A stretch of DNA of 64,000 bases, from the NCBI RefSeq assembly GCF_030581005.1, contig NZ_JAUQSX010000003.1, positions 1-64,000 on the forward strand, in the 5' to 3' direction. This DNA is from Hymenobacter mellowenesis. Its GTDB lineage: Bacteria; Bacteroidota; Bacteroidia; Cytophagales; Hymenobacteraceae. A program made the position numbers and the translations under genes. Shown here piece by piece: positions 1 through 64,000 of the stretch. Under the pieces are notes generated by a model that did not search any database, was not told the origin of the DNA, and saw only the letters and a list, made by a program, of their open reading frames with translations. How positions within the stretch are numbered: position 1 is the first letter of the stretch; every line of letters begins with the position of its first letter.

Positions 1-98
1 CGCAACGCCCGCACAATTGAGTAGTCAATATCATAGTAGCGTATACGGCAATCACTACCCTTTAGACCACCGCCAAAAATTTTAAACAGAGGGCCTGT

Positions 99-593
99 TC
101 AATGCCAGCGAGGGCGCACGACAATAGTATGCCAAGTAACAGACGCTACTTTTGGATTAGAAGAGACTGATAGAGTAATGTCAAAATCATCATCTCCGTA
201 ATAACTCCATACTACACCTTTTACGTTTTTCTGACCAATATATTTCATCTTATAAGCTGCGAGTCTCGTCTTTATCGCGTTGAAAGCAAAACTATTAATT
301 GTTGAGTATGAAATGGTTGTAACATTGCTAGAACCACGGCTTTCATACACTAGCGCGGCTAACCGTTTCTTGTGTGCATCCTGAAAAAACCAACTAGTTG
401 AATAATATAATGAGTCTGCAATGGTTGCACTTTTACCAAAGTGCCATTTATGCTCTATCGTCAACCATTCTGAATTATCACCTTCACTTCTACTTCGCAG
501 CCAAAACAGTTGGTCAAGCGTTAGAACCTGCGCTTTTACGGACGGGGAAAGTAATAGACATAGTAGCGCAAAGCTGCTAAGCAGGGGCTTCAT
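99..593 (-). CDS. Secreted protein of unknown function
   Basis: A 164-residue protein that begins with a clear signal peptide (basic MK, a leucine-rich core, then a cut near SVKAQ) and so is probably exported. The mature part has no motif I recognise; it is rich in aromatic and Ser/Thr residues with an acidic YGDDDFD patch around residue 135, suggesting a small beta-rich fold. The gene is less GC-rich than its neighbours. It stands alone, about 80 bases downstream of the argC stop on the same strand, and could be read through from the arginine unit. Function unknown. Confidence 0.6.
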   Translation of the reverse strand: MKPLLSSFALLCLLLSPSVKAQVLTLDQLFWLRSRSEGDNSEWLTIEHKWHFGKSATIADSLYYSTSWFFQDAHKKRLAALVYESRGSSNVTTISYSTINSFAFNAIKTRLAAYKMKYIGQKNVKGVVWSYYGDDDFDITLSVSSNPKVASVTWHTIVVRPRWH

Positions 594-676
594 TTAGGAA
601 TAGGAAAACGGGTGGCCAGAAATAGTAGGGTAGGTATTACTCAACGAAGTGGTAGAAATGCTTCGACAATTCTGGT

Positions 677-1657
677 TTAAAAAAACGAAGCCTTACTCAT
701 CAGTCCTGTCGTTTCCGGCAGCCCAAACAGTAAATTCATATTCTGCACCGCCTGGCCCGAAGCACCCTTCACCAGATTATCAATAACAGAGGTAATGAGC
801 AGCTGCTTGCCCTGCTTCTGCACGTGCAGCAGACATTTGTTGGTGTTCACCACCTGCTTGAGGTGAATTTCCTTGTCCGATACCGTGGTGAACGGCGCGT
901 CGGCGTAAAACTGCCGGTACAGCGCCCGCGCCTCGTCCTGCGTCAAATCCGACGGCGTGTAGACGCTGGCGAAAATGCCTCGCGAGAAATTGCCGCGGTA
1001 GGGGATGAAGTGCATCTCGGCCTCCGACTGCGGCTGCAACTGCGCCAGGCTCTCGCCGATTTCGCCAAGGTGCTGGTGCGTGAAGGGCTTGTAGATGGAT
1101 ACGTTGTTGGTGCGCCACGAGAAGTGTACCGTTTCCGCCAGGCTCTGGCCCGCGCCGGTCGAGCCGGTGATGGCCGAGACGTGGATGTCTTCGGTGAGCT
1201 TGCCGGCTTTCGCCAGCGGCAGCAGCGCCAGCTGAATGGCCGTGGCGAAGCAGCCCGGGTTGGCAATGCTCTGGGCCTGCTGGATGCGGCTTTTGTTCAG
1301 CTCCGGCAGGCCGTATACAAACTCGCGGCCTTCAAATTCGGCATCCGCGTTTAGGCGGAAGTCGTTGCTCAGGTCGATGATGTGCGTGGTTCCGGGCAGG
1401 GTGTTTTTTTGGAGCCACGCTTTGGAATTGCCGTGGCCTAAGCACAGAAATACTACGTCCTCGTCACCTGCCAATTCGGAGGTGAAAACCAACTCGGTTT
1501 CGCCCACCAGGTCGTCGTGCACCTGGTGCACGGGGTTGCCCGCGTTCGAGGAGCTGACGATGCCGCCCAGCTCCACAAATTCGTGGTGCAGCAGAATGCG
1601 GATGAGCTCGCCGGCCGTGTAGCCGGCGCCGCCTACGATGCCGGCCTTAATTTTCAT
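677..1657 (-). CDS. argC: N-acetyl-gamma-glutamyl-phosphate reductase
   Basis: Reduces N-acyl-glutamyl 5-phosphate to the semialdehyde with NADPH, the third step of arginine synthesis, in the cytoplasm. At 326 residues it is normal for the family. The N terminus carries the nucleotide-binding loop GGAGYTAGEL (about residues 9-18), the active-site cysteine sits in ANPGCF (about residue 135), and the HQHLGEIGE stretch (about residue 195) carries a conserved histidine. The start ATG overlaps the end of argG by 11 bases, so the two are translationally coupled in a GNAT-argG-argC unit. Bacteroidetes may use N-succinyl rather than N-acetyl intermediates, so the exact acyl group is open. Confidence 0.95.
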   Translation of the reverse strand: MKIKAGIVGGAGYTAGELIRILLHHEFVELGGIVSSSNAGNPVHQVHDDLVGETELVFTSELAGDEDVVFLCLGHGNSKAWLQKNTLPGTTHIIDLSNDFRLNADAEFEGREFVYGLPELNKSRIQQAQSIANPGCFATAIQLALLPLAKAGKLTEDIHVSAITGSTGAGQSLAETVHFSWRTNNVSIYKPFTHQHLGEIGESLAQLQPQSEAEMHFIPYRGNFSRGIFASVYTPSDLTQDEARALYRQFYADAPFTTVSDKEIHLKQVVNTNKCLLHVQKQGKQLLITSVIDNLVKGASGQAVQNMNLLFGLPETTGLMSKASFF

Positions 1658-2837
1658 CGTGCAGGCTGGCGCTAATTTTCAGCTGGTTGCCGAAAATCTT
1701 GATGAAACCACGGGCATCGCGGGCATCCCAGGCGTTGTTTTCCTCGCCGTAGGTCGCCACTTTCGACTGCATCATATCATACTTGGATTCCACACCGAGT
1801 AGGTCGAACTGGTATGGCTTGAGTTGCACGAAAACCTTGCCCGAAACGTGATTCTGCGACGATTCCAGGAAGGCTTCCATATCGCGCATCACCGGGTCGA
1901 GGTATTGGGCTTCATGTAGCAAGGTGCCGTACCAGTTGGCGATGTAATCCTTGTGCAGCAGCTGCCAGCGGGTGCTGGTGTGCTTCTCCAGCAGGTGGTG
2001 CGCCTTGATGAGCATGAGCGGCGCTGGGGCTTCGAAACCCACGCGGCCTTTGATGCCCAGAATGGTATCGCCCACGTGCGTGTCACGACCGATGGCGAAG
2101 GCCGAACCTAACTCGTTCAGCTTCTGAATCAGCGCCACCGGGTCCAGCTTTTCGCCATTCAGGGCCACGGGCTCACCTTTCTCGAAGGTGATTTCCACGC
2201 GCTCCGAATCCTGCCGCTGCAATTGCGACGGGTAGGCGCTTTCGGGCAGAGCCTCGTGCGAAGTCAGCGTTTCGACGCCGCCCACGCTGGTGCCCCAGAT
2301 GCCTTTGTTGATGGAATATTTCGCCTTTTCCCAGCTCATTTCGAAGCCCTGTTTTTGCAGGTACTCAATCTCGGCCTGGCGCGACAGTTTCAGGTCGCGG
2401 ATAGGAGTGAGAATCTCCGTTTTGGGCGCAATCACCGCGAAAGCCACATCGAAACGCACCTGGTCGTTGCCGGCGCCGGTGCTGCCGTGCACGATGTAAT
2501 CAGCCTCGTTGGCGCGGGCGTATTCGGCAATGGCCAGCGACTGAAACATGCGCTCGGCGCTGACGCTCAGCGGGTAAGTGTCGTTTTTCAGCACGTTGCC
2601 GAACAGCAGGTAGCGCAGGCAGTCGTGGTAGAAACGCGTGGTCACGTCAATTACTTCGTGCTTCACCGAGCCCAATTCATAGGCGCGCTTTTCGATGGCG
2701 GCCAATTCCTCCGCCGTAAAGCCGCCGGAATTAACAATTACCGTGTGGACTTCCAAATCAAGCTCGCGCGACAGATACACGGCGCAAAACGAGGTGTCGA
2801 GGCCGCCGCTATAGGCGAGAATGGCTTTTTTCTTCAT
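1647..2837 (-). CDS. argG: Argininosuccinate synthase
   Basis: Joins citrulline and aspartate using ATP to make argininosuccinate, the penultimate step to arginine. The 396-residue length is standard. The ATP pyrophosphatase loop AYSGGLDTSF is at residues 8-17, and family blocks such as HGSTGAGNDQVRFD (about 117-130) and KYSINKGIWG (about 175) are intact. The start codon lies two bases after the stop of the upstream GNAT gene, and argC overlaps its 3' end, so the three form one operon. Confidence 0.97.
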   Translation of the reverse strand: MKKKAILAYSGGLDTSFCAVYLSRELDLEVHTVIVNSGGFTAEELAAIEKRAYELGSVKHEVIDVTTRFYHDCLRYLLFGNVLKNDTYPLSVSAERMFQSLAIAEYARANEADYIVHGSTGAGNDQVRFDVAFAVIAPKTEILTPIRDLKLSRQAEIEYLQKQGFEMSWEKAKYSINKGIWGTSVGGVETLTSHEALPESAYPSQLQRQDSERVEITFEKGEPVALNGEKLDPVALIQKLNELGSAFAIGRDTHVGDTILGIKGRVGFEAPAPLMLIKAHHLLEKHTSTRWQLLHKDYIANWYGTLLHEAQYLDPVMRDMEAFLESSQNHVSGKVFVQLKPYQFDLLGVESKYDMMQSKVATYGEENNAWDARDARGFIKIFGNQLKISASLHDEN

Positions 2838-2839
2838 TA

Positions 2840-3472
2840 TTACAGTGCAGAATTGATTTCAGAAGGAGTGGGGGCGGGGGCGGTGCCAATGGGCAGCGGT
2901 GGCGTGATATGTGCCGCGAAATCGGGTACCTGAACCTGTACCAGCTGCTTCTCCGGCGTGTCGTAGAGCATACCGGTGCAAAGGCACATTTTGCGCTCAT
3001 TCTCCATCAGGATGCTGTAGTTTTTGCAGCTTTTGCAGCCTTTCCAGAAGTCTTCGCTGGTGGTGAGCTCCGAGAAGGTGACGGGCTCGTAGCCGAGGTC
3101 GGTGTTGATTTTCATCACGGCCAGGCTGGTCGTGATGCCGAAAATCTTGGCCTGCGGGTACTTCGTGCGCGACAAGTCGAACACGGCCTGCTTGATGGCC
3201 CGGCCCACGCCGCCCTTGCGGATTTCGGCGTTCACAATCAGGCCCGAGTTGACGACAAATGTCTTGTCGTCAAACGTTTCGATGTAGCAGAAACCCGCCA
3301 GCTCTTCATCGACGAAAGCGATAATGCCATCGCCGCTGGCCATTTTCTGGGCCACGTAGGCCGGCTCGCGCTTGGCGATGCCAGTGCCTCGCGTTTTGGC
3401 CGACTCGACGTACCATTGGCATAATTGTTCAGCGTACTGTGCGTCCGCTTCCGTTGCAACCCGAATTGTCAT
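2840..3472 (-). CDS. GNAT acetyltransferase of the arginine operon
   Basis: A 210-residue GNAT-family acetyltransferase. The acetyl-CoA loop appears as RKGGVGRAIKQ (about residues 83-93). A C-terminal extension after about residue 130 has a cysteine cluster (CKSCKN followed some 15 residues later by MCLC) that could bind a metal; this is unusual for a bare GNAT domain. It is the first gene of the GNAT-argG-argC unit, and its position suggests it supplies the acylated glutamate that starts the pathway, or acylates a pathway intermediate. That role is inferred from context only; the family is broad. Confidence 0.75.
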   Translation of the reverse strand: MTIRVATEADAQYAEQLCQWYVESAKTRGTGIAKREPAYVAQKMASGDGIIAFVDEELAGFCYIETFDDKTFVVNSGLIVNAEIRKGGVGRAIKQAVFDLSRTKYPQAKIFGITTSLAVMKINTDLGYEPVTFSELTTSEDFWKGCKSCKNYSILMENERKMCLCTGMLYDTPEKQLVQVQVPDFAAHITPPLPIGTAPAPTPSEINSAL

Positions 3473-3893
3473 TGTTGATTTAGAAGAACTTAGGGATAGA
3501 TACGCGGCTTCTGTCCATCCGCTGTGTACGGATGTTGGGGAAGAAAGCCCAAACCTGTCTGTAAGTTGAGCGGATACTGGCCCGGCTCAAAGGGCTGGCC
3601 CAGAGGCCAACATGCGGCTGCTGAAGCCGCTAGGGTCGTCGCACCAGAGCGCAAGTCGTTTGGCACACGCCGGCCACGCTCGGCCGGGTGGCCAGCGCAT
3701 GCATCGAAGACGTGGAAACGGGGAGGGTCATGGCGAAAATCAAGTCGATTCGGCGCTTTAACGAAGCAGCGAACCAAGTGGTTCAATTCTGCCGCAAAGG
3801 TAAAAGCCCCTACTTTTGCTCACAACATTTCCCGCATTATTTTTGAATGAAGCGCTGGTAGCCTCCGGCTGTGCGCGATTAGGTGAAGCAGTG
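3473..3893. other. Divergent intergenic region between GNAT and argB
   Basis: About 420 bases separate the two divergent arginine units. I see no convincing gene. The only sequence signal I can support is the TAnnTTTG box at 3811-3818 facing argB. No clear 18-bp ARG-box-type palindrome was found by eye, so the regulator of these units is not evident. Confidence 0.5.
3811..3818 (+). promoter_or_regulatory. Candidate -7 promoter box for argB-argE
   Basis: TACTTTTG matches the Bacteroidetes primary-sigma -7 consensus TAnnTTTG. It lies 75 bases before the argB start chosen here. The -33 TTG element is not obvious, so the call rests on the -7 box and position. Confidence 0.45.
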
Positions 3894-4676
3894 ATGAAGC
3901 CCGAATTACACGTGTTTAAAATAGGCGGCGGTATAATTGACAACGATTCCGATTTATTGGAATTCGTGCGGCTGTTTTCCGAAATAAGCGGCCCGAAAAT
4001 TCTCGTGCACGGCGGCGGCAAAGGTGCCAGCGAGATGATGAAGAGTCTGGGCATTGCGCCGCGCATGGTAAATGGCCGCCGAATTACCGACGCTGCCACG
4101 CTGGATTTGGTGACCATGTTCTACGCGGGCAAAACCAACAAGCAAATTGTGGTGGCGCTGCAAAGCCGCGGCGTCAACGCCTTGGGCCTCAGTGGAGCCG
4201 ATGCCAATGTAATTCAGGCAGTGAAACGCCCGGTGCGCGAAATTGATTATGGTTTCGTTGGGGACTTGAGCGAAGCCAGCGTGAATAGCAACTTGATTCA
4301 TCAGTTTCTGAGCCTCGGCTTGACGCCGGTTTTCTGCCCAATTAACCACGACGGCCATGGCCAATTATTAAATACCAACGCGGATACTATTGCTGCTTCG
4401 GTTGCCAAAGCATTGAGTGCGCAATATGCAGTGTCGTTGCATTTCTGCTTTGAGAAAAGAGGTGTGCTGGCCGATGTTGCTGATGATAATTCAGTAATTA
4501 CCGGAATTAATCTGGCGAATTACGGCGAATTAAAAGAAAGCGGAATTATTGCCGATGGCATGTTGCCAAAATTAGAGAATGCCTTTGATGCGCTGCAGTT
4601 CGGAGTCGATAAGGTAATTATTGAACATGCCCTGCACATCAATGAGGAACTGAAAACTACGTTATGTCTGACCTGA
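3894..4676 (+). CDS. argB: Acetylglutamate kinase
   Basis: Phosphorylates N-acyl-glutamate, the second step of arginine synthesis. The start is placed at the ATG before KPELHVFKIGGG because the glycine-rich nucleotide loop (FKIGGGIIDND) normally begins within the first ten residues; the frame is open for 26 more codons upstream, but these do not resemble the family. A second glycine loop, HGGGKGASEMM, lies near residue 40. The product is 260 residues, normal for the family. It overlaps argE by 13 bases. Confidence 0.93.
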   Translation: MKPELHVFKIGGGIIDNDSDLLEFVRLFSEISGPKILVHGGGKGASEMMKSLGIAPRMVNGRRITDAATLDLVTMFYAGKTNKQIVVALQSRGVNALGLSGADANVIQAVKRPVREIDYGFVGDLSEASVNSNLIHQFLSLGLTPVFCPINHDGHGQLLNTNADTIAASVAKALSAQYAVSLHFCFEKRGVLADVADDNSVITGINLANYGELKESGIIADGMLPKLENAFDALQFGVDKVIIEHALHINEELKTTLCLT

Positions 4677-5731
4677 TAACACGGTTGTGCGACGAAGCCA
4701 TTGAGTTATTAATCCGGCTCATTAAAACACCTTCGTTGTCCCGCGAAGAAGCCTGTACGGCCGTGCTGATTGAGGAATTTCTGGTGGCACACGGCGTGGC
4801 GGCAAAACGGCGTGCTCATAATGTATGGGCGGTTTCTCAGCATTTCGACGTGGGCAAGCCCACCATTCTGCTCAATTCACACCATGACACCGTGAAGGCC
4901 GGCGCGGGCTGGAAATACGACCCGTTTGGGGCCGTTCTGGAAGGTGAAAAACTGGTTGGGCTCGGCAGCAATGATGCGGGCGCTTCGGCTGTGAGTCTGC
5001 TGGCTACATTCCTGTATTTTCAGGATAAGGCTAATCCGTTCAATATAATTTGCGCTATCACGGCAGAAGAGGAAATTTCGGGTGCAAATGGCATCCGTCG
5101 TGTTCTGCCAGAATTCGGTAAAATCGACCTAGGAATTGTAGGCGAACCGACGGGCATGAACCTCGCCATCGCCGAAAAAGGCCTGATTGTGCTGGACTGC
5201 ACGGCCCACGGCAAAACCGGCCACGCGGCCCGCGACGAAGGCGAAAATGCCCTCTATAAGGCAATGGATGATATTCAGTGGCTTCGCGGCTTTCAGTTTC
5301 CAAAAGTTTCGCCGCTGCTGGGGCCGGTGAAAACGACCGTGACGCAGATAAGCGCGGGCACTCAGCATAATGTGGTGCCCGACCGCTGCCAGTTCGTGAT
5401 TGATGTGCGCACGAATGAGCTGTACCAGAATCAGGAAATTGTTGATTTTCTCTGCGAAAAATTGCAGTCGGAAATTACGCCGCGGTCCACGCATTTAAAT
5501 TCCTCCCGTATCAGCGAAACTCATCCTATGATTCGCAAAGGATTGGCAATGGGGAAAATAGCCTACGGTTCGCCCACGCTGTCGGACCAATCGATGATGC
5601 CGTTTGAAACCGTGAAAATAGGCCCGGGCGAAAGTGCCCGCTCACACACGCCAGATGAGTTTATTCTCTTGAGCGAAATACGAGCGGGCATTCGGGATTA
5701 TATCGAATTATTGAGCGGGCTGGAGTTATAG
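4664..5731 (+). CDS. argE: M20 deacylase, acetylornithine deacetylase type
   Basis: A zinc-dependent M20-family amidohydrolase of 355 residues that most likely removes the acyl group from N-acyl-ornithine or N-acyl-citrulline. Metal and catalytic blocks are visible: NSHHDTVKAG (about residues 71-80), the aspartate region GSNDAGAS (about 97-104), and the catalytic glutamate pair AEEEISG (about 133-139). The dimerisation-domain block GKTGHAARDEGENA is near residue 180. Its start overlaps argB, so the two are coupled. The exact acyl substrate (acetyl or succinyl, ornithine or citrulline) cannot be told from sequence. Confidence 0.88.
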   Translation: MSDLITRLCDEAIELLIRLIKTPSLSREEACTAVLIEEFLVAHGVAAKRRAHNVWAVSQHFDVGKPTILLNSHHDTVKAGAGWKYDPFGAVLEGEKLVGLGSNDAGASAVSLLATFLYFQDKANPFNIICAITAEEEISGANGIRRVLPEFGKIDLGIVGEPTGMNLAIAEKGLIVLDCTAHGKTGHAARDEGENALYKAMDDIQWLRGFQFPKVSPLLGPVKTTVTQISAGTQHNVVPDRCQFVIDVRTNELYQNQEIVDFLCEKLQSEITPRSTHLNSSRISETHPMIRKGLAMGKIAYGSPTLSDQSMMPFETVKIGPGESARSHTPDEFILLSEIRAGIRDYIELLSGLEL

Positions 5732-5759
5732 CCGGATGCTAGATGCTCGCAGATAGGTA

Positions 5760-5867
5760 AAACGTTATGCTGAGCGTAGCCTAAGCATCTCTACTGCAAG
5801 TGTAAAGCCTTTCGATTTAAATAGTTGCGCGGCAGATATGCTTCGGCTACGTTCATCATGACGTTCT
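5760..5867. repeat. Dispersed palindromic repeat, copy 1 (diverged)
   Basis: Two arms in inverted orientation, starting AACGTTATGCTGAGCG and ending CATGACGTTCTT, flank a spacer of some 40 bases. The arms match the repeat family seen at 17281, 38490, 48925, 50201 and 63924. It sits between the convergent argE and VOC genes and could fold in RNA as a shared terminator. Confidence 0.7.
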
Positions 5868-5887
5868 TAATTGTATCGCATTATCAA

Positions 5888-6352
5888 TCAGGCATTCTCT
5901 AGCGTGGCAATATCGAATTTATGCATCTGCATCATGGCGGCCATTTTGCGTTTCATGAGCTCGGGGTCGTTGGTGCTGAGCAGCTTGTTGATGTTGGCCG
6001 GCGTGATTTGCCACGACACGCCGAAGGGGTCTTTGAGCCAGCCGCAGTCGCCCGGCTGGCCGCCGTTGGCGGTAAGTTTTTCCCATAGCTCGTCGATTTC
6101 AGTCTGATTTTCGCAGCTGACCGACAGCGAGATGCCCGTGGTAAAGGTGAAATAAGGGCCGCCATTCAGGGCTACATATTTCTGGCCGGCCAGTTCAAAT
6201 TCAACCGTCATGACGGTCCCGACGGGCATGTGGGTGCCTTCCACGTAATACGTGGTATTGAGAATAGCGGAATCCTTGAACAGGCTGACGTAGAGCTTGG
6301 CGGCGGCTTCGGCCTGGTCGTTGAAGGTGAGGAAGGTGGTGATTTTTTGCAT
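5888..6352 (-). CDS. VOC-family protein, PhnB type
   Basis: A 154-residue member of the vicinal-oxygen-chelate superfamily of the PhnB/3-demethylubiquinone-methyltransferase-like branch. The start is set at MQKITTFLTF because PhnB proteins begin with this strand; the open frame extends 47 codons upstream without similarity. The run MTVEFELAGQKYVALNGGP and the later WLKDPFGVSWQ are typical of the family. Such proteins bind a metal or small ligand, but the activity of this branch is generally unknown. It stands alone between the arginine units. Confidence 0.85.
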   Translation of the reverse strand: MQKITTFLTFNDQAEAAAKLYVSLFKDSAILNTTYYVEGTHMPVGTVMTVEFELAGQKYVALNGGPYFTFTTGISLSVSCENQTEIDELWEKLTANGGQPGDCGWLKDPFGVSWQITPANINKLLSTNDPELMKRKMAAMMQMHKFDIATLENA

Positions 6353-6509
6353 GGCTTTGTTTGAGTGGTAAGGTTGTTCAAAAGTAGCGTTTTGGCAGAG
6401 CCGATAGGTAGGATGATTACGGCAACTTGCGGGGGCATTTGCGCCAGTTTGTTGGGGCCTGAACTTGGAATTGGGCTGGTAGCCGGCGGGCAACTATTAG
6501 GGGCGGCGC

Positions 6510-6517
6510 TACCTTTG
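6510..6517 (+). promoter_or_regulatory. Candidate -7 box for argH with almost no leader
   Basis: TACCTTTG fits TAnnTTTG and ends only five bases before the argH ATG. If used, transcription would begin at or within a few bases of the start codon, giving a leaderless or near-leaderless mRNA. No -33 element was clear. Confidence 0.4.
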
Positions 6518-6522
6518 CTGGC

Positions 6523-7836
6523 ATGAAAATCTGGGAAAAAGGCATTGCCGTTGATAAGAAAATTGAGCAGTTCACGGTGGGGCACGACCGGGAGCTGGAC
6601 CTTTATCTGGCCAAATTCGACGTGCAGGCCTCCAAAGCACAAGCCAATATGCTGGCCAAGGTGGGCCTGCTCAGCGACGCCGAGAACCAGCAACTGCAGC
6701 AGGGGCTGGCTGAACTGACCGCCGAGATTGAAGCCGGTAGCTTCACCATTGGGGAAGAGTTTGAGGACGTACACTCCAAAATTGAGTATTACCTGACCGA
6801 GAAGTTCGGCGACGCCGGTAAAAAAATTCACACGGCCCGCTCGCGCAACGACCAGGTGCTAACGGCCATTCAGTTGTTCATCAAGGACTACACCGAGCGC
6901 ACGGCGGCCCGGATGCTGGCGCTGGCTGAGGTGCTGCTGCGCAAGGCCGAGGCGCACAAAAATGACTTGCTGCCGGGCTACACGCACTTTCAGGCGGCTA
7001 TGCCAAGCAGCTTTGGGCTGTGGTTTTCGGCTTATGCCGAGCATCTGCTGCTGGATTTGGCGCTGTTTGAGGCGGCGCATACCGTGGCTGACCAGAACCC
7101 GCTGGGTTCGGGCGCGGGCTTCGGCAGCAGCTTCCCGATTGACCGTGAAATGACGACCCGGGAAATGAGTTTCGGCAACGTGGCGGTGAGCAGCGTGGGC
7201 GCCCAGATGCTGCGCGGCAAAACCGAGAAAACGCTGGCATTTGCCATTGCCGGCGCCGCGGGCACGCTGGGTAAGCTGGCGTATGATTTGGTGATGTACA
7301 ACAGCCAGGATTTGGGCTTCGTGACGCTGCCGAAGGAGTTTACGACGGGCTCGAGCATCATGCCGCACAAGAAAAACCCCGACGTGTTTGAGCTCGTGCG
7401 CGGCCACGCCAACCGCCTGCAGGCGCTGCCCAACGACATTATCCTGGCCACCAGCAACCTGCCCAGCGGCTACCACCGCGACTTTCAGCTGCTGAAGGAG
7501 CTCCTGTTTGGGCCCATGATGCAGTTCGCCGATTTGCTGGACATGCTGCTGTTTGCGCTGCCCGAAATCAAGATTAAGCCCGGCGTGATTGAGCAGGCGA
7601 AATACGACCCGATTTTCTCAGTAGAAAATATTAATCAATTAATTATCGCCGGCGTGCCGTTTCGGGATGCGTACCAGCAGGTGGGCCGCGCCGTGGAGGA
7701 CGGCAGCTACGCGCCGCACCGCGAGTTTCAGACCACGCACCTGGGCAGCATTCACCACCTGGGGCTGGCCGAAATTGCCAGGAAAGTGGCGCGGTGGAAG
7801 GAGCAGAGCACCTTGTTCAGAATAGAGGCTGCCTAG
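6523..7836 (+). CDS. argH: Argininosuccinate lyase
   Basis: Splits argininosuccinate to arginine and fumarate, the last step of the pathway. The 437-residue protein starts MKIWEKG, has the HTARSRNDQV block near residue 102, and the fumarase/aspartase-superfamily signature GSSIMPHKKNP near residue 280, which carries the catalytic serine. It is transcribed alone, well apart from argB-argE, and is followed by a strong terminator. Confidence 0.97.
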   Translation: MKIWEKGIAVDKKIEQFTVGHDRELDLYLAKFDVQASKAQANMLAKVGLLSDAENQQLQQGLAELTAEIEAGSFTIGEEFEDVHSKIEYYLTEKFGDAGKKIHTARSRNDQVLTAIQLFIKDYTERTAARMLALAEVLLRKAEAHKNDLLPGYTHFQAAMPSSFGLWFSAYAEHLLLDLALFEAAHTVADQNPLGSGAGFGSSFPIDREMTTREMSFGNVAVSSVGAQMLRGKTEKTLAFAIAGAAGTLGKLAYDLVMYNSQDLGFVTLPKEFTTGSSIMPHKKNPDVFELVRGHANRLQALPNDIILATSNLPSGYHRDFQLLKELLFGPMMQFADLLDMLLFALPEIKIKPGVIEQAKYDPIFSVENINQLIIAGVPFRDAYQQVGRAVEDGSYAPHREFQTTHLGSIHHLGLAEIARKVARWKEQSTLFRIEAA

Positions 7837-7860
7837 AGCATGTCGGATGCGAAATAGGCA

Positions 7861-7896
7861 CGGGCGGCCCGATTATTCGGGCTGCCCGTTTCTTTT
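7861..7896. terminator. Intrinsic terminator, argH / EamA
   Basis: CGGGCGGCCCGA and TCGGGCTGCCCG form a 12-bp stem with a short loop, followed by a T-rich run. It lies between the convergent argH and EamA genes and can serve argH. Confidence 0.8.
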
Positions 7897-8311
7897 AAGC
7901 CCACACCAGCACCACGGTACCCGCCAGAATGAGCCCCGCGCCGAGGGCGCCCCGCGCGGAAATAGATTCACCTAAAAAGACTACGGCTAGAAGCAGCGAC
8001 AGCGCCACGCTCAGTTTGTCGACGGGCGCCACTTTGGTGACCGGCCCCAACTGGAGGGCGCGGAAGTAGCACAGCCACGAGGCCCCCGTGGCCAGGCCCG
8101 AGAGCACCAGAAACAGCCAAGTGCGCTGCGTGAGAGCGGGCAGCCCGGCCGTGGCCCCCCGCGCGATGGCAATGCCCCAGGCCAGCACCAGGATGACCAC
8201 CGTACGAATGGCGGTGGCCAGGTCGGAATTGACGCCTTTGATGCCGATTTTGGCGAAAATGGCGGTGAGGGCGGCGAAGACGGCGGACAGCAGGGCGTAG
8301 GGAAGCCACAT
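7895..8311 (-). CDS. Small EamA-domain membrane transporter
   Basis: A 138-residue inner-membrane protein with four to five hydrophobic segments that matches one EamA (DMT superfamily) repeat, half the usual ten-helix transporter. The C-terminal blocks APVDKLSVALSLLLAV and LGAGLILAGTVVLVWA are typical of the single-repeat subfamily. Such half-size proteins are thought to work as dimers; the substrate is unknown. It converges on argH. Confidence 0.8.
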   Translation of the reverse strand: MWLPYALLSAVFAALTAIFAKIGIKGVNSDLATAIRTVVILVLAWGIAIARGATAGLPALTQRTWLFLVLSGLATGASWLCYFRALQLGPVTKVAPVDKLSVALSLLLAVVFLGESISARGALGAGLILAGTVVLVWA

Positions 8312-8539
8312 GGCGAAGGGGGGAGGGGAAAAGCGGGTGAAAGGCGAAAAGCCGGTTTCAGCCAGTACGCCAGGATTTGGAAACCGGCTACGAAGGTGCC
8401 GGGTTGGTCGATGTTAGTTGGGGGGTTGAGGGGCTGAAAGCGTGGTTTGGGACGAAACAGGGGAGGCAGCGGCGGCGGGGTTGCAACTGAAAAGCGCGGC
8501 AGCGGCCTCCTCTGGACATATTTCACCATCCATTTCCGT

Positions 8540-9541
8540 ATGAAAAAAACACGCTTACTGGCAGCCCTGCTGCTCGTGCTCACGGCCGCTTTCAGCAGCT
8601 GCACCAAAGAGGATACCGACGTCGACTACGTGGTGGGGGCCTGGTATTCGCACTCGCAATTTGAGGGGCTGGCCCGCAACGGCGCGGTGAGCTTCGTGCT
8701 CAACGGCAAGGCCTACGTGGGCCTCGGCACTGACGGCACCGACAAGTTTACCGACTTCTGGGAGTACACGCCTGGCACCAATACCTGGCGGCAACGGGCG
8801 TCGTTCCCGGGCGTGGGGCGCTACTTCGCGGTGGGCTTCGCAGCCAACGGCAAAGGCTACGTGGGCACCGGCTACGACGGCCTGAACCGCCTCAAGGACT
8901 TCTGGGAATTCGACCCCACCGCCAACACTTGGACCCAGAAGGCCGACTTTGGCGGCAGCGCCCGCTACAGCGCGGTGGCCTTCGCCCTCAACGACAAAGG
9001 CTACGTGGGCACCGGCTACGACGGCAACTACAAGAAGGATTTCTGGCAGTACGACCCCCTGACCGATGCCTGGACGCAGAAGCCCAGCTTCGGCGGCAAC
9101 AAGCGCCTGGGCGCCGTGGCTTTCGTGGCCAACAACCAAGGCTACATCTGCACCGGCCTTAACAACGGCATTTACGAAACCGACAACTGGAGCTACAACC
9201 CCGCCACCGAAACCTGGACCGAGCACCGCAAGCTGGAAGGCGTGGACACCAACGGCACGGGCTACGACTTCAGCGCCGTGCCGCGGGCCTACGCGGTGGC
9301 CTTCACCATCGGCAACAACGCCTACGTGACCTTGGGCAACAAAGACACCGCGCTGCTGAGCTGCTGGGCCTACAGCCCGACGGACGACAACTGGTACCAA
9401 AAAACTGATTTTGTGGGGTCCAGCCGCATTTCGGCCGTGGGCTTCGCACTGGGCAACGCGGGCTACGTGACGCTGGGTGCCAGCGGCAGCACTCGCTACG
9501 ACGACCTTTGGACTTTGGAACCCGATGCCGATGTGGACTAA
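8540..9541 (+). CDS. Kelch-repeat lipoprotein
   Basis: A 333-residue lipoprotein: signal peptide, then the lipobox FSSC (cysteine near residue 20), then repeated blades with the pattern GYVGTGYDG...KDFWEYDP...W, about six in number, that should fold as a kelch beta-propeller at the cell surface. The start is the ATG followed by KKTRLLAALLL; an in-frame upstream extension lacks a signal peptide. Its 3' end overlaps the next gene, a DUF4270 lipoprotein, by 11 bases, a pairing seen in other Bacteroidetes. No catalytic residues are evident; a binding role is likely. Confidence 0.88.
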   Translation: MKKTRLLAALLLVLTAAFSSCTKEDTDVDYVVGAWYSHSQFEGLARNGAVSFVLNGKAYVGLGTDGTDKFTDFWEYTPGTNTWRQRASFPGVGRYFAVGFAANGKGYVGTGYDGLNRLKDFWEFDPTANTWTQKADFGGSARYSAVAFALNDKGYVGTGYDGNYKKDFWQYDPLTDAWTQKPSFGGNKRLGAVAFVANNQGYICTGLNNGIYETDNWSYNPATETWTEHRKLEGVDTNGTGYDFSAVPRAYAVAFTIGNNAYVTLGNKDTALLSCWAYSPTDDNWYQKTDFVGSSRISAVGFALGNAGYVTLGASGSTRYDDLWTLEPDADVD

Positions 9542-10874
9542 GGCGCTGGCTAACCACGTTGCGCGCTGGCTGCGGGCTGGGCACTGGCTGCTTGGCCTGC
9601 TGGGGCTGCTATGGGCCTGCGCCGCCTGCGACCCCGTGGGCAACATCACCCTGGATGCCCCCGTCGCCGCCTCGGCCAGCAACGCCTATTACGTGGACAC
9701 GCTGACGGTGCGCGTGGCCACCGTGTGGCACGATTCGGTGCTGACCTCGGGCGGCGACAACCTGCTGGTGGGCCGCTACCACGACCCGCGCCTCGGCACC
9801 ATCACGGCCCGCAGCTACTTTCAGGTGGGCCTGGGCGGCACCTACAGCCCCGCCCTAGACGAGGTGTATGACTCCCTGGTGCTGGTGCTCAAGCCCGACG
9901 GCTACCGCTACGGCGACACCACCCAGCTGCAAAATCTGGAAGTGCACCGCCTGCGCGATGCCCTGGTGGCGACGAAAAACTACTACGCCTTCAGCCAGCT
10001 GAACTACGATGCGGCCCTGCTCAACCAAGGCCGCAGCACCCGGCCGCTGGCGGCCCGGCTCAGCGTGCGCAACCTGCGCCTGCGCCTGGCCGACGCCCTG
10101 GGCCGCGAGCTGCTGGCGGCTGGTCTGGCCGGCAGCCTCACCACCGACGCCGAGCTGACCAACCGCCTGGCCGGCCTGGTGCTCACGCCCGGCGCCGCCG
10201 ACGATGCCGCCCTGTTGCGCACCCAGGTGAGCACCGAGGGCGGCGCGCTCAACCTCTACACGCACTCGCCCACCGACCCGGCCACCGTCATCACCAAAGC
10301 CTTCACGCTGGCTGCGGGCAGCAAGCATTTTTATCAGGTGACGGCCGACCGCACCGGCACGCTGCTGGCGCCGCTCAGCACCTCGCTGCAGGCGCTCGAT
10401 GTGGCCCGCACGGCACAGGAAGCCTACATTGACGGGGCGCTGGGCCTGCAAACCAAAATCGAAATCCCGTACCTGGCCGATTTGCGCAGCTTCGGTACGC
10501 GGCTCACCATCGTGCAGGCCACCGTGAGCCTGGAGGTGGTGCCCGGCTCGGCCACGCGCTACCTGGCGCCACCCGCCTCGCTGGCCGCCTACCTGAGCAC
10601 CCGGGCCAACCAGCAGGGCGCGGCCCTGGGCAGCAGCACCGCGACGGCGCTGGCCATTCCGTACCAGAGCGGCATCTCGAATCTGACCGGCCTCGAAACC
10701 AGCGGCTACGCGGTGCCCGTCACCGACTATTGCCAGGCCGTCGTCGACCGCACCCTCGACAACTACGGCCTGCTGCTGGCCACCGCCTCGGCCAGCCCCG
10801 AGCGGGTAGTGCTTGGTGGCCCGAAGCGCGCCGAAAACCGGCTCAAGCTCGGGCTATATTTTCTGACGCATTAG
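9531..10874 (+). CDS. DUF4270 family lipoprotein
   Basis: A 447-residue member of DUF4270, a Bacteroidetes outer-membrane lipoprotein family of unknown function. The start MWTKALANH precedes a hydrophobic stretch and a cysteine pair (WACAAC, about residues 30-35) that can be lipidated. The block LLVGRYHDPRLGTITARSYFQ near residue 75 is typical of the family. It is translationally coupled to the kelch lipoprotein upstream, so the two probably act in one surface complex. Confidence 0.85.
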   Translation: MWTKALANHVARWLRAGHWLLGLLGLLWACAACDPVGNITLDAPVAASASNAYYVDTLTVRVATVWHDSVLTSGGDNLLVGRYHDPRLGTITARSYFQVGLGGTYSPALDEVYDSLVLVLKPDGYRYGDTTQLQNLEVHRLRDALVATKNYYAFSQLNYDAALLNQGRSTRPLAARLSVRNLRLRLADALGRELLAAGLAGSLTTDAELTNRLAGLVLTPGAADDAALLRTQVSTEGGALNLYTHSPTDPATVITKAFTLAAGSKHFYQVTADRTGTLLAPLSTSLQALDVARTAQEAYIDGALGLQTKIEIPYLADLRSFGTRLTIVQATVSLEVVPGSATRYLAPPASLAAYLSTRANQQGAALGSSTATALAIPYQSGISNLTGLETSGYAVPVTDYCQAVVDRTLDNYGLLLATASASPERVVLGGPKRAENRLKLGLYFLTH

Positions 10875-10920
10875 TTCGGTGCGGTCGGTTGGCTGGCAGT
10901 AAGAAGACTCATTTAATAAA

Positions 10921-10962
10921 GAACGTCATGTCGAGCTTGCCGAGACATGACGTTCTTTTTTT
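10921..10962 (+). terminator. Terminator built from a dispersed-repeat end
   Basis: GAACGTCATGTC pairs perfectly with GACATGACGTTC across an 11-base loop, and a run of eight T follows. The arms are the tips of the window's dispersed palindromic repeat, so a repeat copy seems to have been reduced to the DUF4270 terminator. Confidence 0.8.
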
Positions 10963-11006
10963 ACACTGATTGACCATACGCCTCAAGGGGCCAAACAAAA
11001 AGCAGG

Positions 11007-11041
11007 GGCTGGTTGCTGTTTTGCGGCAGCCAGCCTTTTTC
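11007..11041 (+). terminator. Second intrinsic terminator before the nuclease-like gene
   Basis: A 12-bp stem (GGCTGGTTGCTG with CGGCAGCCAGCC, G.T pairs included) with a five-base loop, followed by TTTTT. It lies about 50 bases before the next gene. Confidence 0.65.
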
Positions 11042-11091
11042 TTGTGGGTGCCTCGCTGTCACCAAAAGCGGGGTTTTGCTGTTTAAGGCCT

Positions 11092-11808
11092 ATGCCCACT
11101 CTATCTGCTCCGCGTCCCGACCTGCTGCGCCTCGACTACGACACCTACCGCGCTCTGCCCGCGGTGGCCAATTCTGACCTCTCGCGCCTGCGCGATGCCC
11201 TTGATGGCCGCCCCCCGCGCACCCAAAGCACCTCCAACGACGGTGCCCTAAGCTTCGGCACCGCCTTCCACACGGCCCTGCTCGAACCCGGCGACTACGT
11301 TCCCGGCCAGCCCGGCCTGAATGACACTCTGGTGTGGTGGCTGGTAGAAGGCGTGAAAATGGACACCCGTCTGAACGAGCTGCTCACCCTGGGCCGCCCC
11401 GAAATGAGTGCCCTCTTCACCGAGCCCGAAACCGATACGCTCTGCAAGCTGCGCGCCGACCTCGTCGTAGACCACCCCGAGCAGCCTTTCACCATCATCG
11501 ATTTCAAAACCACCAATGCCCGCGACGCCGACCATTTCCTCTGGCAATGCTCGGCCTACGACTACGACCGCCAGGCCGCCTTCTACACCGATGCCCTGCG
11601 CGCCGAACGGTTCCTGTTAGTAGGGGTGCAAAAAGTAGAGCCCTTCGGCGTGTTCACCATCGAGGTGAGCGAGCAGATGCTGGCCGAGGGCCGCCAGAAA
11701 TACCAGCGGCTGTTGCGCCTGTTCAAAGCCCCCGCCACCGCGCCCGCCTTCCGGGCCGAGGCCGTGCAGGCGGCCGTGGATGCGCTGGGCCTGAGCGGCG
11801 AAGAGTAG
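11092..11808 (+). CDS. PD-(D/E)XK nuclease-like protein (exodeoxyribonuclease VIII-like)
   Basis: A 238-residue protein related to the DUF3799/RecE-type PD-(D/E)XK nucleases, usually found in prophage or plasmid recombination modules. The N-terminal region (YDTYRALPAVANSDLSRL, then SFGTAFHTALLEP near residue 60) and the active-site core FTIIDFKTT (about residue 140, the D-x-K pair) are present. A following QCSAYDYDRQAAFYTDAL helix carries the usual Q/Y residues. No recombination partner or other phage gene is adjacent, so it looks like a solitary acquisition. The start was moved to the ATG before PTLSAPRPD. Confidence 0.75.
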   Translation: MPTLSAPRPDLLRLDYDTYRALPAVANSDLSRLRDALDGRPPRTQSTSNDGALSFGTAFHTALLEPGDYVPGQPGLNDTLVWWLVEGVKMDTRLNELLTLGRPEMSALFTEPETDTLCKLRADLVVDHPEQPFTIIDFKTTNARDADHFLWQCSAYDYDRQAAFYTDALRAERFLLVGVQKVEPFGVFTIEVSEQMLAEGRQKYQRLLRLFKAPATAPAFRAEAVQAAVDALGLSGEE

Positions 11809-12084
11809 CGGTGCTTGGCTGCAAGCTTAACTTTCAAACATCGCAACATATCATTTGGGGCATATTCACTGCCAATGGCAATGAATTGTGCTTTAAGGGA
11901 ATTTATTTTTATTATAAATGAATAGCATTTGCTTTGTTTATAATAAATATGACTTAATGGGTTAAAATATTGTAATTTTGCTCAAATTATATGATTTTTT
12001 ATAGTATGCCTGTTTAAAATGGTTACTTTTGTGTAGTCGGTATTATCGACATAGTACAATAATATCCATCTTAACAAGCTTGCT
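11809..12084. other. AT-rich promoter region of the type IX cargo gene
   Basis: About 280 bases, far more AT-rich than the flanks. It holds several TAnnTTTG-like boxes (around 11973 and 12024). No gene is evident. Confidence 0.5.
12024..12031 (+). promoter_or_regulatory. Candidate -7 box for the 822-residue cargo gene
   Basis: TACTTTTG fits TAnnTTTG and lies about 54 bases upstream of the start codon in an AT-rich stretch. Confidence 0.4.
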
Positions 12085-14553
12085 ATGCAAACTAAATCTA
12101 TTCTCAAATGGCTAACGGTGCTAAGTGTTGGCTTTCTGACATTGCCGGCCCAGGCCCAGTACGTATTTACAGATGCGAACCTCGGGGCCTACACACAGGA
12201 CTTTGACGCGTTAGCGGGGACCAAGAACATTTTTACCAGTAACTCGTCGGCCTTTCCCGGGGTGTACGCGCGGTTTACGCTGGATAATTATCCCGGCGAG
12301 TACGAATCATCGACGCGGGGCACGGGGGCCCAGGCCAAACTCGGGCCCGACGACGGCTCGGAAGGCCCGCAAACCGCTTCCAGCGTGGATGCCGACGGCA
12401 CGCCGCACGGGGCTGCCTGGTACCACTTCGGCACCGCCGGAGCCTCTGACCGGGCGCTGGGCGGCATTGCTTCTACCACAGTCACTTCGGGCAAGGGCTA
12501 CGTGGGCTTCCGCCTGCGGAATTCCTCCACGAAAACCATTGTGAACCTGGAAGTGCAGTACGCCATGGAGCAGTGGTACAATTCGAGCCAGACGCAGGCG
12601 GCCACCGTGGCGGTGGAGTACCAGAAAAGCGCCAGCCCTGGGACTATTACGAGCGTGATTTCGGGCACCTGGACGCCCATCAATGAGCTGGATGTGCCGG
12701 CACCTTCTACTTCTACCTCCATCGCGCCCCGCAACGGCAACGCCGCTGCCAATCGCCGCGTGAAAAAAACCACGCTGGTAGACATTAATCTGGCCGCCGG
12801 CCAGGAAATCATGATTCGCTTTGGCTACGTGTTCAACTCGGGCACCAACGGCAACGGACTGAGCATCGACAATGTGGTGATTACGCCCGAAACTAACGTG
12901 TTTTACTCGGCAAGCACGGGCAATTTAAACCAGACGGCCACCTGGGGCACCAGCACCAACGGCACCGGCACGCCACCGGCCAGCTTCACCGCCGACAACC
13001 AGGTGTTCTACATACAGAGCCCCAAGAACACCGACGGCACCGCCACCTTGACGTTTACGGACCGAATCGGTGCTGGCAATACCTGGACGGTGAGCGGTGC
13101 CAACTCGAAAATTGTGGTGGGCACCACCACGTCGCCGGCTGTTCTGCGCGTTTCGTCAAACAGCAATATCAGCGGGACCATCGACGTGGGACTGGGCTCT
13201 TATTTATACAACAACCGCCCGGCTTCGCCGGCCTTTACGCTTGGCACGCTGGCCGCCACCAGCACTGTGGAATTCAATAGCGGCGGGGTGCCCTTCACAG
13301 TGCCCGCCAACCAGTACGGCAACCTGAAAGCCACCGGCCAAAGCCCCTCCGACCCGGTTACCAGCCAGAAAACACTGGGTGGCAACCTGGTGGTGACCGG
13401 CACCATTGGCCTCGGCAACGACTCGAAGCTGGTACTGGGCAACTACGACCTGACCGTGCTGAGCAGCGGCACCTTCGGCACGGTTTCGGCCAATGCCTAC
13501 GTCATCACCAACGGCACCGGCCGGCTGCGCATGCAGGTGCCCCGGGGCAGCAGCAGCAGCACGCCGGGCGCCCGAATCACGTTCCCGGTGGGCAGCGCGT
13601 CTTCTTACACGCCCATTTCGCTGCAGCAAACTTCCTCGGCCAGCGACGACGTATTCGAGGTGCGGGTGCTGGACAACGCCTTTACCAGCTACGACGCCAC
13701 CACGTATGCCCCGGGCGCCACGCGCGTGACCAACGAAGTGGTGAACCGGACCTGGCTGGTGAGCAAGGAAGTGCCCACCAACCCGGCCACCGTGACCATG
13801 AAGCTGCAGTGGAACCTGGCCGATGCCACCACGTCTTTCGTGGCCACGCGCGCCCACATCAACCACTACACCGGTGGCAGTTGGGAAAGGTACTCGGGCG
13901 AGGTGGGCGCCGCCACCGGCACCGTGACCAACTCATTGGTCGCCACGCGCACGGGCATTACGAGCTTTTCGCCTTTCTCCGTATCGTCGCTGCTCAACGG
14001 GGCCCTGCCGGTGGAACTGACCACGTTTGCCGCCCGCCGGGCCGGCGATGCCGTGGCCTGCACCTGGAACACCGCTACCGAGAAAAACAGCCGCGATTTC
14101 ACCGTTGAGCGCAGCCGCAACGGCTTCACCTTTGAGCGGTTGGGTGTGGTAGCTGCCGCCGGCAACAGCAGCAGCCCGCGCACCTACCGCTTCAGTGATG
14201 AGCGCCCGTTGGCCGGCCTGGCCTACTACCGCCTGCGCCAAACCGACCTCGATGGCACGGAGGCCTTCTCGTCCATCGTCGCCGTCAATGGCGCGGAGTC
14301 CTTCGCGGCGCCGGTGGTGGTGCCCAACCCCGGCACCGGCCGCTTTGCTGTCGTGAGCGGCGCCGGGGAACCCCTGGCGGGCCCGGCTGTGGTACGCAAC
14401 GCGCTGGGCGCCGTGGTGCGTTGCCTTGCCGCCGCCGAAGCCGGCGATGCGCAAGCAGGCACCTTCGATTTGAGCGACCAGCCCGCTGGTTTGTACCTGG
14501 TGCAGGTACAAACCTCCGCTGGAACGCGCACCCTGCGCGTGGTGAAGAACTAA
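12085..14553 (+). CDS. Type IX secretion cargo, large beta-rich surface protein
   Basis: An 822-residue exported protein. A signal peptide (cut near PAQAQ) is followed by repetitive Ser/Thr/Gly/Asn-rich beta-structure, a carbohydrate-binding-like N-terminal part with ALAGTKNIF around residue 30, and a C-terminal Por sorting domain of type A: VPNPGTGRF near residue 746, then YLVQVQTSAGTRTLRVVKN at the end. The sorting domain directs export through the type IX system and attachment to the surface. No catalytic motif was recognised. A strong terminator follows. Confidence 0.9.
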   Translation: MQTKSILKWLTVLSVGFLTLPAQAQYVFTDANLGAYTQDFDALAGTKNIFTSNSSAFPGVYARFTLDNYPGEYESSTRGTGAQAKLGPDDGSEGPQTASSVDADGTPHGAAWYHFGTAGASDRALGGIASTTVTSGKGYVGFRLRNSSTKTIVNLEVQYAMEQWYNSSQTQAATVAVEYQKSASPGTITSVISGTWTPINELDVPAPSTSTSIAPRNGNAAANRRVKKTTLVDINLAAGQEIMIRFGYVFNSGTNGNGLSIDNVVITPETNVFYSASTGNLNQTATWGTSTNGTGTPPASFTADNQVFYIQSPKNTDGTATLTFTDRIGAGNTWTVSGANSKIVVGTTTSPAVLRVSSNSNISGTIDVGLGSYLYNNRPASPAFTLGTLAATSTVEFNSGGVPFTVPANQYGNLKATGQSPSDPVTSQKTLGGNLVVTGTIGLGNDSKLVLGNYDLTVLSSGTFGTVSANAYVITNGTGRLRMQVPRGSSSSTPGARITFPVGSASSYTPISLQQTSSASDDVFEVRVLDNAFTSYDATTYAPGATRVTNEVVNRTWLVSKEVPTNPATVTMKLQWNLADATTSFVATRAHINHYTGGSWERYSGEVGAATGTVTNSLVATRTGITSFSPFSVSSLLNGALPVELTTFAARRAGDAVACTWNTATEKNSRDFTVERSRNGFTFERLGVVAAAGNSSSPRTYRFSDERPLAGLAYYRLRQTDLDGTEAFSSIVAVNGAESFAAPVVVPNPGTGRFAVVSGAGEPLAGPAVVRNALGAVVRCLAAAEAGDAQAGTFDLSDQPAGLYLVQVQTSAGTRTLRVVKN

Positions 14554-14573
14554 CCCCCGCCCTTCGCAACTAC

Positions 14574-14609
14574 AAAAAGCCCCTTCTCCGCATGGAGAAG
14601 GGGCTTTTT
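14574..14609. terminator. Bidirectional intrinsic terminator
   Basis: AAAAAGCCCCTTCTCC and GGAGAAGGGGCTTTTT form a perfect 16-bp stem with a GCAT loop. It closes the cargo gene unit. Confidence 0.92.
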
Positions 14610-14625
14610 AATGAATGTTGAAAAA

Positions 14626-14641
14626 CTTACTATTTAGTAAG
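14626..14641. promoter_or_regulatory. Perfect 16-bp palindrome, likely TetR operator
   Basis: CTTACTATTTAGTAAG is a perfect palindrome (two 7-base arms around TT) that lies just upstream of the -7 box of the TetR gene, between -33 and -7 positions. Its size and placement fit an autoregulatory TetR operator; binding is inferred. Confidence 0.7.
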
Positions 14642-14648
14642 TAAGTGG

Positions 14649-14656
14649 TATATTTG
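14649..14656 (+). promoter_or_regulatory. -7 box of the TetR unit
   Basis: TATATTTG fits TAnnTTTG and ends four to seven bases before the GTG/ATG start, so the message probably has little or no leader. Confidence 0.5.
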
Positions 14657-14663
14657 TGCCGTG

Positions 14664-15257
14664 ATGACAAACCCGGTTTCTCAAGCTCCTCTTGTTCCCG
14701 ACACCCGCACGCGCATCCTCGACCTGGCCGAGGTGTTGCTGCTGGAGCGTGGTTTCAATGCGTTCAGCTATCAGCACCTGGCCAAAGAGCTGGGCGTGAA
14801 GCCGGCCGCCATCCACTACCATTACCCCAGCAAAGACGACTTGGGCACGGCCTTGGTGGCCCGGCAGCTGCGGCGCCTACGCAAGTGGCGCGACCTGCCC
14901 CGCGTGACCGACCTGAAGCCGGAAGCGCAGTTTGAAGCGCTGCTGGCCGTGTATGACAATCACCTCGGCCACGAGCGCCGCGTGTGCCTGTTTGGAGCCC
15001 TGGCCGCCGATTTTCGCACCCTGCCGCCGGCTATGCAGGCCGAGCTCCGCACCTTCAACCGCGAGCTGACCGAGTGGCTGGCCCAGGTGCTGGCCGTGGG
15101 CCGGGCTACGGGCGGCCTGCGTTTCGTGGGCAGCCCGGCGGCCAAGGCCGCGCAGGTGCTCACCACCCTGGCCGGCGCGCTGCAAGTGGCCCGCGTGCAC
15201 GACGAAACGCCTTTTCAGGTCATCGTGGGCCAGCTGCGGCTTGAGCTGCTGGCTTGA
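14664..15257 (+). CDS. TetR-family transcriptional regulator
   Basis: A 197-residue repressor. The N-terminal helix-turn-helix is visible: TRTRILDLAEVLLLERGFNA (in parts), then YQHLAKELGVKPAAIHYHYPSKDDLG around residues 34-60. The C-terminal ligand domain resembles the TetR_C group with NREL and TGGLRFVGSPA. A GTG three bases earlier could also serve as start. The palindrome at 14626-14641 suggests autoregulation and control of the two downstream genes (hydrolase and NmrA-type reductase), a common set for detoxifying a small hydrophobic compound. Confidence 0.9.
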   Translation: MTNPVSQAPLVPDTRTRILDLAEVLLLERGFNAFSYQHLAKELGVKPAAIHYHYPSKDDLGTALVARQLRRLRKWRDLPRVTDLKPEAQFEALLAVYDNHLGHERRVCLFGALAADFRTLPPAMQAELRTFNRELTEWLAQVLAVGRATGGLRFVGSPAAKAAQVLTTLAGALQVARVHDETPFQVIVGQLRLELLA

Positions 15258-15307
15258 GCACCTGTCATTCTGAGCATTCTGCGATTAAACAAACATTCTC
15301 CAGCGTC

Positions 15308-16234
15308 ATGACCAACACCTTCTCGCCCGCCCACGACTACTTCCCCCTCGAAGCTCCCCAGCAGGCTGCCGCGCCGCGGGTGCGCTACCCGTCGCCGCCG
15401 GCGGGGCTGCGGCTGCTGCGCGGGCAGCTGAAGGTGCTTTCGGTGGTGGCGCCCGGCCTGGCTTTTCGGCGGGCTTGGGAAGTGTTTTGCACGCCCCGCC
15501 GCCTGCCCCAAAAGGACTGGGAAGCACCCGCCCTGGCCGATGCCCGCCGTCGCACCGTCGTGGCCGGTACCGGCTCCGTAGCTGTGTATGAGTGGGGACC
15601 GGCCGCCGCGCCCGCCGTGCTGCTGGTGCACGGCTGGGAGCACCGGGCCAGTTTCTGGCGAGCCTGGGTGCAGCCGCTGCTGGCGGCCGGCTACCGCGTG
15701 GCGGCCCTGGACGGCCCCGCGAACGGCGCCTCGGCGGGGAAGATGGTGACGCTGATGAGCTTTGGCGGAGCCGTGCAGGCCGTGGTGGACACGCTGGGGG
15801 AAGTGCGCGCCATTGTGGCGCATTCGTTTGGGGCGGCTTCGGTGGCGGGCCTGCCGGTGCGGCTGCCGGCCGGCCGGCCCCTGCCGCGCCTCGTGATGCT
15901 GAGTGCGCCGGTGGGCCCGCGGGAAGTAGCCGGGCGCTTTGCCGATTTTCTGCATCTGCCGAAAACGTTCGTCGAGCAGTTTGCGCAGTACGTGCAGCAG
16001 GCAACCGGCCGCCCGGCCGAATCGTTCGGGGTAGCTGTAGCCGGGCCCACTGTCGGCACGGAGCGCGTGCTGGTGTTGCACGACGAGGACGACGAAATCA
16101 TCCCCTTCGCCGAAGGCAGGCAAATTGCCACCGCCTGGCCCGGGGCGGTGCTACACGCCACCAAAGGACTGGGCCACAACCGGATTCTGCGCGACGCGGC
16201 CGTGGTGCAGGCCGGCGTCGACTTTATTGGATAA
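15308..16234 (+). CDS. Alpha/beta-fold hydrolase
   Basis: A 308-residue serine hydrolase-like protein. The oxyanion strand reads LLVHGWEHRASFW (about residues 103-115), the nucleophile elbow is HSFGAAS (about 174-180, serine in the G-x-S-x-G position is HSFGA, lacking the first glycine), and acid and base are likely D in HDEDDEIIPF and H in GLGHNRIL near the C terminus. It follows the TetR gene by about 50 bases. The start is the ATG in MTNTFSP, chosen over an upstream TTG. Substrate unknown. Confidence 0.82.
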   Translation: MTNTFSPAHDYFPLEAPQQAAAPRVRYPSPPAGLRLLRGQLKVLSVVAPGLAFRRAWEVFCTPRRLPQKDWEAPALADARRRTVVAGTGSVAVYEWGPAAAPAVLLVHGWEHRASFWRAWVQPLLAAGYRVAALDGPANGASAGKMVTLMSFGGAVQAVVDTLGEVRAIVAHSFGAASVAGLPVRLPAGRPLPRLVMLSAPVGPREVAGRFADFLHLPKTFVEQFAQYVQQATGRPAESFGVAVAGPTVGTERVLVLHDEDDEIIPFAEGRQIATAWPGAVLHATKGLGHNRILRDAAVVQAGVDFIG

Positions 16235-16306
16235 GAAATAGGAGCGGGCATCTTCGCTGCAGCGGGGCCGTAAGCAGCATAATTCATCCTGTTTAGCCCT
16301 GTTGTT

Positions 16307-17245
16307 TTGACCGAACCCAACGCTTCCGCTGCGCATTCCGAAACTTCCACCATTGTGCTGGCCGGCGCCACTGGCGACCTGGGCGTGCGCATTGCCCGGC
16401 ACCTGGCGCAGCGTGGGGCCACGGTGCGGGCGCTGGTGCGCCTCGGCAAAACTGGCCCGGCCATGGCGGACTTGCGCGAGGCAGGCGCCACGGTGGTGGA
16501 AGTCGATTTTAACAGCGTAACGGCGTTGACGCGGGCCTGCGTCGGCGCCGACTGCGTGGTGTCGGCGCTTTCGGGGCTGCGCGACGTGATTGTCGACACC
16601 CAAAAGAGGCTGCTCGATGCGGCCGTGGCGGCGGAGGTGCCGCGCTTCATCCCGTCGGATTACTGCATCGATTACACCAAGCTGCCCGTCGGTAGCAACC
16701 GCAACCTCGACCTACGCCGTGAGTTCAACCAGCGGCTCGACCAGGCGCCTATTCAGGCCACGTCCATCCTCAACGGCATGTTCACCGATTTGCTGACGGG
16801 GCAGGCGCCAGTCATTTTGTTCGGGCCGAAACGGGTGGTGTACTGGGGCAGTGCCGACCAGCCGCTGGACTTCACCACCACCGAAAACACCGCCGAGTTC
16901 GCCGCCGCCGCCGCCCTCGACCCTAGCACCCCGCGCTACCTGCGCGTGGCCGGCGAAGTAGCCAGCATTCGGGACCTGCAACGGGCCGCCAGCGCCGCCA
17001 CCGGCCAGCCATTCAAGCTGCTCTGGGCGGGCAGCGTGGGCGTGCTGGGCGCCCTCAGCAAGCTCACCAAAGCCCTGATGCCCGCCAGCGACGACGTATT
17101 TCCGCCCTGGCAGGGCATGCAGTACCTGCACAATATGTTCACCGGCCTGCCCAAGCTGGCACCGCTTGACAACGCCCGCTACCCAGAAATCCGGTGGACG
17201 TCGGTGCGCGAGGTATTGGCCACGCGTCCGCCGGCGGAGAAGTAG
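16307..17245 (+). CDS. NmrA-like NAD(P)-dependent reductase
   Basis: A 312-residue atypical short-chain dehydrogenase of the NmrA/isoflavone-reductase-like group. The nucleotide-binding loop VLAGATGDLGVRIA lies at about residues 17-30, and the group block VPRFIPSDYCIDYTKLP near residue 108 follows. The start appears to be TTG (TTGACCGAACCC). It is the third gene of the putative TetR-controlled unit. Substrate unknown; aromatic or quinone-like compounds are common for the family. Confidence 0.82.
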   Translation: MTEPNASAAHSETSTIVLAGATGDLGVRIARHLAQRGATVRALVRLGKTGPAMADLREAGATVVEVDFNSVTALTRACVGADCVVSALSGLRDVIVDTQKRLLDAAVAAEVPRFIPSDYCIDYTKLPVGSNRNLDLRREFNQRLDQAPIQATSILNGMFTDLLTGQAPVILFGPKRVVYWGSADQPLDFTTTENTAEFAAAAALDPSTPRYLRVAGEVASIRDLQRAASAATGQPFKLLWAGSVGVLGALSKLTKALMPASDDVFPPWQGMQYLHNMFTGLPKLAPLDNARYPEIRWTSVREVLATRPPAEK

Positions 17246-17280
17246 GTAAAAGGGGCTGAAAAAGGTCATGCACAGCGTGT

Positions 17281-17383
17281 AGGACGTCATGCTGAGCGCA
17301 GTCGGAGCATCTCTACCGCGCAACGCAATTAATTACTACAGCGGTAAAGATGCTTCACTGCGCTCAGCATGACGTTCTTTTAC
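17281..17383. repeat. Dispersed palindromic repeat, copy 2
   Basis: Inverted arms GACGTCATGCTGAGCGCAG and CTGCGCTCAGCATGACGTT surround a short variable centre. Located between convergent genes (NmrA and J-domain protein), the hairpin can act as a shared terminator. Confidence 0.85.
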
Positions 17384-17402
17384 TCAGACCTCACCAGCAG
17401 CG

Positions 17403-18422
17403 CTAGATACTCGCCAGGCCCTCGCTGGCCAACTGGCGCAGCACGTCGCGCAGGCCCTCGGCTTCGGCCATGAGGCGGGCTACGTGCTGCACATACTCGG
17501 CCTCCGCCCGCAGGTCGCGCTTGAGCTTGCGTAGTTCCAACTCCTGTTTTTTGCCGGTGCCACTCAGCATGAAGCCCTGGGCGCCGTATTTCAGCTCGTT
17601 CATTTCCTGCTTGAGCTGCGTTTGCTGCTGAAGGAGCGCGCGGGTGTAGCGGGCCAGTACGTCGTCGGCCTCGGCATCGGCGGGGCCCGATTCGGCCAGC
17701 AGCTGCAGCAACGTGTAGAGGTCGTCGGCCTCGTAGGCCTCGGTGATGCGCTGCATCTGAGCCGTTTTGGCGGCTTGCTTTTCGGGGTCGCGCTCCAAGT
17801 CGGGGTGGTGGGTGCGGGCGAGTTGCCGGTAGATGGTTTTGGCGTTGGATTCCAGCTGCTTTTGGTCGGCCTGTGCTTCGGCTTCCTGTTGGCGCTGGGC
17901 TTTGGTTTTGCGGCGGGCGCGGGCCGCAGCGGCCGCTTGCTCGTGCGGTGGCAGGGTGGGGTCGGGCACGAATTCCGGCGCGGCTTTGGCGCCCGTGGCT
18001 TGGTGATTCGGCCCGGCCGCCTCGGCTGCCGGGCGGTGCCCGTGGGGCGCGTATTTGCGAATAATTGCTTCTTCTTCCTCCCCAAACCGGTCTTCCAAAG
18101 CCCGCGCATTGCCCAGAATAAGCTCCGTAATCTGCTGCTCCTCCAGATGGCTGAAGTAGCCGATGAGAAGGGCATCTTCCAGCAAGGGAAACAAGCTGCG
18201 CCGGGCGTCCACCACGGCCGTGGCGGCCGGGCCCACCTGCTGCCAATAGCGCCGCCGGGCTTCGGCCTGTTCAGCGCGCAGGTCGCGCAGCCGCTCACGC
18301 AGGTTTTCCACGTCCAGAATGGCCTGCCTGAAAGCCTGTTGTGCGGGCGAACCCGTCGGCTGCTCAGCTTGCCGTACGGGCACGGTGATGGGCGAGGGAT
18401 GGGCAGAATCGGTTTTTTTCAT
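17403..18422 (-). CDS. J-domain-like coiled-coil protein
   Basis: A 339-residue cytoplasmic protein. The N-terminal third is strongly charged and helical (LRERLRDLRAEQAEARRR, likely coiled coil). A J-domain-like core with the diagnostic HPD tripeptide appears as IYRQLARTHHPDLERDPE (about residues 205-222), followed by the usual helix ITEAYEADDLYTLLQLL. The C-terminal part is again helical. An HPD motif implies stimulation of a DnaK-type chaperone, but no G/F region or zinc domain is present. It points towards the histone deacetylase-family gene upstream on the same strand and may share its transcript. Confidence 0.75.
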   Translation of the reverse strand: MKKTDSAHPSPITVPVRQAEQPTGSPAQQAFRQAILDVENLRERLRDLRAEQAEARRRYWQQVGPAATAVVDARRSLFPLLEDALLIGYFSHLEEQQITELILGNARALEDRFGEEEEAIIRKYAPHGHRPAAEAAGPNHQATGAKAAPEFVPDPTLPPHEQAAAAARARRKTKAQRQQEAEAQADQKQLESNAKTIYRQLARTHHPDLERDPEKQAAKTAQMQRITEAYEADDLYTLLQLLAESGPADAEADDVLARYTRALLQQQTQLKQEMNELKYGAQGFMLSGTGKKQELELRKLKRDLRAEAEYVQHVARLMAEAEGLRDVLRQLASEGLASI

Positions 18423-18457
18423 GGATTACAAAGGTAGAGCCGCATCGGGCCATGCAT

Positions 18458-19360
18458 TTACGGCCACAATTCAAACGCCACCCGAAACGTGTTGCAGTGC
18501 GCGTCCACGATGTCGGCCAGCCGCTCGGAATAGCCGCCGCCCATGCTCACGGCCACCGGAATGTGCTGCGCGCGGCACAGCCCGAGCACAAGTTCATCGC
18601 GCTGCCGGCAGCCGGCCGGCGTCAGGGCCAGCTTGCCCAGCTTGTCGGTGGCCAGCACATCTACCCCGGCCTGGTAGAAAATAAAATCGGGCTGTACCTG
18701 GCCGACCAAAGCCGGCAGCGTTTCCTGCAAAAGCCGCAGGTACTCCGCATCGCCGGTGCCCAACTCCAGCGGCATATCCAGGTCCGACTGCTCCTTGCGC
18801 AACGGATAATTGGCCCCGGCGTGCATCGAAAACGTGAGAACACGCGGCTCATCCCGAAAAATGCTGGCCGTGCCATCGCCCTGGTGCACGTCCAAATCCA
18901 CGATTAAAATCTGCTTCGCCAGCCCGTGCGCCAGCAGGTGGGCGGCGGCAATGGCCTGGTCGTTCAGCACGCAAAAACCTTCGCCGCGCTCAGCAAAGGC
19001 GTGGTGGGTGCCGCCGGCCAGGTTCAGCCCGATGCCGTCGCGCAACGCGTGAAGGGCCGATTGCAGCGTGCCCGCGCTGCTGCTCAGCGAGCGCCGGACC
19101 AGCTGCGGGCTTTGTGGCAAACCCAGGCGGCGCACCTCGGCGGGGCTCAGCTGCAGGTCGCGCACCTTGTGCCAGTACTCGGCGGTGTGCACGCGCAGCA
19201 CGTCTTGCTCTGCGCACAGGCCGGGCTCGTAGAAATCGGCGGGGGCGGCGATGCCCTGCCACAGCAACTGCTCCCGAATCAGGGCATATTTGGCGATGGG
19301 GAAGCGGTGCCCTTCGGGTAAATCCAGGGTGTAATGGTCGGAAGTAGCGAGGCGCGGCAT
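18458..19360 (-). CDS. Histone deacetylase-family amidohydrolase
   Basis: A 300-residue zinc amidohydrolase of the class shared by histone deacetylases, acetoin-utilisation AcuC and acetylpolyamine amidohydrolases. The block LPEGHRFPIAKYALIREQLL is at the start, GTHHAFAERGEGFCVLND carries the active-site histidines, VDLDVHQGDGTASIF the zinc Asp/His, and FYQAGVDVLATDKLG the second zinc Asp. The start is set at MPRLATSDHY, which fits the family N terminus better than an ATG 17 codons earlier. The bacterial substrate (protein acetyl-lysine or small molecule) is unknown. Confidence 0.92.
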   Translation of the reverse strand: MPRLATSDHYTLDLPEGHRFPIAKYALIREQLLWQGIAAPADFYEPGLCAEQDVLRVHTAEYWHKVRDLQLSPAEVRRLGLPQSPQLVRRSLSSSAGTLQSALHALRDGIGLNLAGGTHHAFAERGEGFCVLNDQAIAAAHLLAHGLAKQILIVDLDVHQGDGTASIFRDEPRVLTFSMHAGANYPLRKEQSDLDMPLELGTGDAEYLRLLQETLPALVGQVQPDFIFYQAGVDVLATDKLGKLALTPAGCRQRDELVLGLCRAQHIPVAVSMGGGYSERLADIVDAHCNTFRVAFELWP

Positions 19361-19659
19361 GAAGTCGTGTACTGCTAAAGGATGGTAGAGGTTAAAGTAG
19401 GAAACAGGCAATTGAAAAATTATTTGTAATTAAAAAATGCCTTGGCACGGTTGAAACTGCAGTTGGTGAAAAATATTTATTAATTATTTTGAAAATTATT
19501 TGCGCAATAAAAATTAATAGCTAACCTTTGTTACACCAAAAGCAAACAACCATGTACCGCCACCTCATATTCACCAGCAATTCGGATAAGATGCAGCCAG
19601 AACGGCTGTTCCCGCTCGGTACGTTTGCCTGATTTCAGCCCCGCTGAAACCTGACACCG

Positions 19660-19689
19660 CCCGAGCCCATAATGCTCGGGTTTTTTGTT
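19660..19689 (+). terminator. Intrinsic terminator of a short transcript
   Basis: CCCGAGC and GCTCGGG pair across a seven-base loop and are followed by TTTTTT. It ends a transcript of about 150 bases that could begin at the AT-rich promoter near 19522. Confidence 0.7.
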
Positions 19690-19861
19690 TTTAGCCGGTT
19701 TCCAGCCGTTTAGCACATTCAACCCATGCTCAATATCCGCCCCAGTTACCTGCCCCAGCAGTTTTCGAAACGGCCCGATTGCGGCTGGTCGGACCTGTGC
19801 GGTCGTGCTTCTCTTTCTTGTCGAAAACGTCGGTAGTACCGGCGCAAACTTCGCGAATTAG

Positions 19862-19892
19862 AAAAGCCCGGCCCCGAAAAGCCGGGCTTTTT
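19862..19892. terminator. Intrinsic terminator, second short transcript
   Basis: AAAAGCCCGGC and GCCGGGCTTTTT form an 11-bp stem with U tracts on both strands. It lies well upstream of the PcfJ-like gene, so PcfJ must have a promoter downstream of it. Confidence 0.7.
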
Positions 19893-20115
19893 CGTGTCGT
19901 TAACTCACAAATAAAACTCGATTTTTATTTGAACAGGAAAGGTGCGCCTAATTCAAATTGAATTAATAACGAATGCTAATTCGATTAATTGTTGCGCACC
20001 GATTCGCTAATTAATTTCAACCGTTCACCTTTCTAATTCCCCTTTTCAGCCGTGCGTTTCTTAGCTCCACCTCCTGCTTATCGGCCGCTTGCTGCGGGCC
20101 GGCCGCGCCAGCCAG

Positions 20116-20131
20116 CGGCCCATTGGTTGCG
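20116..20131 (+). promoter_or_regulatory. Possible sigma-54 (-24/-12) promoter
   Basis: CGGCCCATTGGTTGCG has GG and GC ten bases apart and ends TTGC, matching the core of TGGCACG-N4-TTGC at GG, C and TTGC. It sits about 108 bases before the PcfJ-like start. In GC-rich DNA such matches arise by chance, but RNA-repair operons with Ro60 and RtcB in enteric bacteria are sigma-54 dependent, so it is worth noting. No RtcR-type activator gene is in the window. Confidence 0.25.
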
Positions 20132-20238
20132 CCCTGCGCGACATCAGAAACGGCTGAATTCGGGCCACCTATTGCGGGCGCCCACTTCCCTTCATCGAAA
20201 ACCTAGCTAGGCGCTGTCTGCGGGCAGGCCCCCGCTTT

Positions 20239-21534
20239 ATGGCAAACCGTAACAAACCTCTCTCCGTGGAAGCTTACCGCTGGAAAGAGGCCGGTGCCGC
20301 ACTCGCGCGGCACGTCGACTGGCGCAATTGGCCCCAGTCTAAGCAAGTAGAATACCTGTTTTCCTTCGGCTCGCCCCATGCGCTTTATGAAGCACTGGGC
20401 GTCGATTCGGCCCTGGCTCAACTATTTGCGGCTTGCATGGCGGGCCGCACATTCACGAAGCAGGGCAACGTTTATCGGGCATTGCAGGCCATCTCGCTTA
20501 AGCGCACCGGCCTGCTGCACCGCCCCGAGTTGGCTCCAAATGTCGCCGCTCTGACCAGCCGATACGCCAAGCGGGTGCGTGAAGTAGCTGATTGGAAACC
20601 GAAGAGCAACAACGTGTTCCGACAGTTGGCCAGCCTGGTCCGGCATTTATTCGACCGCTACGGCAATGCGCCGGACTGGCTGATTGAATCCTGGACGCGG
20701 CCCACACTGGCGGAAGACGGCGTGAATCTGCCCGATTTGACCCTGCACCTCGGGCAAGGGCTTTCGCTACGCAGCTTCCCCCGGCTGCCCGTGCCTATCA
20801 GCAAACGGCTGGAGCACGGCATGCGGGAAGCGCCCGCCGGCTGCACCTTCCGCGAAGCCCTGCGCTACGCCCAGCTCGCCGCCCGCGACGCGCTGGCGTG
20901 GTGGGGCGTGGTGATGGAGTCGCGCCTGGGCCGCGCCCCGCTGGTCGATGATGCCTTCTGGCTGAGCGTGGTGGACTTTTTCGTGGCCTCGCCCATGGTC
21001 GACCCGCGCCATTTTGGTCCCGTCTGCGACTGGATTCATCAGAAGCGCAGCGTGGGCATCGGGGCGGAACCGGCCCAGCCGGGCTTCACCCTCAAGGGCC
21101 GCAGCATGGCCTCCGTGCTGGCCCAAACCGAACAATGGCACCACGGCCAGGCCCGGGCGCGTCGCCAATCGGGCGGCGCCAATCTGGCCGGCAGCAGCAG
21201 CTGGGCGGGCTTACCGGTGGATAATTTCTTCGCTGGACCAGTCCGCATCAAGCAGCTCACCACCGTCGAACAGCTGCAGAACGAAGGCATCGCGCAACAC
21301 AACTGCGTGGCCACTTACCTGCAATCGTGTCGGCTGGGCCGTTGCGGCATCTTTTCGCTGACCGTGGACGGCACCCGTGGCCTGACCATCGAAGTGACAG
21401 CCAACCGCACTGTGGTGCAGGTGCGCGGCAAATACAACCGCTGGATGACCACGCAGGAACACGCCTGGATAATCCAGTGGCTCAGCCAGGCCCGGTTGGT
21501 GCTCTCGAAGCACGTGGGGGTTGGGTGGGACTAG
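20239..21534 (+). CDS. PcfJ-like protein
   Basis: A 431-residue cytoplasmic protein ending in a PcfJ-type domain: EGIAQHNCVATYLQSC (about residues 348-363) with the HNCV motif, then FSLTVDGTRGLTIEV and RTVVQVRGKYNRW (about 388-400). PcfJ was named from conjugative plasmid pCF10 and its biochemical role is not known; the H-C pair suggests metal binding or catalysis. The N-terminal 300 residues are helical, basic and lack known motifs. It precedes the Ro60 gene on the same strand, which points to a role with Ro60, Y RNAs and RtcB (inference). Confidence 0.75.
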   Translation: MANRNKPLSVEAYRWKEAGAALARHVDWRNWPQSKQVEYLFSFGSPHALYEALGVDSALAQLFAACMAGRTFTKQGNVYRALQAISLKRTGLLHRPELAPNVAALTSRYAKRVREVADWKPKSNNVFRQLASLVRHLFDRYGNAPDWLIESWTRPTLAEDGVNLPDLTLHLGQGLSLRSFPRLPVPISKRLEHGMREAPAGCTFREALRYAQLAARDALAWWGVVMESRLGRAPLVDDAFWLSVVDFFVASPMVDPRHFGPVCDWIHQKRSVGIGAEPAQPGFTLKGRSMASVLAQTEQWHHGQARARRQSGGANLAGSSSWAGLPVDNFFAGPVRIKQLTTVEQLQNEGIAQHNCVATYLQSCRLGRCGIFSLTVDGTRGLTIEVTANRTVVQVRGKYNRWMTTQEHAWIIQWLSQARLVLSKHVGVGWD

Positions 21535-21544
21535 CCGGACGATG

Positions 21545-21620
21545 GTAGCGCGGACTTTTAGTCCGCGAGTTATCAACTCTACTTTGCACAATTCACTCGC
21601 GGACTAAAAGTCCGCGCTAC
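21545..21620. repeat. Perfect 26-bp inverted repeat before the Ro60 gene
   Basis: The arm begins GTAGCGCGGACTTTTAGTCC and is repeated exactly in inverted orientation 24 bases later. Each arm is itself nearly palindromic (CGGACTTTTAGTCCG). It looks like a small non-coding mobile element or a stable RNA hairpin between PcfJ and Ro60. Confidence 0.85.
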
Positions 21621-21671
21621 ACCCACGCCGCCCCACTCAACCCTCAACATTCAAAACTCAAACCTACCACT

Positions 21672-23195
21672 ATGCGCTTCAACTTCTTCTCTCGAAATAC
21701 CGCTCCCACGGTCAACCACGAAGGCGCACCCGCCTTCACGCTCATGCCCCAGGTGGAGCTGTATGCTGCCGTGGCCACCGCCGCGCTCAGCGACCAGTTC
21801 TACGAAAAAGCCGACACGCGCTTGCAGCGTTTGCGCGAGTTGGTGGCGAAGAACGAACCGCTGTTTGTGGCGCAGTTGGCGGTGTACGCCAGGGAAAGCT
21901 TGAATTTGCGCTCGGTGCCGCTGGTGCTGTGCGTGGAGCTGGCCCGCCTGCACCGCGGCGACAGCCTCGTGAGCCGCCTGGTGGCCCGCGTGGTGCAGCG
22001 CCCCGATGAAATCACGGAATTGCTGGCCTTCTACGCCCAGGCCAACAGCCGGAGCGGGACCAAAATCCTCAACCGCCTCTCCAAGCAGCTGCAAAAAGGC
22101 TTGGCCCTCAGCTTCAACCGTTTCGACGGCTACCAGCTGGCCAAGTACGACCGCGACGGTGCGGTGCGCCTGCGCGATGCCCTCTTCCTAGTGCATCCTC
22201 ACGCCAAGGATGAGGCCCAGCAAGCCCTGTTCAACCAGCTGGTGCGCGGCGAATTGCCCACGCCTTACACTTGGGAAACCGAGCTGTCGGCGGTAGGGCA
22301 GGGGACGTACGCCACCGATGCGGACCGGCAAACGGCCGTCCGCGCCACCTGGGAAACGCTCATCGGCAGCGGCAAGCTGGGCTACATGGCCCTGCTTCGC
22401 AACCTGCGCAACATCCTTGAGGCCAACGTTTCGGCCCCGGTGATGGAAAAGGTGTGCGACACGCTGGCCGACCGGTTTGCGGTGGCGCGCAGCAAGCAGC
22501 TGCCGTTCCGCTTCCTGGCCGCCTACCGCGAGGTGAAAACCCTGCAGAGCGGCCACGTGGCGGGCGTGCTGGCGGCCCTGGAAACGGCCATTGCCCACAG
22601 CGCCGTGAACCTGCGCGGTTTCGGGCACGACACCCGCGTGGTGCTGGCCTGCGACGTGTCGGGCTCGATGCAGCAACCCATTTCGGCGCGCAGCAAAGTG
22701 CTGCTCTACGACGTGGGCCTGGTGCTGAGCATGTTGCTCCAGAGCCGCTGCCAGAACGTGATTACCGGCCTGTTCGGCAACATCTGGAAGCGCATCAGCC
22801 TGCCTCGTGGCCCGGTGCTGCGCAACGTGGACGAGCTCTACCAGCGCGAAGGCGAGGTGGGTTACTCCACCAACGGCCACCTGGTGGTGCAGGAGCTGTT
22901 GCTGCGCAGCGAAGTGGTGGACAAGGTTCTGCTATTCACCGACTGCCAGCTCTGGAATAGCACCAACGGCGGCGGGGTATTCAGCCAAATCTGGGCCGAC
23001 TACCGCCGCACCGTAGCGCCCAACGCCCGCCTCTACCTCTTCGACCTGGCCGGGCACGGCACCGCCCCGCTGGAGGTGCGCCCCGAAACGGGCGTGGCCC
23101 TCATCGCCGGCTGGTCCGATAAGGTGTTCGACGTGCTGAGCGCGCTGGATAACGGTGGCTCAGCGCTGACAGAAATCGAAAAAATCGAGCTGTAA
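21672..23195 (+). CDS. rsr: Ro60-type TROVE/vWA RNA-binding protein
   Basis: A 507-residue bacterial Ro60 orthologue. The TROVE domain fills about residues 20-310 as helical repeats (LYAAVATAALSDQFYEKAD, LVAKNEPLFVAQLAVYARE, RSGTKILNRLSKQLQKGLA). A von Willebrand A domain follows, with the MIDAS loop CDVSGSMQQ near residue 326. Ro60 forms a ring that binds Y RNAs on its outer face and the ends of misfolded or damaged RNAs in its hole. Here the gene is followed directly by an eight-unit Y-RNA array and then rtcB, the same order as the Salmonella rsr-yrlBA-rtcBA operon. Two different palindromic repeats flank the gene on both sides. Confidence 0.93.
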   Translation: MRFNFFSRNTAPTVNHEGAPAFTLMPQVELYAAVATAALSDQFYEKADTRLQRLRELVAKNEPLFVAQLAVYARESLNLRSVPLVLCVELARLHRGDSLVSRLVARVVQRPDEITELLAFYAQANSRSGTKILNRLSKQLQKGLALSFNRFDGYQLAKYDRDGAVRLRDALFLVHPHAKDEAQQALFNQLVRGELPTPYTWETELSAVGQGTYATDADRQTAVRATWETLIGSGKLGYMALLRNLRNILEANVSAPVMEKVCDTLADRFAVARSKQLPFRFLAAYREVKTLQSGHVAGVLAALETAIAHSAVNLRGFGHDTRVVLACDVSGSMQQPISARSKVLLYDVGLVLSMLLQSRCQNVITGLFGNIWKRISLPRGPVLRNVDELYQREGEVGYSTNGHLVVQELLLRSEVVDKVLLFTDCQLWNSTNGGGVFSQIWADYRRTVAPNARLYLFDLAGHGTAPLEVRPETGVALIAGWSDKVFDVLSALDNGGSALTEIEKIEL

Positions 23196-23213
23196 TTAGT
23201 TGGCGTGTGAAGT

Positions 23214-23329
23214 AGAGACGCAACATTTTGCGTCTCGTCGTTGAACGGCCGGAATCGCGCCGTTTGCAATTCAAAATTGCACAGGCATAACAACATCAGC
23301 AAAGACGAGACGCAAAATGTTGCGTCTCT
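23214..23329. repeat. Perfect 26-bp inverted repeat after the Ro60 gene
   Basis: The left arm (23214-23239, beginning AGAGACGCAACATTTTGCG) is repeated exactly in inverted form at 23304-23329. Each arm has an inner palindrome (GACGCAACATTTTGCGTC). The 64-base centre has no gene. It resembles a short MITE-like element and would fold into a very stable hairpin between Ro60 and the Y-RNA array. Confidence 0.88.
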
Positions 23330-23345
23330 AACAGTAGGAAAAACC

Positions 23346-23374
23346 GGCCGGGCAATAAAGCGGAACCCCCGGCC
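23346..23374 (+). other. Hairpin at the head of the Y-RNA array
   Basis: GGCCGGG and CCCGGCC pair over 15 bases, just before the first Y-RNA unit. There is no T-run, so it is not a typical terminator; it may mark the 5' end of the array transcript or a processing site. Confidence 0.45.
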
Positions 23375-23382
23375 GCTGCGGT

Positions 23383-23489
23383 GCAAGGTGGCGTAGGCGT
23401 GGCCTACTTCGCGAGGTGCATGGAAGGCCGTTTCGGCGGCAGGGGTTCGAATCCCCTCATCATAGTGGCCCGTCGCTCATTCCCCTTGC
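23383..23489 (+). ncRNA. Y-like RNA, unit A
   Basis: Outer stem GCAAGG/CCTTGC. Core GGTGGCGTAG at 23387-23396; the 8-bp inner helix 23396-23404 with 23467-23474 pairs fully with one bulged T; TACTTCG follows at 23405-23411. The return-strand motif is the most diverged of the array (CATTCCCC where others have TGTTGCCC). Inside are a long variable-arm-like hairpin (GGCCGTTTCGGCGGC) and a complete T-arm (AGGGG-TTCGAAT-CCCCT, 23441-23457), as in class II tRNAs (Leu, Ser). No acceptor pair or D-arm is present, so the tRNA-like module is truncated. Confidence 0.72.
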
Positions 23490-23555
23490 TTTTGGTAAAT
23501 ATTTCAAAATAAAAACAGCATGACTCACGTTTAAAAATTGCCGAAATGAGGAAGA

Positions 23556-23613
23556 CGGCTGCCCACCTGGGGCAGTCGACGACCGGGACGGGGCCACCTC
23601 GGTGACCCGTTCC
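23556..23613 (+). ncRNA. Two-hairpin structured element in the A-B gap
   Basis: The 145-base gap between units A and B holds two strong adjacent stems: CGGCTGCCC/GGGCAGTCG (23556-23578) and GGGACGGG/CCCGTTCC (23585-23613) with an inner CACC/GGTG. GGCTGCC at 23557 could also pair with GGCAGCC at 23619, giving an alternative closed fold. It lacks the core motifs of the Y units and has no T-loop, so it is a different RNA or a decayed unit. Function unknown. Confidence 0.35.
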
Positions 23614-23634
23614 ACCCCGGCAGCCTCCGCATGG

Positions 23635-23759
23635 TTCAGGTGCCGTAGGCGGGCGTTACTTCGTTGGTTGAAATCTGACTGTTCATCAGAGAGATTGGGT
23701 TCGAATCCCCCTCCGTAGCCCCGGCTGCGGTTGACACGCCGGCCGCTTGTTGCCCTGAA
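23635..23759 (+). ncRNA. Y-like RNA, unit B (Asn-like anticodon arm)
   Basis: Outer stem TTCAGG/CCTGAA, then a run of T. Core GGTGCCGTAG at 23639-23648; inner helix 23648-23655 with 23737-23744 (7 of 8 pairs); TACTTCG at 23657-23663; return motif TGTTGCCC. The module starts with a classic anticodon arm, stem TCTGA/TCAGA and seven-base loop CTGTTCA (23679-23685), where positions 34-36 read GTT. A T-arm GGG-TTCGAAT-CCC follows, and then a hairpin CCGTAGCC-CC-GGCTGCGG (23713-23730) in the place of the acceptor stem. The D-arm is missing. Confidence 0.82.
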
Positions 23760-23786
23760 TTTTTCGGGATTTAAGTTAAAAAATAC

Positions 23787-23939
23787 GTTTCCGGATGGGT
23801 GCCGTAGCCGGGCCTTTCTTCGCTCCAAATGAGGGGATGGTCGCGGGTTCGACTCCCGAAGTGCCGCCGCGAGGCGGTGCGAACGCGCATTGGTAGGGCC
23901 GCCCCAACTGGCCCGGCGACTGTTGCCCCAACCGGAAAC
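23787..23939 (+). ncRNA. Y-like RNA, unit C
   Basis: Outer stem GTTTCCGG/CCGGAAAC plus TGGG/CCCA. Core GGTGCCGTAG at 23798-23807; inner helix GCCGGGCC/GGCCCGGC (23807-23814 with 23910-23917) perfect; TTCTTCG at 23816-23822; return motif TGTTGCCC. The module has a short hairpin CTCC-AAATGA-GGGG, T-arm CGGG-TTCGACT-CCCG (23844-23858), and an acceptor-like stem GTGCCGCC/GGCGGTGC (23861-23880) closed by the GNRA tetraloop GCGA. A D-loop-like TTGGTAG follows. Order is that of a circularly permuted tRNA. Confidence 0.84.
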
Positions 23940-23946
23940 AAACCCT

Positions 23947-24097
23947 TGCATTGGGTGCCGTAGGCGAGTGATACTTCGGGACTTAGTTCTGTAAAGAATT
24001 GCGGGTTCGAGTCCCGTCTCGCAGCGTCAAAACTGCGAGTGGCGAAATTGGTAGACGCGCTAATTAATAGACACCCGCCGCTTTTTGCCCCAATGCA
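23947..24097 (+). ncRNA. Y-like RNA, unit D (tRNA-Leu-like)
   Basis: Outer stem TGCATTGGG/CCCAATGCA, 9 bp perfect. Core GGTGCCGTAG at 23954-23963; inner helix 23963-23970 with 24072-24079 (7 of 8 pairs); TACTTCG at 23972-23978; return motif TTTTGCCC. The module has a class II variable-arm hairpin (AGTTCT-GTAA-AGAATT), T-arm CGGG-TTCGAGT-CCCG, and a perfect 7-bp acceptor stem CTCGCAG/CTGCGAG (24018-24039) capped by CGTCAAAA, followed by GTGGCGAAATTGGTAGACGC, the 5' part of a bacterial tRNA-Leu. This is a permuted tRNA-Leu in which the acceptor ends are joined. Confidence 0.87.
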
Positions 24098-24109
24098 TTG
24101 ATTTCAAAC

Positions 24110-24258
24110 CCTGTCCGGGTGTCGTAGCCCGGCCATACTTCGCGCTTTTAACGCCCAGGTCGCGGGTTCGAATCCCGCCGGAAATAGCCGCGAGGCCGTT
24201 TCCGTAGCTCAGTGGTAGAGCAGGACTAGCAGGCCGGGCGCTTGTTGCCCCGGGCAGG
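24110..24258 (+). ncRNA. Y-like RNA, unit E (complete permuted tRNA, Lys-like)
   Basis: Outer stem CCTGTCCGGG/CCCGGGCAGG, 10 bp. Core GGTGTCGTAG at 24118-24127; inner helix GCCCGGCC/GGCCGGGC (24127-24134 with 24232-24239) perfect; TACTTCG at 24136-24142; return motif TGTTGCCC. The module is the most complete: anticodon arm GCG-CTTTTAA-CGC with TTT at 24147-24149 (lysine), variable region, T-arm GCGGG-TTCGAAT-CCCGC (24162-24178), acceptor CGGAAA/TTTCCG (24179-24204) capped by GCC-GCGA-GGC, and D-arm GCTC-AGTGGTA-GAGC (24207-24221). All four tRNA arms are present in permuted order. Confidence 0.88.
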
Positions 24259-24263
24259 TTTTG

Positions 24264-24342
24264 GGTTGAAAAGGTGGCGTAGCGCAGCCTTACTTCGTTC
24301 TCTTAAACTCAAGCGGCTGCGCGTTTTTGACCCTTTTCAATC
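24264..24342 (+). ncRNA. Y-like RNA, unit F (minimal, no tRNA module)
   Basis: Only 79 bases. Outer stem GGTTGAAAAGG/CCTTTTCAATC, 11 bp with one G.T. Core GGTGGCGTAG at 24273-24282; inner helix GCGCAGCC/GGCTGCGC (24282-24289 with 24315-24322) perfect; TACTTCG at 24291-24297. The inner loop is only 25 bases and contains no tRNA arms. The return motif is TTTGACCC. This is the bare Ro-binding skeleton and shows which parts of the other units are structurally essential. Confidence 0.8.
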
Positions 24343-24355
24343 AAGTTTTAAGTTG

Positions 24356-24437
24356 CCGGATGCCGTAGTCTCGCGCTACTTCGACCTGTCACGTCGGTTC
24401 CTTCGGGAGCCAATACGCAAGCCGCCTGTTGCTCCGG
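24356..24437 (+). ncRNA. Y-like RNA, unit G (Asp-like anticodon arm)
   Basis: Outer stem CCGGA/TCCGG followed by TTTTTT. Core GATGCCGTAG at 24359-24368; inner helix 24368-24375 with 24416-24423 (6 of 8 pairs); TACTTCG at 24377-24383; return motif TGTTGCTCC. The insert is short: an anticodon-arm-like hairpin CGAC-CTGTCAC-GTCG (24382-24396) in which positions 34-36 read GTC (aspartate), overlapping the conserved TTCG, and a second hairpin GGTTCC-TTCG-GGAGCC (24396-24411) with a UUCG tetraloop. No T-arm or D-arm. Confidence 0.78.
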
Positions 24438-24446
24438 TTTTTTCTG

Positions 24447-24598
24447 AATAAAACGGGCCGGTGCCGTAGCACCGCCTTACTTCGTTAGGGACGATGGGGT
24501 CGCCGGTTCGATTCCGGCTCGTGGGCTCCGGCCCACGGTAGCTCAGCTGGTTAGAGCACATATGTGGGCGTTGCGCCTGTTGCCCGGCTCGTTTTATT
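24447..24598 (+). ncRNA. Y-like RNA, unit H (permuted tRNA with UCCG cap)
   Basis: Longest outer stem, AATAAAACGGGCCGG with CCGGCTCGTTTTATT, 15 bp with one G.T. Core GGTGCCGTAG at 24460-24469; inner helix 24469-24476 with 24567-24574 (7 of 8); TACTTCG at 24478-24484; return motif TGTTGCCC. The module has T-arm GCCGG-TTCGATT-CCGGC (24502-24518), acceptor CGTGGGC/GCCCACG (24520-24537) capped by the stable tetraloop TCCG, and a textbook D-arm GCTC-AGCTGGTTA-GAGC (24541-24557). There is no clear anticodon arm. The 3' end lies 64 bases before the rtcB start, so the last unit may be cut from the rtcB leader. Confidence 0.86.
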
Positions 24599-24662
24599 TA
24601 TTTTTCATCATCAACGACGGCGGCCCAAACAAGCGCCGCTACCTCGTGCAAAAACCATTCTC

Positions 24663-26063
24663 ATGGCCAATTCATTACGCGGCAACGACCTCCGAAACCT
24701 TGGTTTCCCGGAGGGCCGCGCCATCGGGCTCGCGCTGGCTCAATTGCAGCGCAAGCACCTCAAGAAACTCTCCCAAACCGACCAGCTGGCTTTGCTAGGT
24801 CAACTCATTGCCAACCCCCACGACTACCTCACCCACCTCGACTGGAGCCACACGGCTGCGGCCTTATTGCTCCCGCCCAACCGCCACATCAGCCTGGTGG
24901 AGCGCAAGGACTACGCCGTGTTCGGGGCCGAGCACATCGAGCCCGGCGCCGTTCATCAAATGGAAATTGCGATGAAGCTACCCGTGACCGTGGCCGGCGC
25001 GCTCATGCCCGATGCCCACCACGGCTATGGCCTGCCCATCGGCGGCGTGCTGGCCACCGACAACGCGGTGATTCCCTACGCCGTGGGCGTCGACATCGGC
25101 TGCCGCATGGCCTTGTCGGTGTTCGATTTGCCGCCCAAATACCTCACCCAGCGCACCCAAGAGCTACGCAGCCTGCTGCTCGAAAACACCCGTTTCGGCA
25201 GCGGCCGGGGCTGGGAGCGGGGCCAGCGCCTCGACCATGCCGTGCTCGACCGGGCCGAGTTCCAGGAAATTCCCTTTCTGAAAAACAAGCTCGACAAAGC
25301 CGCTGAGCAGGTCGGGACTTCCGGCTCCGGCAACCACTTCGTGGAGCTCGGTATTGTCGAAATCACCGACGTGGAAAACGAGTTGGGTGTGCCCGTAGGC
25401 CAGTACCTAGGCGTGCTCTCGCACTCCGGCTCGCGGGGCCTGGGCGCGGGCATTGCCGAGCGCTACACCAAGCTGGCCAAGGACGTGTGCCAGCTGCCCG
25501 GCGAAGCCCAGCACCTCGCCTGGCTCGGCCTCGACACCGAGGCCGGCCAGGAATACTGGGCCGCCATGACGCTGGCCGGCGACTACGCCTCGGCCTGCCA
25601 CGAGCAGATTCACCGCCGCCTGGCCAAAGCCCTCGGCGAAAAGCCCCTGGCGAAAGTGGAAAACCACCACAACTTCGCCTGGAAAGAGCGCCTGGCCGAT
25701 GGCCGTGAGGTCATCACGCACCGTAAGGGGGCCACCCCGGCCGGCGCGGGCGTGCTCGGCATCATTCCCGGGTCGATGACGGCCCCCGGCTTCATCGTGC
25801 GCGGTCGGGGCGTGGCCGAGTCGCTGGCTTCGGCTTCGCACGGGGCCGGGCGGCTCATGTCGCGCACCCGTGCCAAGGCCGAGCTGGGCGAAGGCCAGGT
25901 GCGCAAGTACCTCGCCGACCACGGCATCGAACTCATCGGCGGCGGGCTCGACGAAGCGCCCCAGGCCTACAAGGACATCCGCGCTGTGATGGCCAGCCAG
26001 CGCGAGCTGGTGGATGTGCTGGGCTCTTTCACTCCGAAAATCGTGCGGATGGACGGCGCCTAA
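24663..26063 (+). CDS. rtcB: RtcB RNA ligase
   Basis: A 466-residue GTP- and manganese-dependent RNA ligase that joins 2',3'-cyclic phosphate (or 3'-phosphate) and 5'-OH ends, as left by anticodon nucleases. Metal-site blocks are visible: MPDAHHGYGLPIGGV near residue 115, VDIGCRMALS near 140, GSGNHFVELG near 221. The guanylated histidine sits in THRKGATPAG at residue 353. The start is the ATG in MANSLRGND; an upstream in-frame ATG would run into Y-RNA unit H. It closes the PcfJ-Ro60-Y array-RtcB island; no RtcA cyclase is adjacent. Confidence 0.95.
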   Translation: MANSLRGNDLRNLGFPEGRAIGLALAQLQRKHLKKLSQTDQLALLGQLIANPHDYLTHLDWSHTAAALLLPPNRHISLVERKDYAVFGAEHIEPGAVHQMEIAMKLPVTVAGALMPDAHHGYGLPIGGVLATDNAVIPYAVGVDIGCRMALSVFDLPPKYLTQRTQELRSLLLENTRFGSGRGWERGQRLDHAVLDRAEFQEIPFLKNKLDKAAEQVGTSGSGNHFVELGIVEITDVENELGVPVGQYLGVLSHSGSRGLGAGIAERYTKLAKDVCQLPGEAQHLAWLGLDTEAGQEYWAAMTLAGDYASACHEQIHRRLAKALGEKPLAKVENHHNFAWKERLADGREVITHRKGATPAGAGVLGIIPGSMTAPGFIVRGRGVAESLASASHGAGRLMSRTRAKAELGEGQVRKYLADHGIELIGGGLDEAPQAYKDIRAVMASQRELVDVLGSFTPKIVRMDGA

Positions 26064-26116
26064 AACCTCATGCCCGGCTTCCTCTCCCAAAAAGAGGGGG
26101 CCGGGCATGAGGTTTT
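26062..26116. terminator. Terminator of the RNA-repair island
   Basis: AAAACCTCATGCCCGGC and GCCGGGCATGAGGTTTT form a long perfect stem starting inside the rtcB stop codon. It is symmetrical and also closes the convergent AraC gene. Confidence 0.88.
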
Positions 26117-26125
26117 AAGCGCTTG

Positions 26126-27034
26126 TCAATTGAAAGAAGCCCGGAATTCCAGCGGCGACAGGTTGGTTTTGGCCTTAAATAGCTTGCTGAACGAAGGCAA
26201 ATGCTCGAACCCCAGTTCGTAAGCAATTTCGCTGACGGTCAGAGTCGTGGTTGATAATTTTTCTTTGGCTTTGGCAATGAGCCAAGCGTGGATGTGCTGC
26301 TGGGTACTTTGCCCGGTCACGACGCGCAACAGGTTGCTCAGGTACTTGGGCGACAGCTGGAGGGCATCGGCCACATAGTGCACGCTGGGCAGGCCGCGTT
26401 CCAACAGGTTGTCGCTGTTGAAATAATCCTGCAGCAGGGTTTCCAGGCGTTCGAGCACCTCGTGGTTGGCCTTTTCGCGGGTGAGGAACTGGCGGTTATA
26501 AAATCGGTCGGCGTAGTGCAGCAGGCTTTCCAGCTGCGATACGATAATCTGCTTGCTGAACCGGTCGATGGGCGACGCATATTCCTGCTGGATGGCGAAG
26601 ACGAGGTTCAGAATGGCCTCTTCCTCCTTTGCCGACAGAAACAGGCCCTCCTTGAGCGAGTAATCCCAGAAATCGTACTGCTTGATGGTCCGGGCCAGCG
26701 GTGTATTCCACAGAAAGTCGGGGTGGATGTACACCACCCACCCCGATTTTTCTACTTCCTCATTCGCGTCGGCCACCGCCATGCTGAACACCTGATTTGG
26801 GGCCATGAAAGACATAATGCCTTCGTTGAAATCAAACGAATGCTGCCCGTATTTCATGCTCACATTGTGCATGCGCTTGACCGAAATGGAGTAAAAGTCG
26901 AAGACCATGCTCGTCGGCTCCTCGCCGTAGCGGTGCGGCACGGTGCCCACGTCCACCACGCTCAGGAGCGGATGCTGGGGCTTGGGCAGTTGCGCAAACG
27001 CGTGAAACTCGCTTATCGTGGTGAAGCGCCTCAT
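26126..27034 (-). CDS. AraC-family transcriptional regulator
   Basis: A 302-residue regulator. The C terminus holds the two AraC helix-turn-helix motifs: LSPKYLSNLLRVVTG (about residues 217-231) and TVSEIAYELGFEHLPSFSKLFKAKTNLSP (in parts, about 265-293). The N-terminal half looks like a cupin-type sensing domain. The start, MRRFTTISEFH, overlaps the stop of the upstream quinone oxidoreductase gene by four bases, so the two are co-translated and the regulator may act on its own operon. Confidence 0.9.
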   Translation of the reverse strand: MRRFTTISEFHAFAQLPKPQHPLLSVVDVGTVPHRYGEEPTSMVFDFYSISVKRMHNVSMKYGQHSFDFNEGIMSFMAPNQVFSMAVADANEEVEKSGWVVYIHPDFLWNTPLARTIKQYDFWDYSLKEGLFLSAKEEEAILNLVFAIQQEYASPIDRFSKQIIVSQLESLLHYADRFYNRQFLTREKANHEVLERLETLLQDYFNSDNLLERGLPSVHYVADALQLSPKYLSNLLRVVTGQSTQQHIHAWLIAKAKEKLSTTTLTVSEIAYELGFEHLPSFSKLFKAKTNLSPLEFRASFN

Positions 27035-28005
27035 GCCGGCTCGTCGTTGGGGCAAATTTGAAGCACCAGCTTGCCTTGTACGTGCCAAGTCTGGCTTTCG
27101 CGGTGGGCATCGGCCACCTCCGCCAGCGGATACACTTTGCTGATGTTCACCTTCACCTGGCCCGCGTCGATGAGCCGGGCCATTTCCTGCAGCCACTCCT
27201 GCCGAGGCTGGTTGTTCGACAGCTCGCCCGTGGCTTGCTGCCGGTCCAGCGCCGCCTGCATCGCTTCGTCAAAGGGAAAGTCAACATTAACGCTGACGAA
27301 GATGCCGCCGGGCTTCAGCACCTGCACGGCTTTCACGCGGGCCGCGTTGTCGCGCAGCGGCGAGGCTTCGAGCACCACGTCCATGTCGTGCACCAGCTCC
27401 TCCACCGGCTGGGCGCGGTAGTCCAGCGCCTCATCGGCCCCCAACTGTCGCACATAGTCCAGGTTGCCGGCCGATGCGGTACCGATGACATACGCGCCTC
27501 GGGCTTTGGCAAACTGCACGGCAAAGCCCCCCACGCCGCCCGACGCTCCCTGAATGAGCACGCGCTGACCGGCCCGCAATTTGCCATGCTCGAACAGGCC
27601 AGTCCAGGCCGTGAGGCCCGCCAGCGGCACGCCGGCCGCCTCGGTGAAGCTCAGGCTCTGCGGCTTCAGGGCAAACTGGCTGGCTTTGGCCGCGCAATAC
27701 TCCGCGTAGCTGCCGTCGCCGGGGAAGTTGGGCTCGCCATACACGGCATCACCTACCCGGAAGCCGGTTACCGAGCTGCCCACTTCGGCCACCACACCGG
27801 CCGCATCCCAGCCCGGGGTCATCGGCAAGGTGAGGTAGGCGCGCAACGCTTCGTTGCCACCTTCCCGCACCACCCAGTCCACCGGGTTTACGCCGCTGGC
27901 GTACACCTTGACGAGGATTTCGTCGGCCGCCGGCACCGGGCGCGCCACGTCTTCCAGTTGCAGGACTTCCGGCCCGCCAAATGCATGAATTCTGACCGCT
28001 TTCAT
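27031..28005 (-). CDS. NADP-dependent quinone oxidoreductase (zinc-less MDR)
   Basis: A 324-residue medium-chain dehydrogenase/reductase of the quinone oxidoreductase type. The N-terminal GroES-like domain begins MKAVRIHAFGGPEVLQLEDV and the Rossmann loop is GASGGVGGFAVQFAKARGA (about residues 153-171). The catalytic-zinc cysteine and histidine pattern of alcohol dehydrogenases is absent, as expected for quinone reductases. First gene of a two-gene unit with the AraC regulator. Confidence 0.9.
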   Translation of the reverse strand: MKAVRIHAFGGPEVLQLEDVARPVPAADEILVKVYASGVNPVDWVVREGGNEALRAYLTLPMTPGWDAAGVVAEVGSSVTGFRVGDAVYGEPNFPGDGSYAEYCAAKASQFALKPQSLSFTEAAGVPLAGLTAWTGLFEHGKLRAGQRVLIQGASGGVGGFAVQFAKARGAYVIGTASAGNLDYVRQLGADEALDYRAQPVEELVHDMDVVLEASPLRDNAARVKAVQVLKPGGIFVSVNVDFPFDEAMQAALDRQQATGELSNNQPRQEWLQEMARLIDAGQVKVNISKVYPLAEVADAHRESQTWHVQGKLVLQICPNDEPA

Positions 28006-28236
28006 AAGCTGTTTATTTTCGGTTGGTTAATAAGACAAAGGTCGCCGTTGCCCAATGGGCCGCTTTAGCCGAAATGCCCTTTGTGTTAGCCGAAATGATG
28101 CAGGAGTTCAATTAAAATCAGCCAATTGTCTACCACGTCCGAAGCATCTGCTGCAATGTCTGGCCCGGTTATTAACACAACCGCCAATGCAGTGCTCCGG
28201 TTGAGGGTCCATCGGCGCTATTTGAAGAACATACGG

Positions 28237-28275
28237 GGTTCATTCACTCCCAGAATAGTGCGAATGAATGGTGCC
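28237..28275 (+). pseudogene. Fragment resembling the 3' end of rtcB
   Basis: One frame encodes GSFTPRIVRMNGA, 11 of 13 residues identical to the extreme C terminus of the intact RtcB (GSFTPKIVRMDGA) 2.2 kb upstream, and the DNA over about 40 bases agrees at some 77 percent by eye. Synonymous changes and a lost stop codon suggest an old duplicate or the tail of a second RtcB gene, largely deleted. Confidence 0.6.
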
Positions 28276-28367
28276 CGAAATGCAAACCGGCAAACCGATT
28301 ATGGGTCATCTGGCGTACATATCCATATGTCTTCTACAGGAGACAGTTGTTTTCATAGCTAGGAAAG

Positions 28368-28396
28368 CCTTCCGCCCTTGGCGGGAGGTTTTTTAT
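28368..28396 (+). terminator. Intrinsic terminator
   Basis: CCTTCCGC and GCGGGAGG pair (one T.G) around a short loop, followed by TTTTTTATTT. It faces the plus strand although no intact plus-strand gene lies just upstream; it may belong to the vanished rtcB-like gene. Confidence 0.6.
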
Positions 28397-28462
28397 TTCT
28401 TATTGATTTCCAGCATATAAATCGACTATTGCCGAATGAGTTTGATAGTTTTATTGATAAGC

Positions 28463-28499
28463 AAAAAGCCCCGCCTGATTCCAGACGGGGCTTTTTTTT
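28463..28499. terminator. Terminator of the giant DUF4394 cargo gene
   Basis: AAAAAGCCCCG and CGGGGCTTTTTTTT form the stem with an inner CTG/CAG. Read on the minus strand it follows the stop of the 1346-residue gene by some 25 bases. Confidence 0.85.
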
Positions 28500-28522
28500 A
28501 TCCGGCTATTCAGCCTGGCAGC

Positions 28523-31500
28523 TTACTCCACTACGAGGCGCTTCACTACAAGGCCGGAGGCCGTGCGGGCCTGCACCGAGTACACGCCCGTGGCCAGGCC
28601 GCCAAGGGGCAGCTCCAGCGTTTCGGTAGCGCCAGCGGCCAGCGTGCGGGTGAGCACCGTGCGGCCCAGGTTATCAACCACCGACACCGTCGTGGCCTGC
28701 TGGCCGCGCAAAGCCACCGGCAGTAGCAGTGTGGCCGAGCCGTGGGCCGGGTTGGGATACACGGTAGCCAGCTTGGCCAGGGCGGCCGAGGCCGTGGCCA
28801 GCACGCGGGCCTGGGTGCTGAACACCACGGCGTAGCGACCTCCGGCCGGGGCGTTGGGTGCTAGGGTCAGGCTCACCGTGGGCGTGGTGCCCAGGTCAGT
28901 GTAGGTGCCGGTGAGGGCATCGCGCAGGTAGGCGTGGTAGCCGGCGGGCAGGTTGTCGAGGTCATCCACGGCCAGCGTGTAGGTGCCGGCCGTTTGCGCA
29001 GCCAACTGCAGGGGCAGCACCACGTCGGCACCCGTCAGGGCCGGCTGGCCGCTGATGGAAAGCAACTGCCCGGCCGGGGCCTCGGTGGCCAGTGTCAGGC
29101 CGTTGGTGGCCGGCAGGTAGTGGGCATCGAAGGCGGCATCGAAGGCGGCGCTGGCGCCGGCTTCGAAGTACATCACGGTCTGGTTGCGCAGGCTGCTCGT
29201 GCCCAGCGACAGAGTGAGGCGCGGCCGGGTATCGGCCGTGGTGCGCTGGAAGGGTGTGGTGTCGAACGTGGTGAGGCGGCTGCTGTTGGTGAAGCTAACG
29301 CTGCCGGTCTGGCCAGACGCCACCCGCACGAAGAAGCCTTGGCCCACCGGCAGCGTGCTGGTGCCGGTGTTGGTGCTTTGGCCATTCACGTAGCTGGTGT
29401 AGGTGCCCGTGTATTGGCCGCTGCTCTTGAACACGTACAAGGCACTTTCCAGGCCCGTCGAGTTGGCACGCACCATATCGTAGTTGATGGCAGAAGGGTA
29501 GGGGTTGCCCAACAGGTGGTAGCCGGCCGTGGTTTGGGCACCCCGCGCCAGCGGGCCAGTCGAGTAAGGGCCAGTGTTGAGCGTGCCTTGAAAATCAACC
29601 AGATTCGAGCCGCTGAGGTTGACGGTATAGCCGCGTCCAGCCACCAGTACATCGGTCAGGGCGCCGGGTGAAAGGAAACCGTTGTCGAAGTCGCCCACCG
29701 CATAAGACGAGTTGCTAGTGGCCAACCGCGCCTGGTCGTAGTAGAATACAGTGGGGTAGGGCTGCACCAGACGCGGCGTGGCGGCCGAGTTGTAAGCGCC
29801 GTTCACCACCGGGGTGAAAGTGGCCGTGGCTAGGTCGGCCACCGTGTTGCTGGTGGCAATGGCTGTATTGCGGGTCACCGGCGAGCTGTAGTGGCGGTAG
29901 CCCGGGCCCGGGTTAGTGGGCGTGATGTAGCGCTGCACCGTGGCCAGGCCCGTTACCACGCCGCCCGTGTTGTCCACGATGGCCGTGCCGGCAGCCGACG
30001 ACAGCAGCGTCAGTGCCTGGCTGTTGGTGTTCAGGTTGCCGGTTTGCAGGCGCAGCACCTGCGTCACGCTCACAGCCTGGCTCAGGCTGAGGCCGGCCGG
30101 GTTGGCCACCACAAGATTGAGCACGCGGCTCGGCAGGCCCGCGCCGGTTACCTGGGCCGTGTTGGGGTTGTTATAAGCATAGCTGGCGTCAGGGCTGAAA
30201 GAGCGGCTGCCGCTCAGCTGAATGGCGCCCGTCGCACCAGAGGCGGTGATGCCGGCCGGGTCGCAAATCACAAGATTAGCATTGGCTTGCAGCACGAAGC
30301 TGCCGGCGCCCGTCACCGGTTGGCAGTTCTGCACGAAGCCGCCGCCGGATTGCACCGTCAAGGTGCCGGCCACGGTCAGGGGGCCGGTCAAGGTAGCAAT
30401 GCCGGTGCTCGTCACGGTCACGTTGTTGTAGCTGCCCTGCACGTTTTGCGCCGAGTTCACATTCAAGTCCGTCAGCGGCGCAGCCGTGGTGGTAAAACTC
30501 ACGGTGGCGGGGCTGGAGGTAGCGCCGGCCGCGCAGTTGCTCACGATGCTCACCGTGTAGGCCGTGCTGGGCGTCAGCCCGCTGAAGCTCACCGAGGTAG
30601 CTGCGGCTGGCAGCGTTTGGGGCGTCGTCGCCGGCGAAGTCGTCACGGTGTAGCCCGTGGCCGTGCCGCTGCCCGTGAATGTTACCGTAGCCGAGTTGCT
30701 GGTCACGTTGCTCGAAGCCAGGCCCGAAGGCGCGTTGCAGGGCGCCGGGTTCACGGTAAACGTGGCCGTATTCGAGGTGCCGCCGCCCGGGGCGGGCGTG
30801 GTCACCGTCACCGGGTAGGAGCCGGGCGTGGCCTGGTCGGCCGCCGTGAGCTGAATGGTGAGCTGCGTGCCCGAGACAAACGCGGTGCTGCGCGTCGAGC
30901 CATTGAAGCTCACCGTCGAGCTGCTGACAAAGCCCGTGCCGTTCACCGTCAGGGTTTGGGCGGCGGCGCCCGCCGTCACCGAGGCCGGCGAAAGGTTGGC
31001 AATCACCGGCGCGGGGTTGTTGACGGTGAAGGTTACGGCATTGGAAGTGCCGCCACCCGGGGTGGGGCTGGTCACCGTCACATTATAAGTGCCCGCCGAG
31101 GCAATGGCGCTGGCCGGCACCGCGGCCGTCAGCTGCGAGGCCGACACGTAAGTAGTCGTCAGCGTGGTGCCGTTGAAGGTCACCGTCGAACCGGTCACGA
31201 AACCCGTGCCGTTTACCGTGAGCGTGAAGGCAGCCCCGCCCGCCGTGGCCGAGCTGGGCGAAAGGCTGGTGATGGCCGGCGTGGGGTTCGGCGCGGCGGT
31301 GGTGGTAAAGGTCACCGAGGCTGGGCTGGTACCGTTGGCGCAGTTGCTGGTGATGGTGACGGTATAGGCCGTGCTCGGTGCCAGGCCAGTGAGGCTGGCC
31401 GAGGTAGCGCCGGCCGCCAGCGGGGCCTGGGTGGTGGCCGGGCTCGTGGTCACGGTGTAGTTGAGGGCCGTCAGGCTGCCGGTGAAGGTGACGGTTGCCG

Positions 31501-32563
31501 AATTATCCGTAATGCTGCTGACCGCCAAGTTGGTGGGCGCGGTACAGGTGGGCGGCGTAATTGGAACGGCAATGTCGTAGAAGTTGAAAGGCGTTGCCGG
31601 GTTGGCAGCCCCAACCTGTTGTTTGCCCGATGTCTGCGCATTCGCCAAGTTGATACTGTACAGGTTGCTGTTGGAGTAGCCGGCGCCCGTTCCGCTTGAA
31701 TTCGGAAAAGCGGCTTCAATCAGATAAGCCTTGTTCGTGCTGGTGGCCGCGTCGTAATAAACGTCAATGTCAAGCCCAAGCGAAAGGCCAAAGTTGACAA
31801 AGCTCGCCGGGTTGTTAATGGCCGCCACGGTCTGCAACGCGCCCGAAGTGGGGGGCTGCGTTTGCTGCGTCACCAGAATAGCCCCATTCAGCTCGTCAAT
31901 GTCGTACAGGGCCGTGCTGGTCGCCCCCAAGTAGGAGTTGGTGTAAGCCGCCGTGCCAACGCCCGGCGTCAGGGCACTGTTGGGGTCGCCGGAAGCATAA
32001 GCCAGTTGGCTGTCGGTGCTGAGGAGGGCGCCCGTATTGGGGTCGAGGCGGTAGTTGTTCCCGTTGGTAGCCACCACCCGGATGTTGTCATCAACGGGGT
32101 TGAAGTCGAAGCCAATCCGCGTGACCGACGACCCCAATGCCAGCGTAAACGCGCTGGAGCCCACCACGGGCGTCGCTGTCCCCGTGGTGGGGTCAAGGGT
32201 GTAGAGCTGGGCCAAGCCCGAAGCCGGGATGTAGCTCAGCGCATAGAGTACGCCCGTTTTCGGCCGGTAGTCCATGCCCACCAGCGTCCGTCCGCTCAAT
32301 ATGAGGGCATTGCCACTGGCATCCTTCACCAGCACCGGCAGGCTAAGGAGGCCGGCGGTGGGGCTAAGCGGCGAAATGCCCTGAGCCCCCGCCGGAGTAG
32401 CCGGATAGCCAAAAACGTTTGGAAATCCCAGCGCCTGGGTGAGGGTGCCCAAGCCGTAGATAAGGTTCTGCGCCTGGGTGGCCGAGCTGCTCAGCAGCAG
32501 GACACTAGCAACAAGTAACAGAAGCCGGCGCCACGCCGGCAGCTGCAGTAGGTTTGTGTTCAT
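28523..32563 (-). CDS. Giant DUF4394 / TIG / Fn3 type IX cargo protein
   Basis: A 1346-residue secreted protein. In order: signal peptide (to about residue 32), DUF4394 domain (about 33-340, with LYALSYIP and RIGFDFNP), an Fn3-like module (about 345-430), two TIG/IPT modules ([15 protein letters not shown] and [15 protein letters not shown]), a second Fn3-like module, a long beta-helix-like stretch, and a type A Por sorting domain ([16 protein letters not shown] to the terminal VVKRLVVE). It should be exported by the type IX system and anchored at the surface. A shorter paralogue lies just upstream on the same strand. Confidence 0.9.
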
Positions 32564-32700
32564 AAGAAAAGGTGGGAGTTAATGGATGAAATCGTTTTGG
32601 TAAGCTGCTTTCTTGTGGTAAACCTTTCGTAGCCTACGGGCTAGCGGACCTGAGTAAAAATAAGTTCCGAAGTTGGTTTGTTTCCGAAGCACCGGGGGGC

Positions 32701-34878
32701 TTACTGGACCACCAAGCGCCGAGCCACCAAGCCCACAGCCGTGTGGGCCACTACCGCATAAATGCCTGGTGCAAGCCCCGCCAGTGGCAGCTCCAACGTT
32801 TCGGCGGCGCCGGCCGCCAGCGTGCGGGTGAGCACCGTGCGGCCCAGGTTGTCGATTACAGCCACCGGAGTAGCCAGCGTGCCGCGGAGCGCCTTGGGCA
32901 GCAGCAGCGTGGCCACGCCGTGGGCGGGGTTGGGGTACACGGTGGCCAGCCGCGCCAGGGCGGCCGGGGCCGTGGCCAGCACGCCCTGGCCGCTCAGGTT
33001 GAGCACGTAGGGGTTATCGGCCTGGCTGTTGTTGGCAATGCGGAGCGAGCCCGTGTTGGCGCCCGTAGCCGACGGCGTGAAGGTGACGCCGAAATTGGCT
33101 GTGCCGCCCGGCACCACGCTCACGGGCGCCACACTGCTCAGCGCAAACGGCCCGCTAAACGTGAAGGCCCCCAGCGTCAGAAACTCGGTGGCGCTGGTAT
33201 TGCTGATGCTGAAAGTGACCGGCGCCGACGTAGCCCCCTGGCCCGTGGCGGCAAAGCCGGCGAAGGTGCCCCCGTTGGGAATAACGGTGCTGCCCTGCCG
33301 CAGCACCGGCAGCGGGTTGGCCGCGGTAGTGCTGAAGGTGAGGGTGCCCGCGCCGGACGTAGCACCGGTGCTGCAGTTGCTCACGATGCTCACCGTGTAG
33401 CTCGTGCCCGGCAGCAGGCCGCTCAAACTGGCCGTGGTGGCCGTGCCCGCCAGGGTCTGGGTGCTCGTGGCCGGTACGGTGGTCAGCGTGTAGCTACTGG
33501 CCGTGTTGGTACCCGTGAAGCGGACGGTGGCCGAGGTGCTGGTCACGTTGCTTGCCATCAGGCTGGCGGGGGTACCGCAGGCCGGGGGCACCGAGCCCAC
33601 CGTGAAAACAGCCGGCGCCGAGGGCGTGCCCTGCGTATTCGGGCTGTCGGGGTTGGTGACCGTGACGGGGTAGGTGCCGATTATGGCCAGGTCGGCCGCG
33701 GTCAGCGTGGCCGTTAGCTGCGAGGCCGAGACGTAGGTGGTGTTGCGCACGTTGCCATTGTACTGCACCTGAGAGCCGGGCGCGAAGCCCGCGCCATTTA
33801 CAGTCAGCGTCAGGCCGTTGGTGCCCACCTGGGCGTAATTGGGAGCCAGGCTGCTGATGGTGGGCGTGGGGGCTATGGCAATATCCAGGACATTGAAGGG
33901 AAAGGCGTACAGCGCCGGCACCAAGTTCCGCTTGTTGGTCGCATCGCCCGGGTTGCTGGTCAGGTTCAGGTCGTAGAGGTTGCTGCTCGAATAGCCATAG
34001 CTCGGGCGGCTGGGGTCGGTGCCGGGCGGCGTGAGCTCCAGCAGCAGGCCCACATTGGTGGTGCCGTTATAGAAAATGTCGGGGTTGATAAGCGCATCGG
34101 GCAAGATGCCGTAGCTTTCCAATCTCACCTGCCCCAGCGTGTTGAGGGTGCCCGAGTTCGGCGGAATTTGCGCCGAGAGAATGCCGAAGGGGGCACTCGG
34201 GTCGGGCCGCACGTCGATGTCGTAGAGCGTGCTGCTGGTGCTGCCCGGGTAGGCGTTGGAATAGGCAATGCCGCCCACGCGCGGATTGAGGGCCGCGTTG
34301 GGGTCCGATGCGCCATACGCCAGGGGGCCATCGGTGCCCACCACCAGGCCGGTGCTGGGGCTGAGGCGGTAGTTCTGGTCGTTGGTGCTCACCACCCGGG
34401 CCAGGTCGGCCACGGGGTTAAAATCGAACCCAATGCGTTCGGTGGCCCCGCCCAGGGCCAGCGTGATGGGCGCCGCGCTCACGGGGGTGGCCGCGCCCGT
34501 GGCCACGTTCAGGGTATAAAGCTGGGCATTGGCGGTGCTGGCGCCGGTGTCGTAGCCCAGGGCGTATAGCTGGCCGGTGCTGGCGCGGTAGTCGATGGCC
34601 ACCAGCCGCTGGCTGCCCGTGAGGCCCGACACCAGAATGACCTGGAAACGGGGCCGGCCCGAAGCCACATCGAAGCCCGCCAGCCCCTGCGAGCCGGCCG
34701 GCGCGCCGGGGGCATACAAGGGGTCGCCGGGCTGCAGCGTGCGCGTGAGGGTACCCAAACCGTAAACCACTACCTGGGCTCGCCCCGGCACAAAAAACAG
34801 GGCGACCAACAGCACGGTAACTAGAAGCCGGGCCCAGTCCCGGCCAGCCGGCCAGCGAGAATGTAGGCGTGCGTACAT
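32701..34878 (-). CDS. DUF4394 type IX cargo protein, shorter paralogue
   Basis: A 725-residue secreted protein with signal peptide, DUF4394 domain (VVYGLGTLTRTLQPG onward, to about residue 340), one TIG/IPT module (about 345-430), one Fn3-like module, a choice-of-anchor-like module (FTPSATGANTGSLRIANNS near 600), and a Por sorting domain starting [16 protein letters not shown]. The C-terminal 80 residues are nearly identical to those of the neighbouring 1346-residue protein, so the two arose by tandem duplication and then lost or gained middle modules. Confidence 0.9.
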   Translation of the reverse strand: MYARLHSRWPAGRDWARLLVTVLLVALFFVPGRAQVVVYGLGTLTRTLQPGDPLYAPGAPAGSQGLAGFDVASGRPRFQVILVSGLTGSQRLVAIDYRASTGQLYALGYDTGASTANAQLYTLNVATGAATPVSAAPITLALGGATERIGFDFNPVADLARVVSTNDQNYRLSPSTGLVVGTDGPLAYGASDPNAALNPRVGGIAYSNAYPGSTSSTLYDIDVRPDPSAPFGILSAQIPPNSGTLNTLGQVRLESYGILPDALINPDIFYNGTTNVGLLLELTPPGTDPSRPSYGYSSSNLYDLNLTSNPGDATNKRNLVPALYAFPFNVLDIAIAPTPTISSLAPNYAQVGTNGLTLTVNGAGFAPGSQVQYNGNVRNTTYVSASQLTATLTAADLAIIGTYPVTVTNPDSPNTQGTPSAPAVFTVGSVPPACGTPASLMASNVTSTSATVRFTGTNTASSYTLTTVPATSTQTLAGTATTASLSGLLPGTSYTVSIVSNCSTGATSGAGTLTFSTTAANPLPVLRQGSTVIPNGGTFAGFAATGQGATSAPVTFSISNTSATEFLTLGAFTFSGPFALSSVAPVSVVPGGTANFGVTFTPSATGANTGSLRIANNSQADNPYVLNLSGQGVLATAPAALARLATVYPNPAHGVATLLLPKALRGTLATPVAVIDNLGRTVLTRTLAAGAAETLELPLAGLAPGIYAVVAHTAVGLVARRLVVQ

Positions 34879-35079
34879 AGATGATTAAGGATTAAATCAA
34901 ATGAAAACAGGACGGAGCGCAGACGGCTTTCCCAAGAGAACGACTAACTTAGCCGAATACGGAAATTTATCCGAATTAGGCTGTCCTGACGGGCTAATCC
35001 AGATGAATTAAACGTCCCGTGAAGGCAGCCAACAGAAGCCAGTGTTACCACTTTAGGGTGCTCCCAAAGCCTGGGCGAA
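34879..35079. other. Intergenic, nothing recognised
   Basis: About 200 bases upstream of the DUF4394 gene and beyond the MOSC gene stop. AT-rich in the centre; no clear terminator or promoter was seen. Confidence 0.4.
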
Positions 35080-35595
35080 TCATTCCACCACCCGCACCAC
35101 ATCGCCCACCCGAATGGTGCCGCCTTGGGCAATGTGCGCCGTGAGGCCGCCGTGGCCGCGCATGGCGTTGTAGCCGCCGGGCCCCAGCTCTTCTTCCATG
35201 CGCGAGCAGGGGTGGCACTCGCCGGTAATGTCGAGAATGACCTCGTCGCCAATTTGAATACGTCGGTTTTTCAGGGCTAGCAGGTTCAGGCCGCTCACCA
35301 CCAGGTTGCGGCGCAGGCGGGCCGGGTCCACGGGGTCGGGCAGGCCCAGGTAGCCGGCCACGGCCGCCAGGTGTTCGTGCTGAATGAGGGTGACCTGCCG
35401 CTTGCCGCCGGTCTTGGGCCGGGCGTGGTCGCCGAGCAGGTGCGAGTCGGTTTTCAGCACCGCTTCCGGTACTGCTACCAGCGGCTCGCGGCGCACCGGG
35501 CGCTGGCCAATCCACTCCAGGCGGCCGGTTTGGGGCAGGGTGGCCAGCAGGCGGGCCACGGTCGATTTATCGTCGCCGAAGAAGGGAAATGGCAT
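35080..35595 (-). CDS. MOSC-domain protein
   Basis: A 171-residue protein of the MOSC (molybdenum cofactor sulfurase C-terminal) family. The block RRNLVVSGLNLLALKNRRIQIGDEVILDITGECHPCSRME (cited in parts) carries the conserved RRN and the cysteine CHPC that in this family handles sulfur; GGLTAHIAQGGTIRVGD ends the domain. The start is set at MPFPFFGDD. Stand-alone MOSC proteins are thought to deliver sulfur or reduce N-hydroxylated compounds with the molybdenum cofactor; the role here is unknown. Confidence 0.87.
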   Translation of the reverse strand: MPFPFFGDDKSTVARLLATLPQTGRLEWIGQRPVRREPLVAVPEAVLKTDSHLLGDHARPKTGGKRQVTLIQHEHLAAVAGYLGLPDPVDPARLRRNLVVSGLNLLALKNRRIQIGDEVILDITGECHPCSRMEEELGPGGYNAMRGHGGLTAHIAQGGTIRVGDVVRVVE

Positions 35596-35624
35596 GCGCC
35601 CGGTACGGCGCGGGCAGGGGAGGG

Positions 35625-36089
35625 TTACAATTCGTCGGGCGTGCCAAAGCCTTCCCGGATTTCGGTGTGCCGAATCAGCCCGCCCAAACTGCCGGCCCGC
35701 GCCAGCAGCCCGAAGCTGAGCACGGCCGCCGCCAGCGCGGCCCAGGCCAGCAGGCGCGCTTTGGGCGACGCATTTTTGAATAGCAGCAACCCGAACAGCG
35801 CTAGCGAAGCCGCGCCTTCCAGCACCCAAAAGCCGAGCTCGGCCGCCGCCGCGTGCGTCTGGATGAGCGCCCGGCTCACGCGGGGCAGGTCCTGCACAAT
35901 GGCCGCCGCGCCTGCGCCCGTGAATTGCGCGGGCAGGCACAAAAGGCCGGCCGCCAGCACCGCCACCAGCCCCGCCCGCGTCAGGGAAGCGTCGCGCTGC
36001 AGCAGCCCGGCGCCCAGCAGCACGGCGGCAAACAGGCTGCCCACTATCGGGAGGTGGTTGACGAGAAGGTGAAGGTGGGCCTGATTCAT
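35625..36089 (-). CDS. Small membrane protein, DUF2231-like
   Basis: A 154-residue integral membrane protein with four hydrophobic segments, starting MNQAHLHLLVNHLPIVGS, a motif (HLxxNHxP) typical of DUF2231-like proteins that may carry histidine ligands. It lies 29 bases upstream of the MOSC gene on the same strand, so the two are probably co-transcribed. Confidence 0.7.
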   Translation of the reverse strand: MNQAHLHLLVNHLPIVGSLFAAVLLGAGLLQRDASLTRAGLVAVLAAGLLCLPAQFTGAGAAAIVQDLPRVSRALIQTHAAAAELGFWVLEGAASLALFGLLLFKNASPKARLLAWAALAAAVLSFGLLARAGSLGGLIRHTEIREGFGTPDEL

Positions 36090-36432
36090 AGGGCGAAAAT
36101 GGGGTGGGCGCCCCGGCCATGCGGCGGGGCCGGCAAAGCTACGGCTATGCTCCGCAGCAGCACCGCCCCGACGCAACCGTATAGCCCACCGCGCGACTCT
36201 TATTAATTGAACTGCCACGGCCGCAATATCGTTATTCCAGCACGCCCCAACGAGCGGTGCGCAGCGGCGTTCGGCCGGGCGTTCTGCAATGAAAAGCCGG
36301 GCCTGCCCGTTGTAATAAAAACAAGGCGCGCGGGCCTCTGTTGGCTGCTGTTCGAAGTTGCAGTGTCATATTTCTGGCATCACACTTGCCTTAGGTTTAG
36401 CCACTAGTCATTCACTTTCTCGATTGCCTGCT
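36090..36432. other. Divergent promoter region, no gene seen
   Basis: About 340 bases between divergent genes. I see no supported gene or structured RNA; only short AT-rich patches near 36170-36200 and 36350-36400 that may hold promoters. Confidence 0.4.
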
Positions 36433-37407
36433 ATGACTTTCTTCCCTCGTCTTTTCAGCCGCCTGGCCGCTTCGCTGCTGGCGCTCCCCTTGGCGCTGGC
36501 GGCGCCGGCCGCGCAGGCCCAAACCGCCCCGGCACCCACCGACGTCATCCGCGAAATCACGGACGCCGTAGGCCTCAAAGCCCGCTTCGAGCTGCGCTCC
36601 ACGCGCGAGGTCGACAACGCCGCCGCCGTGGTGTACGACGGCAAGCGCTACCTGCTCTACAACCCCGATTTCTTGAACGAAATCAACCGCGCCGGCCACA
36701 CCGACTGGGCCGGCATCAGCATCCTGGCCCACGAAATGGGCCACCACCTCAACGGCCACACCCTGCGCGGCGGCGGCTCGCAGCCGGCCGATGAACTGGA
36801 GGCCGACGAGTTTTCGGGCTTTGTGCTGCGCAAGCTGGGCGCTAGCCTGGCCCAGGCGCAGGCCGCCATGGCCACCGTGCCCGACGATGGCGGCTCGGCC
36901 ACGCACCCCGGCCGGGCGCCCCGCCTCGTGGCCATCGGCCAAGGCTGGCAGCGGGCCCAGGGCCAGATTGTGGCCAGTGCCCGCACCACCGCGCCCTCGG
37001 CCGCGCCGGCCGTGGTGGCAGCCAGCCGGCCTCAGGCAGCGGCCCGCCCCAGCTACGACAGCAATTCGGTGCGCCTGTTCCCCACCGTGCAGACGGATAA
37101 TGACGACTCGGACTCGCGCGAGATGGTGGCCGTCAATCAAACCAGCGGCGATGCCGTGCGCCTCGTGGCTCAGCTCACGTTCCGCAACGACCCCAGCCGC
37201 CGCTATTACCTCACCAATGGCCTGAAAGTGGTGCGCGTGGACGACGAAGACAACGCCGAAGTAGTGGGCCGCGTCAGCCGTACCACCAGCGAAACATTCC
37301 CCTACGTGCTGACCGACACCCAGCAGCGCCGCCTGTTCATCACCGCCCGCGGCGATGTATATGACAAAGCCGGCCAGCGCGTTGCCAAGATGCACGACAA
37401 CATGTAA
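36433..37407 (+). CDS. Secreted M48-like metalloprotease
   Basis: A 324-residue exported protein with signal peptide (cut near AAQAQ). The zinc motif HEMGHHLNGH (about residues 100-109, HExxH) and the following ADEFSGFVL (third ligand Glu/Asp region about 125) match the M48 family. The C-terminal 130 residues form a separate domain with VNQTSGDAVRLVAQ. It should act in the periplasm or at the membrane on misfolded proteins; substrate unknown. A strong terminator follows. Confidence 0.85.
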   Translation: MTFFPRLFSRLAASLLALPLALAAPAAQAQTAPAPTDVIREITDAVGLKARFELRSTREVDNAAAVVYDGKRYLLYNPDFLNEINRAGHTDWAGISILAHEMGHHLNGHTLRGGGSQPADELEADEFSGFVLRKLGASLAQAQAAMATVPDDGGSATHPGRAPRLVAIGQGWQRAQGQIVASARTTAPSAAPAVVAASRPQAAARPSYDSNSVRLFPTVQTDNDDSDSREMVAVNQTSGDAVRLVAQLTFRNDPSRRYYLTNGLKVVRVDDEDNAEVVGRVSRTTSETFPYVLTDTQQRRLFITARGDVYDKAGQRVAKMHDNM

Positions 37408-37427
37408 ACTGTGATGAGTCAATATTG

Positions 37428-37463
37428 AAAAGCCGGCCCGCCATTTAGCGGGCCGGCTTTTTT
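37428..37463. terminator. Intrinsic terminator
   Basis: AAAAGCCGGCCCGC and GCGGGCCGGCTTTTTT form a perfect 14-bp stem with a six-base loop, directly after the metalloprotease gene. Confidence 0.93.
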
Positions 37464-37538
37464 GTGCATACCGGGTTCGATTGGGACGAGCGGTTGTTCC
37501 TTCGTGGCTGATTATCTGCCCCACTGTTCCCAATTCTC

Positions 37539-38453
37539 ATGTCCCAGTTGCCTTTTTTGCTGGTCGATGCTTTCACTACCGAGCCGCTACGCGGCAACCC
37601 ATGCGCTGTGGTGCTCGATGCCGACGACTTCGACCCCGCGCTACGCCAGCGCCTGGCCCGCGAGTTCAACCAGTCGGAAACGGCTTTTGTGAACCGGGCC
37701 GCGCCCGGCAGCACGGAATTTACGGTGCGGTTTTTCACCCCGGCTGAGGAGATTCCGCTGGCCGGCCACCCCACCATTGCCACCATCACGGCGCTGCTTC
37801 ACGCGGGCCGGGTGGCGTTGCCGGTTTCTGGGGCGGCCCTCACCATCACGCTGCACCTACTGCACGGCCCCATCCGCGTGGATGTGCTGCCGGGCGCGGC
37901 CGGTGTCCCGGCCATGGTTTGGATGACGCAGCGTCCGCCCGTGTTCGGCGCCACGCACGCCCCAGAAGCCGTGCTGCCGCTCTTCGGCCTCACGCTCGAC
38001 GACCTGCTGCCCGGCGCCCCTGTCCAGACGGTGAGCACCGGCACCCCGCAGCTCATGATACTGCTGCGCGACCACGCCGCCCTGCGCCGCGCCCACGTGG
38101 CCGATGCCGCCGCCCTGGGCCGCTACCGCGCCGGCAGCGACTTTTTCAGTCCGCACCTGTTTTGCCTGGGCGGTGCCACGCCCGCCGGCCACACCTTCGC
38201 CCGGCACTTCGGCACGCCGCCCGATGTGTCGGAAGACCCCGTGACGGGTTCGGCCACGGGCGGCATGGCGGCGTATCTGTGGCACCACGGCTACCTCGAT
38301 ACGCCGGAATTCGTGGCTGAGCAGGGCCACGACATGGGCCGCGCCGGGGCCGTGCAGGTGCGGGTCCACGGCCCGCGCGAGGCCATCGAATCGGTGCAGA
38401 TTGGCGGCACCGGCGTGGTGGTGCTGGAAGGCAGGTTGCGCGGGGATTTGTAG
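37539..38453 (+). CDS. PhzF-family isomerase
   Basis: A 304-residue member of the PhzF/diaminopimelate-epimerase fold. The N terminus FLLVDAFTTEPLRGNPCAVV and catalytic glutamate in NQSETAFV (about residue 46) are present, as is the C-terminal block EDPVTGSATGGMAAYL. It stands alone; outside phenazine clusters these proteins have unknown isomerase-type substrates. Confidence 0.92.
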   Translation: MSQLPFLLVDAFTTEPLRGNPCAVVLDADDFDPALRQRLAREFNQSETAFVNRAAPGSTEFTVRFFTPAEEIPLAGHPTIATITALLHAGRVALPVSGAALTITLHLLHGPIRVDVLPGAAGVPAMVWMTQRPPVFGATHAPEAVLPLFGLTLDDLLPGAPVQTVSTGTPQLMILLRDHAALRRAHVADAAALGRYRAGSDFFSPHLFCLGGATPAGHTFARHFGTPPDVSEDPVTGSATGGMAAYLWHHGYLDTPEFVAEQGHDMGRAGAVQVRVHGPREAIESVQIGGTGVVVLEGRLRGDL

Positions 38454-38489
38454 GCTGTTGGGTGCAACCGGATTTGCATTTAGGCTGTT

Positions 38490-38595
38490 GAACGTCATGC
38501 AGAGCACAGCGAAGCATCTCGCGTGTGGTAGCATTCCAATCGGTAAAGATTAGTGGCGGCACGCGAGATGCTTCGCTGCGCTCTGCATGACGTTC
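38490..38595. repeat. Dispersed palindromic repeat, copy 3
   Basis: Inverted arms GAACGTCATGCAGAGCACAG and CTGCGCTCTGCATGACGTTC with an inner GCGAGATGCTTCGC-type pair. It lies just before fpg; its right arm is open in the fpg frame and could mislead gene callers into an N-terminal extension. Confidence 0.9.
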
Positions 38596-38639
38596 ACGCG
38601 CCAGCGAAACTCAACCTTCAACCCTCAACACTTCCCCAA

Positions 38640-39509
38640 GTGCCCGAATTACCCGAAGTCGAAACCTACCGCCGATTTATTGACGAGCTGGCCGTGGGCC
38701 AAACCATTGCCGCCGTGCAGGTGAACGATGCCCACGTGCTGGCCACGCCCGAAGCCGAGCTGCGCGCCGGCCTCGTGGGTCGTACCATCACGGGCACCAG
38801 CCGGCTGGGCAAGAACTGCTTTCTGGAACTGGACAACGGCAAAGTGCTGGTGCTGCACTTCGGCATGACCGGCGACGTGGGCGCCTACCGCGACGAGCCC
38901 GATGCCCCGCGCTTCACCCGCGTGGCCCTGCACCTAACCGATTCCGGCCTGCGCCTGGCCTTCATCGACCCGCGCAAATTCGGCCGCATCCGGCTGGCCG
39001 ACAGCGCCGCCGCTCACCAGGCCGCCAAGAAAATCGGACCCGACGCGCTGGCCATCACCGCCGCCGAGCTGCACCAGAAGCTGAGCCGCCGCAAAACGTT
39101 GCTCAAGCCGCTGCTCCTCGACCAGGGCATCACCGCCGGCCTCGGCAACTGGATTGTGGACGAAGTGCTGTTTCAGGCCAAAATCCACCCCGAGCGGCTG
39201 GGCTCCTCACTCACCGAGAAGGAAACGAAGGCCTTGCACGACGCCATTCAACTGGTGCTGAACACGGCCATTAACCAAGAGGCCAACTACCGGCATTTTC
39301 CGGCCTCTTTCCTAATTCACGCCCGCGAGTGGGACACTTCGGCCACGCCCGTCAGCGACGATGCGCACACCTTCTGCCCCCGTCATCCGAAGGTGAAAAT
39401 CGAGAAATACTACGTGGGCGGCCGCGCCACCTACATCTGCCCCAAATGCCAGCCCGCGCCCGCCTCAGCGCATGTTGCCGAGGCTGCCCGCGACAATAAA
39501 AATGCCTGA
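38640..39509 (+). CDS. mutM: Formamidopyrimidine-DNA glycosylase family
   Basis: A base-excision repair glycosylase/AP lyase for oxidised purines, 289 residues. The start is a GTG giving MPELPEVETYRR: in this family the proline after the removed Met is the catalytic nucleophile, so this start is secure; an upstream ATG lies in a repeat. The C-terminal zinc finger is atypical: FCPRHPKV...YICPKCQ gives C-x2-H rather than C-x2-C for the first pair. The 3' end overlaps the convergent small membrane-protein gene by about 45 bases. Confidence 0.92.
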   Translation: MPELPEVETYRRFIDELAVGQTIAAVQVNDAHVLATPEAELRAGLVGRTITGTSRLGKNCFLELDNGKVLVLHFGMTGDVGAYRDEPDAPRFTRVALHLTDSGLRLAFIDPRKFGRIRLADSAAAHQAAKKIGPDALAITAAELHQKLSRRKTLLKPLLLDQGITAGLGNWIVDEVLFQAKIHPERLGSSLTEKETKALHDAIQLVLNTAINQEANYRHFPASFLIHAREWDTSATPVSDDAHTFCPRHPKVKIEKYYVGGRATYICPKCQPAPASAHVAEAARDNKNA

Positions 39510-39764
39510 GCACGCCCCAAACCCAACGATGAGTACTAGCAGCATGCTCACGAAATAAGGCGCCGCCCCCGCATCTTCTGGGCCCCGCCCTAGGTGGGTA
39601 AAACCCAGAATCAGGTTGACCAATGCCTGGCCCAGGTAGAAGAAGCCAAACAGAAAAATACCGGCGTCGAAGCCAAAGTTCGCTGCCAGTCCCAGCACGA
39701 CGGCTGCGCCCAGCACTATCAGCAGATTATTGCGAACGATGCTACCAAAAGTGGGCTTTTCCAT
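39465..39764 (-). CDS. Small four-helix membrane protein
   Basis: A 99-residue hydrophobic protein with three to four membrane segments (LLIVLGAAVVLGLAANFGF; FYLGQALVNLILGF; YFVSMLLVLIVGFG). It resembles the next upstream gene (92 residues) in size and in the ending LLxLIGFGACxG, so the two are probably paralogues. Function unknown. Confidence 0.6.
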   Translation of the reverse strand: MEKPTFGSIVRNNLLIVLGAAVVLGLAANFGFDAGIFLFGFFYLGQALVNLILGFTHLGRGPEDAGAAPYFVSMLLVLIVGFGACSGIFIVAGSLGNMR

Positions 39765-39803
39765 GAGCTGATTCGATGGGGATTGAGGTCCGTTGAGTCA
39801 GAA

Positions 39804-40082
39804 TTAGTAGGTGTACGTGCCGCCAATGCATGCGCCAAAGCCAATCAATAAGGTCAGCATGGCGGCCAGGAAGAAGCTTTGCCGGGTTTCGATGCTTCGG
39901 GCGGCATAACCCAGAAGGGCATTGACGAAGAACTGAATGAAAATAGCCGTTGCCAGGGAAATAATAAAGCCTGTACCCTTTCCTTCCATCGGAGAATCAT
40001 CGTCCTGCATCCGAAATGCGGCTGCTAAGCTCAGGATAATGGCTGAATTGATGCCCAAAATACGTGGAAACGATGCCTTCAT
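39804..40082 (-). CDS. Small membrane protein, paralogue of the downstream gene
   Basis: A 92-residue protein with three membrane segments, a short acidic loop (MQDDDSPMEGKG) and the C-terminal LTLLIGFGACIGGTYTY. Same strand and orientation as the 99-residue gene. Function unknown. Confidence 0.6.
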   Translation of the reverse strand: MKASFPRILGINSAIILSLAAAFRMQDDDSPMEGKGTGFIISLATAIFIQFFVNALLGYAARSIETRQSFFLAAMLTLLIGFGACIGGTYTY

Positions 40083-40136
40083 AAAGTGGGCTTTCCTATC
40101 AGGAAAAATGGTTAGGCTTGATTGCAGGGGATTAGA

Positions 40137-40271
40137 TTACAGTCCCAGCGCGCCGCTGCACATGCCCCAGCCTATCAGCAAAAGAACCAGCCCAATGAGC
40201 ACGACTATCAGGCAGCCGTTGTTTTTCGGCGGTTCGTTGGGTGGGTTGCTTGTGGTTTTGAGCGGCTCCAT
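40137..40271 (-). CDS. 44-residue single-helix membrane peptide
   Basis: Encodes MEPLKTTSNPPNEPPKNN followed by one hydrophobic helix CLIVVLIGLVLLLIGWG and a short tail. Its start codon overlaps the stop of the radical SAM gene by one base (TAATG), so it is almost certainly coupled to it. The C-terminal LLLIGWGMCSGALG echoes the ends of the two small membrane proteins downstream, hinting at a related set. Confidence 0.6.
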   Translation of the reverse strand: MEPLKTTSNPPNEPPKNNGCLIVVLIGLVLLLIGWGMCSGALGL

Positions 40272-41677
40272 TACACAATGCCGATGCGTTCGGCCCGCAA
40301 TTCCTCCAGCCGCGCCAGCTTTTCCTGGTCGCGGTAGAAGATATTCATGGTTTCGAAGGGAATGATTTTCAAGTCCTTGCTTACAATGTGCACGCAGGAT
40401 TTCTTCACGGCGCGCACGTCGAAATTGTGCGCGTCCATGAATTGCAGAATGATAATTCGGAACAAATTATCATAGCCCAGATTCGGCGCCGACACCTGCG
40501 GCAGGCAGCACAGCAGTTGGTTAATTTCGGGCACCACCGTATCCACGGTATTGGCGGTGCTGAACAGCTTGAGCATGTGCTGGCGCAGGCGCGGGTCGCG
40601 CTCATACACAATGGTGTTACCTCCGCTCTGGAGCAGCTCGGCGGGGTCCACGTAGCGGGTGAGGGGGAAGACTTCGCCCTCCAATTTTAGCGCATAGGCC
40701 ATGGCCAGCGCGTCGGGGTTGCAGGGCACGGGCAGCAGGTCCTCGGCCGTGAAAACCGGGCTCTGGTCGATGATGCCCTGGCGCACTTCGGTGAGCGAAA
40801 ACGAGTCGGTTTCGGGGTTGAAATTATCGAGCCGCCCGGCCGCCTGCGTGGGCTGAAATGTGACGCCGCGAATGCACCGCTGCTTCAACGCGTAGTCGAT
40901 GATGTCGCCCATTTCGTCATCGTTCAAGCCCTTTTGCAAGGTCACCACCAGCGTAGTGCTGAGGTTATACTTATTGAGATGCTCAATGGCTTGCCGGCGC
41001 ACCTCGCGCAGGTCGCGGCCGCGCATGGTCAGCAACACGTTTTCGCGGAAGGAATCGAATTGCAGATACACTTCGAACGCGCCCGCATACGTGGCCAGCC
41101 GCGCTACGAAAGCCTCGTCCTTGGCCAGGCGCACGCCGTTGGTGTTCACCATCAGGTGCTTGATGGGCTTGCGCTTGCACATGTCCAGAATTTCCCAGAA
41201 CTGCGGGTGCAGCGTGGGCTCACCGCCCGAGATTTGGACCACGTCGGGCTCGCCCTCGTTGGCCACCACTAGGTCCACCATGGCTTCCACTTCTTCCAGG
41301 GTGCGGTGCCGGCCGTGGGTGGGGCTGCTTTCGGCGTAGCAGGTGGGGCAGGTGAGGTTGCAGCGGTCGGTTATCTCGATGACGGTGAGGCAGCTGTGCT
41401 GCTCGTGGTCGGTGCAGAGGCCGCAGTCGTACGGACAGCCGAAGTGCGTGGGTGCGTTGAAGCGGCGCGGCGTCTCGCTGGGCTTCACGTAGTTGCGGAT
41501 GCTCTTGTAGTACTCAATGTCGGTGGCAATACGCACCTTCTGGCGCCCGTGCTCGGGGCAGCGCTTGAGCATGAACACGTTGTTGTCCTCGAAGACAATT
41601 TTGGCCTCAATGCGGCGCAGGCACTGCGGGCAGAGGCTGAGGGTGAAGTCGTAGTAGGTATAGGGCCGTTCGGGCAT
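40271..41677 (-). CDS. Radical SAM protein of the COG1964 type
   Basis: A 468-residue radical SAM enzyme. The iron-sulfur motif is CNLTCPTCY (about residues 106-114, CxxxCxxC). Before it lie a zinc-ribbon-like start (LCPQCLRRIEAKIV, then RCPEHG) and a second cysteine cluster CPYDCGLCTDH (about 81-91). After it, VQISGGEPTLHPQFW is the SAM-binding GGE motif. This layout matches the COG1964 group, which includes archaeal tetraether-lipid synthase and related bacterial enzymes that join unreactive carbons. The substrate here is unknown. The start is set at MPERPYTYYDF. Confidence 0.85.
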   Translation of the reverse strand: MPERPYTYYDFTLSLCPQCLRRIEAKIVFEDNNVFMLKRCPEHGRQKVRIATDIEYYKSIRNYVKPSETPRRFNAPTHFGCPYDCGLCTDHEQHSCLTVIEITDRCNLTCPTCYAESSPTHGRHRTLEEVEAMVDLVVANEGEPDVVQISGGEPTLHPQFWEILDMCKRKPIKHLMVNTNGVRLAKDEAFVARLATYAGAFEVYLQFDSFRENVLLTMRGRDLREVRRQAIEHLNKYNLSTTLVVTLQKGLNDDEMGDIIDYALKQRCIRGVTFQPTQAAGRLDNFNPETDSFSLTEVRQGIIDQSPVFTAEDLLPVPCNPDALAMAYALKLEGEVFPLTRYVDPAELLQSGGNTIVYERDPRLRQHMLKLFSTANTVDTVVPEINQLLCCLPQVSAPNLGYDNLFRIIILQFMDAHNFDVRAVKKSCVHIVSKDLKIIPFETMNIFYRDQEKLARLEELRAERIGIV

Positions 41678-41857
41678 GGCGCAGCAGGAAAGGAGAATTA
41701 GTGCCGGAATATAGCGGCAAAACTGTAATTCCACCTGTTATCCTGAGTTCAGCGAAAGACCTTATCACGCTTACACATAGCATTGCTAATTGCTCAGTCA
41801 TGATAAGGTCATTTGTCCCTGCTTAATGCGCAGAATGCTCAGGACGACAAGCGGGAT

Positions 41858-42709
41858 TTATTTCTCCACCTCCCGCAACGCCTGCCGCACTTCAAACTCA
41901 GTTATTTGCTCCGGGTAATTGGCGTAGAAAATGTTGTCCTCATTCAGCCGGTAGCCGCTAATCAGAGCGCGTTGCGCGGCTTCGAGGTGCTGCCGGGCCA
42001 GGGCCGGTTGGTCCTGCACCCGGTAGTTGAGCGCCAGGTAATAATTGGCTTCCGGGTGTTGCGGATAAGCTTTGAGGCACTGCTGCAGATACTTTTCCGC
42101 TTGCGCGTATTGCTTCAGCCGGGCCGCCGCCACGCCCGCATACCACAGGGTGTTGAAATGGATGGAGCCCTGTCCATCGGCGCCGCGCTGCAGAGCCATA
42201 TCGGTGGCAAACGCTTTTTCGGCCAGCTTGTAGTGGCCCAATTCCAACTCGCAGGCACCCTCGAAAAACGCGTAGGTGTGGTCCATCTCGCGGCCGTTGG
42301 GCTTGAGCTCCGCCACACGCTGGAAATCCGCAATGGCCCCGGCATAGTCCTTGGTGAAAATGCATTTGAGAAAACCCCGGTAAGCCAGCCAGCGGTTTTC
42401 GTCCAGCGCCACGGCCTTGTCTATCAGGGGCATGGATTTGGCGTAATCACCGCATTTTATCAGCGGCATGGCCTTTTGCTGGTAGGCGTAGGCAATGTTG
42501 GGACAGGCGGCAATCAGGCTGTCGCAATACTGCCCCCACTGCGGACTCAGGTAGCTCACGCGGTGGGCGCCCCGGTCGAGGTAGCGGGCCACGAGCGTGT
42601 CCTGGTAGGCTTTGCTACTGCAGTCGCCAACTGCTTTGGTCGGCTGCTGGCAATGCCCGAGCCGCGCCACGGCCAGCAGGCTAAGGAATAACAGCCACGA
42701 CTTTGCCAT
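41858..42709 (-). CDS. Secreted TPR protein
   Basis: A 283-residue exported protein: signal peptide ending near GHCQQ, then four or five TPR-like helix pairs (AYAYQQKAMPLIKCGDYAKS, YAGAIADFQRVAELKPNG, AQAEKYLQQCLKAYPQHPEA). Two cysteine residues early in the mature part may form a disulfide. It overlaps the 160-residue gene upstream by 29 bases, so they form a pair. Function unknown. Confidence 0.8.
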   Translation of the reverse strand: MAKSWLLFLSLLAVARLGHCQQPTKAVGDCSSKAYQDTLVARYLDRGAHRVSYLSPQWGQYCDSLIAACPNIAYAYQQKAMPLIKCGDYAKSMPLIDKAVALDENRWLAYRGFLKCIFTKDYAGAIADFQRVAELKPNGREMDHTYAFFEGACELELGHYKLAEKAFATDMALQRGADGQGSIHFNTLWYAGVAAARLKQYAQAEKYLQQCLKAYPQHPEANYYLALNYRVQDQPALARQHLEAAQRALISGYRLNEDNIFYANYPEQITEFEVRQALREVEK

Positions 42710-43163
42710 CGGTTATTTTGAAGGTTAAATAAGTGAAATAACTCACGGCATAGCCGCTGTGCGTGGCCGCGCGCCAGTCCTTCAGCGTTTTCAGAAAGGC
42801 GTACAGCTCATTCACCAGCTCCGGCCGGAAGTGCGTGGGCATGTAATTCGCATCGGTTTGCAGCACCTGCGTCATCGGCTGCCGAAACCCCGCGCAATCA
42901 ATCACAAACCGAAACGTGACGTAGCCGCTGCCGCCGAATTTGCGGCTGTCGTGCGCCAGAAAGGCCGTCGCCTCCCGCACCAGCGTGGCCGAGCTGAGCG
43001 GGTACTTCCCATCCACGGCGAAATAGGGGGCGGTGGGGACTTTCGCGCAAGCGGGGTTGCGCGTCGTGGTGGTGTCGAGGTATTCGCCGCCGTTGAAGGA
43101 GAGGTATTGGGCGCGAGAGGGAAGGCTAAGTAGGAACAGGAAGCCGGCACATAAACACTTCAT
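42681..43163 (-). CDS. Secreted protein, possibly TonB-C-terminus-like
   Basis: A 160-residue protein with a signal peptide (cut near PSRAQ). The stretch GYVTFRFVIDCAGFRQPMTQ near residue 78 has the pattern of the C-terminal domain of TonB-like energy transducers, but membrane anchor and proline-rich linker are missing, so it is not a working TonB. Coupled to the TPR gene downstream. Confidence 0.65.
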   Translation of the reverse strand: MKCLCAGFLFLLSLPSRAQYLSFNGGEYLDTTTTRNPACAKVPTAPYFAVDGKYPLSSATLVREATAFLAHDSRKFGGSGYVTFRFVIDCAGFRQPMTQVLQTDANYMPTHFRPELVNELYAFLKTLKDWRAATHSGYAVSYFTYLTFKITDGKVVAVIP

Positions 43164-43252
43164 AATAAACCCGTACGGGTGCGAACTAAAGGTGATATTG
43201 CAGGAGGTGTAAGAGCGTTCGAATATGTCATAGGGTAGTGATAGTGGATGTG

Positions 43253-45571
43253 TTATAAAACGCAGTTAGAGCATACTTCAACCATCTCAGAGTAATGTTT
43301 ATTATCTAAAGTAGATATTATACTCAGAATGTCAGAAACAATGTTATCGCCTTCTCCTAATAGGTTGTCAATCGGGCTGTCATGGAATTCTATTTCTTGG
43401 TTATGAGAATACTTATTGATAAATCTATATACCTTTTCTCTGGTAAGATTATCGGGGCACCCTGCCTGCAATAGCTGGCTAAAGTCGTTTCGACCTTTAG
43501 GAAATTTAAATGTTAAAAAAGCCTCTAATAACTTTCTTGAAAAATTTGCTGCTAAAAATGCCTTTTCAAGGTCAAGAGATTTTAAGTCTTTTAGCGAATA
43601 TAATTTAAAAAATATGAAATGGTATTCTGAATTAAAATTCAGTAGAGTTGTGTTTGCATTTTTTATAATAGATGTTCTATTGATTTCGCTTGTAGAATCA
43701 ATGGAATAAAAATGAGACTTCAAATTTTCCTGGATGGTACCATCTGTAAGTCTTTTGCGTTCGTTCTTCTTGATTAGCCAATCCCGAACTAGTTTGAAAT
43801 ACTGAAAATTATGTGTAAATATGAATAACTGTAATGCTTTTTCGCATTCCTGTTTTAAAAATGAAAAAGAGCAAAATAAATGAGTGCTATCAAAACTTGA
43901 TATTGGGTCGTCAACTAGTATAATGGTATTTTCGATTTTATTACCACTTTCTTTGAGTTTAGAAACAAAGTAGACAAAGGCAATTGCTGTCTTCTCGCCT
44001 TCACTTAAGTTCGTTGCTGATTGCGAATGACCATCCCTTATTAAATTGTAGCCTTTTAAATCCTTGTTGAACTGAATAGAAATATCATTTCTTCCAATAA
44101 ACTTGCTTAGTTTCTTGTTAAAATCATCAGCGCCAACCGCCTCATTGATTAGAATTGATTCCAGAGCGTCAATAGTTGATTTGCTTTCTGTGATTTCACT
44201 ATTTAGTTTTTCTAAGTCTGCACGTTGATTTTTAATGTTTGTTTCAATGCTGAAATAGTTTTCAGAAAAAACGGTATGACAAACAAAATGTAATTCTAAT
44301 GCATCTTGTGCTTTCTTGATTTCCTCCTCAAAATCCTTGTTCTTATTGTTGTGCTTAGAAATAGTGCCAATTATTATTTCTAGATGCTGGTTGAAAGATT
44401 GAAACAGAATTTGTGTATCTAAAAATCGAATAGTATTTGCTAAGAAAGGATTTGCAACCTTTTCATCTAATCCAGTAATGGCATTATTTGTTAAAGCCAT
44501 ACAAGCAATTTGGCTTATCAGAAAATTTTCCTTGGCTAGAATGAATTCTGGATGCAGGTCATCATAGAACGCTATTTGCTCGGGTATTTTTTTGTTCATT
44601 TGCAGGTTTAAATTTGCAAATTTCGCCTCCAAATTATTCAGTTGTTTTGATAATTTAGAGTATTCCTCATTAAAGTGGTTGTTTAATTCATTGATTCTGT
44701 GCGGTGGTATTGTTTGGCCACAGAATTCACATGCATCATTCTGGTGTGACGCTCGGATTGCCAATCCCTCCTGAATCCAGTGGTTAATGTCGATATTCTG
44801 AACTAATCTCTCGATTCTAGCTGAAAAAATACTGCTCGATAAAACCTTCTCTAGTTCAGCAAATAATGCTTCAATTTCCTCTAGTCTGAATGAATCTAAA
44901 TCATTGGAGTTTATATCAGATTTTCTAGAAGGTTTTATAGCATTTTTCAACTCCTTAACCTGTTCAACGTCCAGTATAGATTCGCGGCAAATATTGCTGC
45001 GATTGTTTTTGATAAAATTTCCTAATTTAGTTCTGTCGTAGTTGAGAAAATAGTTATTATTGGTTTCTATTAATTCAAAGGATTTTTTAATATTGCTTGA
45101 CCATTTGCTTAGGTTCTTTTTGAGGCTCTCCTCATTTTTCGAGTTTTCAAACTTGTTTAACTCGTATTTTTTGGTATTAAGACGATGTTTTTCTAAAGTC
45201 ATCTTGTATTTTTCCATCTCATCCTTTTTCTCTTCTGATAAAATAATTATTGTGTTAGCTTTTGAGTCCTCAAAATTTACGTTTTTATCAATAAAATCCT
45301 TGTTAAATACTCTTATATTGATAGAGTTGCTGGCAATATTTTTGTGCGTTATCAGTACATGGTCTTTGGCTGTTATTGAAAATTATGAAGCAATAAAATG
45401 ACTATGGACTTTCTTGTCACCAATAGAATAATACAACTTTGCTAGTGTGCTTTTACCGCTGCCATTATGGCCATAAAATAAATTGAATCTATTGAATTCC
45501 TTCAGTCCTGTAACTGGCGTGTAATCCTTAAAAATGCCAAATTTTTTGAGCTTATCAATTTGAGTAATCAT
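43253..45571 (-). pseudogene. RloC/PrrC-like anticodon nuclease, interrupted by one in-frame stop
   Basis: One continuous frame of 772 codons apart from a single TAA at codon 63 (45383-45385). Before it: Walker A GHNGSGKSTLAKLYYS. After it: IRVFNKDFIDKNV, long coiled coils around a zinc-hook pair CEFC (codons 281 and 284), ABC-type signature NLSEGEKTAIAF, Walker B TIILVDDPISSFDS, H-loop FIFTHNFQYF, and a C-terminal RKLLE...NKYSH. PrrC needs Arg-x3-Glu plus a downstream His; RKLLE (codons 679-683) and His 723 match this. AT-rich, unlike all neighbours, so probably acquired. The rest of the frame is intact, which suggests a recent stop, a sequencing error, or readthrough. A re-start at 45217 would make a protein lacking Walker A. 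Confidence 0.75.
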
Positions 45572-46367
45572 TGCTTTTAGGAAAGTTGTCTTTCGTTATA
45601 AGATTAGATACTGTGTTTGTTAGGCGGCAAATGTGAATGCCCCAAAGCCAAATATAATACCCCAGCCCCACCACGCACGCCCACTGTATGGCCGTGAGGC
45701 CCAGCCCCGGCAGCGCCGCCGTGGGCTTGATGAATTCCACCAACAGCCGGAACAATAGATAGCCGCTCAGAAACAGCTGAAACCGCCGGCCATTGGCCAA
45801 CGGCCCGCGCCGCCGTTCCAGTCCCCAAAGCAGTAGCGCCAGCGCCCCCAGAAACAGAATTTCGTAGAGGTTGGTGGGGTGGCGCCGGATGCCATCGCCG
45901 AAATTGATGCCCCAGGGCAGGGTGGTGGCCGTCCCGTAGGTTCCATCTTCGAGCCCGCTGAAAAAGCAGCCGAGCCGGCCGATGGCCAGCCCGAGAATAA
46001 TGGGAAACACCATGAGGTCGCCGCTGCTGGCCGTCACGCCCAGGCGCTTTTTGGTGAGTTCCACGCCGATGAGGCCGCCCAGGAAGCCGCCCACGATGGT
46101 TTTGTTGGTGAAGTAGTATAGCCAGCCGCCGGGCGGATGCGCCAGCAACTCGGGGTGCTCCAGCAGGCCCAGCAAGCGCGAGCCGAGCAGGGCCCCAGCG
46201 GCCGCGCCCACAAAAATCCATTGCCGGTGGGCATCGCTGATGCGGTCGGGGTGGCCGGCGCGCAGGCGCTGGTAGAGGCGGTAGCCGAGGGAGTAGGCCA
46301 GCACCTCGCACAATAGATGCACGGGCAGGCGCGCGGGACCCAAGGCTAGCTCGACGGGGAAATGCAT
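45555..46367 (-). CDS. Prolipoprotein diacylglyceryl transferase family
   Basis: A 270-residue inner-membrane protein with about seven membrane segments. The Lgt signature region appears as GRLGCFFSGLEDGTYG (about residues 130-145; housekeeping Lgt has GRxGNFxNxE) and RHPTNLYEILFLG. Differences at the Asn positions suggest a divergent Lgt-family member rather than the main enzyme, so no gene symbol is given. It ends 17 bases inside the start of the AT-rich nuclease gene; an ATG inside the Lgt gene starts that frame. Confidence 0.8.
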   Translation of the reverse strand: MHFPVELALGPARLPVHLLCEVLAYSLGYRLYQRLRAGHPDRISDAHRQWIFVGAAAGALLGSRLLGLLEHPELLAHPPGGWLYYFTNKTIVGGFLGGLIGVELTKKRLGVTASSGDLMVFPIILGLAIGRLGCFFSGLEDGTYGTATTLPWGINFGDGIRRHPTNLYEILFLGALALLLWGLERRRGPLANGRRFQLFLSGYLLFRLLVEFIKPTAALPGLGLTAIQWACVVGLGYYIWLWGIHICRLTNTVSNLITKDNFPKSNDYSN

Positions 46368-46775
46368 CTCGCAAGATGCAACACGCTGCGCATTGACGCC
46401 CGGCCCGGACTTATTGCATTATCCGTACGCGAAAAAAAGAAGCTTTTTTTGCACTTCAGAAACAATTAATAATTATGACGGACGTTCTGACTAGTTTTTT
46501 TCAAATTTTTTTAATAAAAATATCGACAATTCAAGTTTGAAAATATAATAGATGATAAACTCGCTGATAGTTAGGTTAATAATTAGGAATAAATAGCTTC
46601 GTGAATACGGGATAGGTTGTCGTATTTGGGCGAGTAAAGTGCCTGTTTGGTCGATTGCTTTGGAACGCGCGGCAATATTTCTGCCACGGGGCGGGTTAGT
46701 ACACCAGAAGCGACATGCTGCAGATGGGTGCTTCTGGTTGCCTGGATTACTCTTTTTATCTCTAATCCCATTCCT
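46368..46775. other. AT-rich intergenic region
   Basis: About 400 bases, strongly AT-rich between 46430 and 46620, with no supported gene or hairpin. Probably holds promoters for the divergent flanking genes. Confidence 0.45.
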
Positions 46776-47024
46776 ATGTTCCGCAACGTTCTTGTGCTTG
46801 TTGGCCTGCTGAGTTTATTGACCATCGCCGACGCTTCCGCTGCTTCGACCAGCGGTTTCCGCAATCCCAATCGTAAAATAATGCCCGGCAACCACCGCCC
46901 GATTTACCGGCGTTACGGGCACCACGGCCTGTTCCACAACGGATTCCTCGGCATTCACAACCGCCGCCAAACCAAGATTTCGGGGGCCAAGGTGGGCGGC
47001 AACAAGCGCCGCGGCACGCTGTAA
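46776..47024 (+). CDS. Small secreted basic protein
   Basis: An 82-residue protein with a signal peptide (MFRNVLVLVGLLSLLTIAD, cut near SAAS) and a mature part rich in Arg, His, Gly and Asn (RPIYRRYGHHGLFHNGF). The composition suggests binding to metal or to acidic surface polymer; no family is recognised. An upstream in-frame extension lacks a signal peptide. Confidence 0.55.
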   Translation: MFRNVLVLVGLLSLLTIADASAASTSGFRNPNRKIMPGNHRPIYRRYGHHGLFHNGFLGIHNRRQTKISGAKVGGNKRRGTL

Positions 47025-47038
47025 AAACGAAGTGCCGA

Positions 47039-47131
47039 AATGGCACGAGTACCCCGAATTTTTAATTCGGCCCAGTTGAACATCATCTGTTTTGACGGGC
47101 CGAATTGAAAATTCGGGGTACTCGTGCCATT
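47039..47131. repeat. Long inverted repeat between convergent genes
   Basis: Arms beginning AATGGCACGAGTACCCCGAA and ending CGGGGTACTCGTGCCATT pair over more than 20 bases with an inner second stem AATTCGGCCC/GGGCCGAATT. It differs in sequence from the main dispersed repeat family. Confidence 0.85.
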
Positions 47132-47137
47132 CGACGT

Positions 47138-48184
47138 TTACACCTCGTTGTTCTTCGCCGCCGCTTTGCGGTTGAGGGTGGTGAGCGGCGAGCGGGTGAT
47201 GTCCGATTCGCTTTCGAAGCCGGTGCGGCGCACGTTGGCGGCGGGGCTTTCGCCGGTGGCGGGCAGGGCGCGGTTCATCCAGCTCAGGATGTCGGTGGTG
47301 GTGCCGGGCAGCAGGCCGTGGAAAGCAGCCAGGAACTTGGCGGGCAGCGAGAGGATGATTTCGCCATCGCCGCGGCGGCAGGCGTTCCAGATTTGGCGGG
47401 CGGCCTGCTCGGCGCTGAGCGTGAAGCCGGGCAGCGAGTCGGCGATGCTGAACCAGGCGAATTCTTTTTCGTGCTGGCCTTTCACTTCGGCGTGGCCCAC
47501 GCTGCCGGTACGCAGCAGGCCCGGGCACACCGTCGTGACGCTGATGCCGTGCTGCCGCAGCTCGGCCCGGAAGCCTTCCGAAAGGCCCACCAGCGCAAAT
47601 TTGCTGGCGCTATAGGGCGCCATGTGCGGCAGCGCCACCTTGCCGCCCAGCGAGGAAATATTGACGATGCGGCCCGCTCCCCGGCGGCGCATGCTGGGCA
47701 GCACAGCCTGCATGGCGTGCAGCGGCGCCCAGAAATGCACGGCCATCGAATCCTCAAAATCGCGCGAGTCCATGTTGTCGAGCGGGCCGGCCGTGATGAT
47801 GCCGGCGTTGTTGATGAGTACATCGACCGGGCCAAGGCGGGTTTCGACCTCGGCCACCATGGTGCGCACTTCTACTTCGTTGGTGATGTCGCGGGCCAGG
47901 GTGAGCACATCGGCTTCGGCAGCGCCGGCCATGAGCAAATCCTGGCGGGCGCGGGCCAGCTCGGCCTCGTCGCGGGCGCAGATGGCCACCCGGGCGCCCT
48001 CGGCCACGGCCTGGCGGGCCAGCACGAGGCCCAAGCCGCGCGAGCCGCCGGTGATGAGCACCACGCGCCGGCTGAGGTCGTAGGAGCCGCGGCGGTTGCC
48101 CCAGAGGGTGGCGCCTAGGGCTGCCACGCCGAGCCCGGCGGCCAGCAGCCAGTTCTTCGAAGAAGTACGCTTGTTCTGTTTCAT
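47138..48184 (-). CDS. Short-chain dehydrogenase/reductase with membrane anchor
   Basis: A 348-residue SDR. A hydrophobic N-terminal segment (NWLLAAGLGVAALGATLWG) precedes the Rossmann loop LITGGSRGLGLVLA (about residues 43-56); NNAGI, the serine in SSLGG and YSASKFAL (catalytic Tyr-x3-Lys) follow. A C-terminal extension of about 90 residues is longer than in minimal SDRs. Substrate unknown. Confidence 0.88.
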   Translation of the reverse strand: MKQNKRTSSKNWLLAAGLGVAALGATLWGNRRGSYDLSRRVVLITGGSRGLGLVLARQAVAEGARVAICARDEAELARARQDLLMAGAAEADVLTLARDITNEVEVRTMVAEVETRLGPVDVLINNAGIITAGPLDNMDSRDFEDSMAVHFWAPLHAMQAVLPSMRRRGAGRIVNISSLGGKVALPHMAPYSASKFALVGLSEGFRAELRQHGISVTTVCPGLLRTGSVGHAEVKGQHEKEFAWFSIADSLPGFTLSAEQAARQIWNACRRGDGEIILSLPAKFLAAFHGLLPGTTTDILSWMNRALPATGESPAANVRRTGFESESDITRSPLTTLNRKAAAKNNEV

Positions 48185-48370
48185 GAAGGTTGTATGCCAA
48201 ACCGGGCCGAAAGGTTGCACGGGCGCGAAGCCGGGGCCCGATTTTCGGGCGGCTCTGGCACGAAACATGGTTGGCGAGGCGTTCAAGGCTGAAAGAGCGG
48301 GCTTTTTCGCCGATATTTACTCCGCCGTAGCGCCCCTTTTTCTGTGCCCGTGTTTCCACCCAAGTTTCCC

Positions 48371-48895
48371 ATGAAAGTTATTTTGCTCTCGTCGCTGCTG
48401 GCCGTGGCCGCCGCGCCGGCTGTGCTGGCCCAGGCGCCGGCCCATGCCGTGGTGAAAGCCAAAACCAAAACCGCCGGCCAGCCCAGCGTGAAAACCAAAA
48501 CGCGCACCGCCGCCCGCCCCGCCGAGGAAGAAGCCCCCGCGCCCCTGGCTGATGCGGCCGTGGTCGACGCCAAAACCAACGCCCTTACGGCCAACATGCA
48601 GAAAAACCTGGGCCTCAACCCCCAGCAAACCGAGAAAGTCCGTGCCATCAACCGCCGCAGCATCGACGCCGTGGAGTCGGCGCACCTGCGCTATAAGGCC
48701 GACCCGCGCAAGCTGGCCGGCGTGGTCGAAACCGTGAGCAGCTCCCGCCTCTCAGCCATCAAAGACGTGCTGACCCCGGCGCAATTCGACAAATACCAGC
48801 GTAAGCGTGAGGAAAAAATGGGCGTGCCCAACGTGCAGGGTGTGCAGGGCACCCCGCCCCCCGGCCTGGGCGGTGGCGGCGCCGGCGACCAGTAG
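48371..48895 (+). CDS. Secreted helical protein, Spy/CpxP-like size
   Basis: A 174-residue exported protein: signal peptide to about AVLAQ, a Lys/Thr/Ala-rich linker (VKAKTKTAGQPSVKTKT), then helices including NMQKNLGLNPQQTEKVRAIN and DVLTPAQFDKYQRKREEKM, which has the LTPxQ pattern seen in periplasmic Spy-like proteins, and a Gly/Pro tail. A chaperone-type role is possible but not shown. Confidence 0.65.
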   Translation: MKVILLSSLLAVAAAPAVLAQAPAHAVVKAKTKTAGQPSVKTKTRTAARPAEEEAPAPLADAAVVDAKTNALTANMQKNLGLNPQQTEKVRAINRRSIDAVESAHLRYKADPRKLAGVVETVSSSRLSAIKDVLTPAQFDKYQRKREEKMGVPNVQGVQGTPPPGLGGGGAGDQ

Positions 48896-48924
48896 GCGAT
48901 GCAGGGGCGGGGCGAAACATTATC

Positions 48925-49018
48925 AACGTCATGCAGAGCGCAGCGAAGCATCTCGCGTGTGGTGGCAAATTATTGGTTGGTTGAAGCAAGCGAGATGCTT
49001 CGCTGCGCTCTGCATGAC
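48925..49018. repeat. Dispersed palindromic repeat, copy 4
   Basis: Inverted arms CGTCATGCAGAGCGCAGCG and CGCTGCGCTCTGCATGAC around about 40 bases, nearly the same as copy 3 at 38490. Confidence 0.9.
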
Positions 49019-49043
49019 CGTGTCGAATTCGTTTAACGACTCA

Positions 49044-49075
49044 AAGCGCCGGGCCCCGAAAGTCCGGCGCTTTTT
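49044..49075 (+). terminator. Intrinsic terminator
   Basis: AAGCGCCGG and CCGGCGCTTTTT pair across an 11-base loop, ending the unit of the secreted helical protein and lying about 60 bases before the symporter gene. Confidence 0.75.
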
Positions 49076-49131
49076 CATGCCCCATACTTTCACTTTCGGC
49101 CACCAAAGCGCTCGCAGGCGTATGCTGAGGT

Positions 49132-50163
49132 ATGAATCAACCCTCTGCTCCCGGCCGTTTGGCGGCTTTACTATCCCGCGCCGGGCTCGACTGGTTTTTG
49201 CTGGCGCTTCTGGGTGTGGTGGCGCTGGCTTACTTCCAGCCCGGCCTGGGTAGTAAGGCTAGCCCCGTGCCGTGGCATACCATCACCACAGTGGGTGTGG
49301 CGCTGGTGTTCTTCTTTTACGGCCTGAAAATGAGTGTGGAAAAGCTGCGCGCCGGCATGCGCAACTGGCGGCTGCACGTGCTGGTGCAGGGGGCCACGTT
49401 CGTGCTGTTTCCGGCGCTGGCGCTGCTGGTGCGGCCGTTTTTCGGCAGCGAAAGCGGCGACTTGTTGTGGCAAAGCATTTTCTTTCTGTGCGCGCTGCCC
49501 AGCACCGTTTCCACGTCGGTGGTGATGGTGAGCATTGCGGGCGGCAACCTGCCCGCCGCTATTTTCAACGCCAGCCTTTCCAGCTTGCTGGGCATCTTGC
49601 TCACGCCGCTGCTCACCAGCTTGTTTTTGCACACCGGCACGGGTGGCGGGCAGCTGTGGGGCCTGGCCACGCAGCTGCTGTGGCAGGTAGTGCTGCCGGT
49701 GGGGGCGGGGGTGCTGCTCCATTCCCGGTTCAGCGCCTTTGTGGAGCAGCGCAAGGCCGGCCTGCGCGTGTTCGACCAGATTACCATTCTACTCATCGTT
49801 TTCACCGCCTTCTGCGATTCCTTCGCCGAGGGCATCTTCAGCCGCTTTGGCGTGGCCGATATTGTGAAGCTTGGGGCGGGCATGGTGGCGCTCTATCTGG
49901 TGGCCTTCGGCACTATCTGGGGCCTGAGCCGGGCTCTGCATTTTCCGCGCGCCGACCAGATGGTGGCCGTATTCTGTGGGTCGAAGAAGTCGCTGGTGCA
50001 TGGCAGCGTGATGGCCAGCCTGCTGTTTCCGGCCAGCGCGGCCACGGGGCTGCTTCTCTTACCGCTGATGCTCTATCATGCGCTGCAAATCATTCTGGCC
50101 AGCAGCATGGCGCAGTATTTGGGGCGGCAGACGGCAGCAGAGCCGGCAGCAGTAGCATCTTAA
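49132..50163 (+). CDS. Bile acid:sodium symporter-family transporter
   Basis: A 343-residue protein with about ten membrane segments of the BASS/SBF-like family. Family blocks include LPSTVSTSVVMVSIAGGNLPAAIFNAS (in parts, about residues 122-148) and the cross-over region FCGSKKSLVHGSVMAS near 281. Bacterial members carry organic anions with sodium; the substrate here is unknown. Confidence 0.88.
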   Translation: MNQPSAPGRLAALLSRAGLDWFLLALLGVVALAYFQPGLGSKASPVPWHTITTVGVALVFFFYGLKMSVEKLRAGMRNWRLHVLVQGATFVLFPALALLVRPFFGSESGDLLWQSIFFLCALPSTVSTSVVMVSIAGGNLPAAIFNASLSSLLGILLTPLLTSLFLHTGTGGGQLWGLATQLLWQVVLPVGAGVLLHSRFSAFVEQRKAGLRVFDQITILLIVFTAFCDSFAEGIFSRFGVADIVKLGAGMVALYLVAFGTIWGLSRALHFPRADQMVAVFCGSKKSLVHGSVMASLLFPASAATGLLLLPLMLYHALQIILASSMAQYLGRQTAAEPAAVAS

Positions 50164-50200
50164 AACGATTTGCTGACCGGAAATTTGCTGACCGGAAAAA

Positions 50201-50298
50201 GGAACGTCATGCTGAGCGCAGCCGAAGCATCTTTACCGCAGCAGTAACTATTTACTTGCGCGGTAGAGATGCTTCGGCTGCGCTCAGCATGACGTTCC
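50201..50298. repeat. Dispersed palindromic repeat, copy 5
   Basis: Nearly perfect inverted arms, GGAACGTCATGCTGAGCGCA and TGCGCTCAGCATGACGTTCC, with a second inner pair (ACCGC/GCGGT). It sits between the convergent symporter and dienelactone hydrolase genes where it can terminate both. Confidence 0.92.
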
Positions 50299-50325
50299 TG
50301 TTTTCAATCTTAAAACAACCTGGCT

Positions 50326-51039
50326 CTACGCTCCCAGCTTCTCCTTGAAGAAGACCAGTGTCAGCGCCCAGGCCTCGGCAGCGGCTTGGGGATTATAGCT
50401 CGGCCGCTCGTCGCAGTTGAAGCCGTGGTCGGCGTAGGAAATGACGGTGTTGATGTAGGGCTTGCCGGCGGCGTCTACGGCGCCGGTCACTTCCGCAATG
50501 TGCTCTTTTTTGATGTGGGCATCGAGGCCGCCCCAGAAGAAGAGGTGGGGCGCGTGCAGGTCGGCGGCGCGGTCTTTCAGTAGGTGTGTGCCGCCGCCGT
50601 AGTACGACACGCCGGCCGCCAGCGGCAGCACCGCGTTGGCCAGAAACGACACGCGCCCGCCCAGGCAAAACCCGATGCTGCCGATTTTATCGGCCATCAC
50701 CAGCGGCTGGCTGGTGAGCCAGGCGTGGGCGGCCTGCACGTCGGCCGTCAGGCCCTCCACCGTGATGCCCTGAAAGTGCGGCGCGGCCACGGTATTGAAA
50801 TCCGAATAGGCGATTTCCAGCCCCGGCGCGGCCGTGCGGTGGAATAATTCGGGCGCTACCACGGCGTAGCCGGCGGCGGCTAGGCGGTCGGCCACGTTGC
50901 GGATGTGCTGATTTACGCCAAAAGCTTCCTGCAACAGCAGGATGCCTGGTACCGGGCCGGTATTGCTGGGGAAAGCCGCGTAGGCGTGCATTTCGGTGCC
51001 ATCGGCCACGGTGATGATAATGTTATTCTGGTTGCTCAT
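50326..51039 (-). CDS. Dienelactone hydrolase-family protein
   Basis: A 237-residue alpha/beta hydrolase of the dienelactone hydrolase type. The nucleophile is a cysteine in IGFCLGGR (about residues 121-128), the acid is in GGLDAHIKKEH and the base histidine in SYADHGFNC, the classical Cys-Asp-His triad. No catechol-pathway genes are nearby, so the substrate is unknown. Confidence 0.92.
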   Translation of the reverse strand: MSNQNNIIITVADGTEMHAYAAFPSNTGPVPGILLLQEAFGVNQHIRNVADRLAAAGYAVVAPELFHRTAAPGLEIAYSDFNTVAAPHFQGITVEGLTADVQAAHAWLTSQPLVMADKIGSIGFCLGGRVSFLANAVLPLAAGVSYYGGGTHLLKDRAADLHAPHLFFWGGLDAHIKKEHIAEVTGAVDAAGKPYINTVISYADHGFNCDERPSYNPQAAAEAWALTLVFFKEKLGA

Positions 51040-51184
51040 TTAAAACAGGAGGAGGGAAAGTTCGGGTGCCTATACCGCTTTAGCCGGCAAATGTTCGTGC
51101 CCGGGGCCGGCGGGCGGCTGTGCCCGTCGGCCTCGAACCGGATGGGTCCGCTGCTGGTTTGTGCATTCCATATCCCCTGAATCT

Positions 51185-52237
51185 ATGAGTGCCTCCCCCA
51201 AACTTCGCCTCAACGTGCTCGACCAGTCGCCCATCCGGCCGGGCGCCACGCCCCGCCAGGCCCTGCTCGAAACCGTGGAACTGGCCAAGCTGGCCGACCG
51301 CCTCGGCTACACCCGCTTCTGGGTGAGCGAGCACCACAACACCAACACCCTGGCTGGCTCGACGCCGGAAGTGCTGCTGGCCCACCTCGGCAACCATACG
51401 CGGCACATCCGGCTGGGCTCGGGCGGCATCATGCTGCCGCACTACAGCGCCCTGAAAGTGGCCGAGAACTTCCGCATGCTCGAAAGCCTGTTTCCCGGCC
51501 GCATCGACCTGGGCATGGGCCGCGCGCCCGGCGCCGACCGCCTCACGGCCTACGCCCTCAATCCCGCCAACCAGTTCAACGAGAAGGACTTCGTGGAGCA
51601 GCTGATGGACCTGCAGGCCTACCTGCGCGATGAAAAAGTGCCCGATACCATTCATGAGCGGGTGATGGCCATTCCGCAGTCGGCCACCGCGCCGGAGCTG
51701 TGGATTCTGAGTTCCAGCGGCCAAAGCGGGCTGTTTGCGGCGCACCTGGGCATGGCGTTTTCGTTCGCGCAGTTTATCAACGGCACGGGCGGCCCGCAGG
51801 CCGTGCGGACGTACCGCGAGCGGTTCCGGCCCTCGCTGGAGCTGGCCGAGCCCTTGGCCAACGTAGCCGTATTCACCCTCTGCGCCGATACCGAGGAGAA
51901 AGCCGACGAGCTGCGCAAAGCCATGGACATGCAGCTCATCCGCTTCAACCGGGGCGAATTCCGCACCTTCCCCTCAGCCGAGGAAGTGCGCAGCTACCAA
52001 TTCACGGCCGAAGACCAGGCCCACCTGCTGCACAACCGCGCCCGCGTGGTGAGCGGCACGCCCGCGCAGGTGCACGCCCAGTTCACCCAAATGGCGGCCG
52101 AATACGGCGTGGATGAAATAACCGCCGTCACCATCACCGCCGATTTTGAGGACCGCCGCCGTTCCTACGAGCTGCTGGCCGAGGCGTTTGAGCTGGCCCC
52201 GGCCGGTGATGTAGCCGTTGCCCAAGCTGCCTGGTGA
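51185..52237 (+). CDS. LLM-class flavin-dependent oxidoreductase
   Basis: A 350-residue luciferase-like monooxygenase. The N terminus LRLNVLDQSPIRPG, the block RFWVSEHHNTNTLAGSTPEVLLAHL (in parts, about 46-70) and RIDLGMGRAPGADRL near 110 are typical of the MsnO8/YhbW-like group. It would use reduced flavin and oxygen on an unknown substrate. The start was moved to the ATG in MSASPKLRL. A weak hairpin followed by TTTTTG lies after the stop. Confidence 0.9.
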   Translation: MSASPKLRLNVLDQSPIRPGATPRQALLETVELAKLADRLGYTRFWVSEHHNTNTLAGSTPEVLLAHLGNHTRHIRLGSGGIMLPHYSALKVAENFRMLESLFPGRIDLGMGRAPGADRLTAYALNPANQFNEKDFVEQLMDLQAYLRDEKVPDTIHERVMAIPQSATAPELWILSSSGQSGLFAAHLGMAFSFAQFINGTGGPQAVRTYRERFRPSLELAEPLANVAVFTLCADTEEKADELRKAMDMQLIRFNRGEFRTFPSAEEVRSYQFTAEDQAHLLHNRARVVSGTPAQVHAQFTQMAAEYGVDEITAVTITADFEDRRRSYELLAEAFELAPAGDVAVAQAAW

Positions 52238-52378
52238 CTTGGCCGCAGCCCGTTGCTCCTCACTGCTGATAGTTCAAAGCGCCTGGTAATTTGCTGGGCG
52301 TTTTTGTTGTCGGTCAGATTGTTAGATTAATGCTGCCGCTGCCATGTAATGGCACTGTTGATGCGGAATCTATTCTTA

Positions 52379-52395
52379 TTTAGAATAAGTCCAGA
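52379..52395. promoter_or_regulatory. Upstream operator-like repeat, imperfect
   Basis: TTTAGA-ATAAG-TCCAGA is an imperfect copy of the perfect palindrome 34 bases downstream (same half-site, same five-base spacer). Two tandem sites before a siderophore-receptor gene fit a Fur-like repressor. Confidence 0.5.
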
Positions 52396-52412
52396 TAGTT
52401 TTAGGAATCTTG

Positions 52413-52429
52413 TTTAGACTGATTCTAAA
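52413..52429. promoter_or_regulatory. Perfect operator-like palindrome over the -7 box
   Basis: TTTAGA-CTGAT-TCTAAA has perfect six-base arms with a five-base spacer. It overlaps the -7 box TAAATTTG (52426-52433) of the TonB-receptor gene, where a repressor would block RNA polymerase. The AT-rich hexamer arms and the target gene suggest Fur; binding is inferred. Confidence 0.6.
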
Positions 52430-52433
52430 TTTG
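52426..52433 (+). promoter_or_regulatory. -7 box of the TonB-receptor gene
   Basis: TAAATTTG fits TAnnTTTG, 28 bases before the start codon, and shares four bases with the palindromic operator. Confidence 0.5.
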
Positions 52434-52461
52434 CAGCACCAATTACCCTTAGTGCTGCTGC

Positions 52462-54921
52462 ATGATTTCCAGAATCTTTACCCAAGTACTTTCTACGCTA
52501 GCGTTTTGCTTGTTGCTGACGGGCACCCTTAGCGCCCAGTCGCGTTCCGGCGCCATTTCCGGCATCATTCGGACCAGCGACGGCAAGCCGGCGGCTTTTG
52601 TCAGCGTGGGCATTCCCAAGTCTGGCAAAGGAACCAATACGGCCGAGGACGGCACCTACCAAATCCGGGGCGTTGAGCCCGGCACGCACGTGCTGCGGGT
52701 GTCTTTCGTGGGCCTGCAGTCGCAGGACCAGACGGTGACGGTGACCGCCGGCCAAACCACCAAAACGGATTTTGCCCTGACCGAAAGCGCGGCGCAGCTG
52801 AATGAGGTGGTGGTAACGGGCACGACGACCATCAACCGGCCGGCTTCGGCCAGCAAGGCCGACATCGCGCCCCTTGACCTGCCCCAGAGCATTGGCGTGG
52901 TGACGAGCACCGTCATTGCCGACCAGCAGGCCCAGCGCCTCGGCGACGTGCTCAAGAACGTGAGCGGCGTGTCGCTCACGCAGCAGCGCCAGGGCGTGGC
53001 CGAAACCTTTTCGGCGCGCGGCTACAGCATCGGCGTGGGCGGCGGGGGCGGCAGCATTTTCAAAAACGGCCTGATTTCCAACACCCAGGGCTTCCCGGAT
53101 GCCAGCACGCTGGAGTCGATTGAGGTGCTGAAGGGCAGCTCGGCGCTGCTCTACGGCAACGTGTCGGGCGGTCTGGTTATCAACATGGTGACCAAGAAGC
53201 CGCGCTACGAGTGGGGCGGCGAAGCGTCGATGCGCGTGGGCAGCTACAGCTTCTACAAGCCGATTGTGGACGTGTATGGCCCCCTCAGCAAGCGGCTGGC
53301 GTTCCGGCTGGTGGGCACCTACGAGAATGCGAAGAGCTTCCGCGACGTGGTGAAATCGGAGCGTGTGTACGTGAACCCTTCGCTGATGTACAAGCTGGGC
53401 GATAAAACCGACCTTCTAGTGCAGGGCGACTACCTCAAATCGAACATCACGCCCGACAACGGCGTGGGCGTCATCAACCAGAACGCCGACGTGCAGCTGC
53501 CGACCAGCGCCGTGCGCTCGCGCTTCATCAACGCGGTGTGGGCCTATAATAACACAGACCAATACTCGGCCTCGGCGGTGCTGAACCACCGCTTCAACGA
53601 GCAGTTCAAGCTGAACGCCATTGCCGGCATCATGGACACCCGCGTGAACGGCTTCGGCCTGAACGTGCCCAGCGCCATCACAGCCGTGGCCACCCGCAAG
53701 CTGGCCGTGGGCGACTACGCCCGGACGCTGGGCGGCGTGAAAACCGGCGAGCGGGACTACAACGCCCAACTGAACCTGACCGGCAAATTCGACACCGGCT
53801 TCCTGGGCCACCAGTTGCTGGTGGGCGGCGACTTCCTGCGCATCGTGAGCGAGAGCAACACGTTCAGCTACCGTAGCGCCAACGGCAGCACCGCGGCGGC
53901 CTATGACACCATCAACATCTTGGACCGCAGCCGGCGCCGGGAGCGCACCGACATGCCCGATAAATCGGTGCTGGCCCGCACCACTTCGCCGTCGTACCGC
54001 TTCGGGGCCTACGTGCAGGATTTGATTAGCCTCTCGCCCAAGTTCAAGGTGCTGGCCGGCGTGCGGTGGTCGTACCAGAACGTGAAGCAAACCACCATTT
54101 TCAACGAGGCCACGCAGGTGCAAACCAGCGGCACGCTGGACGACAAATACGACAAGGCCTTCTCGCCGAAAGGCGCGCTGATTTACCAGCCGCTGGCCAC
54201 CATGTCGCTCTACGCCAGCTACACCAACAACTTTACCGTGAACGCGGGCGTGGACCTGAATGGGAACCAGCTCCGGCCTTCGTTGGTGGACCAGTACGAG
54301 GCCGGCTTCAAAAACGAGCTGCTGAAAGGCCGGATTTTCACCAACCTGAGCGTGTACCGCTACCGCAACAGCAGCCTGGCCCAGGCCGCCATCCTGCCCG
54401 ATGGCTCGGTGAGCCCCACGGCCCGCGCCCTCACCGGCGAAACCACCAGCGACGGCATGGACGTGGACATCAACGGCAACTTTTCGAAGAACTTCTACTT
54501 CAACACCGGCTACGGCTACAACTTCCACCGCTACACCAACACGTCGGGCAAAACCGGCAGCCAGGTAGAAGGCGAGCGCCTCATCAACAACCCCGCCCAC
54601 ACGGCCAACGCCTCCATTTTCTACACCTTCGACCTGCCCGCGCTGCGCGGCTTCAAGCTCGGCGCCTCGGCCTTCTATACCGGCCAGCGCTTCGGTGGCC
54701 TCAACAACACAGTGAACCAAGCGCCGGCCTACGACCGCCTGGTTTCGCTCAGCGGCTTCACCACCATCGACCTGTCGGCGGGCTACACCTACCGCCATTT
54801 CTCGGTGCTGGCCAAGCTCTCCAACATCACCGACGAGATGAACTACGTGGTGCACGACCGGTACAGCATCAACCCGATTCCGCCCCGTCAGTTCCTGACC
54901 ACGCTCGGCTACAAGTTCTAA
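52462..54921 (+). CDS. TonB-dependent siderophore receptor
   Basis: An 819-residue outer-membrane receptor. After the signal peptide (cut near LSAQS) comes a carboxypeptidase-regulatory-like domain (about residues 27-110, GAISGIIRTSDGKPAAFVSV in parts), then the plug (IAPLDLPQSIGVVTSTVIADQQ, about 133-250) and a 22-strand barrel ending RQFLTTLGYKF with terminal Phe. The plug pattern is that of ferric-siderophore receptors. Tandem Fur-like palindromes precede it and a PepSY protein follows, a standard iron-uptake pair. Confidence 0.93.
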   Translation: MISRIFTQVLSTLAFCLLLTGTLSAQSRSGAISGIIRTSDGKPAAFVSVGIPKSGKGTNTAEDGTYQIRGVEPGTHVLRVSFVGLQSQDQTVTVTAGQTTKTDFALTESAAQLNEVVVTGTTTINRPASASKADIAPLDLPQSIGVVTSTVIADQQAQRLGDVLKNVSGVSLTQQRQGVAETFSARGYSIGVGGGGGSIFKNGLISNTQGFPDASTLESIEVLKGSSALLYGNVSGGLVINMVTKKPRYEWGGEASMRVGSYSFYKPIVDVYGPLSKRLAFRLVGTYENAKSFRDVVKSERVYVNPSLMYKLGDKTDLLVQGDYLKSNITPDNGVGVINQNADVQLPTSAVRSRFINAVWAYNNTDQYSASAVLNHRFNEQFKLNAIAGIMDTRVNGFGLNVPSAITAVATRKLAVGDYARTLGGVKTGERDYNAQLNLTGKFDTGFLGHQLLVGGDFLRIVSESNTFSYRSANGSTAAAYDTINILDRSRRRERTDMPDKSVLARTTSPSYRFGAYVQDLISLSPKFKVLAGVRWSYQNVKQTTIFNEATQVQTSGTLDDKYDKAFSPKGALIYQPLATMSLYASYTNNFTVNAGVDLNGNQLRPSLVDQYEAGFKNELLKGRIFTNLSVYRYRNSSLAQAAILPDGSVSPTARALTGETTSDGMDVDINGNFSKNFYFNTGYGYNFHRYTNTSGKTGSQVEGERLINNPAHTANASIFYTFDLPALRGFKLGASAFYTGQRFGGLNNTVNQAPAYDRLVSLSGFTTIDLSAGYTYRHFSVLAKLSNITDEMNYVVHDRYSINPIPPRQFLTTLGYKF

Positions 54922-55057
54922 AATTCTCGGCTTCGCCCGAAGCTCACCGATTGCACGGCTTAGTGGCTGGCAGGCTGAATCGAACCAGGCCGCTGCTTAA
55001 GCCGTGCAATCGTCGGTTCGGCCGGGCCCTCTGACCAACAAATACTTCCCTCCCTGC

Positions 55058-56350
55058 ATGAGCCCGCTCAAATCTGCCTTTCGCACCGTTCATCTCTGGC
55101 TGGGCCTGGCCTCGGGCCTGATTATCGTGTTTGTGTGCCTCACGGGCTGCGTGCTGGCTTTTGAAAAAGAGCTGGAGCAGTCCTGGCACTCCGAGCGCTA
55201 CTTCGTGGCACCGGCCAGCACGCCGCGCCTCTCGCTGGCCCAAGTAGCCGAGGCCGTGCGCGCCTACAAGCCCAAAGCCAAAATCGGCGGCCTGAAAGTG
55301 TACGCCGACCCCACCCGCACCGTGGAAGTAAGCCTCGCCGGTGCCCCGGAAGGCGGCAAGGGCCGCATGGGCCGGGAAGGTGGCCGCCTTGGCAACGGCG
55401 CTGAGGCGAAAGGCGGCGAAGCACGCGCCGCTGGCCGCCCGGCCGCCGGTGGTGCGCCCGGCGAAGGCCCCGGCAAAGATGGAAAAGGCGGCAAGGGCCG
55501 TGGCGAAGGTGGCGGCCCCCGCGTGTTCGTGAACCCCTACACCGCCGCCATCACCGGCGAGCTGAACCCGCGCGACAACTTTTTCAAGACCGTGGAGCAG
55601 TTGCACCGCGGCCTGGTAGCCGGCAAAGCGGGCAAGCTGGTGATGGGCATCAGCGCCACCGTTTTTCTGTTCATTTTGGCCACGGGCATCGTGCTGTGGT
55701 GGCCGGCGGCCCGCAAGGCTTTCAGCGCCCGCCTGAAGGTGAAGTGGGGCAGCGGCTGGAAGCGCCTCAACCACGACTTCCACATCGTGCTGGGTTTCTA
55801 CGCGTCCGTCTTCCTGTTCGTCATTGCCCTCACCGGCGTGGGCATGTCGTTCGATTGGGTAGGGGAGGGCATCAACAAGCTCACCCACTCGCCCCTGAAG
55901 CGCCCCGAAGCCCCGGAATCGGCCGCGCCCGCCGGGGCCGGCGTCGCGCCCTTTGCCCCCGATGCCGTGCTGGCCCTGGCCCGCCAGCAAGCCCCCGATG
56001 CCGAATTCTACGCCCTGCAACTGCCCAAGGACGCCAAAGGCAGCATCCGTGTGGCCGTGCTGCGCCCCGGCGCCATCACCGAAAATGCCACCGACGAAGT
56101 GTACCTCGACCAGTATTCCGGCCAACTCATCAGCGGGCAAACCTACGCCCAGCGGCCCGTGGGCCAGCGCATCCGCGGCCTGTTTAAGCCGGTGCACACG
56201 GGCGCCATTTTCGGCTGGCCCACCAAAGTGCTGGCCTTCGTGATGACGCTGCTCGGCGCCACGTTCCCCGTCACGGGCACCATTATGTGGCTCAACCGAC
56301 GGCGCAAGCAGCAGCGCAAACAGCGTCCGCTTGCAATAGCAGCCGGCTAA
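55058..56350 (+). CDS. PepSY-domain membrane protein (iron reductase-like)
   Basis: A 430-residue inner-membrane protein with four membrane helices (residues about 13-35, 186-208, 241-263 and 385-408) in the PepSY_TM layout often found beside siderophore receptors, where it is thought to reduce or release iron at the inner membrane. Histidines flank the helices (RTVHLW, EQLHRGL, NHDFHIVLG, PVHTG) and could bind haem. The first periplasmic domain carries an unusual Gly/Lys/Arg/Ala-rich insert of about 60 residues near 95-155. The start is the ATG in MSPLKSAF. Probably co-transcribed with the receptor. Confidence 0.85.
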   Translation: MSPLKSAFRTVHLWLGLASGLIIVFVCLTGCVLAFEKELEQSWHSERYFVAPASTPRLSLAQVAEAVRAYKPKAKIGGLKVYADPTRTVEVSLAGAPEGGKGRMGREGGRLGNGAEAKGGEARAAGRPAAGGAPGEGPGKDGKGGKGRGEGGGPRVFVNPYTAAITGELNPRDNFFKTVEQLHRGLVAGKAGKLVMGISATVFLFILATGIVLWWPAARKAFSARLKVKWGSGWKRLNHDFHIVLGFYASVFLFVIALTGVGMSFDWVGEGINKLTHSPLKRPEAPESAAPAGAGVAPFAPDAVLALARQQAPDAEFYALQLPKDAKGSIRVAVLRPGAITENATDEVYLDQYSGQLISGQTYAQRPVGQRIRGLFKPVHTGAIFGWPTKVLAFVMTLLGATFPVTGTIMWLNRRRKQQRKQRPLAIAAG

Positions 56351-56373
56351 CGAAACAGCTGCAAGAAAATAAA

Positions 56374-56418
56374 AAACGGGGTTGTGTCATTTTTAGAAAA
56401 ATTGACACAACCCCGTTT
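56374..56418. terminator. Perfect 16-bp inverted repeat, probable terminator
   Basis: AAACGGGGTTGTGTCA and TGACACAACCCCGTTT pair perfectly around an AT-rich loop just after the PepSY gene. The downstream T-run is short, so termination strength is uncertain. Confidence 0.65.
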
Positions 56419-56741
56419 GACGTTGCTCCGTAAGCGAAAAAAAACAGTGTGAGCCAGTTCTTATATTTGTGCAATAATTATAAAAGCTTGATTTTATTTT
56501 GTGGCCTGTTAATATTTCTCTTAAATAGTTGATATTAGATTACATTTGTGCTGCGAAGTGATGATATTGATTTAAAAACAGTCGTTATTATTCCCGATTT
56601 GGGTCATTGATTCCCAGATTAATTCTATTAAGCGCAAGTACAGGAAGCTCAAAAAACTGTGTGTTAATGGATTGAATGCACGAGGTTTTATTGGCCAAAA
56701 TATTGTTTTAGCGGGAGAGAACCAATTTTAACTCTCCTTCT
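56419..56741. other. AT-rich promoter region of the 349-residue cargo gene
   Basis: About 320 AT-rich bases with two TAnnTTTG boxes (TATATTTG at 56462 and TACATTTG at 56541). No gene seen. Confidence 0.5.
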
Positions 56742-57791
56742 ATGCGCTTATTTTACTTATCCTTTCGGGCAGCCATTTCAGGCATTTTACTACTAAGTGC
56801 CACGGCTTTTTCAAGCGCGGCCCAGCAGTGGCAGTATGCTACCACCGTGCATTCGAGGCTCAATGCTTCCGACGAACCGCTGGCCGTTGACGGTTCGCTC
56901 GCCACGGCGGCCCGCATTGAGGCGCCAGCCCTGCTTGGCGCGGCACGCTTGCGGGTGGCTTTCCCGTCGACGGTGCGGAGCGGTGGCCGGGCCGGCTTGA
57001 TTATCCAGATGGGTTCGAACGTGGACCTGGGCATATTGACCGGCACCAGCATCCGCACCTACATGAATGGCAACGCCGGCTACGAGCAGAATATATCGGT
57101 GGCCTCGCTGCTCGACCTGAGCGTGACCGGCAGCAACAAAGTGGCGGTTGAATTTCCGGTGACCAGCGACTTCAACCAGATTGAAGTGCGCACCGCCGGC
57201 CTCGTCAGCGCCAGTGTCAGTGTCGATATTTTCGCCGCCTATGGCACCATCACCCCACTGCCGGTAGAGTTGGTGGCCTTCCAGGGCAAAGCCACGGCCG
57301 CCGGCGTGGCCCTGACGTGGAACACGGCCACGGAACGCAACAACGACCATTTCGTGGTAGAGCGGACCAACGGCGCGTCGGATGCGTTCTACGCCATTGG
57401 CCAGGTAAAGGGCGCCGGTAGCAGCAGCCAGGCTCGTGAATACCAGTTCGTCGATGTCACCCCGAACGCCATCAGCTATTACCGCTTGCGCCAGGTCGAT
57501 GCCGATGGTAAAGAATCGTTTAGCCCAGTCGTGATGGTGAAGAGCAACATCAAAACCACCGAGTTAGTGGCTTACCCCAGCCCGGCGGCCGAAACGCTGA
57601 CCGTGGCCGGCGCGGCCGGCACTTCCTTCGGCGTGTTCAACCAGTATGGCCAGAAGCTGCAGGAGGCAAAACTGACCCTTGAGCCACGCCAACAACTGGA
57701 CGTGCGCAGCCTGCCCAACGGCGTGTATTTCCTGCGCGACCTGACCACCGGCCAAAGCACCCGGTTTGTGAAAGCTGCCGCCACGCGCTAG
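56742..57791 (+). CDS. Small type IX secretion cargo protein
   Basis: A 349-residue exported protein with a signal peptide (cut near SSAAQ), a compact beta-rich domain (about 30-175), the linker LPVELVAFQGKATAAG that in this phylum often precedes the sorting region, an Fn3-like module (LTWNTATERNNDHFVVERT) and a Por sorting domain (LVAYPSPAAETLTVAG to GQSTRFVKAAATR). The function of the N-terminal domain is unknown. Confidence 0.87.
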   Translation: MRLFYLSFRAAISGILLLSATAFSSAAQQWQYATTVHSRLNASDEPLAVDGSLATAARIEAPALLGAARLRVAFPSTVRSGGRAGLIIQMGSNVDLGILTGTSIRTYMNGNAGYEQNISVASLLDLSVTGSNKVAVEFPVTSDFNQIEVRTAGLVSASVSVDIFAAYGTITPLPVELVAFQGKATAAGVALTWNTATERNNDHFVVERTNGASDAFYAIGQVKGAGSSSQAREYQFVDVTPNAISYYRLRQVDADGKESFSPVVMVKSNIKTTELVAYPSPAAETLTVAGAAGTSFGVFNQYGQKLQEAKLTLEPRQQLDVRSLPNGVYFLRDLTTGQSTRFVKAAATR

Positions 57792-57814
57792 GCTTTCGCG
57801 CTTGCTCTCAACGA

Positions 57815-57845
57815 AAACAGGCCCCACCACGGGGCCTGTTTTTTT
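57815..57845. terminator. Bidirectional terminator
   Basis: AAAACAGGCCCC and GGGGCCTGTTTTTTT form a 12-bp stem with loop ACCAC between the convergent cargo and TauE/SafE genes. Confidence 0.9.
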
Positions 57846-58614
57846 ATGCAAACGTCTCCCAGCCCAGTTTCAGGATAAAGGCGCCCACCACCACCAGAAA
57901 AAGCACCCGCACGAAGCCCGTGCCTTGCCGCAGCGCCATGCGCGCGCCCAGTGTCGAGCCCAGCATGTTGCAAATGGCCATGGGAATAGCCACCCGATAC
58001 AGCACATGTCCGGTTGAGATGAAAAAAATGAGCCCGGCAATGTTGGTGGCCACGTTCACAAACTTGGCCGAGGCCGACGCCGCCAGAAAATCATAGCCAA
58101 ACAGCCCTACAAAGGCAAATAGCAGTAAGCTACCCGTACCCGGCCCAAAAAAGCCGTCATAAAACCCAATGGCCAATCCCAGCACCACCCCGGTAATAAT
58201 CTCGCGGCGGCCGTGCAGGCTTGGCGCATGCAGGCTCCCAAAATCCTTGCGCCACAGCGTGTATGCGGCCATAGCCGTGAGCAGCACCAGCACCAGGGGC
58301 CGCACCGCTTCCTTGTGCAGGCTGCTGGCGGCCCTGGCGCCCAGCAGTGCAAACCCACCCGCCACCAGCGCCGTGATGGCCACCGTGCGCCAGCGCAGCG
58401 GCACGGCATCGGGGCCGCCCAGGTAGCGGCGCAGGGCCGCCGCTGTGCCCGCCAGGCTGGCCACTTTGCCCGTGCCCAGCACGGTGGCGTAGGGCACCTC
58501 GGGCAGCAATAGCACCATAGCCGGTAGCTGAATGAGCCCGCCGCCGCCTACTTGGGCATCAATAAAACCCGCCAGCGCGGCGAAAAAGTAGAGATAGAAC
58601 AGCTCAAGGGTCAT
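57844..58614 (-). CDS. TauE/SafE-family membrane transporter
   Basis: A 256-residue inner-membrane protein with seven to eight membrane segments. The family blocks are FFAALAGFIDAQVGGGGLIQLPAM near the start and GFYDGFFGPGTGSLLLFAF near residue 145. It probably exports sulfite or an organosulfonate anion. The start is the ATG in MTLELFYLYF; the long upstream frame antisense to the SIMPL gene is not similar to the family. Confidence 0.9.
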   Translation of the reverse strand: MTLELFYLYFFAALAGFIDAQVGGGGLIQLPAMVLLLPEVPYATVLGTGKVASLAGTAAALRRYLGGPDAVPLRWRTVAITALVAGGFALLGARAASSLHKEAVRPLVLVLLTAMAAYTLWRKDFGSLHAPSLHGRREIITGVVLGLAIGFYDGFFGPGTGSLLLFAFVGLFGYDFLAASASAKFVNVATNIAGLIFFISTGHVLYRVAIPMAICNMLGSTLGARMALRQGTGFVRVLFLVVVGAFILKLGWETFA

Positions 58615-58695
58615 GGCGCGAAGGTAGAGCTTTCCGTCCCGGCCGGAATTGGCAATATCCTCGGCGGTGGCTCGTTGTGCTTGAAAATTAAGCCC

Positions 58696-59418
58696 ATGAA
58701 GCCGGTCTGGAAATTCGTCGTCTTGCCCCTGTTCGCCACCTTGAGCGCCTGTCAGGCCCCCACTGGCCCGGGTGCTGCGCCGCGCCAGGTGCGCAGCAGC
58801 GGCTACGGCAGCGTGACCGTGTACCCAGACTATGCCGAGCTGACGGTGGACGCCGAGTTCACCCGGCCCAAGCTGAAAGACGCCGTGGCCGAAGTGCAAG
58901 CCGTGGTCGACCAAGTGCTGGCGGTGTCTCGCCGCTACGCGCCCGGGCCCAACGAGGTGCGCGTGAGCAGCACGTCATCCAACAAGGAGTTTGACTATGT
59001 GCGCGGCAAGGAAGTGTTTCTGGGCTTCAATTCCTCGCAATCGGTCACGGTGCGCGTCAACGACCTGCGGCGCCTCTCGCCGTTCCTCGAAGAGCTGCTG
59101 GCCACCCGCATCAGCCGCATCAAAGACTTGGGCTATGGCCATAGCCGCGCCGACAGCCTGCACCGCGAAGCGGCCGCTCTCGCCCTCACGGACGCTATCA
59201 AAACCGCCGATAAAATGTGCGCCGCCCTGCACGTGCGGCGCGGCGCGGTGCTTGAAGCCAGCGACGGCACCGGCCCCGAAAGCAGCGACAGCGGCTGGGA
59301 CCGGCCGCGCACCAACATCCAGCTGTACAGCAAAGGCTTTGGCGGCCGCGGCTTCAAAACCAGCCCCGAATTGCTGCGCTTCGCTAGCACCTGCTCCCTC
59401 ACCTCGGCGCTGGAGTAG
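58696..59418 (+). CDS. SIMPL-domain lipoprotein
   Basis: A 240-residue lipoprotein: signal peptide with lipobox LSAC (cysteine near residue 17), then a SIMPL domain (GYGSVTVYPDYAELTVDAEF, about residues 37-56, and the long helix AVAEVQAVVDQVLAVSRRY). The family is exported in many bacteria and has no firm function. It diverges from the TauE/SafE gene. Confidence 0.85.
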   Translation: MKPVWKFVVLPLFATLSACQAPTGPGAAPRQVRSSGYGSVTVYPDYAELTVDAEFTRPKLKDAVAEVQAVVDQVLAVSRRYAPGPNEVRVSSTSSNKEFDYVRGKEVFLGFNSSQSVTVRVNDLRRLSPFLEELLATRISRIKDLGYGHSRADSLHREAAALALTDAIKTADKMCAALHVRRGAVLEASDGTGPESSDSGWDRPRTNIQLYSKGFGGRGFKTSPELLRFASTCSLTSALE

Positions 59419-59456
59419 CCACCCTGAAACCGAGGCGACACACGAACTAGCGGCGG

Positions 59457-59900
59457 CTAATAGGGGTAAGGGCTACCAGCCGGGCCTCCGGCAATGACGA
59501 GCAGGTAAACCAGCGCGGCCACCAAAGGCAGCGTCACAGCCAGGCAAATCAGGAGCGGCTTCCGGATGCTTTTAATTGGAAAATCCCCCCAGTTCAGCAC
59601 AAATTTCTTGAAATAGGCTTCCAGGCCCATGGCCCCGGCATAGCCAATCACCAATGGCAGCCACATACCGCCCACCCGATTGGGCAAGTACGACGTGAGC
59701 CACAGCAGCAGCAGCGTGTAGCCGATGCTACCCCACAGGGCTTTGCGCGCAGCCTCGGGCTGGCCCACGTCGCGCAGGTTTTGGGCCATTAGTAAGCCGC
59801 CGACAATGGCGCTGAACAGCATCGAAAAGCCCCGAATGGCCTGCGCCGAATACAAGGGGACATTGGGTTTGAGCGTCGTTGCCAGCGGGTCGGCTTCCAT
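59457..59900 (-). CDS. Small membrane protein of unknown function
   Basis: A 147-residue protein with four hydrophobic segments (RGFSMLFSAIVGGLLMAQNL, ALWGSIGYTLLLLWLTSYL, MWLPLVIGYAGAMGLEAYF, LLICLAVTLPLVAALVYLL). It lies nine bases downstream of dnaB and probably shares its transcript. Not recognised. Confidence 0.6.
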   Translation of the reverse strand: MEADPLATTLKPNVPLYSAQAIRGFSMLFSAIVGGLLMAQNLRDVGQPEAARKALWGSIGYTLLLLWLTSYLPNRVGGMWLPLVIGYAGAMGLEAYFKKFVLNWGDFPIKSIRKPLLICLAVTLPLVAALVYLLVIAGGPAGSPYPY

Positions 59901-59909
59901 TAGCTAAGA

Positions 59910-61520
59910 TTAAAATGGTGGCTCCTCGTTGCTGAAGTTGCTCTTCGGGAAGGGCACCGGCGACTCGTTAATCTTCGAGCCCAGGCGAATGGTGTTCGGC
60001 GCGAATGGGCTGGGCTCGCTGTCGAAGTTGCTGGCGGGCAGGGCCATGGGCTGGTAGTTGCCACCGTCGAAGCCGCCGCCCATGCCATCGAGGTCGGCAA
60101 ACTTGGTGAACTTGCCGATGAACTTGAGCTGCACGGTTTCGAGGGAGCCGTTCCGGTGCTTGGCGATAATGACTTCGCCCACACCCTGCGTCGAATTGCC
60201 CTCGGCGTCCTGGTCGAGGCCGTAGTATTCGGGTCGGTAGAGAAAGATTACCATGTCGGCGTCCTGCTCGATGGAGCCCGATTCGCGAAGGTCACTCAGC
60301 TGCGGCTTCTTGTCGCCGCCGCGCGTTTCTACTGAGCGCGAAAGCTGCGACAGCGCCAGTACGGGCACGTTAAGCTCCTTAGCAATGCCCTTGAGGGCCC
60401 GCGAGATGCTGGCGATTTCCTGCTCGCGGTTGCCGCCGCGGCCGTCGGTGTTGCCGCTCATCAGCTGCAGGTAATCCACGATAATCATCTGCACGTCTTT
60501 CTGCGAGCGCAGGCGGCGGCACTTGGTGCGCAGCTCGCGGATGCTCAGGCCAGGCGTATCATCGATATAAATCGGCGCGGCCGAGAGGGCCGTGATTTTG
60601 TGGTTGAGCTGCTGCCACTCGTGGTCGGCGAGGCTACCCTTCTTGATTTTCTCCGAATCCAGCTCTGCCTCGGCCGAAATCAAACGGTTGACGAGCTGCA
60701 ACGAGGACATTTCGAGCGAGAAAATGGCCACGGCTTTCTTGAAATCGACCGCCGCGTTGCGCATGGCCGATACCACGAAAGCCGTTTTTCCCATCCCGGG
60801 CCGAGCCGCAATAATCACCAAGTCAGATGGTTGCCAGCCGCTGGTAACGCGGTCCAGGGCCGTGAAGCCGGTGGGCACGCCGGTGAGGCCGTCGGCCTGG
60901 TTTTTCTTTTCTTCGAGCTCCTTGATGGCCTTGCCCATCAAACTCCGCATGTCATCGAAGTTCTTCCGAATGTTCGATTCCGACACCTCGAACAAGGCTG
61001 ATTCGGTATCGTCGAGCAGCTTGAACACGTCGGTGGTGTCCTCAAAGGCATCGCGCTGGATTTCGCTCGAAATTCGAATCAGCTCACGCTTGATGGCGGT
61101 TTCGGTGATGATGCGGGCGTGGTATTCCACGTTGGCGGCCGAGTTCACTTTCATGGTGAGGTTGGCCACGCCGAAGGCGCCGCCGGCGGCTTCGAGGGCG
61201 CCCATCTCGCGCAGCTCCTGCACCACCGTAATCTGGTCGATGGGTTCCGACTTGTCAAACAGCCGGATAACGGCTTCGTAAATCAGCTTGTGCGCGGGCT
61301 TGTAGAAGCTCTCGGGCTTGAGCAGGTCGATGACCGAGGTTAGGGCATCTTTTTCCAGCATCAGGGCGCCAAGCACGGCCATTTCGAGCTCCGGCGCCTG
61401 GGGCGGGAGCTTGCCGGCGGCGCTGGCATTGGCGGGGACCACCGTGCCGCCCCGGTTGCCCCAGGCCGCTTTGGCTCGGGCAGCGGATTGTTTCAGGCGG
61501 TCGTCCATTTGGTCTGGCAT
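59910..61520 (-). CDS. dnaB: Replicative DNA helicase
   Basis: The ring helicase of the replication fork, 536 residues. The N-terminal domain (APELEMAVLGALMLEKDALT) and linker precede the RecA-like core: TGFTALDRVTSGWQPSDLVI, Walker A AARPGMGKTAF (about residues 244-254), Walker B MIIVDYLQLMSG, arginine-finger region FLYRPEYYG. The start is the ATG in MPDQMDDRLKQ, preferred over an in-frame ATG 79 codons upstream that shows no family similarity. Confidence 0.95.
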   Translation of the reverse strand: MPDQMDDRLKQSAARAKAAWGNRGGTVVPANASAAGKLPPQAPELEMAVLGALMLEKDALTSVIDLLKPESFYKPAHKLIYEAVIRLFDKSEPIDQITVVQELREMGALEAAGGAFGVANLTMKVNSAANVEYHARIITETAIKRELIRISSEIQRDAFEDTTDVFKLLDDTESALFEVSESNIRKNFDDMRSLMGKAIKELEEKKNQADGLTGVPTGFTALDRVTSGWQPSDLVIIAARPGMGKTAFVVSAMRNAAVDFKKAVAIFSLEMSSLQLVNRLISAEAELDSEKIKKGSLADHEWQQLNHKITALSAAPIYIDDTPGLSIRELRTKCRRLRSQKDVQMIIVDYLQLMSGNTDGRGGNREQEIASISRALKGIAKELNVPVLALSQLSRSVETRGGDKKPQLSDLRESGSIEQDADMVIFLYRPEYYGLDQDAEGNSTQGVGEVIIAKHRNGSLETVQLKFIGKFTKFADLDGMGGGFDGGNYQPMALPASNFDSEPSPFAPNTIRLGSKINESPVPFPKSNFSNEEPPF

Positions 61521-61706
61521 CGGTTGGGGAAGGGATTGGGGCGGCGTATCGAAAAGTGGGCGGCCCGATTGAAAAAACCAGCGGGCACGCCATCTATACA
61601 AAGCTAACCCCGAAGCCGGGGAAAAGTGCCGGTGGAAAATTCGATTCTTTTGGCTATGCGCCGGGCCCGGCGGCCGGGCTTTCGTACTTTCGCGCCCTTG
61701 CTTTTT

Positions 61707-61808
61707 GGTTGTCAGTTGTTCGTTGTGAGTTGCCAATTTGGGCATCTTCGACGGCACTTGTCATGCTTAACCATGGCACTTCCTGACTGACAACGAGCAA
61801 CTGACAAC
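61707..61808. repeat. Inverted repeat between dnaB and the Mur ligase
   Basis: TTGTCAGTTGTTCGTTGT at 61709 recurs in inverted form near 61790 (ACAACGAGCAACTGACAA) with one change. The arms end directly before the TTG start of the Mur ligase. It could be a small mobile palindrome or a regulatory hairpin. Confidence 0.65.
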
Positions 61809-61823
61809 TAACAACTACCTGAC

Positions 61824-63221
61824 TTGGCTTCCGATACCCTCTCTCCGCAATCTGCTGCGCCGCAGCGCGTCCACCTCATCGCCGTGGGCGGGAGCATCAT
61901 GCACAACCTGGCTTTGGCGCTACACCGCCAAGGCGCCCGCGTGACGGGCTCCGACGACGAAATTTTTGAGCCTGCCCGCGGCCGGCTGGCTGCCGCCGGC
62001 CTGCTGCCCGCCCAGGAAGGCTGGGATGCCACGAACATCACCCCCGACCTCGACGCCGTGATTGTGGGCATGCACGCCCGCTCTGACAACCCCGAATTGG
62101 CCCGCGCCCAGGAGCTGGGTCTGAAAGTGTATTCCTTCCCCGAGTACATCTACGAGGCCAGCCGCGACAAGCAGCGCATCGTCATCGGCGGCTCGCATGG
62201 CAAAACCAGCATCACGGCCTGCATTCTGCACGTGCTGCGCTACCACGGCCGGCAGTTCGACTACGCGGTGGGTGCCCAGCTGGCCGGGTTTGATTTGATG
62301 GTGCAGCTGACGGACGCGCCCATTATCATCATTGAAGGCGACGAATACCTGTCTTCGCCGGTGGACCGGCGGCCCAAGTTTCACCTCTACCAGCACCACA
62401 TCGGCGTGATTTCGGGTATCAGCTGGGACCACATCAACGTGTTCCCGACCGAGGAAATCTACCGCGAACAGTTCCGCATTTTTGCCGACATGACGCCCAA
62501 AGCCGGCGTGCTCATCTACGACCGCGACGACGAGCAGGTGCAGCTGGTGAGCGTGCCCACCAGCCCCGACGTGACCTACATCGGCTACGGTCCGCACGAG
62601 CACGTCATCCGCGGCGGCAAGACCTTTCTCATCAATAAGAAGGACGAGGAAGTGCCCATCCAGGTCTTTGGCGAGCACAACCTGCGCAATATTTCGGCGG
62701 CCAAAGAAGTGTGCAAGCAACTGGGCATCAAAGGCAAAGACTTCTTCAAGGCCGTGGCTTCGTTCCCCGGCGCGGCGCGGCGCCTGGAGCTGGTGAAGGA
62801 AGGCACCACCTCAGTGGTGTACAAGGACTTCGCCCACGCGCCCAGCAAGCTGAAAGCCACCGCCACGGCCCTGAAAAAGCAGTTCCCGCAACGTCGCCTG
62901 GTGGCGTGCCTGGAACTGCACACCTTCAGCAGCCTCAACCCCGATTTCCTGCCGCAGTATGCGCACTGCTTCGATGCGCCCGACGTGGCCGTGGTGTACT
63001 TCAACCCCCACGTGCTAGAACACAAGCGCCTGCCGCCGCTGGCCGCCGCCACTGTGGCCGAGGCCTTTCAGCGCCCCGACATCCGGGTAATCACCGACAG
63101 CGCCGAGCTGGCCGCCTTCCTGCGCGCCCAGAGCTGGCACGACGCCAACCTGCTGCTCATGTCGTCGGGCACGTTCGACGGGCTGGATTTGGCGGCGCTG
63201 GCCACCGAAATCACGGTCTGA
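61824..63221 (+). CDS. mpl: Mur ligase, Mpl type
   Basis: A 465-residue Mur-family ligase of the UDP-N-acetylmuramate:L-alanyl-gamma-D-glutamyl-meso-diaminopimelate type, which recycles murein peptide onto UDP-MurNAc. Start motif VHLIAVGGSIMHNLALAL, ATP loop IGGSHGKTSITACIL (about residues 113-127), then IIEGDEYLSSPVDRRPKF and WDHINVFPT. The C-terminal substrate domain has KDFAHAPSKL. The start is a TTG (TTGGCTTCC). It overlaps nothing but is followed within three bases by the alpha/beta hydrolase. Confidence 0.88.
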   Translation: MASDTLSPQSAAPQRVHLIAVGGSIMHNLALALHRQGARVTGSDDEIFEPARGRLAAAGLLPAQEGWDATNITPDLDAVIVGMHARSDNPELARAQELGLKVYSFPEYIYEASRDKQRIVIGGSHGKTSITACILHVLRYHGRQFDYAVGAQLAGFDLMVQLTDAPIIIIEGDEYLSSPVDRRPKFHLYQHHIGVISGISWDHINVFPTEEIYREQFRIFADMTPKAGVLIYDRDDEQVQLVSVPTSPDVTYIGYGPHEHVIRGGKTFLINKKDEEVPIQVFGEHNLRNISAAKEVCKQLGIKGKDFFKAVASFPGAARRLELVKEGTTSVVYKDFAHAPSKLKATATALKKQFPQRRLVACLELHTFSSLNPDFLPQYAHCFDAPDVAVVYFNPHVLEHKRLPPLAAATVAEAFQRPDIRVITDSAELAAFLRAQSWHDANLLLMSSGTFDGLDLAALATEITV

Positions 63222-63224
63222 GCC

Positions 63225-63920
63225 ATGAAGCCAACGCTACTTCTGCTGCACGGTGCCCTGGGCAGCCCCGCCACGCTGGAGCCGCTGGCGGCGCTGCTGG
63301 CGGCTGATTTCACGGTGAAGTCGTTCGCTTTTGCCGGCCACGGTGGGCGGGTGGTTGATTTGGCAGCATTTACGCTGCCGCACTATGCGGAGGAGGTTCG
63401 GGCGTTTCTCAAGGCGCACGAAACTCGGCCGGCGCACGTGTTTGGCTACAGCATGGGCGGCTACGCAGCGCTGCTGGCGGCCCACCGCGAGCCGGCGCGG
63501 TTTGCCAGCATCACCACGCTGGGCACCAAGCTGGACTGGTCGCCGGAATCGGCTGCGGCCGAAACCCGCTTGCTTGACCCCGAGAAGATGACGGCCAAAG
63601 TACCGGCCTTTGTGGAGATGCTGCGCCAGCGCCACGCGCCGGCCGACTGGGCCGCTGTGGTGCACGGCGTAGCCAGTCTGATGACGGCGGCCGGGGCTAC
63701 CCCGCCACTAGCCGATGCCGATTTTGCTGCGTTGCGCCTGCCAGTGCAGGTGCTCATGGGCGACGGCGACCTGACACCCGAAAGAGGCAACGCCAGTCAG
63801 CTATTAGCCGAGCAACTGCCCCTGGGGCGTTACGAGGTGCTTCCTAACACGCCGCATCCCATTGAACGCGTTGACATTGCCGGTCTGGCAAACCGGATTC
63901 GGCGTTTCGCTTTGTCTTAG
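63225..63920 (+). CDS. Alpha/beta-fold hydrolase
   Basis: A 231-residue hydrolase. The oxyanion strand is LLLHGALGSPATL (about residues 6-18), the nucleophile elbow GYSMGGYAAL (about 73-82, serine in G-x-S-x-G), and the base histidine is probably NTPHPIER near the C terminus. It follows the Mur ligase gene by three bases and is likely co-transcribed with it; a role in wall recycling is possible but unproven. Confidence 0.85.
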   Translation: MKPTLLLLHGALGSPATLEPLAALLAADFTVKSFAFAGHGGRVVDLAAFTLPHYAEEVRAFLKAHETRPAHVFGYSMGGYAALLAAHREPARFASITTLGTKLDWSPESAAAETRLLDPEKMTAKVPAFVEMLRQRHAPADWAAVVHGVASLMTAAGATPPLADADFAALRLPVQVLMGDGDLTPERGNASQLLAEQLPLGRYEVLPNTPHPIERVDIAGLANRIRRFALS

Positions 63921-63923
63921 GCC

Positions 63924-64000
63924 GTCATGTCGAGCGCAGCTGGGACATCTCGCTTGTGGTAGTACACTCCATCGATTGGATTACTTCAGCACGCGAGATA
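63924..64000. repeat. Dispersed palindromic repeat, copy 6, cut by the window end
   Basis: The left arm GTCATGTCGAGCGCAGC and the start of the inverted partner (ACGCGAGAT) are present; the right half lies beyond the end of the window. Confidence 0.75.

Follow-up and report, generated by a model that had tools for sequence, protein, structure and literature searches.

The Ro60-RtcB interval and its array of units

The window analysed here is a 64-kb stretch of DNA from a Hymenobacter-type bacterium, in which eight units (A to H) lie between a Ro60 (TROVE) gene and a gene for the RNA ligase RtcB (Table 1). The vWA domain of Ro60 (PF25045) scores 19.6 bits, under its cut-off of 27.7. The motifs of units A to H start at 23387, 23639, 23798, 23954, 24118, 24273, 24359 and 24460, respectively.

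Table 1. Genes, units and elements of the Ro60-RtcB interval. R1 E-values are from the search of the 64-kb window.
Feature	Position	Strand	Evidence
PcfJ-like gene, upstream of Ro60	20239..21534	+	PF14284, E 3.8e-13
Ro60 (TROVE) gene, 507 aa	21672..23195	+	PF05731, E 5.2e-29, passes cut-off
Unit A: stem module and T-arm-like hairpin, without D arm	23378..23495	+	R1, E 4.8e-6
Conserved structured element in the A-B interval, other than unit type	23545..23629	+	12/12 aligned B-type units have the element upstream
Unit B: stem module, anticodon-arm-like hairpin and T-loop hairpin, without D arm	23630..23765	+	R1, E 3.8e-9
Unit B hairpin TCTGA-CTGTTCA-TCAGA	23674..23690	+	One base off the relatives' TCTGA-CTGTTAA-TCAGA
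Unit C: permuted tRNA-like, T arm and GGTAG D-loop-like sequence	23789..23938	+	R1, E 8e-17
Unit D: read as permuted tRNA-Leu copy	23945..24100	+	R1, E 7.1e-15
Unit D long variable arm TTCT-GTAA-AGAA	23987..23998	+	Sequence; two-pair variable arm in alifold
Unit D D-arm block	24039..24059	+	21/21 letters match host tRNA-Leu(CAG)
Unit E: read as permuted class I tRNA copy with anticodon arm	24109..24260	+	R1, E 2.2e-39
Unit E predicted anticodon stem-loop GCG-CTTTTAA-CGC	24142..24154	+	Lowest-energy fold and alifold consensus of 31 E units
Unit E T arm	24162..24178	+	Sequence parse, alifold, lowest-energy fold
Unit F: short unit	24264..24343	+	R1, E 3.5e-7
Unit G: short unit with predicted anticodon stem-loop	24350..24444	+	R1, E 1.5e-5
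Unit G stem-loop CGAC-CTGTCAC-GTCG	24382..24396	+	Hairpin present in lowest-energy fold
Unit H: read as permuted class I tRNA copy	24451..24595	+	R1, E 1.1e-24
RtcB RNA ligase gene	24663..26063	+	PF01139, E 1.2e-80

A covariance model, R1, was built from 31 E-type units, the E unit of the window included; its calibration was short and its E-values are therefore rough. R1 finds exactly eight units in the window, all on a single strand, with B, F, A and G the weaker matches, and bears out the claim of an earlier sequence-only reading that eight units lie between the two genes. Beyond the eight, no match in the window falls below an E-value of 0.14 (the next best being 0.14), and a search of the host genome at E 1e-3 returns no match outside the array. 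The layout is also as described in that reading: GGTGNCGTAG (GATGCCGTAG in G), an 8-bp helix, TACTTCG one base inside the helix (TTCTTCG in C) and, on the return strand, a three-base gap, a TGTTG-like block and CCC. Units B to H are tightly packed, with 3 to 23 bases between neighbouring R1 matches. The element between A and B is distinct from the units; its alifold structure has 21 pairs, four of which are changed on both sides. Simple promoter scans of the array region found no promoter, and terminator-like sites there are not in excess (3 versus 2.9 in shuffles). These scans, and the uniform strand of the R1 matches in the relatives (below), are hints that the array may be made as a processed polycistronic precursor, as the sequence-only reading suggested.

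Statistical support for the common helices was sought across homologous loci, namely the window and 47 Hymenobacter-group loci among the best 80 of 579 named matches, and was found. For the 135 of 226 motifs with a 3' anchor (the 91 without an anchor were left out), 16 fixed-register pairs of the outer and inner helices, with partners chosen regardless of pairing, form in 86.3% of cells, compared with 57.6% on average and a maximum of 60.2% in 500 partner shuffles. Moving the partners by 1-3 bases brings mean pairing to at most 52%. The stem module is thus conserved and covarying, and is the predicted Ro60-binding site.

The same arrangement recurs in the relatives. Among the best 80 of 579 named matches, all 47 Hymenobacter-group loci encode units beside Ro60, at 3 to 11 units per locus, so that the eight of the window are unexceptional for the genus; all 47 have RtcB downstream on the same strand, all 274 R1 matches lie on the Ro60 strand and 19 of the 47 share the upstream PcfJ-like gene. 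When the model was run over relatives, full-length R1 matches were found beside Ro60 in 25 of the 26 that carry TROVE; G033, G044 and G051 also have partial matches away from Ro60. Of the 33 relatives that lack TROVE, 6 have R1 matches as well, and one of these (G005) holds an array remnant. The partial matches covering positions 29-119 in G005, G020, G046 and G049 probably represent adjoining tRNA genes, and the full-length matches in G035, G049 and G056 are weak (1e-4 range). The plain pattern GGTGNCGTAGN10CTTCG has single matches in seven relatives without TROVE. On viral contigs, a strict parser finds units in 9 of the 80 loci retained from 230; a host loop is present in 1 of the 11 units, and one contig (L200) carries a unit with a Thr(UGU) loop.

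tRNA-derived sequence and anticodon loops

The tRNA-derived content of the units and their copies of anticodon arms, neither of which the sequence-only reading had seen, are the main point of this report. Judged from sequence comparison, tRNA sequence makes up much of the far end in most units. For D, E and H the reading is that of a circularly permuted tRNA whose acceptor end is closed: the order is T arm, acceptor 3' strand, closing loop, acceptor 5' strand and D arm, and the Ro-stem occupies the place where the anticodon stem is opened. Their tRNA scores (D 68, E 72 and H 74) exceed the shuffle maxima (40, 44 and 40, respectively), as does that of C (50 versus 38). The scores of A, B, F and G are at or barely above those of their own shuffles, that of A (36) being inside its shuffle range (maximum 42). 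None of the eight has the status of a tRNA gene: ARAGORN calls none in the array, Rfam reports none at gathering, and the acceptor strands are loop-closed.

The unit set comprised 230 units from the window and the 47 relatives (loci among the best 80 of 579 named matches), after removal of two units with middles longer than 130 nt (8780 in L122 and 11738 in L131). The tRNA thresholds are passed by 107 units, among which Leu is the best isotype in 18 (by 6-30 over the next isotype) and Ser in 5 (by 12-36). Slot D is, by these isotype scores, a tRNA-Leu copy with a long variable arm in the window, where the top three tRNAs are all Leu, and a tRNA-Ser copy in some relatives; in a 13-sequence alifold of the D type, both sides are changed in 23 of 37 pairs. 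The assignment of a single isotype by body to the class I units E and H was dropped, as the top scores are close (for E, Lys 72 and Thr 70). A full tRNA parse, the thresholds of which include pairing, is obtained for 86 of the 230 units. The tRNA elbow is retained in these (T8 in 83, A14 in 82 and R15-Y48 in 82); T8 and A14 helped to choose the elbow parse, and R15-Y48 is independent of that choice.

Predicted anticodon arms were assessed in the 93 units in which the T arm and the D-arm end were both parsed. A 7-nt loop at the exact tRNA register with at least two local pairs is present in 61, with loops of 6 nt in 4 and 8 nt in 3. A 9-nt alternative is available in 38 of the 93 with two local pairs, but in only 2 with three pairs, compared with 57 for the 7-nt loop. 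Of the 59 accepted arms, 55 have T at position 33 and 54 have a purine at position 37, and the loops of 21 match an anticodon loop of the host (mean 0.35 and maximum 3 over 1000 shuffled rounds). A first tally over all 230 units gave 63 loop matches (shuffled mean 2.0, maximum 7 over 200 rounds), from which nine H-type matches with a wrong offset and three C-type matches closed by two G-T pairs were discarded, leaving 51; reversed host loops gave no match in the 230 units. In distant Bacteroidota, 5 of 38 units carry a host loop (shuffled mean 0.14, maximum 3). Many loops are identical, letter for letter, to the anticodon loop of a host tRNA, namely tRNA-Lys(UUU), Asp(GUC), Asn(GUU) or Phe(GAA).

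In the E slot, 38 of 38 units have a predicted anticodon stem-loop at the register of a tRNA (L118 has a mismatched closing pair). U33 is present in 37 of these, the loop is CTTTTAA in 18, and the anticodon is TTT in 19 and CTT in 7; in the window, the loop at 24145-24151 equals that of host tRNA-Lys(UUU). The stem has three local pairs and two from the D-arm side. The hairpin appears unprompted in the alifold of 31 E units (7 of the 38 having been dropped beforehand), and although a TACTT-AGGT pairing is also possible, the 7-nt hairpin is kept in either fold. G-slot loops are CTGTCAC in 10 of 22 units and CTGTTAA in 3, and the loop of unit G of the window (24386-24392) equals that of host tRNA-Asp(GUC); the hairpin is missing from the consensus of the 18 G units aligned after 4 of the 22 were dropped. 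In the F slot, 12 of 16 F-type units carry CTGAAAA, the tRNA-Phe(GAA) loop. In relatives, the hairpin that unit B resembles has the sequence of the host tRNA-Asn(GUU) anticodon arm, with all 17 letters identical in 6 of the 230 units.

In the window, units A, B, C, D and H fall short of the complete expected form in their lowest-energy folds; A, with a z of 0.29, and G, with -0.48, are no more stable than shuffles. The 7-nt loop of B is not formed in its lowest-energy fold. Unit F carries CTCTTAA and folds with a 6-nt loop, and the anticodon-arm register of H (TCG-TTAGGGA-CGA at 24482-24494) is absent as an arm from its lowest-energy fold; neither F nor H of the window matches any host anticodon loop. 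An anticodon hairpin is absent from the Leu and Ser units.

Candidate roles of the array

These observations bear on the role of bacterial Y RNAs encoded beside RNA-repair genes. The combination of a common stem with far ends that are tRNA-derived in most units, and carry an anticodon loop in some, would suit decoys for tRNA-cutting enzymes. We put at roughly 0.4 the probability that the eight predicted Y-type RNAs, likely made with Ro60 and RtcB, act as Ro60-borne tRNA decoys for such enzymes. The array would be transcribed and then cut into single RNAs, the common stem of which Ro60 would bind; nucleases that cut Lys(UUU), Asn(GUU), Asp(GUC) or Phe(GAA) tRNAs would meet the copies first, and the neighbouring RtcB would reseal cut copies or cut tRNAs. 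According to PMC7790460, tRNAs cleaved within the anticodon loop induce the Salmonella rsr-yrlBA-rtcBA operon, and the authors floated the idea of YrlA as a competitive inhibitor of the nuclease; the same paper, which here counts against decoys, states that YrlA fragments were not observed in Salmonella. AriB is described in PMC12409363 as cleaving the tRNAs Lys(UUU), Thr(UGU) and Asn(GUU), and as being inhibited by extra tRNA variants. The nuclease-decoy idea fits the Leu and Ser units less well because they have no anticodon hairpin.

A more elaborate form of the decoy reading, which we consider doubtful, treats the array as a library of anticodons. Permuted, uncharged tRNA copies held by Ro60 would show Lys, Asn, Asp, Phe and other loops as sacrificial bait to nucleases, whether these come from phages, from rivals or from the defences of the cell itself; the Leu and Ser copies would bait readers of the long variable arm. 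RtcB from the same operon would reseal the bait for reuse, and slots would swap modules (D from Leu to Ser, G from Asp to Asn) as nucleases change.

The retained elbow would also fit a tether and gate, in which the tRNA-like end would link Ro60 to polynucleotide phosphorylase or another partner and steer it to structured RNAs, with different tRNA copies fitting different partners. The precedent is the Rsr-Y RNA-PNPase complex of D. radiodurans, reviewed in PMC8394870 and PMC7790460, with Salmonella Y RNAs described likewise. We judge this explanation unlikely; it leaves unexplained the exact U33-bearing anticodon loops in units that have no elbow (F and G).

Lower still in our estimation, and rather improbable, is the suggestion that the copies are docking sites which would draw tRNA-modifying enzymes or synthetases to Ro60 or titrate them. 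Candidates would be the enzymes for t6A37 and queuosine 34 and the seryl and leucyl synthetases. The purine at position 37 in most accepted arms and the long variable arm kept in the Leu and Ser copies are consistent with docking, as is the use of YrlA as a substrate by DusA and TruB reported in PMC8394870. Docking gives no reason, however, for the presence of RtcB beside the array in every one of the 47 loci from the best 80 of 579 named matches.

That the units are cut by tRNA-cutting nucleases so that the fragments signal damage, instead of sparing tRNAs, is very improbable: RtcR is activated in Salmonella by tRNA 5' halves with a cyclic phosphate (PMC7790460), but one copy would suffice for a sensor, against 3-11 units per locus among the best 80 of 579. 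Functionless debris of tandem tRNA genes is barely credible. Two abutting tRNA genes would also give the T-arm-to-D-arm order, and 52 of 198 Bacteroidota genomes and 6 of 14 controls contain partial YrlA matches, all of which stay under the cut-off and one of which adjoins a tRNA cluster; but the full-length R1 matches sit beside Ro60 in nearly all TROVE-bearing relatives and the covariation of the enclosing stem module refutes this reading in the main.

Should the units indeed be tRNA decoys, Ro60, RtcB repair and tRNA-cutting defence would join as one mechanism, and circularly permuted tRNAs would serve as a diversified panel with swapped isotypes, class II tRNAs included. If many Y RNAs carry exact anticodon loops, the question of which tRNA-cutting enzyme touches which unit becomes directly testable.

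Comparison with Y RNAs and other known systems

The proposal in the sequence-only reading that the units are bacterial Y RNAs stands in so far as they form one family (a single model finds all eight), lie in a Ro60-RtcB setting and resemble Y RNAs. The comparison with the Rfam YrlA model (RF02553) goes only part of the way: D, E and H give partial matches of 19.7-39.2 bits (E 39.2 bits over 24155-24224, H 34.5 bits), and none reaches the cut-off of 69. No YrlA match was obtained at the gathering threshold in the array, or over cut-off in any of 198 Bacteroidota genomes. Given their spread among Bacteroidota and control genomes, partial YrlA matches are weak evidence of a Y RNA.

The likeness to YrlA lies in the Ro60 and RtcB neighbours and in a long stem enclosing a permuted tRNA-like module that comprises T arm, acceptor stem and D arm, a YrlA trait that is described in PMC8394870 and found in D, E and H. 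The matches cover only model positions 23-86 or 29-81. In the YrlA consensus (positions 17-92) the stretch from stem to T arm has no hairpin, whereas E-type units have an anticodon arm there. Leu and Ser copies with a long variable arm, short units with only an anticodon arm and 3-11 units per locus (among the best 80 of 579) are further differences from YrlA. A search of the open literature, with the main bacterial Y-RNA papers lying outside it, returned no report of anticodon arms in Y RNAs.

The Deinococcus Rsr-Y RNA-PNPase complex (RYPER), as described in reviews, shares the pairing of Ro60 with a Y RNA. tmRNA, like the units, is not itself a tRNA but copies part of one, and short T-arm matches to it occur in A, C, D and E; these span only 15-18 model positions, and the array units differ from tmRNA in having no reading frame or free acceptor end. 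The phage tRNAs that evade or inhibit anticodon nucleases, as in T5 against PARIS AriB, resemble the array in providing additional RNA whose anticodon loops are those of Lys(UUU), Thr(UGU) or Asn(GUU). The phage tRNAs are true tRNAs, whereas each array unit is a permuted copy on a Ro60-type stem, its acceptor end closed.

The array and its neighbours

Eight predicted Y-type RNA genes (units A to H) occupy a 1.2 kb stretch between the Ro60 (TROVE) and RtcB genes, with a PcfJ-like gene upstream. The unit motif was found at all eight positions given in the sequence-only reading. A covariance model built only from E-type units, the counterparts of window unit E (short calibration, rough E-values), matches all eight units, and nowhere else in the window does it reach an E-value below 0.14; in the host genome, all six matches at 1e-3 or better lie inside the array. 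The helices which that reading had proposed as shared are also statistically supported: with partners picked by the 3' anchor only, 86.3% of cells are paired, a level that the 500 shuffles never approach (maximum 60.2%).

A second type of conserved, structured element precedes 12 of 12 aligned B-type units; its alifold consensus has 21 pairs, four of them changed on both sides. This element could be an additional RNA or a signal for processing. The inverted repeats listed in the table occur nowhere else in the window, and the ARAGORN tRNA-Thr is probably a false call.

Features of the window, the host genome (G000) and related loci
Feature	Sequence	Position	Strand	Remark
Ro60 (TROVE) gene	window	21672-23195	+	upstream flank of array
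RtcB gene	window	24663-26063	+	downstream flank of array
Inverted repeats GAGACGCAACATTTTGCGTCTC; GCGCGGACTTTTAGTCCGCG	window	21548-21617 and 23215-23328		two perfect pairs around Ro60 gene
Structured element	window	23545-23629		between A and B
tRNA-Thr call	window	26378-26468		within AraC-type gene of opposite strand
Odd tRNA	G000:C19	19501-19576		called Asp, anticodon ATC
tRNA match, 98 nt	G000:C22	192076-192173		no ARAGORN call
B-like and G-like unit remnants	L166 (genome G005)	4949-6670		beside RtcB
PARG gene, microbial type	L095	7746-8639		PF10021, E 5e-45
PARG gene, microbial type	L089	8058-8915		PF10021, E 1.3e-41
Second gene with RtcB-like start	L045	1244-2689	-	after RtcB
Second gene with RtcB-like start	L039	6848-8395		after RtcB
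Unit hairpin TTCGA-CTTGTAA-TCGAG	L200 (virus-collection contig with Ro60)	6254		tRNA-Thr(UGU) loop

TROVE is present in 26 of 59 relatives, and full-length model matches adjoin it in 25 of these, genome G044 being the sole exception. Among the 33 relatives without TROVE, G005 alone retains an array remnant adjoining RtcB; Ro60 was not found in this genome, and the remnant is likely to reflect decay following Ro60 loss. Among the best 80 of 579 named loci, the 47 from the Hymenobacter group hold 274 model matches (282 with the window), at 3 to 11 units per locus, always on the Ro60 strand and with RtcB downstream in 47 of 47; the order Ro60, parser-found units, RtcB is seen in 8 of the 33 other Bacteroidota loci. 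The best named match in this set (97%) is L086, on an H. rubidus contig. A strict parser found units in 9 of the 80 viral Ro60 loci kept from 230. The PARG genes lie within the array, between units A and B, and in L091, L119, L121, L122 and L129 the PcfJ-like gene is inside the array rather than upstream of Ro60. The second gene, with only its start noted as RtcB-like, follows RtcB in some relatives.

Predicted anticodon arms in the units

Hairpins of at least two pairs near TACTTCG, with a loop identical to one of 40 host anticodon loops, were counted in the 230 units of the window and the 47 Hymenobacter-group loci. They occur in 63 units (51 without 12 doubtful cases), compared with a mean of 2.0 and a maximum of 7 in shuffles, although such counts overstate the number of events because related sequences are not independent; host loops read backwards gave no match in the 230 units. 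Among other Bacteroidota, 5 of 38 units carry such a hairpin (shuffles: mean 0.14, maximum 3), with Lys, Met, Ser, Asn and Asp loops. This occurrence across slots and distant groups is a stronger point than the raw counts.

All 38 E-type units have the arm in register, with a mismatched closing pair in that of L118; CTTTTAA, the loop of host tRNA-Lys(UUU), is found in 18 and the anticodon TTT or CTT in 26. Window unit G reads CGAC-CTGTCAC-GTCG, with the loop of host tRNA-Asp(GUC), and 18 of 22 G-type units are in register, ten with CTGTCAC and three with CTGTTAA, the Asn(GUU) loop. The Phe(GAA) loop CTGAAAA occurs in 12 of 16 F-type units; window F has CTCTTAA instead, folded with a six-base loop. 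The sequence TCTGACTGTTAATCAGA, present in 6 of the 230 units, matches the host tRNA-Asn anticodon arm in 17 of 17 letters, and window B is one base off it.

In a tRNA, five bases (44-48) and a five-base stem strand separate the anticodon loop from the T arm. These distances were counted back from the T arm in the 93 units with a parsed T arm and D-arm end. At least two local pairs close a 7 nt loop in 61 of the 93, a 6 nt loop in 4 and an 8 nt loop in 3; a 9 nt loop is so closed in 38, but by three pairs in only 2, compared with 57 for 7 nt. Local and D-side pairs total five in 71 of 93 units at 7 nt and in 11-13 at other loop lengths. The five-pair stem of E-type units is therefore split: bases 27 and 28 follow the D arm, the other three precede the loop, and the Ro-stem is inserted between these two parts. 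Of the 59 arms that were accepted, 55 carry T at position 33 and 54 have a purine at position 37.

The alifold consensus of 31 of the 38 E-type units contains the outer and inner stems, T arm, acceptor stem, D arm and a three-pair hairpin with a 7 nt loop. Both sides have changed in 22 of its 45 pairs, one of them in the hairpin (A-U 28, G-C 3), and it includes an ACTT-AGGT pairing that competes with the tRNA reading of the same bases. For 18 of 22 G-type units the consensus has the stem module and lacks the anticodon hairpin; for 13 Leu units it also lacks this hairpin, and 23 of its 37 pairs show changes in both partners. In single-sequence folds the hairpin is present in E and G, and A, B, C, D and H partly differ from the expected form. 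Folding z-scores span the range between 0.29 for A and -3.31 for D.

tRNA bodies in the far ends

The Rfam YrlA model matches E (1e-6), H (2.4e-5) and D (0.45), below the cut-off and over the tRNA-like part only. When the part between the stem strands was scored against 42 distinct host tRNAs, permuted to 3' half then 5' half, D, E and H reached 68, 72 and 74, far over shuffle maxima of 40-44. The shuffle maximum is exceeded somewhat by unit C (50 versus 38) and barely by B (42 versus 40), but not by A, F or G. A full parse (T stem, 7 nt acceptor strands, T8, D stem, D-loop GG), with thresholds that include pairing, was obtained in 86 of the 230 units; all 86 have T54, T55-C56 and A58, with T55 and A58 already required by the search pattern, and 82 have R15-Y48.

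The three top-scoring host tRNAs for D are all Leu, and its 21-letter D-arm block is that of host tRNA-Leu(CAG). Leu is the best isotype in 18 of the 230 units (6-30 points over the next) and Ser in five (12-36 points). Where the outer stem of a slot reads cttgcattg, or nearly so, the copy is Leu in the window, L087, L089, L091 and L095 and Ser in L086, L096 and L124; one stem thus bears two tRNAs, which suggests that modules are swapped.

Possible role and known systems

The most likely role, to which we give a probability of about 0.42, is that the copies would act as decoy or bait for anticodon nucleases; we infer every step past the sequence. Because they have no free acceptor end, the copies would stay uncharged. 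Some keep the anticodon loop and others the body only. The closed acceptor end, the kept loops and the RtcB neighbour of all 47 Hymenobacter-group loci point to a decoy, as do the Salmonella operon and the AriB targets discussed below. Second, and less likely in our view, comes the tether model from Y RNA research.

The copying of tRNAs by bacterial Y RNAs is already known (PMC8394870), and PMC7824862 presents TROVE and a tRNA-like partner as an RNA-repair platform. Relative to the open literature searched, which left the main bacterial Y RNA papers outside, the anticodon arms, class II tRNA copies, short anticodon-only units and in-slot copy swapping appear to be new. According to PMC7790460, tRNAs cleaved within their anticodon loop induce the counterpart operon of Salmonella; the authors saw no YrlA fragments and suggest, as one role that YrlA might have, that it competitively inhibits the nuclease. 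PARIS AriB cleaves tRNAs Lys(UUU), Thr(UGU) and Asn(GUU), as stated in PMC12409363; of these, the Lys and Asn loops are common in the units, and the Thr loop is found in the viral-contig unit of L200.
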